38,009 nucleotides of DNA, taken from Giesbergeria sp. Lineage in GTDB: Bacteria; Pseudomonadota; Gammaproteobacteria; Burkholderiales; Burkholderiaceae_C. The notes under the pieces were generated by a model. It made no database searches. It worked only from the letters and a program-made list of their open reading frames with translations, and had not been told where the DNA came from. A program made the position numbers and the translations under genes. This document shows, piece after piece, positions 1 through 38,009 of the stretch (position 1 is the first letter of the stretch; each line of letters opens with the position of its first letter). The stretch lies in assembly GCA_023150295.1 (NCBI GenBank), contig JAKLLE010000034.1, forward strand, positions 1 to 38,009. Direction: 5' to 3'.

Positions 1-59
1 GGGTAGTATTCATGGGCGGGCACCAAGTTCAGACTTCGATACCCTGATCTTCCAGCCTT

Positions 60-410
60 TTGGGCGGTGCCCGCAACTTTTTTTGCGCCTCACGCAGAGG
101 CAAATTCGGCTGGGTTGAGGAATTCTGCAAGTCCCTCACCTATGTATCGCCCATGCAGTACGCAAACTACGACTGCGAACAACTGCGCTCCGAGTCCATG
201 CGCATCAGCGGGCGCGTCAACCAACTGACGGGCCGTTTGGATGAGGCTGCCAGCAACGACAAGGCGATCGCCGGCGTCGGCATCATTCTTTTTTGGCCTG
301 CACTCTTCGCACTGGGCGGCACCAAGCAGCAAGAAGCGGAGCTGTCACGCCTGAAGGGTGAATACGACGCGATTGAAGCGACGGCTACAACCAAGAAGTG
401 CGCAGCATGA
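60..410 (+). CDS. Small protein, probably 5'-truncated
   Basis: The reading frame opens at TTG 60 just after an in-frame TGA (45-47) and gives 116 aa. From about residue 28 onward (YVSPMQY, then YDCEQL) it looks like a small proteobacterial family in which a lipoprotein leader precedes that segment, followed by a helix, a hydrophobic stretch (GVGIILFWPALFAL) and a charged tail (RLKGEYDAIE). Here no lipoprotein leader is present: residues 1-27 are unlike a signal peptide. I infer that the original 5' end was replaced or lost by rearrangement. An alternative start is ATG 153. The gene overlaps the next one by ATGA (407-410), which suggests translational coupling. The function is unknown. Confidence 0.5.
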   Translation: MGGARNFFCASRRGKFGWVEEFCKSLTYVSPMQYANYDCEQLRSESMRISGRVNQLTGRLDEAASNDKAIAGVGIILFWPALFALGGTKQQEAELSRLKGEYDAIEATATTKKCAA

Positions 411-946
411 TGACCCGAGCCCTTCACCTGATAGCCGGCGCAGCTCTGCTGGCCTTGCTCGCAGGCTGCGCAACGCCCGCAGCAGTCAGCAACATGAGCG
501 TCTACACCAGCCAACGCACAGCGCCCACCTCGCTAAAAAACGCCATCTCCGTGGCAGATGTGACAGGTGGAAGGGAAACAAATCCGCTCTGGGTCTCGCA
601 GGTGTCCAGCGAAGCATTTCGCAGCGCGCTGGAGGATTCCCTGGCAAACGCAGGTATTTTCGAACGCGTACTGTCTGCCAGCAAATACCGGCTGACCGCA
701 AACCTGAACCAGCTGGAACAGCCTGCTTTTGGCATTGACATGACCGTGACTTCCACCATCAAGTACACCGTCGTCGATACCAGGACCGGCAAGGACGTGT
801 ACTCACGGTTGATCCGCGCACCCTTTACCGCTGGTTTTTCCGACTCGCCCATGGGGGCCACCCGGGTGCGCATTGCAACCGAGGGATCCATCAAGAAGAA
901 TATCGAGATGCTCATCAATGACCTGCTCATGATGAAGACCGATTGA
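407..946 (+). CDS. Putative lipoprotein of unknown function
   Basis: The product is 179 aa. ATG 407 is preferred over the upstream GTG 398 because it overlaps the preceding stop as ATGA. The N-terminus is a clear type II signal peptide: a basic start, then LIAGAALLALLAGC with the lipobox cysteine at about residue 21, so the mature protein should be lipid-anchored in the periplasm or outer membrane. The mature part reads as an alternating alpha/beta domain with strand-like segments such as IKYTVVDTRTGK and a C-terminal helix (NIEMLINDLLMMK). I do not recognise a catalytic motif. It probably forms a unit with the upstream small gene. Confidence 0.75.
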   Translation: MMTRALHLIAGAALLALLAGCATPAAVSNMSVYTSQRTAPTSLKNAISVADVTGGRETNPLWVSQVSSEAFRSALEDSLANAGIFERVLSASKYRLTANLNQLEQPAFGIDMTVTSTIKYTVVDTRTGKDVYSRLIRAPFTAGFSDSPMGATRVRIATEGSIKKNIEMLINDLLMMKTD

Positions 947-1024
947 TGTCTATCTCACCAGCGTGCTAAACAACGCAGCGCCACTTCCACCGTCACAGGA
1001 TGTCCTCCATGCGACAAGTACTAA

Positions 1025-1183
1025 AACCGTACAGACCAAACCTACGAACCGCTGGCAATGATCGGATACTGTGCTGTGGACCCGGACTACGACAGCCATG
1101 TGTTCCGCTCCTGTGAAATGGAGTCAGGTCCCTCACGGCAGGCGACCTACTTCTTTTCGACAGGCCAAGCACAGAGCGTTTGA
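1025..1183 (+). pseudogene. Possible gene remnant
   Basis: The frame is open from 1025 to the TGA at 1181-1183 and reads like a real protein C-terminus rich in Cys, Asp and Tyr (for example GYCAVDPDYDSH and FRSCEMESG). It has no convincing start; the only internal ATG is at 1058 and would give 41 aa. An in-frame TAA at 1022-1024 cuts it off from anything upstream. I infer the 3' remnant of a decayed gene between the two lipoprotein genes. It could also be a very small intact gene. Confidence 0.3.
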
Positions 1184-1197
1184 TTAACCATAATCGT

Positions 1198-2046
1198 ATG
1201 AAAAAAATCCGCAACTTTGTGGCCTCACTGACCGTGCTGGCCTTGACTGCATGTGGCGGCGGAAGCGACCCCGAACCATCAACTCCCAGCCCTTCAATGC
1301 CGGTCGTCGCCACCGAGGCCAGTCCGACACCCGAGGTGCCACCCTTAGCTCAACTGGAACCGGACGCCCCCTCTAACAATCTGGATTTGGCACCCAATAC
1401 CAGCTTCGCCACCAACAGCACGGCAACGTTTTGCGGTTACACCGTGCCATCAAAGTCCGTGACCGGGGTGGTTACGTCGGTGCACGATGGCGACACCATC
1501 AAGATTGGAGCCACCACCATCCGGCTGGATGCAATTGATGCCCCTGAGTTGGGCCAAACCTACGGCACCCAGTCGAGAGACAACCTGAAATCACTGGTCG
1601 AGGGCAAGTCCGTCACGGTGTACTACAGCAAGGTGGACAAATACGGCCGCACGGTGGGCTCCGTATTCGCCAGTGGCTGCACTTTTGCCAATCTGCAGCA
1701 GGTGCGCTCGGGTTCAGCATGGCACTACAAGCAATACCAGTGCGAGCAGCCCGCCGGCTTGCGGACAGCGTTTGCTGCTGCGCAGTCTGCCGCTGAATCC
1801 GCAGACTTGGGTTTGTGGGCTTTTGTGGCCACACCACCTTGGGTGTACCGCAACGGCACCGACTCGAATCCGCCCTCCTGCACCAGTGACGATCCGGTGT
1901 GGTACACCCCCGCAACCACCACACCAACAACTCCTGTAGTGACGCCCTACACACCAGTGACAGGCTGCAAAACGGTTTGGGTCAACGGCTACACCCGCAA
2001 GGACGGCACCAAGGTCAAAGGGCACTACCGGACGACGTGCTATTGA
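1198..2046 (+). CDS. Lipoprotein with thermonuclease (SNase-like) domain
   Basis: The product is 282 aa from ATG 1198; the frame extends up to TTG 1180, but MKKIRNF is the natural signal start. A lipobox LTAC places the modified cysteine at residue 19. A Pro/Ser/Thr-rich spacer (about 20-85) follows. The SNase domain (about 88-210) shows VHDGDT, TIRLDAIDAPE and DKYGRTVG, giving the expected catalytic Arg109, Glu117 and Arg151 by analogy with staphylococcal nuclease. A second Thr/Pro linker leads to a C-terminal GYTRKDGTKVKGHYR motif, of a kind I recall as a small tail module on many secreted proteins. The inferred role is a membrane-anchored extracytoplasmic nuclease acting on external DNA or RNA. 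It could aid nutrient use or degrade incoming DNA. Confidence 0.8.
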   Translation: MKKIRNFVASLTVLALTACGGGSDPEPSTPSPSMPVVATEASPTPEVPPLAQLEPDAPSNNLDLAPNTSFATNSTATFCGYTVPSKSVTGVVTSVHDGDTIKIGATTIRLDAIDAPELGQTYGTQSRDNLKSLVEGKSVTVYYSKVDKYGRTVGSVFASGCTFANLQQVRSGSAWHYKQYQCEQPAGLRTAFAAAQSAAESADLGLWAFVATPPWVYRNGTDSNPPSCTSDDPVWYTPATTTPTTPVVTPYTPVTGCKTVWVNGYTRKDGTKVKGHYRTTCY

Positions 2047-2074
2047 GTCGACGAGACAGGCTGTCGGCATTGGC

Positions 2075-2353
2075 TTACGCCGCCACCATGCGCAGCACCA
2101 CCGGGCGCGGCTGCTGCGCCGCCTGCCACAGGTCATAGGCGCTTTGTATGCCCAGCCACATTTCTGGACTGGTGCCCAGCAAGTCCGACAGGCGCAGCGC
2201 CATGTCGGCAGAAATGCCGGCGTGCCCGTGCAGGATGCGCGACAGGTAGGCGCGGGTCACGCCCAGCTGCGCAGCTGCCTGCGTGACGCTGACCTCGGCC
2301 AGCCATTCCTGCAGCACTGCGCCGGGATGGGGTGGGTTATGCATACGGCCCAT
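2075..2353 (-). CDS. higA: HigA-family antitoxin
   Basis: The product is 92 aa with an XRE-type helix-turn-helix (SVTQAAAQLGVTRAYLSRILHG, about residues 22-43) and the HigA/VapI hallmark N-terminus NPPHPGAVL. A strong Shine-Dalgarno AAGGAGG lies 6-7 nt upstream of the ATG at 2353, which supports this start over the internal ATG at 2344. It follows the toxin gene by only 12 nt, the usual toxin-first order of higBA. Known for the family: the antitoxin neutralises HigB and represses the operon by binding a palindrome in the promoter. A matching dyad is present at 2651-2671. Confidence 0.9.
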   Translation of the reverse strand: MGRMHNPPHPGAVLQEWLAEVSVTQAAAQLGVTRAYLSRILHGHAGISADMALRLSDLLGTSPEMWLGIQSAYDLWQAAQQPRPVVLRMVAA

Positions 2354-2365
2354 GGGGCACCTCCT

Positions 2366-2644
2366 TCAGTGGTAGTCCTGGTAATCCACCAGTTCGGCGT
2401 CAGTCCCCACAAAGCGGAAGGTCAGACGCCAGTTGCCATTGACGGTCACGGCCCAATGCCCGGCCAGATCGCCTTTGAGCGGATGCAGCTTCCAACCCGG
2501 CACGGCCATGTCTTGCGGCTGCGTGGCCTGGTCCAGCGAGCCCAGTTGCAACTGCAGCCGCTGGGCATGGTCGGGGCGAATGCCTGCCTTGCTGCCGCTG
2601 CAAAAAAACGCCTCAAGCCCTTTGTGCTGAAAACTGCGGATCAT
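2366..2644 (-). CDS. higB: HigB-family mRNA interferase toxin
   Basis: The product is 92 aa and belongs to the RelE/HigB fold (plasmid maintenance killer type). It starts MIRSFQHKGLEAFF and contains the conserved C-terminal core NGNWRLTFRF with the WRLTF segment typical of the family, ending in DYQDYH. HigB toxins cleave mRNA in the translating ribosome. The ATG at 2644 lies 6 nt from a perfect inverted repeat (2651-2671), so promoter and operator sit directly on the gene. higBA is divergent from the dynamin-like gene, with 98 nt between start codons, so the two units share this short control region. Confidence 0.88.
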   Translation of the reverse strand: MIRSFQHKGLEAFFCSGSKAGIRPDHAQRLQLQLGSLDQATQPQDMAVPGWKLHPLKGDLAGHWAVTVNGNWRLTFRFVGTDAELVDYQDYH

Positions 2645-2650
2645 GCGTCA

Positions 2651-2671
2651 TTGTATACAACATGTATACAA
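2651..2671. promoter_or_regulatory. HigA-type operator, perfect inverted repeat
   Basis: TTGTATAC and GTATACAA form a perfect 8-bp dyad separated by AACAT. It lies 6 nt upstream of the higB start codon and 71 nt upstream of the divergent GTPase start. HigA antitoxins are known to bind TTGTATACAA-like boxes, so this is the likely autoregulatory site. The embedded TATAC sequences could also serve as a -10 element. Confidence 0.7.
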
Positions 2672-2742
2672 ACTGCCGATGCATGGCTGCCGCTTTCCGT
2701 CCGATCACGAGCCCTCACGTTCAACCCGCAGGGAACACCACC

Positions 2743-5592
2743 ATGAGAACCCCCAAACAACTCCGACGCGATATTCAGGATCTGACCACGCATCTGACAC
2801 AGGTGCAGGGTGGGCTGGAGCGGCGATCCAGCATCAAGGTGGCAAAGATTGGCAAGGAGTGCCAGCGCAGCGCCACGGCTCTGGCGCAACTGCTGCAGAG
2901 CCAGCATGTGCCCACCGAATACAAGGTGGCGGTGGTGGGGCGTTTCAAGGCTGGCAAGTCGTCGTTTGTAAATGAGCTGCTGCCCAATAGACTGGCCAGT
3001 GAAGGCACGCTACCGGAAACCGCTGCGGTCACCACGTTCCGGCATGGTCAGAACGTGCGTGCCAGTATCCGATTCGTGAACAGCGCCGTGTGGCAGGAAC
3101 TGAAGTCTTTGTACGCGGAGAACCCAAAGCATGCGGATGCACAAAGGGTGCGTAGTTGGGAGAGCTTTCTGGTTCCCAAGAAAAACAAGGAGGGGGAACC
3201 GGACACGGTCTTCGACCTCGACAGCTTCGAGCGTGAATATGTACGCGCTGAGGGGCACTCCATTACCCTGGAATTGGCACCGCATTCCACCAAGAAAGCC
3301 GCCAACGACTTTCGAAAAAGGCTCAAGCAGTACACGTCTTCGGGAAGTCCGCTGCACTGCCTGGTCGACAGCATTGACATTACTGCACCGGCAGAAATAC
3401 TGGATCAGGGTGTGCTGCTGATCGACACACCCGGGTTGGACGACACCGAACGCTTCCGCGTGACCCTGACCGAGCGCGTGGTCACTGGCGTGGATGCGGT
3501 GCTGTTTCTCACCAAATCAGGGGCGTCATACGGCCAATCTGAAAAGGAATTCTTGCTTTCGCTGCTGCGCAAAGGAACGGTCAAACAGTTGATTGTGGTG
3601 GTGACGCAGATTGACGAAACCTATCACAAGGTACTCAAAGAGGCAGAAGACAACGACGAAGACCCGGAGCCAATCTCTGTGTGCATCGCCAGAGAGCGCA
3701 CCAAGATCAAGCGTGAAATTGAAGACACGCTGAAAGACCTGGATCAGGATGAAAGCCTGCATCGGTACCAGGAGCAGTTGGGCGAGGTGCCCATCGCCTT
3801 TACCTCAGCCCGATTGCACCGTGACTGGAAAGAGGGCAAGGAACTGCCGTTTGCGATCGACGCAAAAGACCCCGGTGGCATTGAAAAATTGACAGCGCAA
3901 TTGCTGCACTTGCTTTCTACGGAGTCCCGTCTTTCGCAGACTGCGGACAACATCGTCAAAGGGGCCAGCCACTGCTTGCTGGAACTTCAGTCAGTGCTCC
4001 AAACTAAGCTGAAGGCGCTGCAGAACACCCAGAACAAGGAGGTAGCTGAACAGAAGCTGGACACCTTTCGCAATGAATTTGGGCAGGCTCGCGAAGGGTT
4101 TACCGGGACTGTTGAGCAACAAATCAAGCTATTGAGCGCACGCCTGGCAGAGCAACCCCGACGGGATGAGACGCTGCTGAGTCTGATTGCTGCACACGCA
4201 GAACAACCACTTTCAGCGCTTGAGTCTGACGACATGGGCCGTCACTGGAAAACCCGCCGGTACGGTGGCTGGGGCTATCTGCATGGCATGGAAAGCAACG
4301 TTGCGGGTCTTATCTTTCCGAGGGTCCAACAACTGCTGGACACACGCACTAAGCTGTTCCAACAGTTCGGCAACCGGTTCAGAGAAGCGCTACAGCGCTT
4401 GTCGGATCAGAGTGATGCAATTGCCACCCAGATAGAGCTCGGTACCAGCGTACCACTGGACGTATCCGGCAAACTGACTGTGGTTCTCACACGTACGGAA
4501 GAGCGCGCGCAGGAGTTGATAGTGGTGGAAGAGCGCAAGGTTCACCAACTGCTGGACAATTTCGTCAGCGACAGTGTGGCAAACCGCATTGCCGAAAAAC
4601 GGCGCGTGGTGGCAGACATTTGGGACGTGGGTACGACCGCGCGGCAAAACACAGAAGTAAAAGACTTCTACCGGGAGGTCAAATCGCTGCTGAAAGAAGC
4701 CTTACAAAACCATCTGCAGGAAAGCGCACAGCGCTTTGGGGCGTTCTTGCTGGCAGAGGCCAAGACCGCCCCGCGAGATGCCTTGGACGAAGTACAGATA
4801 TTGCTGGAACAGGCGGCAGACAACATCCTCGCCGCCACCACGGAATATGTGGCAGGCCAGAAAGAAGAAGCCATTGGCGCCATTGCAGGCATTGATGAAG
4901 AACTGCAAGCGGTGTTGAAGCGCGTCGGTGTGGTAGCACCGAGTCTTGTGCCGCTGGCAGCAAGCCAGACTGAACAATCGCCCAACTGCAGCAACCTCCC
5001 CACGCCTACCACGAAACAACCACATTCCGCCCCAAATTTTGTAGAAGGCCCGGACTGGGCAGATGCTGTGCAGTCAGCCGCCACGGTGTGCGTTGCCCGC
5101 TTGCAGTTGCGCGAAAACTCTACGGGCTGGCCCTACGAAAAGATGTTCGCACCCCAGTTTTTGAAAGGAGCGCTGCAACTCTCGCTGGTGGAGCCCCATC
5201 TGTCCAAACCCAATCAGTTGCGCAACTTGCAAGAGTTTCTGATGCATGTGGCCGACGTTGCCAAACCAAAGGCCATCGAAATCATCACATTGCCCGCCGA
5301 TAAGGAAGCCGAAACGCAACAGGAACGACTGCTGGAAACGTTAACCAAGGATTTCTACCGAGAATTTGGAGTGGCGTTGACGCTGCGCCGGGAAGCGGGG
5401 CTGCATGACCGTCACTTACGGCTGAACCACGGGGTGCTGTTCAAACTGGGGCGTGGACTGGACATATACAAACCGGCCACTGGCTTGGCAATTCATCGTC
5501 CCGCCATCCGGCGCGTGCGTGCGTCTGAAATCGATGTGTTTGTGATCCCCGCGCATGCATTGGCACCACAGCCAGGAGCTGCCAATGCGTGA
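2743..5592 (+). CDS. Dynamin-like GTPase with MITD1-like C-terminal domain
   Basis: The product is 949 aa from ATG 2743, with AGGGA 8 nt upstream; the longer frame from 2662 runs through the higBA operator and is unlikely. GTPase domain: P-loop GRFKAGKSS (66-74), switch/G3 DTPGLDD (228-234) and G4 TQID (288-291), the dynamin pattern. Next comes a long helical region (about 400-740) expected to form the stalk, then a Pro/Thr/Ser linker (about 745-775). The C-terminal ~155 residues carry YEKMF, an LHDRHLRL segment (HDR at 888-890) and LGRGLDIYK (GRGLD at 903-907). I recall these as signatures of the MITD1 C-terminal PLD-like (MIT_C) domain, which binds membranes in eukaryotes. The gene overlaps the helicase-nuclease gene by 8 nt, so the two are probably translated together. 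The inferred role is a membrane-remodelling or sensing partner in a defence unit. The base composition looks more AT-rich than in neighbouring core genes. Confidence 0.85.
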   Translation: MRTPKQLRRDIQDLTTHLTQVQGGLERRSSIKVAKIGKECQRSATALAQLLQSQHVPTEYKVAVVGRFKAGKSSFVNELLPNRLASEGTLPETAAVTTFRHGQNVRASIRFVNSAVWQELKSLYAENPKHADAQRVRSWESFLVPKKNKEGEPDTVFDLDSFEREYVRAEGHSITLELAPHSTKKAANDFRKRLKQYTSSGSPLHCLVDSIDITAPAEILDQGVLLIDTPGLDDTERFRVTLTERVVTGVDAVLFLTKSGASYGQSEKEFLLSLLRKGTVKQLIVVVTQIDETYHKVLKEAEDNDEDPEPISVCIARERTKIKREIEDTLKDLDQDESLHRYQEQLGEVPIAFTSARLHRDWKEGKELPFAIDAKDPGGIEKLTAQLLHLLSTESRLSQTADNIVKGASHCLLELQSVLQTKLKALQNTQNKEVAEQKLDTFRNEFGQAREGFTGTVEQQIKLLSARLAEQPRRDETLLSLIAAHAEQPLSALESDDMGRHWKTRRYGGWGYLHGMESNVAGLIFPRVQQLLDTRTKLFQQFGNRFREALQRLSDQSDAIATQIELGTSVPLDVSGKLTVVLTRTEERAQELIVVEERKVHQLLDNFVSDSVANRIAEKRRVVADIWDVGTTARQNTEVKDFYREVKSLLKEALQNHLQESAQRFGAFLLAEAKTAPRDALDEVQILLEQAADNILAATTEYVAGQKEEAIGAIAGIDEELQAVLKRVGVVAPSLVPLAASQTEQSPNCSNLPTPTTKQPHSAPNFVEGPDWADAVQSAATVCVARLQLRENSTGWPYEKMFAPQFLKGALQLSLVEPHLSKPNQLRNLQEFLMHVADVAKPKAIEIITLPADKEAETQQERLLETLTKDFYREFGVALTLRREAGLHDRHLRLNHGVLFKLGRGLDIYKPATGLAIHRPAIRRVRASEIDVFVIPAHALAPQPGAANA

Positions 5593-8527
5593 TGAATCCC
5601 CCATGGCTCTGGCCAGCGGCCTGACCGCCCGCACGCAGCAGCTCTGCCTGGGCCTGGAGCATGGCGCCGCCGACCTACTGGAACTCGTCACGCCCACCAC
5701 AGCCGAGCTGCTGCTGTGGTGGTTTGGTCAGGATATGGTCGATACGCGTGGCGGGCTGAATTTTCACGCCGGGCAAAAGCAGGCCATCCTCAATGCCATC
5801 GTAGCGCACGAGGTGCTGGGCGCAGCCACGCTGCAGGACTTGTACCAGCAGGTAGCACCCGATGCGCTGCTGGCGGGCACCCGGCTGGCCGAGGTGTCTG
5901 CGGCCAAGCACGCGCACCCCAAGTACTGCTTCAAGATGGCCACGGGCACGGGCAAGACCTGGGTGTTGCAGGCGCTGCTGATCTGGCAACTGCTCAACAA
6001 AAATGCCGCGCTGGCCGAGGGGCTGGACGACGCGCGTTTTACGCGCCAATTCATGGTGGTAGCGCCGGGGCTGATTGTGTACGAGCGGTTGCTGGATGCG
6101 TTTTGTGGAAAACTGATAGCAGGGAGCGCAAGCGGGGCAAGGGATTTCGCCACTTCCGACATGGCACAGTTTGCCGACCTGTTCATCCCCGAGGCGCACC
6201 GCGATGCGGTGTTTGCCTTTGTGCGCGGCAACGTCTGCGGCAAGAGCGAAATCGGCTTGAAAGCCACGGGCAACGGCATGATCGCCATCACCAACTGGCA
6301 TTTGCTGGCCGAGGGCGAGGTGGTGGACGACGTGGAAGAGGTGGAAGCGCCCGGCGCGCCACTGGAGCCGCAGCAGGTGGTGAACGCCGTGCTGCCCCTA
6401 ACGCCCGGCCGCGCCACGGGCAACAGCCTGGACGTGCTCGACCGCCGCTATGCGCGCGGCAACGTGCTGGAGTTTCTGGCCGCTCTGCCTGAGCTGATGG
6501 TGTTCAACGACGAGGCGCACCACATTCACGAGTTCAAGCGCGAGGGCGAGGTGACCGAGGTGGAGTGGCAAAAGAGCCTGAGCCGGATCGCCGAAACCAA
6601 GGGCCGACGCTTTGTGCAGGTGGACTTTTCTGCCACGCCGTACAACGACGTGGGCAGCGGCAAGAACAAGAAGAAGCTGTACTTTGCGCACATCGTGACC
6701 GACTTTGACTTGAAGGCCGCAATGCGCGCCGGGCTGGTCAAGTCTTTGGTGCTGGACCGGCGCAAAGAGATAGGCGCATTACCGCTGGAGTTCAAAGCCG
6801 AGCGCGACGAGGCGGGCAACCCCGTGTTGAGTGAGGGCCAGCGCGTGATGCTGAGGGCCGGCCTCAAAAAGCTGCGCAAGCTGGAGGCGGACTTTGCCCG
6901 CATCGACCCCGCGCGCCACCCCAAGATGCTGGTGGTGTGCGAGGACACCACAGTGTCGCCCCTGGTCGCGCAGTTTCTGCAAGAGCAGGAAGGCTTGCAG
7001 CCGGACGAGGTGATGACGATTGACTCGGGCAAAAAAGCCGAACTGGGCGAGAAGGACTGGGCGCCCGTGCGCGAACGGCTGTTCAGCGTAGACAAACATG
7101 CCACGCCACGCGTGATCGTGAGCGTGCTCATGCTGCGCGAAGGCTTCGACGTGAACAACATTTGCGTCATCGTGCCGCTGCGCAGCTCGCAAGCGCAAAT
7201 TTTGCTGGAGCAAACCATTGGCCGGGGCCTGCGGCTGATGTGGCGCGACGCTGAATATGCCGACCTGAAACGCGAGAACCGCGAGCGCATCAACGCCGGG
7301 CAGGAACCGGCCAACCTGATCGATGTGCTGAGCATTGTCGAGCACCCGGCCTTCCAGTCGTTTTACGACGAGCTGCTGAAAGAAGGCGTGGCGGGCACCA
7401 CGGGCGACAGCATGGACGACACCTCCAGCACCGGCGACGTGATCGCCGCCGAGCTGCGCGAGGGCTTCGAGAAATTTGACTTCGGCATTCCATTCATCCT
7501 GCGCGAGGCGGACGAACTGCGGGGCCACGCCGCCGTGGATGTGCTGGCGCTGCCCGCCTTCACGGCGATGTCGGCAGACGCCTTGCGCGGCTTGCTGGGC
7601 AAGGGCGACACCTTCATCTCGCAAGACCTGCAAAGCGCCACACTGTTTGGCGACTACCGCGTCGATGGTGCGGTGATGAACGTGGGCGGCTACAACGATT
7701 ATTTGGCGCGCCTGACGCGGCGCATCAGCCAGGCGCTGAGCGAGCCATTGCCGAAGGGCAACAAAATTGCCACGCACCTGGCCAAGCCCTATTTGCAGGT
7801 CAACACCGCCGATTTGACTGGCTGGCTGGACGACTACATCTGGACGCGGCTGTTTGGCGCCGCCTTCAACCCGCTGGAGAACGAGAACTGGCGCCTGTTG
7901 CTGCTGCAGCCGGTGGTGGACCACATCACCAAGGTGTTTGCCGTGGCGCTGCTCGAATCCGAAGAGCAGCACCCTAGCGGCCACACCGAGGTGCAAGCGC
8001 GCTACCTGAGCGAAGTGCCGCGCCTGATGCTGCGCGAGGCCCATTCGGTGGAGGTGAGCAAGTGCATCTACACCCGCCTGGGCTGGCCCGCGCGCAATGG
8101 TGGGCTGGAGCGCGCGTTCATCCACTGGGCGCAGGCTGATAGCCAGGTGCTGGCGTTTTGCAAGATCAGCGATAACCGCCACACTTTTGCCCGCCTGCGC
8201 TATGTGAAGGACGATGGGCTGCCCGCGTTCTATTCGCCGGACTTTCTGGTGTGCACGGCCAGCGGGATTTTTCTGGTGGAAACCAAGGCGCAGCAGCAGG
8301 CCATTCACCCCAACGTGCAACGCAAACTGAAAGCGGCCATCGCGTGGTGCGAGCGCATCAATGCCTTGGCACCAGAACACCGGCAGGGCCTGCCCTGGCA
8401 TTACGTGCTGCTGGCCGAGAACGTGGTGCACGAATGGCAGTCCAAAGGGGCACACCTGGCAGAGTTGCTGGACTATGCAAGGCTGCGGCCACTGGCCAGC
8501 GCATCACTACAAGTCAGTTTGCTTTGA
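5585..8527 (+). CDS. Type III Res-like SF2 helicase / PD-(D/E)XK nuclease
   Basis: The product is 980 aa. ATG 5585 is chosen because AGGAG lies 6 nt upstream; the frame opens at 5555. SF2 motifs: Walker A ATGTGKT (119-125), DEAH (309-312), SAT (349-351) and motif VI QTIGRGLR (543-550). Near the C-terminus, PDF with Asp886, then a strand and ETK (899-901), match the D-(E/D)XK endonuclease site of type III restriction Res subunits. Res proteins translocate on DNA and cut it, normally only with a Mod methyltransferase. No Mod gene lies on either side: upstream is the overlapping dynamin-like gene and downstream is trhP. I infer an effector or DNA-processing subunit of a two-gene system. Residues around KLIAGSASGA (about 6112-6141) may be a degenerate copy of the local repeat. 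Confidence 0.88.
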   Translation: MRDESPMALASGLTARTQQLCLGLEHGAADLLELVTPTTAELLLWWFGQDMVDTRGGLNFHAGQKQAILNAIVAHEVLGAATLQDLYQQVAPDALLAGTRLAEVSAAKHAHPKYCFKMATGTGKTWVLQALLIWQLLNKNAALAEGLDDARFTRQFMVVAPGLIVYERLLDAFCGKLIAGSASGARDFATSDMAQFADLFIPEAHRDAVFAFVRGNVCGKSEIGLKATGNGMIAITNWHLLAEGEVVDDVEEVEAPGAPLEPQQVVNAVLPLTPGRATGNSLDVLDRRYARGNVLEFLAALPELMVFNDEAHHIHEFKREGEVTEVEWQKSLSRIAETKGRRFVQVDFSATPYNDVGSGKNKKKLYFAHIVTDFDLKAAMRAGLVKSLVLDRRKEIGALPLEFKAERDEAGNPVLSEGQRVMLRAGLKKLRKLEADFARIDPARHPKMLVVCEDTTVSPLVAQFLQEQEGLQPDEVMTIDSGKKAELGEKDWAPVRERLFSVDKHATPRVIVSVLMLREGFDVNNICVIVPLRSSQAQILLEQTIGRGLRLMWRDAEYADLKRENRERINAGQEPANLIDVLSIVEHPAFQSFYDELLKEGVAGTTGDSMDDTSSTGDVIAAELREGFEKFDFGIPFILREADELRGHAAVDVLALPAFTAMSADALRGLLGKGDTFISQDLQSATLFGDYRVDGAVMNVGGYNDYLARLTRRISQALSEPLPKGNKIATHLAKPYLQVNTADLTGWLDDYIWTRLFGAAFNPLENENWRLLLLQPVVDHITKVFAVALLESEEQHPSGHTEVQARYLSEVPRLMLREAHSVEVSKCIYTRLGWPARNGGLERAFIHWAQADSQVLAFCKISDNRHTFARLRYVKDDGLPAFYSPDFLVCTASGIFLVETKAQQQAIHPNVQRKLKAAIAWCERINALAPEHRQGLPWHYVLLAENVVHEWQSKGAHLAELLDYARLRPLASASLQVSLL

Positions 8528-8680
8528 TTTGCAATCAAAAATGTCTATGGCCCTTGGCGACTGAATATTCCTCACATTGCACCCTCATCGAACGTGCTGG
8601 CCTGCGCCTGGTCATAGCTTTCCGCCCTGTCTCGAGCCATCTCCACACAGCCCGGAGGTTCTGGCACACAATCACGCCCC

Positions 8681-10045
8681 ATGACCCTGAAAAGCCCCGA
8701 ACTGCTGCTGCCCGCAGGCTCGCTCGACAAGATGCGCGCCGCCTACGACTTCGGCGCCGATGCCGTCTATGCCGGCCAGCCGCGCTATTCCTTGCGCGCG
8801 CGCAACAACGAATTCCGCCTGGAGCAGATCCAGCAAGGCATCGAGGAAGCGCACGCGCGCGGCAAGAAATTTTTCCTCACCAGCAACCTGCTGGCGCACA
8901 ACGACAAGGTGCGCACCTACCTGCGCGACATCGAGCCCATCATCGCCCTGCGGCCCGACGCGCTCATCATGGCCGACCCTGGCCTGATCATGATGGTGCG
9001 CGAGAAATGGCCCGAGGCGGAAATCCACCTCTCTGTGCAGGCCAACACCACCAACTACGCGGCCGTGAAGTTCTGGCAGAAGGTGGGCGTCAAGCGCATC
9101 ATCCTCTCGCGCGAACTGAGCCTGGACGAGATTGCCAAAATCCGCCAGGAATGCCCCGACATGGAGCTGGAGGTGTTCGTGCACGGCGCGCTGTGCATCG
9201 CCTATTCGGGCCGCTGCCTGCTCTCGGGCTACTTCAACCGGCGCGACCCCAACCAGGGCACCTGCACCAATGCCTGCCGCTGGAACTACGCCACGCAAGA
9301 GGCCGCCGTGGATCCCAACACCGGCGAGGCCATGGCCCAGCGCATGGAGGGCGACTTCAACTTCAACCAGGCGCAGGAAGACGACAACGCCGCCTTCGCC
9401 TCGTGCGGCGGCGGCGAGCGGCATCCTCTGGCCGACAAGGTCTATCTGCTCGAAGAAAAAGAGCGCCCCGGCCAGCTCATGCCCATCATGGAGGACGAGC
9501 ACGGCACCCACATCATGAACAGCAAGGACCTGCGCGCCGTGGAGCATGTGCAGCGCCTGGTGGAGATTGGCGTCGATTCCCTCAAGATCGAAGGCCGCAC
9601 CAAGAGCCAGTACTACGTCTCGCGCACCGCGCAAATCTACCGCCGCGCCATCGACGACGCCGTGGCCGGTCGGCCGTTCAACCCCGAGCTCATCACCGAA
9701 CTCGAAGGCCTGTCCAACCGGGGCTACACCCCCGGCTTTCTGGAGCGCCGCCCCGCCAACGACTACCAAAACTACGAAACCGGCAGCTCCGAAGCGCGGC
9801 GCAGCCAGTTTGTCGGCGAGGTCAAGGCCGTGCAGGACGGCTGGGCCGAGGTGGAAACCAAGAACCGTTTCAATGTGGGCGACACGCTGGAAATCATCCA
9901 CCCCCAGGGCAACCGCCTGGTACAGCTCACACAGATGCGCGGCCTGGAGGGCGAGGAACTGCAGTTCGCCTCGGGCAGCCCGCTGCGCGTGCGCATTCCG
10001 CTGGAAGGGCCTGCCGAAGGGGCGTTGATAGCGCGTTTGCTATGA
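8681..10045 (+). CDS. trhP: tRNA 5-hydroxyuridine modification protein, U32 family
   Basis: The product is 454 aa, of the peptidase U32 family, YegQ/TrhP group. It begins SPELLLPAGSLDKMRAAYDFGADAVYAG-like and carries the U32 core with FVHGALCIAYSGRCLLSGY followed by a cysteine cluster (GTCTNACRWNY), consistent with an iron-sulfur site. Known for TrhP: it makes 5-hydroxyuridine at position 34 of tRNAs in a prephenate-dependent route that leads to cmo5U or mo5U. The gene stands alone, 153 nt after the helicase-nuclease gene, and marks the return to core chromosome. Its last codons run into a copy of the GCTAT-n7-ATAGC repeat, which supplies the stop region. Confidence 0.88.
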   Translation: MTLKSPELLLPAGSLDKMRAAYDFGADAVYAGQPRYSLRARNNEFRLEQIQQGIEEAHARGKKFFLTSNLLAHNDKVRTYLRDIEPIIALRPDALIMADPGLIMMVREKWPEAEIHLSVQANTTNYAAVKFWQKVGVKRIILSRELSLDEIAKIRQECPDMELEVFVHGALCIAYSGRCLLSGYFNRRDPNQGTCTNACRWNYATQEAAVDPNTGEAMAQRMEGDFNFNQAQEDDNAAFASCGGGERHPLADKVYLLEEKERPGQLMPIMEDEHGTHIMNSKDLRAVEHVQRLVEIGVDSLKIEGRTKSQYYVSRTAQIYRRAIDDAVAGRPFNPELITELEGLSNRGYTPGFLERRPANDYQNYETGSSEARRSQFVGEVKAVQDGWAEVETKNRFNVGDTLEIIHPQGNRLVQLTQMRGLEGEELQFASGSPLRVRIPLEGPAEGALIARLL

Positions 10046-10066
10046 TTTTTATAGCTGCTTGCGCTT
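10039..10066 (-). repeat. Short palindromic repeat, copy A
   Basis: GCTAT-gattttt-ATAGC (10039-10055) is followed by TGCTTGCGCTT. It overlaps the last two codons of trhP. Read on the minus strand it matches the short form AAGCGC-AGCAGCTAT-n7-ATAGC shared with copy F. Confidence 0.65.
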
Positions 10067-10131
10067 ATTTCACAGGCCAAAGTAGGATATTTCCTTCGTA
10101 ATCATGGTGTGCCTGGGGCATGGCGTCGAAC

Positions 10132-12003
10132 TCATGCGCCGCGCGCCCCCAACACCAGGGTCGCCATCAGGGCCGCCCACAGCAGCCAGCCCCAGCGCGG
10201 ACGGGAGTGTCCGGACTGAAGGCTGCGGCCTTGCCCGGGCGTGAAGCGACCGGCGCGGTCATGCCAGGCGCCTTGCAGCCATTGGGCGACGGCTTGCGCG
10301 CCTCCCTCGCCTGCCACGCCGGGGGTGATGCGCCTGGCCTTGGCGCCGTCGGCTTCGCGCGCCAGCACGGCGTGGTATTCCTGCATGGCGCCGCCCCCTG
10401 TGCTGGCCGAGTAGTTCAGCTTGGTGCTCAGGTGCTCCAGCGCACTGGGTGCCAGGCAATACTGCTGCGACCAAAGCCAGGACACCCGCTGCACCGCCAA
10501 CCCCTGGTCGTGTACCAGCACACGCCAGCGCCTGGTGGCGCGGTGCAGGATCAGCGCCAGCAAAACGCCCATGCCCCACAGGGGCCACGCGGTCCAGCGC
10601 TGTGGCAACGCAAGGCGGGGCGCCCATTCCTGCGCCCACAAGAACAGCAGCACGGCAAAGGGCAGCAGCAGCAAGGCCGCCACCCAGCGCGAGCCGGTCT
10701 GGGAAAACTCCAGCCCGCGGTAGTCTGCAGTCTCCACCGTGCCCGCCTGGGCGGGCCAATCGGACAGCCCCGCACCCTCGCCAGCCATGCTGACGGGGCG
10801 CTCCCGGTTCCAGTCGCTGCGCAGCGCAAAGCGGTCGTTGGCGCTGAGCGTGCTGCTGCCCTGCACCGCTACATCCTGCGACAGTTCCACCCCGCCGGAT
10901 TCACGCATCAGTTCCAGGCGCCAATCGACCCGTTCGCCGCTGCGGCGTGCGCCATGGGTGGGTGCATCGTCGGGCACGGTGAAACGTGCCACCAGGCGTG
11001 CACTGCCATCGGGCAGCGGCAGGGGCTGAACCTGCTGCTCCAGGTGTTCGACCAAGCGGCTGGATTCGCCCGAGCCCGAATCGGCCACGCGGTACTGCGC
11101 CAGCCGCAGCACCCGCGGCTGCTGCGCCCCGCCGCGCAGCGCGCGCGCGGGCAGGTGGAGCGAGACCTCCAGCGGCTCGCCCGCGCGCGGCGTGGAAGGC
11201 CGCAAGGCAACGGCCGTGTCGGCATGGCGCCAGGCCAGACGCGTCTGCCGGGCCGCCCAGGTCAGCAGGCCCATGCCAACCAGGACAAACAGCAGGAGAA
11301 ACGCCTTGGCAACCCAGGGGACATCTTGCGTCCAAAGCAGGCCCGCGATGGGAAACGACAGCCCACACCAGAACAGCGCAAAGAACCAGAGCATGCCCGC
11401 CGATTGGCGCGCCGACCGCCCCATGCGCTGAAGCCCAGCAGCCGCATCGGGCGCAGCAGCCTGTGCAGACTGGCCGCGCAGTGCCCGCAAGAACACCCAA
11501 CCCGCCGCCACCCCAACACCCGTGAACACCAACGCAAACGGCAGCCGGAACACCAGCATGGGCCAGCGGATGTGGGGATCCAGCAGCGCCTGCGCAGGCT
11601 GCTGGGGGTTGACCCAGGCCGTCACGCTCTGCCCGCTCGACAGGGCCGCCTGCAGTCGGCGGTGCCACTGGGCATGCCAGTCGCCCACGTTGTCGCGGTG
11701 GCCGTCGGCATCCAACCCCACCCGCTGCGATTCGAAGGTCTGCAGCCCCACCTGGTAGCGGTAGCGCACGCGCACGGCGTAGGTTTCGGTGCCCTCGCTG
11801 TCCCTATGGCTGTCCAACTGCGTCTCCAACACCTGGGCAGAAACGCTCTGCCACGAGCGCACCTCCCAGGCCGCCGCGAAGGTCTGGTACACGGGCTTGA
11901 GGCCCACAAAAAAGCCCCCAGCGCCAAACCCCAGGGCAAACAGAGCACTGAAAAGCAGGGTTCCGATACGAACCGCCCAGGAGGCATTGGCAGGTGTGCG
12001 CAT
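10132..12003 (-). CDS. DUF3592-like multi-pass membrane protein
   Basis: The product is 623 aa from ATG 12003 (MRTPANAS); the frame extends upstream, but the extension is not membrane-like. There are about seven hydrophobic segments: one near the N-terminus, a second after about residue 150, a pair around 220-275, a pair around 450-490 and one at the C-terminus. Between TM1 and TM2 lies a DUF3592-like extracytoplasmic segment (VRYRYQVGLQTFES). A larger soluble region sits in the middle (about 280-440). The family function is unknown; members are inner-membrane proteins. It is transcribed toward trhP. Confidence 0.7.
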   Translation of the reverse strand: MRTPANASWAVRIGTLLFSALFALGFGAGGFFVGLKPVYQTFAAAWEVRSWQSVSAQVLETQLDSHRDSEGTETYAVRVRYRYQVGLQTFESQRVGLDADGHRDNVGDWHAQWHRRLQAALSSGQSVTAWVNPQQPAQALLDPHIRWPMLVFRLPFALVFTGVGVAAGWVFLRALRGQSAQAAAPDAAAGLQRMGRSARQSAGMLWFFALFWCGLSFPIAGLLWTQDVPWVAKAFLLLFVLVGMGLLTWAARQTRLAWRHADTAVALRPSTPRAGEPLEVSLHLPARALRGGAQQPRVLRLAQYRVADSGSGESSRLVEHLEQQVQPLPLPDGSARLVARFTVPDDAPTHGARRSGERVDWRLELMRESGGVELSQDVAVQGSSTLSANDRFALRSDWNRERPVSMAGEGAGLSDWPAQAGTVETADYRGLEFSQTGSRWVAALLLLPFAVLLFLWAQEWAPRLALPQRWTAWPLWGMGVLLALILHRATRRWRVLVHDQGLAVQRVSWLWSQQYCLAPSALEHLSTKLNYSASTGGGAMQEYHAVLAREADGAKARRITPGVAGEGGAQAVAQWLQGAWHDRAGRFTPGQGRSLQSGHSRPRWGWLLWAALMATLVLGARGA

Positions 12004-12465
12004 GCCCGCAAGCTTATCAAGGTCGTAGTACGCTGCGCAAATCAAGCAACAAGAAGTCTCTTCGCGCAAATCCCTGGACAATCGCCGCCTTGCCCACGCA
12101 GAAGCAATCGGCGATGACTTGGACAAGGTGGCGGGCCTGGCACTGGCTTAAAACAGCAGGCGAGACCATCGCATGCGCAAAGCAGCGATTCTTGCTTTGC
12201 ACTGTCCGAAGCCCCCCGCCGTGGTGCTACTTTGTTGGCCGTTTATGTCGCTTTGGTGGGTTTGCCCCGGCCCAACACTGGAAAGCGTCAAAATAAAAAA
12301 ACAATGCTGAAGAGGATCAACCCCGTTGTCGGAGGGGCTGCACCGCTTGTCCAATGGTGTTTTGAAGCACCGGCCCCTTTCGGGGTTGCGCGGATTATCG
12401 CATGGGGTCGGGGCGGGGTGTCAAGCGCAAATGCCCGGCCTGGGGGCATTCGGCGCCATGGGGTG
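12004..12465. other. Intergenic region, no gene seen
   Basis: This stretch separates the DUF3592-like gene from the 3' end of the integrase gene. It contains a small CCCC-TTTC-GGGG hairpin (12374-12385) without a T-run, and an A-rich patch near 12290-12301. I looked for a second copy of the tRNA-Ser 3' end, which would mark the far attachment site of an integrated element, and did not find one here. Confidence 0.5.
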
Positions 12466-13686
12466 CTACGCGCTGCGCGGCTGCAGCGGTATCACGTCGG
12501 CGCCCTTGCGCAGCTTGTCCAGGTGGTCGCCCCACCAGCACATCATGGTGCGGCGATCTTTCAGGTACAGCGCGTGGTTGTAGGCGGCTGCGGTTTCGTT
12601 GCGCTCCTGGTGCGCAAGCTGGGCTTCAATCACATGGTGGGCAAAGCCATGCTCATGCAAGGCCGTGCTGGCCACGCCCCGGAAGCCGTGGCCCGTCATG
12701 CGGCCCTTGAAGCCCATGCGATCCAGCGCGGCCAATATCGTATTGTTGCTCATGGGCTTGGAGTGGTCGCGCTCGCCAGGGAACAGCAGCTCGCGCCCGT
12801 TGGCCAGGGTCTGCAGCGCCTGCAAGACCTCGATGGCCTGGGGTGCCAGGGGCACGATGTGGAGTGACTTCATTTTCATGCGCTCGGGCGGTATGCGCCA
12901 TTCAGCGGCCTGCAGGTCAAATTCACTCCAGCGCGCGCCTATCAGCTCGCTGGTGCGGACAAAGGTCAACGCCATGAGCTTGAGGGCTAGCCGGGTGTAC
13001 GGCCCGCCCTGGTAGGCCTCGATTTTGCGCAGTAGCTCAGGCATCTCTTTTTCGTCAAGGCGCGCAAAGTTTTCCTTGGTGCGCTTCTTGAGAAAGTCGC
13101 CGGGCTTGACGTCTGCGGCTGGGTTGCGCTCTGCCAGGTCGTTGGCCACAGCGTAGCGCATGACCTGGCCAGACATCTGCATGACGCGCCGGGCCAGATC
13201 CTGCGCGCCGCGTGCCTCTACGGCCTTTGCCATCTGCGTGATGTGCTTTGGGGTGACGCTGCGCACCGGCAAATGGCCGATGGCTGGGAACACATCGGCC
13301 TCCAGGCGCCGCCATGCGTAGCCCGCGTGTCGCTCGCTGCGCCCGTGGCGCCAGTGATCCCACCACAGCCGCGCCACCGCCTTGAACGTGTTGGTCTGGT
13401 CGGCTGCGCGGGCTTGCTTTGCCTCGCGCCGCAGGGCGCCAGGGTCTTGCCCGGCTGCAATGGCCTTGCGCGCCTGGTCGCGCGCCTCTCGCGCCTGTGC
13501 CAGGCTGGTGTCCGGGTACACGCCCAACGCCAACAGCTTCTCCCTGTCGTCGAAGCGGTATTTCAGCCGGAAATACTTGCCCTTGGGGGTGACCTCCAGG
13601 TAAAGCCCGCGCTCATCCGTGAGGCGCAAGCGGGGCTTGTCAGGTGGGCATGTGGCCTTCTTGCAGGCGGTATCTGTCAGAGGCAT
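12466..13686 (-). CDS. P4-type tyrosine integrase
   Basis: The product is 406 aa. The N-terminal ~90 residues form the DUF4102-type arm-binding domain (LRLTDERGLYLEV, then KYRFDDREKLLALGVYP). A SAM-like core-binding domain and the catalytic domain follow. Visible catalytic residues are Arg in TFVRTSEL, the His-x-x-Arg in GHGFRG, the LAHQERN box, and a Tyr in AAYNHA. This family integrates islands and P4-like phages at the 3' ends of tRNA genes, and a tRNA-Ser gene lies 175 bp upstream. The gene reads away from the tRNA. Downstream there is only an intergenic region and an ordinary membrane-protein gene. I therefore infer a solitary integrase left from a lost or very small island. The control region is packed with repeats. 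Confidence 0.9.
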   Translation of the reverse strand: MPLTDTACKKATCPPDKPRLRLTDERGLYLEVTPKGKYFRLKYRFDDREKLLALGVYPDTSLAQAREARDQARKAIAAGQDPGALRREAKQARAADQTNTFKAVARLWWDHWRHGRSERHAGYAWRRLEADVFPAIGHLPVRSVTPKHITQMAKAVEARGAQDLARRVMQMSGQVMRYAVANDLAERNPAADVKPGDFLKKRTKENFARLDEKEMPELLRKIEAYQGGPYTRLALKLMALTFVRTSELIGARWSEFDLQAAEWRIPPERMKMKSLHIVPLAPQAIEVLQALQTLANGRELLFPGERDHSKPMSNNTILAALDRMGFKGRMTGHGFRGVASTALHEHGFAHHVIEAQLAHQERNETAAAYNHALYLKDRRTMMCWWGDHLDKLRKGADVIPLQPRSA

Positions 13687-13688
13687 TT

Positions 13689-13745
13689 GGGGGTATTTTT
13701 GGCGGTTGGGGGTAGTTTTGAAAATATACCCCCAAGACTACCCCC
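13689..13745. promoter_or_regulatory. Nested inverted repeats at the integrase promoter
   Basis: The box GGGGGTA occurs at 13689-13695 and 13708-13714, and its complement TACCCCC at 13727-13733 and 13739-13745. The outer and inner copies extend to GGGGGTAGT/ACTACCCCC (13708-13716 with 13737-13745). This is a four-box arrangement starting 3 bp from the integrase start codon. It is a plausible operator for integrase control or a site for a directionality factor. Confidence 0.5.
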
Positions 13746-13760
13746 AAAAAATCCTGGCTT

Positions 13761-13854
13761 CAACAGGACGCATCAGGACGGTACAGGACGAAAAAAACCC
13801 CGCTGGTCAATGACTTAGCGGGGTTTTTTGGACTGTACCGGACGGTACCGGATG
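13761..13854 (+). repeat. Decamer iterons between integrase and tRNA
   Basis: Three head-to-tail decamers, CAACAGGACG, CATCAGGACG and GTACAGGACG (13761-13790), are followed after the terminator by GTACCGGACG and GTACCGGATG (13835-13854), all in the same orientation. The 10-bp period places the boxes on one face of the helix. They abut the tRNA-Ser 3' end (13861). I infer arm-type binding sites for the adjacent integrase. Confidence 0.5.
13792..13829. terminator. Bidirectional intrinsic terminator
   Basis: A perfect stem AAAAAACCCCGCT / AGCGGGGTTTTTT encloses a 12-nt loop. The runs of A and T on both sides allow termination in either direction. It can end tRNA-Ser/lysC transcription (minus strand) before the integrase gene. 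Confidence 0.85.
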
Positions 13855-13860
13855 CATTTT

Positions 13861-13953
13861 TGGCGGAAACGGAGGGATTCGAACCCTCGATGAGGCTCTA
13901 CACCCCATACTCCCTTAGCAGGGGAGCACCTTCGGCCACTCGGTCACGTTTCC
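13861..13953 (-). tRNA. tRNA-Ser (anticodon GCU)
   Basis: On the minus strand the 93-nt gene starts GGAAACG and ends CGTTTCC-G-CCA, giving a perfect 7-bp acceptor stem with encoded CCA. The anticodon arm is CTCCC-CTGCTAA-GGGAG, giving GCU for AGC/AGU serine codons. A long variable arm (TATGGGGTGTAGAGCCTCAT region) and the T-loop GGTTCGAATCC are present, as expected for tRNA-Ser. It lies directly downstream of lysC and next to the integrase arm repeats. Confidence 0.97.
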
Positions 13954-13992
13954 TGGCAATCCCACTATTATGCCTCAGTTTGAGGCCGTTTT

Positions 13993-15261
13993 TCACTCGG
14001 CGGGCTTGTCCAGACCGAAGGCCGTGTGCAGCGAGCGCACGGCCAGTTCCAGATACTTCTCGTCGATCACGACGGAGGTCTTGATCTCGGAGGTGGAGAT
14101 CATCTGGATGTTGATGCCCTCTTCGCTGAGCGTGCGGAACATGGTGCTGGCCACGCCCACATGGCTGCGCATGCCGATGCCGACGATGCTGACCTTGCAG
14201 ATTTTGGCGTCGCCCACCACTTCCTGTGCGCCCAGTGCAGGCACGATTTTTCCCTTCAGTAGGTCGATGGTGCGTGCGTAGTCGTTGCGGTGCACGGTGA
14301 AGCTGAAGTCGGTCTTGCCGTCCTTGCTGAGGTTCTGGATGATGACATCGACTTCGATGTTGGCATCGGCCACGGGGCCCAGGATGCGATAGGCCACGCC
14401 GGGGGTGTCGGGCACGCCGAGCACGGAAATCTTGGCTTCATCGCGGTTGAAGGCGATACCGGATACGACGGCTTGTTCCATTTTTTCGTCTTCCTCAAAA
14501 GTGATCAAGGTGCCGGAGCGGGCTTCCTCGTTGATGTCGATGTCCCAGGGCGTGAAGCTGGAGAGCACGCGCACGGGTACCTTGTACTTGCCTGCAAATT
14601 CAACCGAGCGGATCTGCAGCACCTTGCTGCCCAGGCTGGCCATTTCGAGCATTTCTTCAAAGCTCACGGTGGACAGGCGCCGTGCGGCCGGGGCCACGCG
14701 CGGGTCGGTGGTGTAGACGCCATCGACGTCGGTGTAGATCAGGCATTCATCGGCCTTCATGGCCGCTGCCACCGCCACGGCCGAGGTGTCGGAGCCGCCA
14801 CGGCCCAGTGTGGTGATGTGGCCTTGCTCGTCAATGCCCTGGAAGCCCGTGACGATGACCACCTTGCCAGCGGCCAGGTCGGCGCGCACGCGCTGGTCTT
14901 CGATGGACTCGATGCGGGCCTTGGTGTAGCTGCTGTCGGTGCGTATGGGCACCTGCCAGCCCGCGTAGCTGACGGATTCCATGCCTTCGGACTGCAGGGC
15001 AATGGCCAGCAGTGCCGACGAGGCCTGTTCGCCCGTGGAGGCCAGCATGTCCAGTTCGCGGTGGTAGGCCTGGGAGGCGCGCTCGGGCGCCAGATCCTTG
15101 GCCAGGCCCAGCAGGCGGTTGGTTTCGCCGCTCATGGCGCTGGGCACCACGACGATCTGGTGGCCGGCACGCGCCCATTTGGCCACGCGCTTGGCGACAT
15201 TGCGGATGCGCTCGGTGGACCCCATCGAGGTGCCGCCGTACTTGTGAACGATCAATGCCAT
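13993..15261 (-). CDS. lysC: Aspartokinase
   Basis: The product is 422 aa from ATG 15261 ([12 protein letters not shown]); the frame continues upstream into tilS antisense and is not coding there. It catalyses ATP-dependent phosphorylation of aspartate, the first step toward lysine, threonine, methionine and diaminopimelate. The N-terminal kinase domain shows KYGGTSM and the GRGGSDTSA phosphate loop; two C-terminal ACT domains (about 265-410) indicate feedback control by amino acids. The length is normal for the monofunctional type. It is downstream of tilS on the same strand with a 92-nt gap and upstream of tRNA-Ser. I see no strong Shine-Dalgarno site. Confidence 0.95.
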
Positions 15262-15353
15262 GGGAGAGCTGTGTGACGAATCCGGGGGCTGCGGCGCGGG
15301 GTGGACACTGTTTTGGTAGGCGCCGCCGGGCTTCGTGCAGTAGGGGCCAAAAC

Positions 15354-16304
15354 TCAGGGATTGTACCAACGCAGCACGTCGCCCTCGCGCACCACCGTTC
15401 CGCGCCCGGCCTTGAGGTGGATCTGGTGGCCACGCGTGCGGCAGGCATCGATCTGCACCAGCAGCGCCTGCAGTTGCGCTGCGCTGGGGGTGGTGTGGTG
15501 CGCCTGGCGCAGCCAGTGGCGCAGCACGTTGGCCTGGCGCGCGCGGCCCAGTTGCTGCAGCGCGGCAATGCGTGGCGGGCTGCCCACCTGGGCCAGGTCT
15601 TGCACGGCCAATTCCTGCAGCAGCTCGCTGGCCTGCGCGGCGTGTGCGGCGCTGCGGGCAAAGGTGTCGCGGAACGCGGGGAAGGCGGCTTCCAGCGCGG
15701 GCAGCAGTTGGGCGCGGATGCGGTTGCGGGTGAAGTGCGGGTCTTGGTTGCTGGGGTCTTCCACCCAGCTTTGGCGGCGCGCGCGCAGCCAGTGACGCAA
15801 CTGCGCGCCGGGCACACGCAGCAGCGGGCGGTACCAGTGCAGCCCCGCCGCCTGCCAATGCGCCGGCATGGAGGCCAGCCCCGCCACCCCGGCCCCGCGC
15901 GACAGGGCCAGCAACAGGGTTTCGACCTGGTCGTCGGCATGCTGCGCCAACGCTATTGATTTGATAGCTAGTCCCGCAATACCAGTAAGCGCTGTGGCCT
16001 CAATACACTGATATCTTGCATTGCGTGCCGCGTCTTCGGGGCTTTGCCTCGGGGCAGCCCGTGCATCCACACGCTGCACGGCCAGGGGGACGCCCAGACG
16101 CTGGCACAGTGCGGTGCATTGCTGTTCGAAGTCATTGGCCGCATCCTGCAGGCCGTGGTGCACATGGATGGCCGCCACCTGGCCGGGCCAGCGCTCTGCG
16201 CAAGCCAGCAACAAAGCCGTGGAATCGGCGCCACCACTGAAGGCCACGGCCAGGGGCAGCTCGGGTGCGAAACCAGCCATGGCCTGGTCAAGCGCCAAAG
16301 TCAC
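15354..16304 (-). CDS. tilS: tRNA(Ile)-lysidine synthase
   Basis: The product is 316 aa. The start is set at GTG 16304, with GGAG 7 nt upstream; the longer frame to TTG 16430 would translate a CGGCG repeat into an Ala/Arg/Pro tail not seen in TilS. The P-loop SGGADST (about 22-28) and LAQHADDQVETLLL identify an N-type ATP pyrophosphatase. TilS converts C34 of tRNA-Ile(CAU) to lysidine so that it reads AUA; the gene is normally essential. Residues about 105-118 (ALTGIAGLAIKSIA) are encoded by a copy of the short repeat, just before the LAQH motif. It is placed between the chemoreceptor pseudogene and lysC. Confidence 0.92.
   Translation of the reverse strand: MTLALDQAMAGFAPELPLAVAFSGGADSTALLLACAERWPGQVAAIHVHHGLQDAANDFEQQCTALCQRLGVPLAVQRVDARAAPRQSPEDAARNARYQCIEATALTGIAGLAIKSIALAQHADDQVETLLLALSRGAGVAGLASMPAHWQAAGLHWYRPLLRVPGAQLRHWLRARRQSWVEDPSNQDPHFTRNRIRAQLLPALEAAFPAFRDTFARSAAHAAQASELLQELAVQDLAQVGSPPRIAALQQLGRARQANVLRHWLRQAHHTTPSAAQLQALLVQIDACRTRGHQIHLKAGRGTVVREGDVLRWYNP
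15952..15992 (-). repeat. Short palindromic repeat, copy B, inside tilS
   Basis: On the minus strand this is GCGCTTACTGGTATTGCGG followed by GACTAGCTAT-n7-ATAGC. It aligns without gaps to copy D through the coding part and is read in the same frame (Ala-Leu-x-x-Ile-Ala). It adds about 14 residues to TilS. Confidence 0.65.
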
Positions 16305-16370
16305 TGCTGGGCTCCGGAAATGTACGCGGTGGGCATGCGCCGATTGTGCGGCATGCCTTTGCTTTGGGCG

Positions 16371-16415
16371 CGGCGCGGCGCGGCGCGGCGCGGCGCGGCG
16401 CGGCGCGGCGCGGCG
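16371..16415 (+). repeat. Pentanucleotide tandem repeat (CGGCG)9
   Basis: Nine perfect CGGCG units, preceded by an imperfect GGGCG at 16366-16370. They lie between the stop of the chemoreceptor gene and the likely start of tilS, in its leader. A five-base unit is prone to slippage, and gain or loss of units would alter leader length and RNA structure. Confidence 0.9.
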
Positions 16416-16451
16416 TGCGTCAGCCTCCAACGCCGCGCAAGGACGGCATGG

Positions 16452-18261
16452 TCACGACGCCAGGCGGAAGCTCCCCACCACCTCGGTCAGGCGCACGGAC
16501 TGGTCCTTGAGGCTTTGCGCCGCTGCGGCGCTTTCCTCGACCAGGGCAGCGTTCTGCTGCGTCATCTGGTCCAGGTGGCCCACGGCCTGGCCGACCTCGG
16601 CAATACTGGTGCTTTGCTCATTGGTGGAGGCCGCGATCTCGGCCATGATGTCGGACACCCGCTGCACGGCCTGCACCACTTCAGACATGGTGGTGCCCGC
16701 ATCGTTGACCAGGCGCGAGCCGTTGGAGACCTGCTCCACCGAGGTGCCAATGAGCTGCTTGATCTCCTTGGCCGCCTCGGCGCTGCGCCCTGCCAACGCA
16801 CGCACCTCGCTGGCCACCACGGCAAAGCCGCGCCCCTGCTCGCCCGCACGGGCGGCTTCCACAGCCGCGTTGAGCGCCAGGATGTTGGTCTGGAAGGCAA
16901 TGCCGTCGATCACCTGGATGATGTCCTCGATCTTGCGCGAGGCGGCGTTGATCTGGTCCATGGTGCGCACCACGTCCCCCACCACCTGGCCTCCGCGCTG
17001 CGCCACAGTGGAGGCCTGGGCCACCATCTGGTTGGCCTGGCGTGCGGCATCGGCGTTGTGGCGCACGGTTTCGGTCAACTGCTGCATCGATGCGGTGGTT
17101 TCCTCCAGGCTGGAGGCCGTCAGCTCGGTGCGGCTGCTCAGGTCCTGGTTGCCGGTGGCGATCTCCTCGGCCGCCACGCGCACCGAGCCGCTGGCGTCAC
17201 GGATCTGCACCAGCACCCCGGCGAGCTTGCCCGCAAAGCTGTTGAAGCCGTCGGCAATCTGGGCCAGTTCGTCCTCGCCCTGTGCGTCGATGCGGCGCGA
17301 TAGGTCGCCCTCACCCGAGCCAATGTTGCGCATGGCGTCGCGCACCTGCGTCAGGCGCCGCAGTCGCTGCGCCAGAATGCCCGCCAGCACCGTACCGGCC
17401 ACCACCAGCACCACCAGCCCGGTGAGCACCGACACCTGCAGCATGGTGCCGATGGCCGACAGTGCCTCGGCCTTGTCCAGCGCAATGGCCAGCATCCAGC
17501 CCGTGCCCTCCACCGGCGCAACGGCCAGCAGCACGGGGCGGCCCTTCAGATCCATGTCCTGCAGGTCGGCGCTGCGCGCCATTTGCGCCAGCGCAGACGC
17601 CGACAACTGCGACGAGAGTTCGGCCGCAGGCTTGAGGGCAAGCTTGACGTCGGGGTGGGCGATGATGTTGCCGTCACTCCCCACCAGGAAGGCATAGCTG
17701 GAGGGCGTGGGCTTGATCGAGGCTACATTGGCCACCACCGCCGCCAGCGAGACATCGCCCGCCATCACCGCCTTGATGTCACTGCCCTGGCGCGCCGCCT
17801 GGGCAAAGGTCACCACCAAGCCAGCACCGCCCGCATCGGCATAGGGCGCCGTCAGAATGCCCGCCTGCGCTGCGGCGGCCTGCTGATACCAGGGGCGGGC
17901 CGTGGGGTCGTAGTCCGGGGGCAGGTTCTGCGGCTCGGAGAACACCGTGCGCTTGTCGGCGTAGCCAAAGTAGGTGGTATGAAAGCTGCCGGCCTTTTGC
18001 AGCATGTTGAGGTAGCGGGCGGGGTCGGCCTCGTCGAGCACGGCAGCGGCAGACTGCACGATGGCGGCCTTGGCACGCACCCGGTCGCGCAGGGCCTCGG
18101 TGTGGCTCAGGGCCAGTGCGCGCGACTGGGCACTGAGCTGGCTGTGGGCCTGGCTGCGCGCCGTGAGGTTAGTTGGCCGTGGCCAGGGCGCCCAGGCCCG
18201 CCAGCAGGCAAACCACACAAATCAGCAGAATCTGACCGCGCAGGGTCTTGAGGATGGCCAT
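16452..18261 (-). pseudogene. Methyl-accepting chemotaxis protein, frameshifted
   Basis: The natural start is ATG 18261 with GGAG 6 nt upstream. It encodes 30 residues of basic N-terminus and first membrane helix ([19 protein letters not shown]), then hits TAA at 18169-18171. The remainder continues in another frame from about 18167 ([13 protein letters not shown] onward). It contains a Cache-type sensor domain ([29 protein letters not shown]-like), a second membrane helix, HAMP, and a signalling domain with the conserved hairpin tip ([24 protein letters not shown] region). Extra bases GTTA at 18168-18171, next to GTTG, explain the shift. The gene is therefore broken, or this is a sequencing error. 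If intact it would be a membrane chemoreceptor. It sits between accA and tilS, interrupting an otherwise familiar core order. Confidence 0.85.
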
Positions 18262-18381
18262 CGTGCTCTCCTTGAACCGCCTGCCTGGGGCGGCACTGGG
18301 AGGCATCTTACATCTGGATGCAATGGGTCACCCACGGGTTTGCACGCACCCCGTGGGCCTGGGGCTACACCGCCAGCCAGA

Positions 18382-19356
18382 TCAGTGGTCGGCCTTGGTG
18401 TCGGTAAAGCGCCCGTAGCTCTGCAGGCGCTCGTAGCGGCGCTCGAGCAGGTCCTTCACCTTCAGGTCCGCCACTTGGCGGAAAGCATCTCCCAGTGCAC
18501 GCTTGAGCAGCGAGGCCATTTGCTTGGGGTCGCGGTGGGCGCCGCCCACGGGTTCGTTGACGATCTTGTCCACCAGGCCCAGCGCCTTGAGGCGGTGCGC
18601 CGTGATGCCCAGGGCCTCAGCGGCCTCCTGGGCCTTGTCGCTGGTCTTCCAGAGGATGGAGGCGCAGCCCTCGGGGCTGATGACGGAGTAGACCGAATAC
18701 TGCAGCATTAGCACCTGGTCGGCCACGGACAGCGCCAGCGCACCGCCCGAACCGCCCTCGCCGATGATGGTGGTGATGATGGGCACTTCGAGTTGCGCCA
18801 TCTCGTAGATGTTGCGGCCGATGGCCTCGGACTGGCCGCGCTCCTCGGCGTCGATGCCGGGGAAGGCGCCGGGCGTATCGACAAAGGTGAACACGGGCAG
18901 CTTGAACTTCTCGGCCGTCTTCATCAGACGCAGGGCCTTGCGGTAGCCCTCGGGCCGCGTCATGCCGAAATTGCGCGCAGCACGCTCCTTGGTGTCGCGC
19001 CCTTTCTGGTGGCCCAGCACCATGCAGGCGTGGCCGTTGAAGCGCGCCAGGCCGCCGACGATGGACAGGTCATCGGCAAAGTGCCGGTCGCCGTGCAGCT
19101 CGACAAAGTCGGTGAACAGCTCGCGCACATAGTCCAGCGTGTAGGGCCGCTCGGCGTGGCGCGCTATTTTGGTGATTTGCCAGGGCGAAAGGCTGGAGTA
19201 GATGTCCTTGGTGAGCTGCTGACTCTTCTTGCTGAGCTGCTCGATCTCGTCGGAAATATCGACCGCGCTTTCCGTCTGCACGTAGCGCAGTTCTTCGATC
19301 TTGGTTTCGAGTTCGGCAATCGGGGACTCGAAGTCCAGGAAGGTTTTTTTCGCCAA
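18382..19356 (-). CDS. accA: Acetyl-CoA carboxylase carboxyltransferase subunit alpha
   Basis: The product is 324 aa starting at TTG 19356 (reads [10 protein letters not shown]), with AGGAG 7 nt upstream. The open frame extends further 5' but is low-complexity there. It transfers the carboxyl group from biotin carboxyl carrier protein to acetyl-CoA with AccD, making malonyl-CoA for fatty acids. AccA features are visible: the coiled N-terminal helix ([12 protein letters not shown]), [13 protein letters not shown], the [10 protein letters not shown] loop, and [11 protein letters not shown]. The length is normal. A TTG start may keep synthesis low relative to the other subunits. Confidence 0.95.
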
Positions 19357-19471
19357 GATGGTTCTCCTCTTGTCTTTCAGATGTCCATTGCGCATCGCAC
19401 GCCCAGCGACGCACGAAACAGGCGCGCTCCAGACCAGAGCCGCCGTGCAAGGGCCGCCCCGCCGCACTGGC

Positions 19472-19543
19472 GGCGTCCCCCTGCCCGCAGCGCACAGCGC
19501 TGCGAGAGCGGGGGGAAGGCGCAAAGCGCCTCAGGGGGGTGCC
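19472..19543. repeat. Intergenic palindromic sequence
   Basis: GGCGTCCCCCT (19472-19482) pairs imperfectly with AGGGGGGTGCC (19533-19543), with further pairing inside (CAGCGC-a-CAGCGCTG, and GGCGC-aaa-GCGCC at 19518-19530). It lies between the glycosylase and accA genes, both on the minus strand. It resembles the GC-rich intergenic hairpins common in Comamonadaceae, as I recall them. It may act as an attenuator or mRNA stabiliser. Confidence 0.45.
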
Positions 19544-19554
19544 ACTCCATATCT

Positions 19555-20214
19555 TCAATACGTCACCGGCAGCGGGTCCAGCGAGCGCCAAATATACCAA
19601 GTGGCCACGCTGCACCAGGGCTGCCAGGCCTGGGCCACCTCGCGGGCATCGCTGCGGCTGACCGGGTCGCCGGAAAAATAGTTCTGGCTGATGCCGTTGA
19701 TCAGCCCCACGTCGTCGAGCGGCAGCACGTTGGGCCGCAGCAGGTGGAAGATAAGGAACATCTCGGCCGTCCAGCGGCCAATGCCGCGGATGGCCACCAA
19801 CTCGGCGATGATGGCCTCGTCGTCCATGCCGTGCCAGCCGTCCACATGCAGCTTGCCCGCGTCGAAATGCAGGGCCAAATCCACCAGGTACTCGACCTTG
19901 CGCGCCGACAGGCCGGCTGCGCGCATGTCATCGATCTTGAGCTTGAGCACGGCTGCGGGCGTCATGCGGCGCGGCAGCGCGGCAAAGCGCTCCCACACCG
20001 TCTGCGCGGCCTTGACCGAAATCTGCTGGCCCACGATGCTGCGCGCCAGCGTGACGAAGGCATCTCCGCGTGACTGCAGCACGGCGTCACCGTACTGGGG
20101 GATCAGGCGCTTCATCACCCGGTCCTTCTTCATGAGGTGCTTGCACGCCTCGGCCCAATAGCCGGGCGATGCCGGGCCGGACGCCTCAATTGCTATCTTT
20201 TTAGTAGCTGGCAC
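19555..20214 (-). CDS. DNA-3-methyladenine glycosylase II, HhH-GPD
   Basis: The product is 219 aa. The helix-hairpin-helix (LVAIRGIGRWTAEM, about 134-147) and the following LPLDDVGL with the catalytic aspartate identify the AlkA-type HhH-GPD superfamily. It excises alkylated bases from DNA as the first step of base-excision repair. The compact length matches the bacterial single-domain form rather than E. coli AlkA. Residues 2-9 (PATKKIAI) are encoded by repeat copy C, so the present N-terminus appears to be built from a repeat. The gene lies between cysS and accA in the same orientation. Confidence 0.9.
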   Translation of the reverse strand: MPATKKIAIEASGPASPGYWAEACKHLMKKDRVMKRLIPQYGDAVLQSRGDAFVTLARSIVGQQISVKAAQTVWERFAALPRRMTPAAVLKLKIDDMRAAGLSARKVEYLVDLALHFDAGKLHVDGWHGMDDEAIIAELVAIRGIGRWTAEMFLIFHLLRPNVLPLDDVGLINGISQNYFSGDPVSRSDAREVAQAWQPWCSVATWYIWRSLDPLPVTY

Positions 20215-20219
20215 CGCTT
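20192..20219 (-). repeat. Short palindromic repeat, copy C, at glycosylase start
   Basis: GCTAT-cttttta-GTAGC (20192-20208) followed by TGGCACCGCTTA. On the minus strand it supplies the start codon neighbourhood and the first codons of the glycosylase gene. It is read in the same frame as copies B and D (GCT ACT AAA AAG ATA GCA). Confidence 0.6.
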
Positions 20220-20259
20220 ACCCCATATGCCTTGGAAGCCAATTTCTTCTGTAAACGCA

Positions 20260-21636
20260 TCACGCCGCAGCTTCCCAGGTGGTGCCTGTGGGTGAGTCCT
20301 TGAGCACGATGCCCTGCTCCAGCAGCTCCTTGCGGATGCGGTCGGCCTCGGCAAAGTTCTTGGCTGCCTTGGCGGCGGCGCGCGCGGCGATCTGGGCCTG
20401 GATGGCGGCCTCGTCGAAACCAGCCCCCGCCTGCAAAAAGGCCTGCGGGTCGCCCTGCAAGAGGCCCAGGCAGCCGCCCAGCGCCTTGAGCAGGCCGGCG
20501 GCCTGCGCCGACTGGCTGCGGTTGACTTCGCCCGCCAGTTCGAACAGCACCGCCACCGCCTCGGGCGTGCCAAAGTCCTCGTCCATGGCGGCCTGGAAGC
20601 GCGCGGCGTAGGGCTCCTTCCAGTCGATGATCACCTCGGCGGGCGCAACGAGCGAAAGCGCGGTGTACAGGCGCTTGAGCGCAGCACGCGCGTCGTCCAG
20701 GTGCGCATCGCTGTAATTCAGCGGGCTGCGGTAGTGGCTGCGCACGACAAAGAAGCGCACGGTTTCGGCGTCGTACTCTTTCAGCACGTCGCGGATGGTG
20801 AAGAAGTTGCCCAGGCTCTTGGACATCTTTTCGTTGTCCACGTTGATGAAGCCGTTGTGCATCCAGAAGCGCGCGAGCATCTGGCCGTGGGCGCCTTCGC
20901 TCTGGGCGATTTCGTTCTCGTGGTGGGGGAACTGCAGGTCGGCACCGCCGCCGTGGATGTCGAAGCTCTCGCCCAGCAGTTCGCAGCCCATGGCAGAGCA
21001 CTCGATGTGCCAGCCCGGGCGGCCCTCGCCCCAGGCGCTTTGCCACTTGACCTCGGCGGGCTCGGTGGGCTTGGCGCTCTTCCAGAGCACGAAGTCCAGC
21101 GGATCGCCCTTGCCTTCCTGCACGGCCACGCGCTCGCCAGCCTGCAGTTCATCCAGCGACTTGCCCGAGAGCTTGCCGTAGCCGGGGAACTTGCGCACGG
21201 CGTAGTTCACGTCGCCATTGCCCGCCTGGTAGGCCAGGCCCTTGCCTTCAAGCTGGCCGATCAGCGACAGCATCTGCGGCACGTAGTCGGTGGCACGGGG
21301 TTCATGGTCGGGGCGTTGGATGCCCAGGGCGTCGGCGTCCTCGCGCAGCGCGGCGATCATGCGGTCGGTCAGGCTGCGGATGGTTTCGCCGTTGTGCACC
21401 GCGCGCTGGATGATCTTGTCGTCGATGTCGGTGATGTTGCGCACGTAGGTCACGCGCAAACCACTGGTGCGCAGCCAGCGCTGCACCACATCAAAGGCGA
21501 TCATCGAGCGCGCATGGCCCAGGTGGCACAGGTCGTACACGGTCATGCCGCACACGTACATGCGCACATGGCCGGGTTCGAGCGGGGAAAAAGCCTCCAG
21601 CGCACGCGACAGCGTGTTGTAGATACGCAAGCTCAT
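20260..21636 (-). CDS. cysS: Cysteinyl-tRNA synthetase
   Basis: The product is 458 aa from ATG 21636 (MSLRIYNT). It charges tRNA-Cys with cysteine. Class I signatures are present: CHLGHARS (HIGH motif, 38-41) and KMSKSLGN. The zinc ligand Cys29 (YVCGMTVYD), WHIECSAM and FPHHENE complete the expected zinc and active sites. The length is standard. It is the first gene of the leftward block cysS, glycosylase, accA. The open frame beyond the ATG has no support. Confidence 0.97.
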
Positions 21637-21770
21637 GGAATGGTGTTCAGGAATGGGCGAGAGGGGGATGCCGCACCACGGGGCGGCGGTTGAGGGCCAC
21701 AGGTTTGCACGGCAAACCAACCGCAGCGGCAAGGCCGCGGCGCCATGGGTAACTACCAGTGGCAACAGGA

Positions 21771-21799
21771 TTCGTGCATGAGACCCCCTCAGCTACAAT
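21771..21799 (+). promoter_or_regulatory. Possible promoter for the TPR gene
   Basis: TACAAT (21794-21799) is a good -10 element, with a weak TTCGTG (21771-21776) at 17-bp spacing, 59 nt ahead of the start codon at 21858. A GC-rich hairpin (GCCCGG...CCGGGT region, about 21814-21832) follows in the leader. Confidence 0.35.
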
Positions 21800-21857
21800 C
21801 CGCGGGAGTATAAGCCCGGCCCGGGTTCGGGCGCTTTCACCCCCCTGAACAGCACCC

Positions 21858-22979
21858 ATGACGCACGTTCGCCGCACACTCCCCCGATTCCTGCGCCTTC
21901 TGGCCCTGGCAACCCTGGTGGGAACAGGCCTGGCACAGGCCAACGATTACAGCGAAATCACCCAGTTGCTCAAGGCCGGCAAACCCGCCGACGCCCTGGC
22001 CAAGGCCGACCAGCGCCTGGCCGAAACCCCGCGCGACCCGCAACTGCGCTTCCTGCGCGGCGTGGCCCAGGCCGATGCGGGCAAGCAAAGCGATGCCATC
22101 GTCACCTTCACCAAGCTGACCGAGGAATACCCCGAGCTGCCCGAGCCCTACAACAACCTGGCCGTGCTGTACGCAGGCCAGAACCAGCTCGACAAGTCCC
22201 GCGCCGCGCTGGAAATGGCCATCCGCACCAACCCCAGCTACGCCACTGCGCACGAAAACCTGGGCGACATCTACGCCAAGCTCGCCAGCCAGGCCTATAG
22301 CAAAGCGCTGCAGCTCGACGCCAACACAGCCAACTCGGTCAAGCCCAAGCTGGCCATGATCCGCAGCCTGTTCAGCGCCGAAGCCGGGCGCGGCGCGCGG
22401 CCCGGCACCGGCACCACCACAGCGGCCGCTGCGACAGCCGCCCCGGCGCCAGCGACCAAACCCGCCACCACGGCGGCCCCCGCCCCTGCTGCCACGGCCA
22501 CCCCCGCAACCAGCCCGGCGCCCGCACTGCAGGCCAGCGCGGCCCCGACCGCGACAGCAGCAGCCACTGCCAGCCCGGCCCCTGCAGCGGCGCCGACGCC
22601 TGCACCCGCTCCCAGCAGCAAAGCTGCCGACGGCGAAACCGCCGAACGCGATGTGAAAGCCGCCGTGGAAGCCTGGGCTGCCGCCTGGTCCGCCAAGGAC
22701 ATGAAGGCCTACCTGGGCGCCTACGGCAAGGACTTCACCCCGCCCGGCCGCCAAAGCCGCGCCGCCTGGGAGAAGGAGCGCGAAGCGCGCATCGTGGGCA
22801 AGTCCCGCATCAGCGTCAAGCTGTCGGATCTGCAGATCAGCGTGCAGGGCGACAAGGCCACCGTGCGCTTCCAGCAGGCCTACAGCGCCGATGCGCTGAA
22901 CGTGTCCAGCCGCAAGACGCTGGACTTGGTGCAGCAGCAAGGCCGCTGGGCCATCGTGCGCGAGTCCACTGGCGGCTGA
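21858..22979 (+). CDS. Exported TPR protein with C-terminal NTF2-like domain
   Basis: The product is 373 aa. A signal peptide (FLRLLALATLVGTGLAQA, cleaved around residue 29) leads into TPR-like repeats (about 30-165; LRFLRGVAQADAGKQ, YNNLAVLYAGQNQ, ENLGDIYAKLASQAY). A strongly Ala/Pro/Thr-rich linker (about 178-255) follows. The C-terminal ~110 residues (VEAWAAAWSAKDMKAYLGAYG to WAIVRESTGG) look like the NTF2/SnoaL-type domain attached to many L,D-transpeptidases. The next gene is an L,D-transpeptidase ending in a related domain, so both probably act together in the periplasm on peptidoglycan. I do not know a specific substrate. Confidence 0.75.
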   Translation: MTHVRRTLPRFLRLLALATLVGTGLAQANDYSEITQLLKAGKPADALAKADQRLAETPRDPQLRFLRGVAQADAGKQSDAIVTFTKLTEEYPELPEPYNNLAVLYAGQNQLDKSRAALEMAIRTNPSYATAHENLGDIYAKLASQAYSKALQLDANTANSVKPKLAMIRSLFSAEAGRGARPGTGTTTAAAATAAPAPATKPATTAAPAPAATATPATSPAPALQASAAPTATAAATASPAPAAAPTPAPAPSSKAADGETAERDVKAAVEAWAAAWSAKDMKAYLGAYGKDFTPPGRQSRAAWEKEREARIVGKSRISVKLSDLQISVQGDKATVRFQQAYSADALNVSSRKTLDLVQQQGRWAIVRESTGG

Positions 22980-23043
22980 TGCATCGGTTCCCGTCCCCCA
23001 AGGGCCGCCCTCCCGCGGCAAGGTTTCTCTGCTGAGTCTGCGC

Positions 23044-24402
23044 ATGCGGTTTTTGGTTTCTCTGCGCGGCGCACTGGCTGCGCTGCTGTGCCTGCTGCTG
23101 GTGCAGCACGGCGCAGCCGTGCAAGCCAAGAACCTGGGGGCCCATCCCAAGCCACGCGCCAGCACCGCCCAGGGCACCCCGGCGAAAAGCAAGGCGCGCG
23201 GCACCGAGGCCCGCAAGACGCCGACCGCACGCTCCAAGGCCGCCCGCCCTGCGGCACCCGCGCCTGCACCGGCACTGCGCGACGGCCAGGCCGAAGAGCG
23301 GCTGTTGCAGGTGCTGGAACTCACGCGCCAGGGCCAGACACGCGAGGCACTGGCCCAGGCCGAGCGCCTGGTACGCGACTACCCACACTTCCAGCTCGCC
23401 CAGCTCGCCCAGCTCGCCCTGGGGGACCTGCTGGCCGCGCGCGCCCGGCCCTTGCAGCAGCCCGGCGACGTGCCCATCACCCTGCACACCGAGGCACGCG
23501 CCACGCTGCTGGAACTGCGCACCGAACTGCAACGCCGCGTGGAAGCCCGCAGCGCCCGCCCAGCGCAGGCCAAGGTGCCCTCGCAGTTTCTGGAGCTGGC
23601 CCCGCGCTACCGCCACGCCATTGCAGTGGATGCCTCGCGCTCGCGCCTGTACCTGTTCGAGAACACCCCCCAGGGCCTGCGCCTGGTGGCCGACTACTAC
23701 GCCTCGGTGGGCAAGCTGGGCATCGAAAAGTCGGTGGAAGGCGACCAGCGCACCCCGCTGGGCGTGTACTTCATCACCAGCCGCCTGGACCCGGCCACGC
23801 TGCGCGACTTTTATGGCGCCGGTGCCCTGCCATTGAACTACCCCAACCCGCTGGACCAACTGCGCGGCAAGACCGGCAGCGGCATCTGGCTGCACGGCAC
23901 GCCGCCCGACCAGTTTGCCCGCGCACCGCAGGCCACCGACGGCTGCGTCGCCCTGGCCAACCCCGACCTGGAACGCCTGCTGCGCACCGTGGAGCCGCGC
24001 AACACGCCCGTGGTCATTGCGCGCCAGCTCGACTGGGTCGCGCCCCAGAGCGTGCAGGCCGAGCACAAGGCCTTTGAAGCCGTGCTGGACGGCTGGCGCA
24101 GCGCCAAGACGGCGGGCGACATGCAGCGCCTGATGTCCTTTTACGCCCCCGACTTCCAGGGCCAGCGCAAGACCACCCTGGCCCAATGGGCCACCGAACT
24201 GCACACCGAAACCCAGGCCCTGCGCGGGCGCGAGATCGAACTCAAGGACAAGGCCATCCTGCGCTGGACCGACAGCATGGACACCATGGTGGTCACGTTC
24301 GGTGAAGTGGCCTCCGGGTCGCGCACCGGCCCCGTCAAACGCCAGTTCTGGGCCCGCAGGGGCAAGCACTGGCAGATCATTTATGAAGGAGTGATTGGAT
24401 GA
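23044..24402 (+). CDS. L,D-transpeptidase, YkuD family, with NTF2-like tail
   Basis: The product is 452 aa. A signal peptide is followed by a basic Ala/Pro-rich region, a helical segment with a tandem QLA repeat (23391-23417), and the YkuD domain (about 195-325). The catalytic signature is LHGT (His284) with TDGCVALAN (Cys301). Such enzymes form 3-3 peptidoglycan cross-links or attach proteins to peptidoglycan through an active-site cysteine. The last ~110 residues resemble the C-terminal domain of the preceding TPR protein. It ends in an ATGA overlap with the cyclophilin gene (24399-24402), so the TPR, transpeptidase and cyclophilin genes likely form one operon. Confidence 0.88.
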   Translation: MRFLVSLRGALAALLCLLLVQHGAAVQAKNLGAHPKPRASTAQGTPAKSKARGTEARKTPTARSKAARPAAPAPAPALRDGQAEERLLQVLELTRQGQTREALAQAERLVRDYPHFQLAQLAQLALGDLLAARARPLQQPGDVPITLHTEARATLLELRTELQRRVEARSARPAQAKVPSQFLELAPRYRHAIAVDASRSRLYLFENTPQGLRLVADYYASVGKLGIEKSVEGDQRTPLGVYFITSRLDPATLRDFYGAGALPLNYPNPLDQLRGKTGSGIWLHGTPPDQFARAPQATDGCVALANPDLERLLRTVEPRNTPVVIARQLDWVAPQSVQAEHKAFEAVLDGWRSAKTAGDMQRLMSFYAPDFQGQRKTTLAQWATELHTETQALRGREIELKDKAILRWTDSMDTMVVTFGEVASGSRTGPVKRQFWARRGKHWQIIYEGVIG

Positions 24403-24980
24403 TTTCCAGAAGAAATACGGCTCTGGCGCTTGCCAGCATTGCGGCAGCAGCTACTATTTTTGTAGCACCCGTACAAGCCCAGACCGCCCCGCGCGTCAAG
24501 CTCGCCACCAGCCTGGGCGACATCGTGGTCGAACTCAACCCCGCCAAGGCCCCCAAGACGGTGGAGAACTTCCTGAAGTACGTGGCCGACAAGCACTACG
24601 ACGGCACCATCTTCCACCGCGTGATCGACGGCTTCATGGTCCAGGGCGGCGGTTTTACGGCCGACATGGTGCAAAAGCCCATGCGCCCGCCCATCCCGCT
24701 CGAAGCCGCCAACGGCCTGAAGAACGACACCTACACCATCGCCATGGCGCGCACCAACGTGCCCGATTCCGCCACCGCGCAGTTCTTCATCAACGTGAAG
24801 GACAATGCCATGCTCAACGCACCCCAGCCCGACGGCCACGGCTATGCCGTGTTCGGCAAGGTGGTGAGCGGCCAGGAGGTGGTGGACAAGATCAAGGCCG
24901 TGCCCACCGGCAACAAGGGCCCGTTCCAGAACGTGCCCTCCACCCCCGTCGTCATCACCTCGGCCACGCTGGTCAAGTAA
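24399..24980 (+). CDS. Periplasmic cyclophilin-type peptidylprolyl isomerase
   Basis: The product is 193 aa. It has a signal peptide ending VQAQ (about residue 28) and a complete cyclophilin domain: FHRVIDGFMVQGGGF, then [17 protein letters not shown]. It speeds cis-trans isomerisation of proline peptide bonds in exported proteins. The start codon overlaps the stop of the L,D-transpeptidase gene. The hydrophobic core of the signal peptide (residues 10-23, ALASIAAAATIFVA) is encoded by repeat copy D, an unusual case of a repeat providing an export signal. The paralogue downstream lacks a signal. Confidence 0.93.
   Translation: MISRRNTALALASIAAAATIFVAPVQAQTAPRVKLATSLGDIVVELNPAKAPKTVENFLKYVADKHYDGTIFHRVIDGFMVQGGGFTADMVQKPMRPPIPLEAANGLKNDTYTIAMARTNVPDSATAQFFINVKDNAMLNAPQPDGHGYAVFGKVVSGQEVVDKIKAVPTGNKGPFQNVPSTPVVITSATLVK
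24426..24466 (+). repeat. Short palindromic repeat, copy D, in a signal peptide
   Basis: GCGCTTGCCAGCATTGCGGC followed by a perfect GCTAC-tattttt-GTAGC dyad (24450-24466). It aligns with copy E (27176) over about 40 bp in the same orientation, and with copy B on the other strand. It is in frame with the cyclophilin gene. Confidence 0.65.
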
Positions 24981-25001
24981 CTGAACCCCAAGGAAACCGC
25001 C

Positions 25002-25529
25002 ATGAGCAACCCGCAAGTCGAACTGCACGTCACCATCAACGTCGCTGACACCGCCACCCCGGGCGTCATCACCCTGGAACTGGACAACGCCAAGGCCCCC
25101 CAGTCCACCGCCAACTTCCTGAACTACGTGAACAAGGGCCATTACGACGGCACCATCTTCCACCGCGTGATCAAGGGCTTCATGATCCAGGGCGGCGGCT
25201 TCACCCCCGACATGCAGCAAAAGGCCACCGACGCCCCCATCGAGAACGAGGCCGCCAACGGCCTGAAGAACGATGCCTACACCATCGCCATGGCACGCAC
25301 CAACGACCCGCACAGCGCCACGGCCCAGTTCTTCATCAACGTGGTGGACAACGCCTTCCTGAACCACACCTCGCCCTCGCCCCAGGGCTGGGGCTACGCC
25401 GTGTTCGGCAAGGTGGTCAAGGGCCAGGACGTGGTGGACGCCATCCGCAAGGTGCGCACTGCGCGCAAGGGCTACCACGACGACGTGCCTTTCGACGCCG
25501 TGGTGATCGACAAGGCCGTGGCGCTCTGA
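25002..25529 (+). CDS. ppiB: Cytoplasmic cyclophilin-type peptidylprolyl isomerase
   Basis: The product is 175 aa without a signal peptide. It has the full cyclophilin core ([42 protein letters not shown]). AAGGAAA lies shortly before ATG 25002. It lies 21 nt after the periplasmic paralogue, which it closely resembles, so the pair looks like a tandem duplication with divergent localisation. The expected role is folding of cytoplasmic proteins. Confidence 0.94.
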
Positions 25530-25545
25530 CCACGCCAGCGCCCGC

Positions 25546-26325
25546 GTGACCCCGACCGTGCCCCGGTGCGAGGAGCTTGCCGCTCCGTCGCACTGGCGCA
25601 CGGTCGATTTTTTGTCGGACCTGCACCTGCAGGCCAGCGAGCCCGCCACCCTGGCCGCCTGGCGCCACTACCTGCAGACCACACCCGCCGATGCCCTGTT
25701 CATCCTGGGCGACCTGTTTGAAGTCTGGGTGGGCGACGACGCGCTGGACGACCCCGGCAGTTTTGAATCCCAGGCCTGCGCCCTGCTACAGGCCGCCAGC
25801 AACCAGCGGGCGCTGTTCTTTCTGCACGGCAACCGCGACTTTCTCATCGGCCCCGGCTTTGCCCGGCACACCAGCGCCACCCTGCTGCACGACCCCACCG
25901 TGCTGGTCTGGCAAGGCCAGCGCCTGCTGCTCAGCCATGGCGACGCGCTGTGCCTTGATGATGTGGACTACCAGCGCTTTCGCCTGCAGGCGCGCAGCGC
26001 GCAGTGGCAGGAGCGCTTCCTGGCCCAACCCCTGGCGCAGCGCCGCGCCCAGGCGCGCGGCATCCGCGCCGAAAGCGAGGCGCGCAAGCAGTCCGGCGCG
26101 GTGTATGCCGACGTGGACGGCCCCGCCGCCATCGCCTGGCTGCAAGCGGCCCAGGCCACCACCCTGGTCCACGGCCACACCCACCGCCCGGCTGAGCACC
26201 CCCTGGCGCCCGATTTACGCCGCGTGGTGCTGAGCGACTGGGACGCTGCCGCCCACCCGCCGCGCGCCGATGTGTTGCGCCTCACACCCCAGGGCTTGGA
26301 ACGCATCGCCATCGTCCCCACCTGA
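25546..26325 (+). CDS. lpxH: UDP-2,3-diacylglucosamine diphosphatase
   Basis: The product is 259 aa from GTG 25546, 16 nt after the ppiB stop. It is a calcineurin-like metallophosphoesterase with the full metal-binding set: SDLHL, ILGDLFEVWVGDD, LHGNRDF, LSHGD and VHGHTHRP. LpxH hydrolyses UDP-2,3-diacylglucosamine to lipid X in lipid A synthesis at the inner membrane. Linkage to a cyclophilin gene is familiar in betaproteobacteria as I recall. It is followed after 5 nt by mtfA. Confidence 0.93.
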   Translation: MTPTVPRCEELAAPSHWRTVDFLSDLHLQASEPATLAAWRHYLQTTPADALFILGDLFEVWVGDDALDDPGSFESQACALLQAASNQRALFFLHGNRDFLIGPGFARHTSATLLHDPTVLVWQGQRLLLSHGDALCLDDVDYQRFRLQARSAQWQERFLAQPLAQRRAQARGIRAESEARKQSGAVYADVDGPAAIAWLQAAQATTLVHGHTHRPAEHPLAPDLRRVVLSDWDAAAHPPRADVLRLTPQGLERIAIVPT

Positions 26326-26330
26326 CGGCG

Positions 26331-27152
26331 ATGCCCGCCTTTTTGAACCGGCTGCGCAACCGCTTGCGCAGCACCCTCGCCCCCGTGCCCGACATCCCGG
26401 CCGAACTCTGGCTGGAAACGCTGCGGCGCCACCCCTTCCTTGCCGCCCTGAGCCTGCCCCAACAGGCCAAGCTGCGCGCCCTGAGCGCCCTCTTCCTCGA
26501 CGGCAAGCAGTTCCACGGCGCGCATGGGCTGGCGGTGACCGACGCCATGGCCATCGACATCGCCGCCCAGGCCTGCCTGCCGCTGCTGCACTGGGGCGAG
26601 CCCAGCGATGCGCTGGGCTGGTACGACGACTTTGTGACCATCGTCGTGCACCCTGGCGAGGCCGTGGCCCGGCGCGAGCACATGGACGAAGCCGGGGTGA
26701 TGCACCGCTACACCGAGGTGCTGGCCGGTGAAGCCATGGAGCGTGGCCCGGTGATGCTGAGCTGGCCCCATGTGGAAGGCGCGGCGCACAGTGCCCAGCA
26801 CGGCAGCAACGTGGTGGTGCACGAGTTTGTGCACAAGCTGGACATGCGCAGCGGCCACCCCAATGGCTGCCCACCGCTGCCCGCCGGCTTCATGGGCACC
26901 CGCAGCGCGCGCGCCGCGCACGAGGCCTGGTGGGCCGCCTGGGAGCCGGCCTACCAGCATTTCCGCGAGGCCGTGATCAAGGCCGAGCGCTTTGGCACCG
27001 ACTGGCCCTGGCTCGATGCCTATGGCGCCACGGCTCCGGCGGAATTCTTCGCGGTGGCCTGCGAGGCCTACTTTGTGAACCGCGAGCGGTTTGCGCTGGA
27101 GTTTCCGGGGTTGGTGCCGGTGCTGGATGCGTTCTTTCGGCCTGGGGACTGA
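26331..27152 (+). CDS. mtfA: MtfA-type zinc-dependent peptidase
   Basis: The product is 273 aa. HEFVHKLD (His164, Glu165, His168) is the zinc-peptidase site, with a downstream glutamate region AEFFAVACEAYF as in the MtfA (DUF980) family. The N-terminal part (LSLPQQAKLRALSALFLDGKQF) is also typical. In E. coli, MtfA binds the glucose regulator Mlc and has aminopeptidase activity; whether an Mlc partner exists here is not shown by the window. It is the last gene of the rightward block and faces mdeB across a long palindromic repeat. Confidence 0.9.
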   Translation: MPAFLNRLRNRLRSTLAPVPDIPAELWLETLRRHPFLAALSLPQQAKLRALSALFLDGKQFHGAHGLAVTDAMAIDIAAQACLPLLHWGEPSDALGWYDDFVTIVVHPGEAVARREHMDEAGVMHRYTEVLAGEAMERGPVMLSWPHVEGAAHSAQHGSNVVVHEFVHKLDMRSGHPNGCPPLPAGFMGTRSARAAHEAWWAAWEPAYQHFREAVIKAERFGTDWPWLDAYGATAPAEFFAVACEAYFVNRERFALEFPGLVPVLDAFFRPGD

Positions 27153-27175
27153 TTTTGTGCCTCGATGGGGCTTTG

Positions 27176-27217
27176 GCGCTTGCTGGGATTGCGGCGATAG
27201 CTATCTTTTTTGATGGC
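27176..27217 (+). repeat. Short palindromic repeat, copy E, intergenic
   Basis: GCGCTTGCTGGGATTGCGGCGATAGC then a GCTAT...ATGGC pair. It lies 24 nt after the mtfA stop. It is the long form of the family and nearly matches copy D over 40 bp, outside any gene. Confidence 0.65.
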
Positions 27218-27239
27218 TTGCTTTTGTTGAGGGCGGGAG

Positions 27240-27879
27240 CCGGGTCTCGCCCCGGCGGGCGACTCACTTTCTTTCGCTTCGCCGAAAGAAAGTAAGCAAA
27301 GAAAGGGCGACCCTGCCGCCCGTGACCCCCACGCTGCGCGCGGGGGCAACCTGCGATGCTCGTTCGCGGGGCATGCTGCGGAACTCACTGCGCGCCTGCG
27401 GCGCTCCGTTCGGACAACCGCAGCAAGTCAGACCACAAAGGCGTGTGTCCTGCGGCACACGCCCGCCCCGCGCTCTGCGCTTCTCGGCACGTGCAGAAGG
27501 GCTTGGTAGGTTTCGGGCCAACGCTGCGCTCGGCCCCCAAGGTCGCAGGCGCTGCGCGCCGCGCAAGCCGGGCCGAGCGCAGCGATGGCCCGTGTGGATT
27601 GCGGCCTTCAAACCCCTTCTGGCTGCGCCTGCGGCGGGGCGCTTGCGGGGTGGGCATGCGCGTCGGAGCGCGCATGCTTCGTCATCTGACTCGCCGCGTT
27701 TGTCCGAACGGAGCGCCGCAGGCGCGCAGTGAGTTATGCGGCGCACCCCGCAAGCGCCCCGACGCAGGTTTGCCCCGGAGCGCAGCGCAGGGGTCGCAGA
27801 CTGAGGGTCGCCTTTCTTTTGGGTACTTTTCTTTGGCGAAGCAAAGAAAAGTACCTCGCCCGCCGGGGCGAGACCCGGC
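27240..27879. repeat. About 640-bp imperfect palindrome between convergent genes
   Basis: The left end (27240-27313) starts CCGGGTCTCGCCCCGGCGGG and contains CTTTCTTTCGCTTCGCCGAAAGAAAG. The right end (27804-27879) is its imperfect inverse, ending CCGCCGGGGCGAGACCCGG. Further in, 27379-27420 (ACTCACTGCGCGCCTGCGGC...) is mirrored by 27696-27735. The frames that run through it follow the symmetry and show no protein family, so I reject them as genes. No transposase is present. mtfA and mdeB converge on it, so a terminator or insulating hairpin role, or a non-autonomous mobile element, is possible. Confidence 0.75.
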
Positions 27880-27917
27880 CAGCCACCCTCAGCAAAAACC
27901 AACCATCAAAACACCCA

Positions 27918-30608
27918 TCAGCAAACCCCCAACGCCACCCGCACCACCGCCGCCGCATCCACCCCAAAAAACGCCCGCAACGCCGCCCGCGTATCGCTGC
28001 GCCCAAACCCATCCGTCCCCAGCGTGATGAAGCGGCGGCCCGGCGGGACGAAGGCACGCACCGTCTCGGGCACCGCGCGCACATAGTCGGTAGCGGCAAT
28101 CACCGGCCCCTGCGTTCCCGCAAGTAGCTGCGTCAACCAAGGCACGCCAGGCTCGGCCTCGCCCGCCAGCGCGCGCTGCTCGCAGGCCACGCCGTCGCGG
28201 GCCAGTTCGCTCCAGCTGGTCACGCTGAGCACGGTCACATCCACACCCTCAGCCGCCAGCAGTTCGGCGGCCTTCACCACCTCGGTGAGGATGGCGCCGG
28301 AGCCCAGCAGGGTGACCGATTTTTTGGATGAAATCGGCTCTCCATGCCCTTCCATCAAGCGCGAATAGCTATTGAAATGATAGCATCCACGCAACACCCC
28401 CTCGTGCGCATCGGGCGGCAGGTCCGGCTGGGCGTAGTTCTCGTTCATGAGCGTGACGTAGTAGAAGACGTCGCGCTGCTCGGTCACCATCTCGCGCATG
28501 CCAGCGTCCACGATCACGGCCATCTCGCCCGCGTAGGCCGGGTCGTAGGCCTTGCAGTTGGGGATGGTGGCCGCGACCAGGTGGCTGCTGCCGTCCTGGT
28601 GCTGCAGGCCCTCGCCGCCCAGCGTGGTGCGGCCCGAGGTGGCGCCGAGCAGGAAGCCGCGCGCGCGCTGGTCGGCGGCGGCCCAGATGGCGTCGCCCAC
28701 ACGCTGGAAACCGAACATGGAGTAGTAGATATAGAACGGCAGCATGGCCAGGCCGTGCACGCTGTAGCTGGTGGCCGCCGCCGTCCAGCTGGCGATGGCA
28801 CCGGCTTCGCTGATGCCTTCTTCGAGGATCTGTCCGTCCAGCGCCTCGCGGTACGAGAGCACCGAGCCGATGTCCTCGGGCGCATAACGCTGGCCCACGC
28901 TGCTGTAGATGCCGACCTGCTTGAACAGGTTGGCCATGCCAAAGGTGCGCGCCTCGTCGGCCACGATGGGGACGATGCGCGGGCCGAGCGTGGCGTCCTT
29001 GAGCAGCGTGCCCAGCATGCGCACGAAGGCCATGGTGGTGCTCATCTCCTTGCCATCGGCCGCCAGCGCAAACTGCGCATAGCTGGCGATGGCGGGTACG
29101 GGCAATGCGTCGCACACCGTCTCGCGGCGGGGCAGGTAGCCGCCCAGCTGCTGGCGGTGGCGGCGCAGGTACTGCATCTCGGCGCTGTCCTCCTGCGGTT
29201 TGTAGAAGGCCAGCCCGGTGGCCTGGGCGTCGGTGAGCGGCAGGTTGAAGCGGTTGCGAAATTCAATGAGGTCGCTGTCGTCGAGCTTCTTCTGGCTGTG
29301 CGTGGTCATCTTGCCCTGGCCGGCCGTGCCCATGCCGTAGCCCTTCTTGGTGTGCGCCAGGATCACCGTGGGCTGGCCCTGGTGTGCAGCCGCCGCAGCG
29401 TAAGCAGCGTGAATCTTCACCAGGTCGTGGCCGCCGCGCTTGAGGCGGTCGATCTGCTCGTCCGTCATGCCTTGGGCCAGTGCGGCCAGCTCGGGGTTCT
29501 GGCCGAAGAAGTTGTCGCGGTTGAAGCGCCCGTCCTTGGCAGCAAAGGTCTGCATCTGGCCGTCCACCGTGCCCTCTAGCGCCCGCGCCAGCGCGCCCGT
29601 GAGGTCGCGCGCGAACAGGCCGTCCCAGTCGCTGCCCCAGACCAGCTTGACCACGTTCCAGCCCGCACCGGCAAACAGGCGCTCCAGCTCGTCGATGATG
29701 CGGCCGTTGCCGCGCACCGGGCCGTCCAGGCGCTGCAGGTTGCAGTTGACCACCCACACCAGGTTGTCCAGGCCCTCGCGCGCGGCGAGGGTCAGCGCGC
29801 TCATGCTTTCGGGCTCATCCATCTCGCCGTCGCCGAACACGCCCCACACGCGCCGCATCGCGGTGCGTCCTTCGGTGTCTTTGCTGCCAGCACAGTCGAG
29901 CAGGTTGCGGTGCGTGAGGTAGCGCATGAAGCGCGCGTGGTAAATGCTGCTGATGGGGCCGATGCCCATGGAGCCCGTGGGGAACTGCCAGAAATCGGGC
30001 ATGAGCCAGGGGTGCGGGTAGCTGCTCAGGCCGCGCGCACCCACGCCGGGCGCGGTGATTTCCTGGCGGTAGTGCATCAGGTCCTGCTCGCTCAAACGCC
30101 CTTCGAGGAAGGCGCGCGCATACACGCCGGGCGCGCTGTGCGGCTGGAAGAACACCAGGTCGCCCCGGTGCTGGCCTGCGCCCAGGCCCTCGCGGGCGTG
30201 GAAGAAGTGGTTGAAGCCGGTCTCGAACAGGTCGGCCGCGCTGGCGTAGCTCGCGATGTGGCCGCCCAGTTCACCATAGGCCTGGTTGGCGCGCACCACC
30301 ATGGCCAGTGCGTTCCAACGCATGATGGACGCGAGCCGCTCTTCGATGGCCAGGTCGCCGGGGAACACGCCCTGGTCCTGCACGGCCACGGTGTTCACAT
30401 ACGGCGTGTTCAGGCCCGGTTGCCAGCCCACGCGCTGGGCGCGTGCCATGCGCGCCAGTTCATCGAGCACGAAGCGCGCGCGCTCGGGGCCTTCGGTGGC
30501 CACCAGGGCGAGGAAGGCCTCGCGCCACTCGGCGGTTTCCTGGGGGTCGGTGTCCTCGGGCAAGCCTGCGGGGCGCACGAGGGCCTGGGGTGGGATGGGA
30601 GCATTCAT
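27918..30608 (-). CDS. mdeB: E1 2-oxoacid dehydrogenase, AceE/MdeB type
   Basis: The product is 896 aa from ATG 30608 (MNAPIPPQ). It is a homodimeric thiamine-diphosphate E1 enzyme of the AceE family: N-terminal YELGGHI-like segment (YGELGGHIASYASAA), ThDP motif GDGEMDEPES (259-261 GDG) ending in VVNCNLQRLDG, and the mid-domain HTKKGYGMG. Its neighbour encodes methionine gamma-lyase. In Pseudomonas putida, mdeB beside mdeA encodes such an E1 acting on 2-oxobutyrate, so I infer oxidative decarboxylation of 2-oxobutyrate rather than housekeeping pyruvate dehydrogenase; no E2 or E3 gene is adjacent. Residues about 742-755 (CYHFNSYSRLMEG) come from repeat copy F and replace or extend a loop in the C-terminal domain. 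It is divergent from an Lrp-type regulator. Confidence 0.85.
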   Translation of the reverse strand: MNAPIPPQALVRPAGLPEDTDPQETAEWREAFLALVATEGPERARFVLDELARMARAQRVGWQPGLNTPYVNTVAVQDQGVFPGDLAIEERLASIMRWNALAMVVRANQAYGELGGHIASYASAADLFETGFNHFFHAREGLGAGQHRGDLVFFQPHSAPGVYARAFLEGRLSEQDLMHYRQEITAPGVGARGLSSYPHPWLMPDFWQFPTGSMGIGPISSIYHARFMRYLTHRNLLDCAGSKDTEGRTAMRRVWGVFGDGEMDEPESMSALTLAAREGLDNLVWVVNCNLQRLDGPVRGNGRIIDELERLFAGAGWNVVKLVWGSDWDGLFARDLTGALARALEGTVDGQMQTFAAKDGRFNRDNFFGQNPELAALAQGMTDEQIDRLKRGGHDLVKIHAAYAAAAAHQGQPTVILAHTKKGYGMGTAGQGKMTTHSQKKLDDSDLIEFRNRFNLPLTDAQATGLAFYKPQEDSAEMQYLRRHRQQLGGYLPRRETVCDALPVPAIASYAQFALAADGKEMSTTMAFVRMLGTLLKDATLGPRIVPIVADEARTFGMANLFKQVGIYSSVGQRYAPEDIGSVLSYREALDGQILEEGISEAGAIASWTAAATSYSVHGLAMLPFYIYYSMFGFQRVGDAIWAAADQRARGFLLGATSGRTTLGGEGLQHQDGSSHLVAATIPNCKAYDPAYAGEMAVIVDAGMREMVTEQRDVFYYVTLMNENYAQPDLPPDAHEGVLRGCYHFNSYSRLMEGHGEPISSKKSVTLLGSGAILTEVVKAAELLAAEGVDVTVLSVTSWSELARDGVACEQRALAGEAEPGVPWLTQLLAGTQGPVIAATDYVRAVPETVRAFVPPGRRFITLGTDGFGRSDTRAALRAFFGVDAAAVVRVALGVC
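28357..28384 (+). repeat. Short palindromic repeat, copy F, inside mdeB
   Basis: AAGCGCGAATAGCTAT-tgaaatg-ATAGC, the short form matching copy A on the opposite strand. It lies within mdeB codons about 742-751, in antisense relative to the gene, so it is read in a different sense from copies B, C and D. Confidence 0.6.
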
Positions 30609-30649
30609 GGTCGCCACTCTATTCCTTGGCTGGCAAAACAGGGTGCTGA

Positions 30650-30661
30650 TTTGCGGGCAAA
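30650..30661. promoter_or_regulatory. Possible Lrp-type operator
   Basis: TTTGC-GG-GCAAA is a short perfect dyad in the 93-nt divergent region between the mdeB start (30608) and the regulator start (30702). AT-rich dyads of this sort are typical of Lrp/AsnC sites, but this is a single short match. Confidence 0.3.
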
Positions 30662-30701
30662 ATGGTCTGTTCGCAGCACAAAATTCCAAATTCAAAACCC
30701 A

Positions 30702-31196
30702 ATGCAGCACATGAAGCTGGACGTCATCGATTTGCGCATCCTGGCCGAACTGCAGGCCGACGGCGCACTCTCCAACGTGGAGCTGGCCCGGCGCGTGCAT
30801 CTGTCGCCCTCGCCCTGCCTGGCGCGTGTGAAGGCGCTGGAGGCCGCGGGCGTCATCAGCCGCTATGTGGCGCTGGCCAGCGCCGCCGCGCTGGGGCTGG
30901 GGCTCAACGTCTTTATCAACATCAGCCTCAAGACCCAGAGCAAAGAGGCCCTGGCCGACTTCGAACGCCGCATCGCCGAGCAGGACGAGGTGATGGAGTG
31001 CTACCTCATGACCGGAGACAGCGACTACCTGCTGCGTGTGGCCGTGGCCGACATGGCGGCGCTGGAAAAGCTCATTCTGGAGCGGCTCTCGCCCATTCCG
31101 GGGGTGGAGAAGATCCGCTCCAGCTTTGCCCTCAAGCAGGTGCGCTACAAGACGGCGCTGCCGCTGCCCCAGCCGTCGTCGGTTGCGCGCGGCTGA
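30702..31196 (+). CDS. mdeR: Lrp/AsnC transcriptional regulator (MdeR-like)
   Basis: The product is 164 aa from ATG 30702, or 161 from ATG 30711; no clear Shine-Dalgarno separates them. The N-terminal helix-turn-helix (LDVIDLRILAELQADG, NVELARRVHLSPSPC) is followed by the RAM/AsnC ligand domain (about 65-150; VMECYLMTGDSDYLLRV). It is divergent from mdeB and convergent with mdeA, and in P. putida the mdeAB genes are controlled by the Lrp-type MdeR. I infer activation of the locus in response to methionine or a related amino acid. The last 65 bp overlap the 3' end of mdeA on the other strand. Confidence 0.85.
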   Translation: MQHMKLDVIDLRILAELQADGALSNVELARRVHLSPSPCLARVKALEAAGVISRYVALASAAALGLGLNVFINISLKTQSKEALADFERRIAEQDEVMECYLMTGDSDYLLRVAVADMAALEKLILERLSPIPGVEKIRSSFALKQVRYKTALPLPQPSSVARG

Positions 31197-32406
31197 AGTC
31201 CAGCGCGTGTACGAGGTCCAGCGCCTGGCCGATGTCGGCCAGGATGTCCTGCACGTCCTCCAGCCCCACCGACAGGCGCACCAGACCTTCGGAAATGCCG
31301 TGCGCAGCGCGCTCTTCGGGCGTGTAGGTGGAATGCGTCATGCTGGCCGGGTGCTGGGCCAAGGTTTCGGCGTCGCCCAGGCTCACGGCGCGGGTGACCA
31401 GGCGCAGTGCGTCCATGAAGCGCACGCCTGCGGGCAGGCCGCCGTGCAGTTCGAAGGCGATCATGCCGCCCATCTGGCGCATCTGCTGCTTGGCCAGCGC
31501 GTGCTGCGGAAAGCTCGGCAGGCCGGGGAAGTGCACCACGGCCGTGGCCGGGTGGGCGGCCAGAAATTCGGCCACCGTCTGCGCGCTCTGGCAATGGCGG
31601 TCCATGCGCAGCGCCAAGGTCTTGAGGCCGCGCATCACCAGGTGGGCGTCGTAGGCCGACATCACGGCGCCCGTCATGTCCTTGAGGCCATACAGGCGCA
31701 CGCGCTGGGCCAGTTCGGTGTCGGCAAAGATGGCGGCACCGGCGGTCAGGTCGCCATGGCCGCTGAGGTACTTGGTCATGGAGTGCACGCTCACATCCGC
31801 ACCCAGCACCAGCGGCTGCTGCAGGTAGGGCGAGCAGTAGGTGTTGTCCACCACCACCTTGGCGCCCTTGGCATGGGCCAGCGCCGAGATGGCTGCAATG
31901 TCGGCCAGGCGCATGTTCGGGTTGGCAGGGGATTCGAGGTACACCACGCGCGTCTTGTCGCCCAGCGCTGCGGCCACGTTGGCCGGGTTGGTCATGTCCA
32001 CATGGCGCACCGTGACGCCAAAGCGCGCCAGGCCATGGTGCAGGAACGAGAAGGTGCAGCCATAGAGCGTGAGGTCGGTCAGCACCTCGTCGCCCGGCTC
32101 CAGCATGGACCACAGCGTGGCCGTGATGGCGCCCATGCCCGAGCCGAACACCACCGCACCCGCGCCCTGCTCCAGGCTGGCCAGGCGCCCCTCCAGCAGT
32201 GCCAGCGTGGGGTTGGCAATGCGCGTGTAGATGTAGCCGTTTTCCTCGCCCGCGAAGCAGCGCGCGCCGTAACCCACATCCGGAAACGTCCAGGTGGCCG
32301 AGGTGTGGATGGGCGGCACCAGCGCGCCCTGGTTCTCGGCCGGGTTGTAGCCAAAGTGGATCGCGCGCGTCGCGATGCCGCCGCTGTGGTCTGTGGCTTG
32401 GGTCAT
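31132..32406 (-). CDS. mdeA: L-methionine gamma-lyase
   Basis: The product is 424 aa, a PLP enzyme of the Cys/Met metabolism family. It cleaves methionine to 2-oxobutyrate, methanethiol and ammonia. The PLP lysine is Lys212 in SMTKYLSGHGD. TLYGCTFSFLHHG places a cysteine at 117, equivalent to the Cys116 characteristic of true methionine gamma-lyases, which argues against cystathionine gamma-synthase or lyase. NTYCSPYLQ, SLGDAESL-like (SLGDAETLAQHPASMTHS) and the tail ISEGLVRLSVGLED also fit the P. putida enzyme as I remember it. The C-terminus carries about 20 extra residues (QPTTAGAAAAPSCSAPA) encoded opposite the regulator gene. The start is ATG 32406. Confidence 0.92.
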   Translation of the reverse strand: MTQATDHSGGIATRAIHFGYNPAENQGALVPPIHTSATWTFPDVGYGARCFAGEENGYIYTRIANPTLALLEGRLASLEQGAGAVVFGSGMGAITATLWSMLEPGDEVLTDLTLYGCTFSFLHHGLARFGVTVRHVDMTNPANVAAALGDKTRVVYLESPANPNMRLADIAAISALAHAKGAKVVVDNTYCSPYLQQPLVLGADVSVHSMTKYLSGHGDLTAGAAIFADTELAQRVRLYGLKDMTGAVMSAYDAHLVMRGLKTLALRMDRHCQSAQTVAEFLAAHPATAVVHFPGLPSFPQHALAKQQMRQMGGMIAFELHGGLPAGVRFMDALRLVTRAVSLGDAETLAQHPASMTHSTYTPEERAAHGISEGLVRLSVGLEDVQDILADIGQALDLVHALDFSRAQPTTAGAAAAPSCSAPA

Positions 32407-32459
32407 GGCAATGTCTCCGTCAAGGGGTTGTGATGGCCAAATTGTTTGCCAATGACGCA

Positions 32460-32513
32460 GGCAATTTTTCGCTCATTTCACGCTATACAGCGCATTTTTT
32501 GGAAATAATTGCC
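32460..32513. promoter_or_regulatory. Inverted repeat in mdeA / regulator divergent region
   Basis: GGCAATT (32460-32466) and AATTGCC (32507-32513) form a dyad across the AT-rich 130-nt gap between mdeA and the second Lrp-type gene. A third GGCAATT is at 32532-32538, and AAATTGTTTGCC at 32439-32450 is related. Multiple AT-rich half sites fit cooperative Lrp-family binding. Confidence 0.4.
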
Positions 32514-32539
32514 TTATCACCAAACTAATGAGGCAATTC

Positions 32540-33013
32540 ATGCCCACAACCCAGCACGAACTCGACGCCGTGGACCGCAGCCTGCTCCACGCCCTGCAAC
32601 AGGACGGCCGCGCCACCGTGGGCGAGCTGGCCGAGCGCGTGGCACTCTCGCCCTCGCCCTGCTGGCGGCGCGTGCGGCAGTTGGAGGAATCCGGATTGAT
32701 CAGCGGCTACCACGCCCACCTGGACCGGCACCTCGCGGGCTGGGGTGTGCTGGGCTTCGTGCAACTGGGCCTGCACAACCACACGGCGGAGGTCACCGCC
32801 GCCTTCGAGCGCGAAGTGCAGGCGCTGCCGCAGGTGCTGGCCTGCCACAACCTCTCGGGCCGCTACGACTACCAGTTGGAGGTGGTGGCGCCCAGCCTGG
32901 AGGTGTTTGCCGAATTCGTGCGCACCAGCATCCGCAGCCTGCCGGGGGTGCGCGAGATTTCCACCAGCTTCTCGCTCAAGGAGGTCAAGCGCACGGTGGC
33001 GCTGCCGGTATAA
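32540..33013 (+). CDS. Lrp/AsnC transcriptional regulator
   Basis: The product is 157 aa from ATG 32540, with GAGG 6 nt upstream; ATG 32528 would add four residues. The helix-turn-helix (LDAVDRSLLHALQQDG, VGELAERVALSPSPCW) and the RAM domain (VLACHNLSGRYDYQLEVV) are complete. It is divergent from mdeA and is the second Lrp-type regulator in the locus. It is related to, but clearly different from, the 30702 gene. I infer local control of mdeA. Confidence 0.87.
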   Translation: MPTTQHELDAVDRSLLHALQQDGRATVGELAERVALSPSPCWRRVRQLEESGLISGYHAHLDRHLAGWGVLGFVQLGLHNHTAEVTAAFEREVQALPQVLACHNLSGRYDYQLEVVAPSLEVFAEFVRTSIRSLPGVREISTSFSLKEVKRTVALPV

Positions 33014-33022
33014 GGCAACGCC

Positions 33023-33694
33023 TTAAAACGCCGTGGGCGTGGTGGACAGGCCCTCCAGCCAGGCCAGGGTTTGCGCCAGCTCGGACGGGCGGATTTCGTG
33101 CGCGCTGGAGAACTCGCGGAACGTGACCGACACGGGCAGCTTGTCGAAATGGTGGGTGATGGCCTGCGCGCTGGAGCGCGGCACCACGTCGTCATGCACG
33201 CCGTGGCTCACCCACAGCTTGCGGCCATGGAAGGCGTCGGCCTTGGCCTCCAGGGCTTGCATCTGCGCCAGCAGCCGCCCGTGCCAGACGATGCAGCCCA
33301 GCATCAGCTCAGGCCGTGTGAGCAGCATGGACAGCGCCATGGTGCCGCCCTGGCTGAAGCCACCCACCACCGTGCGCTCGGGCGGAATACCCGTTTGCTG
33401 GGCCGCGGCCTCGATGGTCTGTGTGATGAGTTGGCGGCTGGCGGCCTCCTGCGCTTCGTCGATACTGCGCGCGCCACCAGGCTCCAGGGAAAAGTCGTAC
33501 CACGCAAACGCGCCCGGCCCCATGCGGTGCGGTGCGCGCAGGCTGAGCACGTAGTAGCGGTCCGGGAACTGCGCAGACAGCGCAAACAGGTCCTGCTCGT
33601 TGCTGCCCACCCCGTGCATCAGCACCAGCAGCCAGGGCTTGGGCGTAGCAGGCGCCGCAGGGCGCTGCAGAAAAGTGAGCGGCAAATCCAACAT
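33023..33694 (-). CDS. Carboxylesterase-type alpha/beta hydrolase
   Basis: The product is 223 aa from ATG 33694, with a G-run (GGGGG) 7 nt upstream. It is of the phospholipase/carboxylesterase (abhydrolase_2) family: LMHGVGSNEQDL oxyanion region, nucleophile GFSQGG, acid in HGVHDDVVP, and the catalytic His in SSAHEI. It resembles the E. coli YpfH group. The substrate is unknown; small esters or acyl groups on proteins are typical. Its end lies 9 nt from the end of the convergent Lrp-type gene. Confidence 0.88.
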   Translation of the reverse strand: MLDLPLTFLQRPAAPATPKPWLLVLMHGVGSNEQDLFALSAQFPDRYYVLSLRAPHRMGPGAFAWYDFSLEPGGARSIDEAQEAASRQLITQTIEAAAQQTGIPPERTVVGGFSQGGTMALSMLLTRPELMLGCIVWHGRLLAQMQALEAKADAFHGRKLWVSHGVHDDVVPRSSAQAITHHFDKLPVSVTFREFSSAHEIRPSELAQTLAWLEGLSTTPTAF

Positions 33695-33781
33695 GGTCAG
33701 GCCCCCAAAGCAGTGGTGCCTGATGGTACTGCAAGCCGCTGCGATCACACCACCGGCTGCAGCGCCAGCCATCACCCGGTT

Positions 33782-34192
33782 TTACGCTTGCACCTTGCCG
33801 CGCAAAGCCTTGGTCTGGCCGCGCTGGCTTTTGGACTCCAACCGGCGCTGCTTAGATCCGTAAGTGGGCTTGGTGGGCCTGCGCACCAGCGGCGCGTGCG
33901 CCACGCTTTGCACCAACGCATTGAGCCGTGCCAGCGCGTCGGCGCGGTTCTGCTCCTGGCTGCGGTACTGCTGCGCCTTGATGACGACCACACCCTCTTG
34001 CGTGATGCGGCTGTCGCGCAGCGCCAGCAGGCGCGCCTTCACGTCCAGCGGCAGGGACGAAGCGCCAATGTCGAAGCGCAAATGCACCGCGCTCGACACC
34101 TTGTTCACGTTCTGCCCGCCCGCGCCCTGGGCACGCATGGCGGTGATCTCGACCTCGTCCTCGGTGATCGCGGGCAGCACCCCAGCCGTCAT
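33782..34192 (-). CDS. arfB: Ribosome rescue peptidyl-tRNA hydrolase
   Basis: The product is 136 aa from ATG 34192 (MTAGVLPAITEDEVEI). The release-factor GGQ motif is at 25-27 within AQGAGGQNVNKVSSA, and the C-terminal tail is strongly basic (KQRRLESKSQRGQTKALRGK), as in ArfB/YaeJ, which enters the empty mRNA channel of stalled ribosomes and hydrolyses peptidyl-tRNA. It lacks the codon-recognition domains of RF1/RF2. It follows aroQ by 4 nt, so the two are co-transcribed. Confidence 0.95.
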   Translation of the reverse strand: MTAGVLPAITEDEVEITAMRAQGAGGQNVNKVSSAVHLRFDIGASSLPLDVKARLLALRDSRITQEGVVVIKAQQYRSQEQNRADALARLNALVQSVAHAPLVRRPTKPTYGSKQRRLESKSQRGQTKALRGKVQA

Positions 34193-34196
34193 GGCG

Positions 34197-34643
34197 TCAC
34201 TGCATCTGCGCCAGCGCGTCGATGGCCAGCCCGTAGCCCGGCACGCCAAAGCCGCACATCACGGCGCGAGCCACGGCCGACAGGTAGGAATGGTGACGGA
34301 ACGCCTCGCGCGCGTGCACGTTGCTGATGTGCAGCTCGATCAGCGTCACACCCGTGCCCTTGACGGCATCGGCCAGCGCCACGCTGGTGTGCGTGTAGGC
34401 ACCGGCGTTCAGCACCAGGCCCGCCAGTTGGCCAGCGGCCTGCAGGCGCCCGGCCTCGTGGATCCAGTCGATCAGCGCGCCTTCGTGGTTGCTTTGGTGA
34501 AAGCGCAGCGCAAAACCGTGGCGCGCGCACGCTGCGGCGCAGATCTGCTCCACATCGGCCAGCGTTTGCGCGCCATAGACGGCGGGCTCGCGCGTGCCCA
34601 GCAGGTTCAGGTTGGGGCCATTGAGGACGAAAACGGTTTTCAC
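34197..34643 (-). CDS. aroQ: Type II 3-dehydroquinate dehydratase
   Basis: The product is 148 aa, starting at GTG 34643 (reads [13 protein letters not shown]), with GGAG about 10 nt upstream; an in-frame GTG at 34652 is too close to that site. It dehydrates 3-dehydroquinate in the shikimate pathway. Family motifs: [13 protein letters not shown], the catalytic Tyr in [27 protein letters not shown] and [11 protein letters not shown]. The length is standard. It is co-directional with arfB. Confidence 0.96.
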
Positions 34644-34740
34644 GGGCAGCACTCTCCGGGGTGGCTTGGCGCCCGCCCCTGTGGCGGGCCGCCTGCGGAA
34701 TTATGCGGTCTGGCCCGCAGGTGCTGCCGCAGGGTGGGGA

Positions 34741-35082
34741 TCAGCGATCCCAGCGGTCATAGCCGCGGTGGCCCCGATGACCATGGTGGTGATCACGATG
34801 GTGCCGGTGCTCCCGGTAATAAGCGCCCGGAGGCGGTGCGTAGTACACCGGCGCAGGCGGGGCGTAGTACACGGGGCGGGGCGGAGGCGGCGCGTAATAC
34901 ACCGGCGCCGGGGCCACATACACGGGGTAGCCGCCATTGCTGACACCCACCGCCACACCAGGGGAGTTGACCCCCACAGACCAATACACATCACGCGCCT
35001 GCGCAGGGGCTGCACCCACGGCCAGTGCCAGTGCCACACCGGCCGCAGCCACCATGCCCAGGAAAGAACGGTTTGAGGACAT
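34741..35082 (-). CDS. Secreted Pro/Tyr/His-rich low-complexity protein
   Basis: The product is 113 aa from ATG 35082, with AAAGGAG 6 nt upstream. A signal peptide (FLGMVAAAGVALALAVGAAPAQA) is followed by a short domain (VYWSVGVNSPGVAVGVSNGG), then repeats of VYYAPPP type (about 50-85) and a His/Arg-rich tail (HRHHRDHHHGHRGHRG). No family function is known to me; the tail could bind metals or acidic polymers. Short proteins with YWSVG and PVYYAPP repeats are common in Burkholderiales as I recall. Confidence 0.8.
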   Translation of the reverse strand: MSSNRSFLGMVAAAGVALALAVGAAPAQARDVYWSVGVNSPGVAVGVSNGGYPVYVAPAPVYYAPPPPRPVYYAPPAPVYYAPPPGAYYREHRHHRDHHHGHRGHRGYDRWDR

Positions 35083-35256
35083 CACAATCTCCTTTGGCAG
35101 CCAGGGCCCGGCACCGTGCCAGACCCTGCCCATGTGCAGCTAACGCACGAGGTAGGCCAAAGGATGGCAGAAACCGCCCACTTTTTTGTTTCTGGACGTA
35201 CACACGCCATCTGGTAGCGCGCAAAACTTCACGGGGGCGCCGCCTAAAATGCCCGC

Positions 35257-37080
35257 ATGAGCACCCCCACCCCCGCCAACACCCAACCCGTGGCCACCGC
35301 CGCGGCCCAAGACGCCGCCAAACCCAGCAACTTCCTGCGCCAGATCATCGAAAAAGACCTGGAGCAAGGCACCTACGCCACCCGCCGCTGGGCCGGCAGC
35401 CCCGGCGATGCCGCCCACCACGCGGCCGGCCAGCCCGACCCCGCCAAGATCCGCACCCGCTTCCCGCCCGAGCCAAACGGCTACCTGCATGTGGGCCACG
35501 CCAAGAGCATCTGCCTGAACTTCGGCCTGGCGCGCGACTACGGCGGCGTGTGCCACCTGCGCTTTGACGACACCAACCCCGAGAAGGAAGACCAGGAGTA
35601 CGTCAACAGCATCATCGACGCCGTGAAATGGCTCGGCTTCGACTGGGCCCAGCCCGGCAACAACCAGCCCTACCAGGCCAGCGACTACTTCGACTTCATG
35701 TACCGCGCAGCCGAATACCTGATCGAAGCCGGCCACGCCTATGTGGACGAACAAACCGCCGAGCAGATGCGCGTGAACCGGGGCGACTTCGGCAAGCCCG
35801 GCGTGGACAGCCCCTACCGCAGCCGTACCCCGGCCGAGAACCTGGCGCGCTTCCGCGAAATGCGCGACGGCCGGCACGAGGACGGCAGCATGGTGCTGCG
35901 CGCCAAGATCGACATGGCCAGCCCCAACATCAACATGCGCGACCCGGCCATCTACCGCATCCGCCGCGCCACGCACCACAACACGGGCGACAAATGGTGC
36001 ATCTACCCCATGTACACCTTTGCGCACCCCATCGAGGACGCGCTGGAGCAGATCACCCACAGCATCTGCACGCTGGAGTTTGAAGACCAGCGCCCGTTCT
36101 ACGACTGGCTGATGGAGCGCCTGATTGAGGGCGGCCTTCTCGCCGCCCCCGCGCCGCGCCAGTACGAGTTTGCCCGCCTCAACCTCACCTACGTCATCAC
36201 CAGCAAGCGCAAGCTCGCGCAACTGGTGTACGACCACAAGGTGAGCGGCTGGGATGACCCGCGCATGCCAACAATAGTCGGCCTGCGCCGCCGGGGCTAC
36301 ACCCCCGCCGCGCTGCAGATGTTTGCCGAACGCATCGGCGTGACCAAGAGCGACAGCTGGATCGACTACGGCACCCTCGAAGGCTGCCTGCGCGAAGACC
36401 TCGAAGCCAAGGCCCACCGCGGCATGGCCGTCATCAACCCCGTCAAGCTCGTGCTCACCAACTGGGACGAAGTGATGGGCGCCGGCCACCTCGAACCCTG
36501 CAGCCTGCCCGCCCTGCCCCACCCACCTGAGGGAACGGAAAGCCCCGTGCGCCACTTCACCATAGGCAAAGAAGTGTGGATTGAACGCGAAGACTTCGAA
36601 GAAGTGCCGCCCAAGGGCTACAAGCGCCTCTTCCCCGGCAACAAGGTGCGCCTGAAGGGCGGCTATGTCATTGAATGCACCGGCTGCGCCAAGGATGCCA
36701 GCGGCCAGATCACTGAAGTGCTGGCCACCGTGGTGGGGGGCACCAAGAGCGGCACCCCCGGCGCCGACAGCGTGAAGGTGAAAGCCGCCATCACCTGGGT
36801 GGGCGTGGCAGACGGCGTGCAGGCCGAAGTGCGTATGTACGACCGCCTGTTCCTGGATGCCCAACCCGACGCGGGCGGCAAGGACTTCATCGAAAGCCTG
36901 AACCCGAACAGCCTGAAGGTGGTGACCGCCATCGTGGAGCCGTCATTGGCCAATGCCAAGCCGGATGACAAATTTCAGTTTGAGCGGCATGGGTACTTTG
37001 TGGCGGATCGGGTGGATCACCGGGCGGAGAAGCCGGTGTTTAACTTGGCGGTGGGGTTGAAGGACAGTTGGGGGAAGTGA
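35257..37080 (+). CDS. glnS: Glutaminyl-tRNA synthetase
   Basis: The product is 607 aa. It is class I: PPEPNGYLHVGHAKS (HIGH) and ITSKRKLAQLV (KMSKS variant), followed by GWDDPRMPT and the anticodon-binding beta-barrels (RHFTIGKEVWIERED, LFPGNKVRLKGGYV). It charges tRNA-Gln directly. It has a ~55-residue N-terminal extension relative to E. coli. There is no Shine-Dalgarno site; TAAAAT at 35245-35250 lies only 6 nt from the ATG, so a very short or absent leader is possible. Its stop abuts the ATG of the zeta-toxin-like gene. Confidence 0.97.
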   Translation: MSTPTPANTQPVATAAAQDAAKPSNFLRQIIEKDLEQGTYATRRWAGSPGDAAHHAAGQPDPAKIRTRFPPEPNGYLHVGHAKSICLNFGLARDYGGVCHLRFDDTNPEKEDQEYVNSIIDAVKWLGFDWAQPGNNQPYQASDYFDFMYRAAEYLIEAGHAYVDEQTAEQMRVNRGDFGKPGVDSPYRSRTPAENLARFREMRDGRHEDGSMVLRAKIDMASPNINMRDPAIYRIRRATHHNTGDKWCIYPMYTFAHPIEDALEQITHSICTLEFEDQRPFYDWLMERLIEGGLLAAPAPRQYEFARLNLTYVITSKRKLAQLVYDHKVSGWDDPRMPTIVGLRRRGYTPAALQMFAERIGVTKSDSWIDYGTLEGCLREDLEAKAHRGMAVINPVKLVLTNWDEVMGAGHLEPCSLPALPHPPEGTESPVRHFTIGKEVWIEREDFEEVPPKGYKRLFPGNKVRLKGGYVIECTGCAKDASGQITEVLATVVGGTKSGTPGADSVKVKAAITWVGVADGVQAEVRMYDRLFLDAQPDAGGKDFIESLNPNSLKVVTAIVEPSLANAKPDDKFQFERHGYFVADRVDHRAEKPVFNLAVGLKDSWGK

Positions 37081-37671
37081 ATGCCCCTTGACCAGCCCGC
37101 CCCACGCGTCGTGGTGTTTGCAGGCCCCAACGGGGCCGGCAAATCTACCCACGCCGATGCGATATTGGCGGCGCTGGGCATTCCCACTTTCGTCAATGCG
37201 GACTACATTGCCCGCGGCCTGGCCGGGCAACGCACCGAAACCGTGGCCTTTGCGGCGGGCCGCATCATGCTCAACCGGCTGCACGAGCTGGCCCAGGCAC
37301 AAGCCGACTTTGCTTTTGAATCCACCTTGTCCAGCAAGAGCTTTCACCCGTTCTTGCTGGGGCTCAAGGCGCACGGCTACCATGTGGCCATCTACTACTT
37401 TGCCCTGAGCAGCAGCCGACTGGCCCAGCGCCGCGTCAAGCACCGCGTGGCCCTGGGTGGTCACGATGTGCCAGCGGATGTAATCAAGCGCCGCTTCGGG
37501 CGCAGCCTGCAGAACTTCTTTCAGCTATACGCAGGCGTGGCAGACGAGTGGATGGTGTTTGACAATTCCAGCGGGCACACCGCCCAAACCGTGGCCCACC
37601 TGACCCACGGACAGCAGACCATCGAGGACACAGCACTATGGCGCAAACTGCAAACCCTGGCCCGCAACTGA
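37081..37671 (+). CDS. Zeta-toxin-like P-loop kinase
   Basis: The product is 196 aa. Walker A GPNGAGKST (15-23), FVNADYIARGL and FAFESTLSS match the zeta toxin / UDP-N-acetylglucosamine kinase group, where the aspartate and the EST loop bind substrate. Such enzymes phosphorylate UDP-GlcNAc and can poison cell-wall synthesis, though chromosomal members may be metabolic. The ATG directly follows the glnS stop (TGA-ATG), suggesting translational restart from glnS. No epsilon antitoxin is present. A small ORF overlaps its 3' end. Confidence 0.85.
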   Translation: MPLDQPAPRVVVFAGPNGAGKSTHADAILAALGIPTFVNADYIARGLAGQRTETVAFAAGRIMLNRLHELAQAQADFAFESTLSSKSFHPFLLGLKAHGYHVAIYYFALSSSRLAQRRVKHRVALGGHDVPADVIKRRFGRSLQNFFQLYAGVADEWMVFDNSSGHTAQTVAHLTHGQQTIEDTALWRKLQTLARN

Positions 37672-37826
37672 CCCCCAGCCCCCGCGCGCTGCAAAAAGCC
37701 CTGTTGCAATCCGCCCAGCAGGCCCAAAAGCTGGCCCAGGCCTTTGGCAAAGTGGTGCCGGTAGAAAAGCGGAAAGCCACACCGCACCCAGAGCAAACGG
37801 CTCCAGCCAACCCTTCCGCGCACTGA
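37638..37826 (+). CDS. Small protein overlapping the zeta-like gene
   Basis: The product is 62 aa, starting 34 nt before the stop of the zeta-like gene. The N-terminal half is an amphipathic helix (PRALQKALLQSAQQAQKLAQAFG), then KVVPVEKRK and a Pro/Ala tail. I recall similar short proteins next to zeta-like kinases, but cannot name a family. Its position makes it a candidate antitoxin or accessory factor, in reverse order to classical epsilon-zeta. Confidence 0.5.
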   Translation: MAQTANPGPQLTPSPRALQKALLQSAQQAQKLAQAFGKVVPVEKRKATPHPEQTAPANPSAH

Positions 37827-38009
37827 TAGCAGTGAATACGATGGCAGGCACCAGACACAACAACTTCGACGCTAACTGTCATGACCCTTGCGGTTCACCC
37901 TGGATGATGGAAGACACTGGGGGCGTGCGGGCCAGCACGGGTAGAGGTCGGTCAATTCTTTGATGGCACTCGACCGCGATCGCTAACTTGACCCGCTGCC
38001 GACCACTCG
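37827..38009. other. End of window, no firm gene
   Basis: A 40-codon frame (37841-37963, ATG to TGA) is present but has no recognisable signature or Shine-Dalgarno site. Nothing else is supportable before the window ends. Confidence 0.3.

Follow-up and report, generated by a model that had tools for sequence, protein, structure and literature searches.

A segment of the window (the whole stretch of 38,009 nucleotides analysed, from Giesbergeria sp.) is best explained as the surviving 3' part of a type III-like restriction-modification (RM) operon of the form mod-[cargo]-res, in which the gene for a dynamin-like GTPase (DYN) is a portable add-on that may serve as an accessory or backup arm and the methyltransferase gene mod was later destroyed; we give this reading a probability of roughly 0.6. 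Cassettes including higBA and DYN would have entered the mod-res junction, mod would have shrunk to a fossil of 65 bp, and DYN and the gene for the Res subunit (RES) would have been kept intact, leaving the order mod fossil, SNase gene, inverted higBA, DYN and RES (Table 1). The dynamin part of DYN may assemble in a GTP-driven manner on a membrane or a partner, its MIT_C domain may bind lipid, nucleic acid or a partner, and the protein would come into action upon engagement or blockage of the primary restriction machinery, a genetic logic comparable to the tie between PrrC and a type I RM enzyme. Any activity remaining in the segment would be that of DYN, because RES without Mod probably cannot restrict in a sequence-specific manner. 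The observations counted in favour are the fossil, the Mod encoded upstream of RES in relatives, an intact mod-DYN-RES operon beside a mod-RES one, the scatter of DYN over the RES tree, a GC gap between the two genes, purifying selection on DYN, other cargo at the junction in relatives, the lack of a cognate Mod in the genome and the defence setting of many DYN loci.

Table 1. Features of the accessory segment and its border, in window coordinates
Feature	Position	Strand	Basis
Fossil of type III-like mod (methyltransferase) gene, C-terminal part, 65 bp	1046..1110	+	blastn/tblastn
SNase-domain lipoprotein-like nuclease gene, between mod fossil and higBA	1198..2046	+	Pfam SNase 1.9e-17
higA antitoxin, inverted cassette	2075..2353	-	TIGR02607 2.1e-29
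higB toxin	2366..2644	-	Pfam HigB-like_toxin 9.4e-19
Inverted repeat TTGTATACA/TGTATACAA (9+9 nt, perfect) separating DYN from the divergent higB; candidate operator for HigA	2651..2671	.	role inferred
DYN (949 aa), bacterial dynamin-like GTPase ending in a MIT_C/PLD-like domain	2743..5592	+	motifs, Pfam, AlphaFold/Foldseek
MIT_C domain of DYN, residues 795-933, with H888-x-R890-x4-N895	5125..5541	+	Pfam PF16565 4e-22
RES, type III-like RM Res subunit, SF2 motor and C-terminal PD-(D/E)XK motif, 980 aa	5585..8527	+	Pfam, PADLOC, Mod upstream of homologues
Border of accessory segment against conserved trhP flank	8644	.	blastn, 8 same-genus genomes

The sequence-only reading had described the second gene as a Res-type helicase-nuclease, and profile searches agree, with a ResIII match in Pfam (3.8e-10, DEAH box present) and a REase_III match in PADLOC (9.2e-25). 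The nuclease part gave a weak TnsA-like match over residues 868-925 (1.5e-5; 25.9 bits, the cutoff being 26.5), in which D886, E899 and K901 are invariant in the six aligned sequences. Both elements expected of a Res subunit, an SF2 motor and a C-terminal PD-(D/E)XK motif, are thus predicted in RES; the AlphaFold model has a pLDDT of 30 and the nuclease assignment is sequence-based. Membership of the BPTD_3080 family of restriction endonucleases (NCBIfam, E 1.6e-53) was rejected, the score of 181.9 bits being far under the cutoff of 800. A second in-frame ATG occurs at 5555, and the start given in Table 1 was preferred because of the Shine-Dalgarno site AGGAG, 6 nt before its ATG and within DYN. 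This site inside the first gene and the 8-nt overlap of the two frames (ATGCGTGA), both noted earlier, are seen in the sequence and would fit co-translation.

The origin of RES is apparent from its relatives. Among 299 genomes of the family, 64 have some RES match at E <=0.001, and 17, the window's own included, hold most of it (>=50% identity over >=600 residues). Mod is encoded upstream of RES in 14 of the 16 others, the exceptions being one in which the contig starts 397 bp before RES (G038) and one with RES in two pieces on a 13.3-kb contig that gave no Mod match (G065). Similarly, in the five plasmid loci opened, RES directly follows a DNA methyltransferase gene, the Mod being split in one of them (L003). 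These neighbourhoods identify RES as the Res subunit of a mod-res operon. The alignments of mod and RES end at most 66 nt apart in seven of the 14 genomes.

Mod and Res are encoded together, as in a type III system, in these 14 genomes and in Limnohabitans T6-5 (L008), and not in the window, where mod is represented by the fossil. This stretch matches nt 1939-2003 of a Limnohabitans mod (81.5% over 65 bp, E 3e-12, blastn; 17 of 23 aa when translated, E 7e-6, tblastn) and is also matched by the mod genes of two other loci (L064, L070); the remnant does not figure in the sequence-only reading. A search of the remainder of the genome assembly, which measures 3.69 Mb and is rated 100% complete, gave no cognate Mod: the best matches to the L008 Mod reach 40% identity (248 aa) and 47% (104 aa), and the best to that of G230 reaches 49% (245 aa). 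By comparison, over residues 86-189 the L008 Mod is 90-97% identical to five Mods of the family. The match of 47%, near the edge of contig C51, was considered as the cognate Mod and rejected, being too unlike cognate Mods. A type III Res depends on Mod for DNA recognition, and since the window has none, RES is probably no sequence-specific restriction enzyme in this genome at present.

Loss of mod might also have inactivated the operon altogether, so that DYN and RES would be a remnant without present function that awaits decay. Related loci do decay, with RES fragments in three genomes (G270, G012, G068), RES in two pieces in G065 and both Mod and DYN truncated in G313. However, both window frames are complete, their motifs are intact and their divergence is mostly synonymous, a state that is also compatible with a recent mod loss, and we regard this explanation as unlikely. 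For RES, omega is 0.12-0.18 between the window and eight others, with no relaxation; this was counted against the add-on reading and implies that either mod was lost recently or RES has another use. For DYN, pN is 0.18-0.22 and pS 0.75-0.77, and no omega is given because synonymous sites are saturated; judging from these values, purifying selection acts on DYN, which was counted for the add-on reading.

The add-on itself is a dynamin-like GTPase, as had been read from its motifs. All three are found in the translation (P-loop G66-R-F-K-A-G-K72-S, D228-T-P-G and T288-Q-I-D), with a Dynamin_N match of 4.8e-21 (Pfam). The frame stays open upstream as far as 2662, and M1 at 2743 is aligned with the first M of nine homologues, which supports this start. 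The best Foldseek matches of the AlphaFold model (pLDDT 71, pTM 0.40) are SynDLP, the dynamin pair 5owv/5oxf, BDLP, IniA and LeoA, with which DYN shares the G domain and, in the model, a long helical stalk as expected of a bacterial dynamin. It differs from them by its added C-terminal MIT_C domain, and no strongly hydrophobic segment was found in it (no 19-residue hydropathy window above 1.6 in ten DYN sequences). This lack was counted against the add-on reading, in which DYN may bind a membrane. With regard to the membrane-binding paddle or hydrophobic tip of bacterial dynamins, a conserved aromatic/basic stretch near residues 497-512 lies in a low-confidence part of the model. An origin of DYN from phages or other viruses was rejected, as no match was found in phages and no relative in two scans of viral contigs with two peptide patterns each.

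MIT_C was likewise absent from the sequence-only account. The region is matched by the C-terminal part of the BrxL model of PADLOC (2.4e-20), and human MITD1 matches DYN in phmmer (1.5e-14). In Foldseek the end of the DYN model matches the C-terminal domain of MITD1, three chains having a TM-score by target length of 0.76-0.78 and two longer MITD1 chains one of 0.56. DYN shares MIT_C and the motif H-x-R-x4-(D/N) with MITD1 and with BrxL (HKD-type HRD domain), and differs from them in that MIT_C is joined to a dynamin. The H and R are invariant in all ten DYN sequences, whereas the last position (895) is D in six, N in three (window, L008, L013) and G in one (L011). The form H-x-K-x4-D of PLD/HKD nucleases is not found in DYN, R standing for K in 10 of 10. 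Since D at 895 is not universal and is replaced by N in the window, nuclease activity of the window MIT_C appears doubtful. The HRD form of the motif, which that of DYN resembles, is described for BrxL-HKD in PMC12839542, and we infer that the BrxL domain matched by DYN is the HKD domain of BrxL-HKD. A module common to DYN, BrxL and MITD1 poses a testable question: where a cytokinesis module of eukaryotes comes from and what activity it has.

The mod-res junction is a site of cargo in relatives also. Inverted higBA occurs there in two genomes (G176, G196), ParDE-like genes in one (G057), a phosphoribosyltransferase-like gene in two (G230, G027; 4.4e-4 and 2.7e-5 in Pfam, short of its cutoff), and G291 has ParDE-like genes together with a HigA that is 84.8% identical in amino acids to that of the window; in G214 the mod-res gap measures ~340 nt. 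DYN adjoins RES in two loci besides the window. Limnohabitans T6-5 has an intact mod-DYN-RES operon with a Mod of 725 aa (MTase_III 3.2e-70, PADLOC). In G313, a family genome outside the 299-genome sample, there is a mod piece (residues 2-52), a DYN cut short before MIT_C and an intact RES; it was found by a DYN search in which seven of nine matching genomes were dropped as partial matches (six to the MIT_C end, one to residues 30-410). In a RES tree of 20 rows these three DYN-bearing rows do not form one clade, and supported branches force at least three changes. The sister of the L008 RES is that of G260 (support 100/100), which has no DYN and in which mod runs directly into RES, so that mod-DYN-res and mod-res in close relatives offer a clean natural comparison for measuring the contribution of the dynamin. 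In all three DYN-RES loci GC is 50-56% in DYN against 60-66% in RES, and divergence is larger in DYN than in RES, part of which codon bias may explain. Gene order and tree suggest that DYN is one of the cassettes entering the mod-res junction, whether by three separate gains, by one old insertion followed by recombinational swapping, or by a gain with losses.

The sequence-only reading had proposed a dedicated two-gene unit, which these data do not sustain. DYN is absent beside RES in all 16 other sample genomes with most of RES, RES is absent in the fetched flanks of eight of the 11 DYN loci, and the two genes are therefore largely not conserved together; on these neighbour counts and the RES tree, a conserved DYN-RES unit was rejected and the pair is regarded as two parts of a mod-[cargo]-res operon. 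A stronger version, in which the two proteins make up a genuine two-component defence system that works independently of Mod, and mod was lost as dispensable, could appeal to the overlap of the frames in all three DYN-RES loci (8, 4 and 4 nt), to the broken mod in two of them (window and G313) and to a RES that is intact and under purifying selection; these points were also counted against the add-on reading. Nevertheless, we hold it to be quite improbable: the Mod is kept intact in Limnohabitans, most DYN loci are without RES in their fetched flanks, DYN and RES differ in composition and divergence, RES proteins accompanied by DYN are not one clade, and, as general knowledge has it, a type III Res needs its Mod. 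The overlap speaks otherwise as well: G260 lacks DYN, and there the same ATGA arrangement joins the start of RES to the stop codon of mod, so that overlapping is characteristic of how RES begins and says little for a bond with DYN. The pair was put forward as a candidate new system, and indeed no named system equal to it is present in PADLOC-DB of 2023.

Further support for the add-on reading comes from DYN loci elsewhere. Eleven were compared, namely the window, eight from one scan of genome contigs, one plasmid and G313; the scan used two peptide patterns and more members may exist. At E <=1e-30 or 1e-40, the genome's own member was the only one among 369 class, 398 phylum and 399 order genomes (overlapping samples), and DYN, on this occurrence of its sequences, is a rare, mobile family of bacterial dynamins. 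Seven of the 11 loci (window, L008, G313, L009, L011, L013, L014) lie in or beside a methylation-based defence locus, a raw count from a small sample that includes three related type III-like cases, two of them with a broken Mod. The link of the pair to defence suggested earlier is supported. In L009 DYN sits inside a BREX-1 operon, on a 16.5-kb piece with the order brxA-brxB-brxC-DYN-pglX. L011 has DUF499, DUF3780, a DUF1156 methyltransferase and a PLD helicase followed by DYN, a set that corresponds to the Type-2 BREX-related systems of PMC12839542. In L013 genes for HmaB-like and HmaA/BrxHI-like helicase proteins directly precede DYN and a HATPase gene follows; PADLOC gave no match for the frame of 784 aa that precedes the HmaB-like gene, which leaves L013 with an incomplete Hma set and counts against the add-on reading. 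The same holds for L014, where the HmaC, HmaB and WYL matches are on the strand opposite to DYN; the gene after DYN has the same PADLOC match as the HATPase gene of L013.

Also counted against the defence association is that no methyltransferase-based system was seen in the other four loci. These are L001, with toxin-antitoxin genes and an Rpn-family nuclease gene by annotation; L012, with a PD-Lambda-2-like gene pair directly upstream of DYN; and L010 and L015, which share with L011 an arrangement in which DYN is followed by one gene of about 370 aa, another of 411-445 aa and an Hsp70-like one (Hsp70 tested in L010). That DYN is an unrelated passenger, brought by recombination into a hotspot for cassettes and functionally unconnected with restriction, appears unlikely: the junction does also hold higBA, ParDE-like and weakly matched phosphoribosyltransferase-like cassettes, but members of the family are found within a BREX-1 operon and next to systems of the Hma and DUF499/DUF1156 types too, so a hotspot at the mod-res junction is not explanation enough.

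Comparison with known systems places the add-on as follows. The locus resembles type III RM in that RES matches REase_III and its homologues stand directly after Mod, and differs in having DYN interposed between mod and res and, in the window, a fossil in place of mod. LeoA and LeoBC of PADLOC, dynamin defence proteins which we take to be the system named Eleos, share the dynamin G domain with DYN; LeoA and LeoBC are encoded side by side, whereas no second dynamin adjoins DYN and its partner is different. The matches are weak and partial (LeoA 3.1e-6 over residues 18-81, LeoBC 2.6e-5), and membership was rejected on score and coverage, the neighbours being RES and HigBA. The auxiliary or backup effectors of BREX and PrrC are, like DYN, encoded by accessory genes inside, beside or tied to methylation-based systems, but unlike DYN they are nucleases. 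No brxC, pglX or pglZ of the BREX core was found among the seven window proteins searched with Pfam and NCBIfam, or with PADLOC in DYN and RES. PMC12839542 reports numerous backup effectors of nuclease type in BREX loci and their relatives, and the words 'dynamin' and 'GTPase' do not occur in its main text. Among the matches listed from the open-access literature (titles and abstract openings), neither the DYN family nor its tie to methylation-based defence is described.

A wider proposal may be put forward tentatively, at less than even odds: dynamin-MIT_C GTPases could be an unnamed portable arm of methylation-based immunity, in type III-like RM, BREX-1 and DUF499/Hma-type systems, providing a GTP-powered, possibly membrane-linked backup through a protein whose C-terminal module is shared with BrxL and the ESCRT-associated MITD1. 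If DYN is indeed a shared accessory of several unrelated methylation-based systems, these would share a stage, that of blocked or ongoing restriction, where a second response sets in, and bacterial dynamins would be linked to DNA restriction.

The segment was correctly recognised in the sequence-only reading as an accessory one, beside higBA and a surface nuclease gene and followed by core genes. A scan of 900-8700 for sigma-70 promoters and terminators gave results near shuffled expectation. Of 20 same-genus genomes searched, 18 had a match to trhP, the core gene that begins at 8681 after RES, and eight were fetched; none of these eight showed any part of window positions 1-8643 within the ~10 kb fetched on the upstream side of trhP. 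In all of them similarity upstream of trhP starts at 8644 or later, the earliest aligned base being 8644 itself in three and later in five.

Upstream of the core gene trhP, the window was unlike all eight same-genus genomes fetched, and this may be a variable chromosomal site. The fossil (65 bp) of a type III-like methyltransferase gene, mod, is found in the window, and the SNase, higBA and dynamin-like GTPase (DYN) genes now stand between it and its former res. At loci of RES relatives with mod upstream (L064-L071), inverted toxin-antitoxin modules and phosphoribosyltransferase-like genes are recurrent insertions in the gaps at the mod-res junction. A perfect inverted repeat lies between the divergently oriented higB and DYN, and HigA might control DYN-RES as well.

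Coordinates of the features discussed
Feature	Sequence	Position
Region upstream of trhP	window	1-8643
mod fossil	window	1046-1110
Inverted repeat	window	2651-2671
DYN operon	L010	10001-17170
DYN operon	L011	10001-17177
DYN operon	L015	10001-17080
HATPase-type gene	L013	12829-14796
HATPase-type gene	L014	12495-14810
G313 DYN	L062	8293-10575

In other genomes, DYN is followed in a repeated operon by a ~370-aa gene, in which a zinc-finger-like pattern was visible by eye, then by one of 411-445 aa and by an Hsp70-like gene. For L010, neither of the two middle proteins had a match in Pfam or PADLOC. Immediately 3' of DYN in two Hma-type loci lies a HATPase-type gene (Pfam was run on the L013 gene only), and each of the two partially matches a type II restriction-enzyme model of PADLOC. 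The DYN of G313 lacks MIT_C, and its shortened frame keeps a 4-nt overlap with RES.
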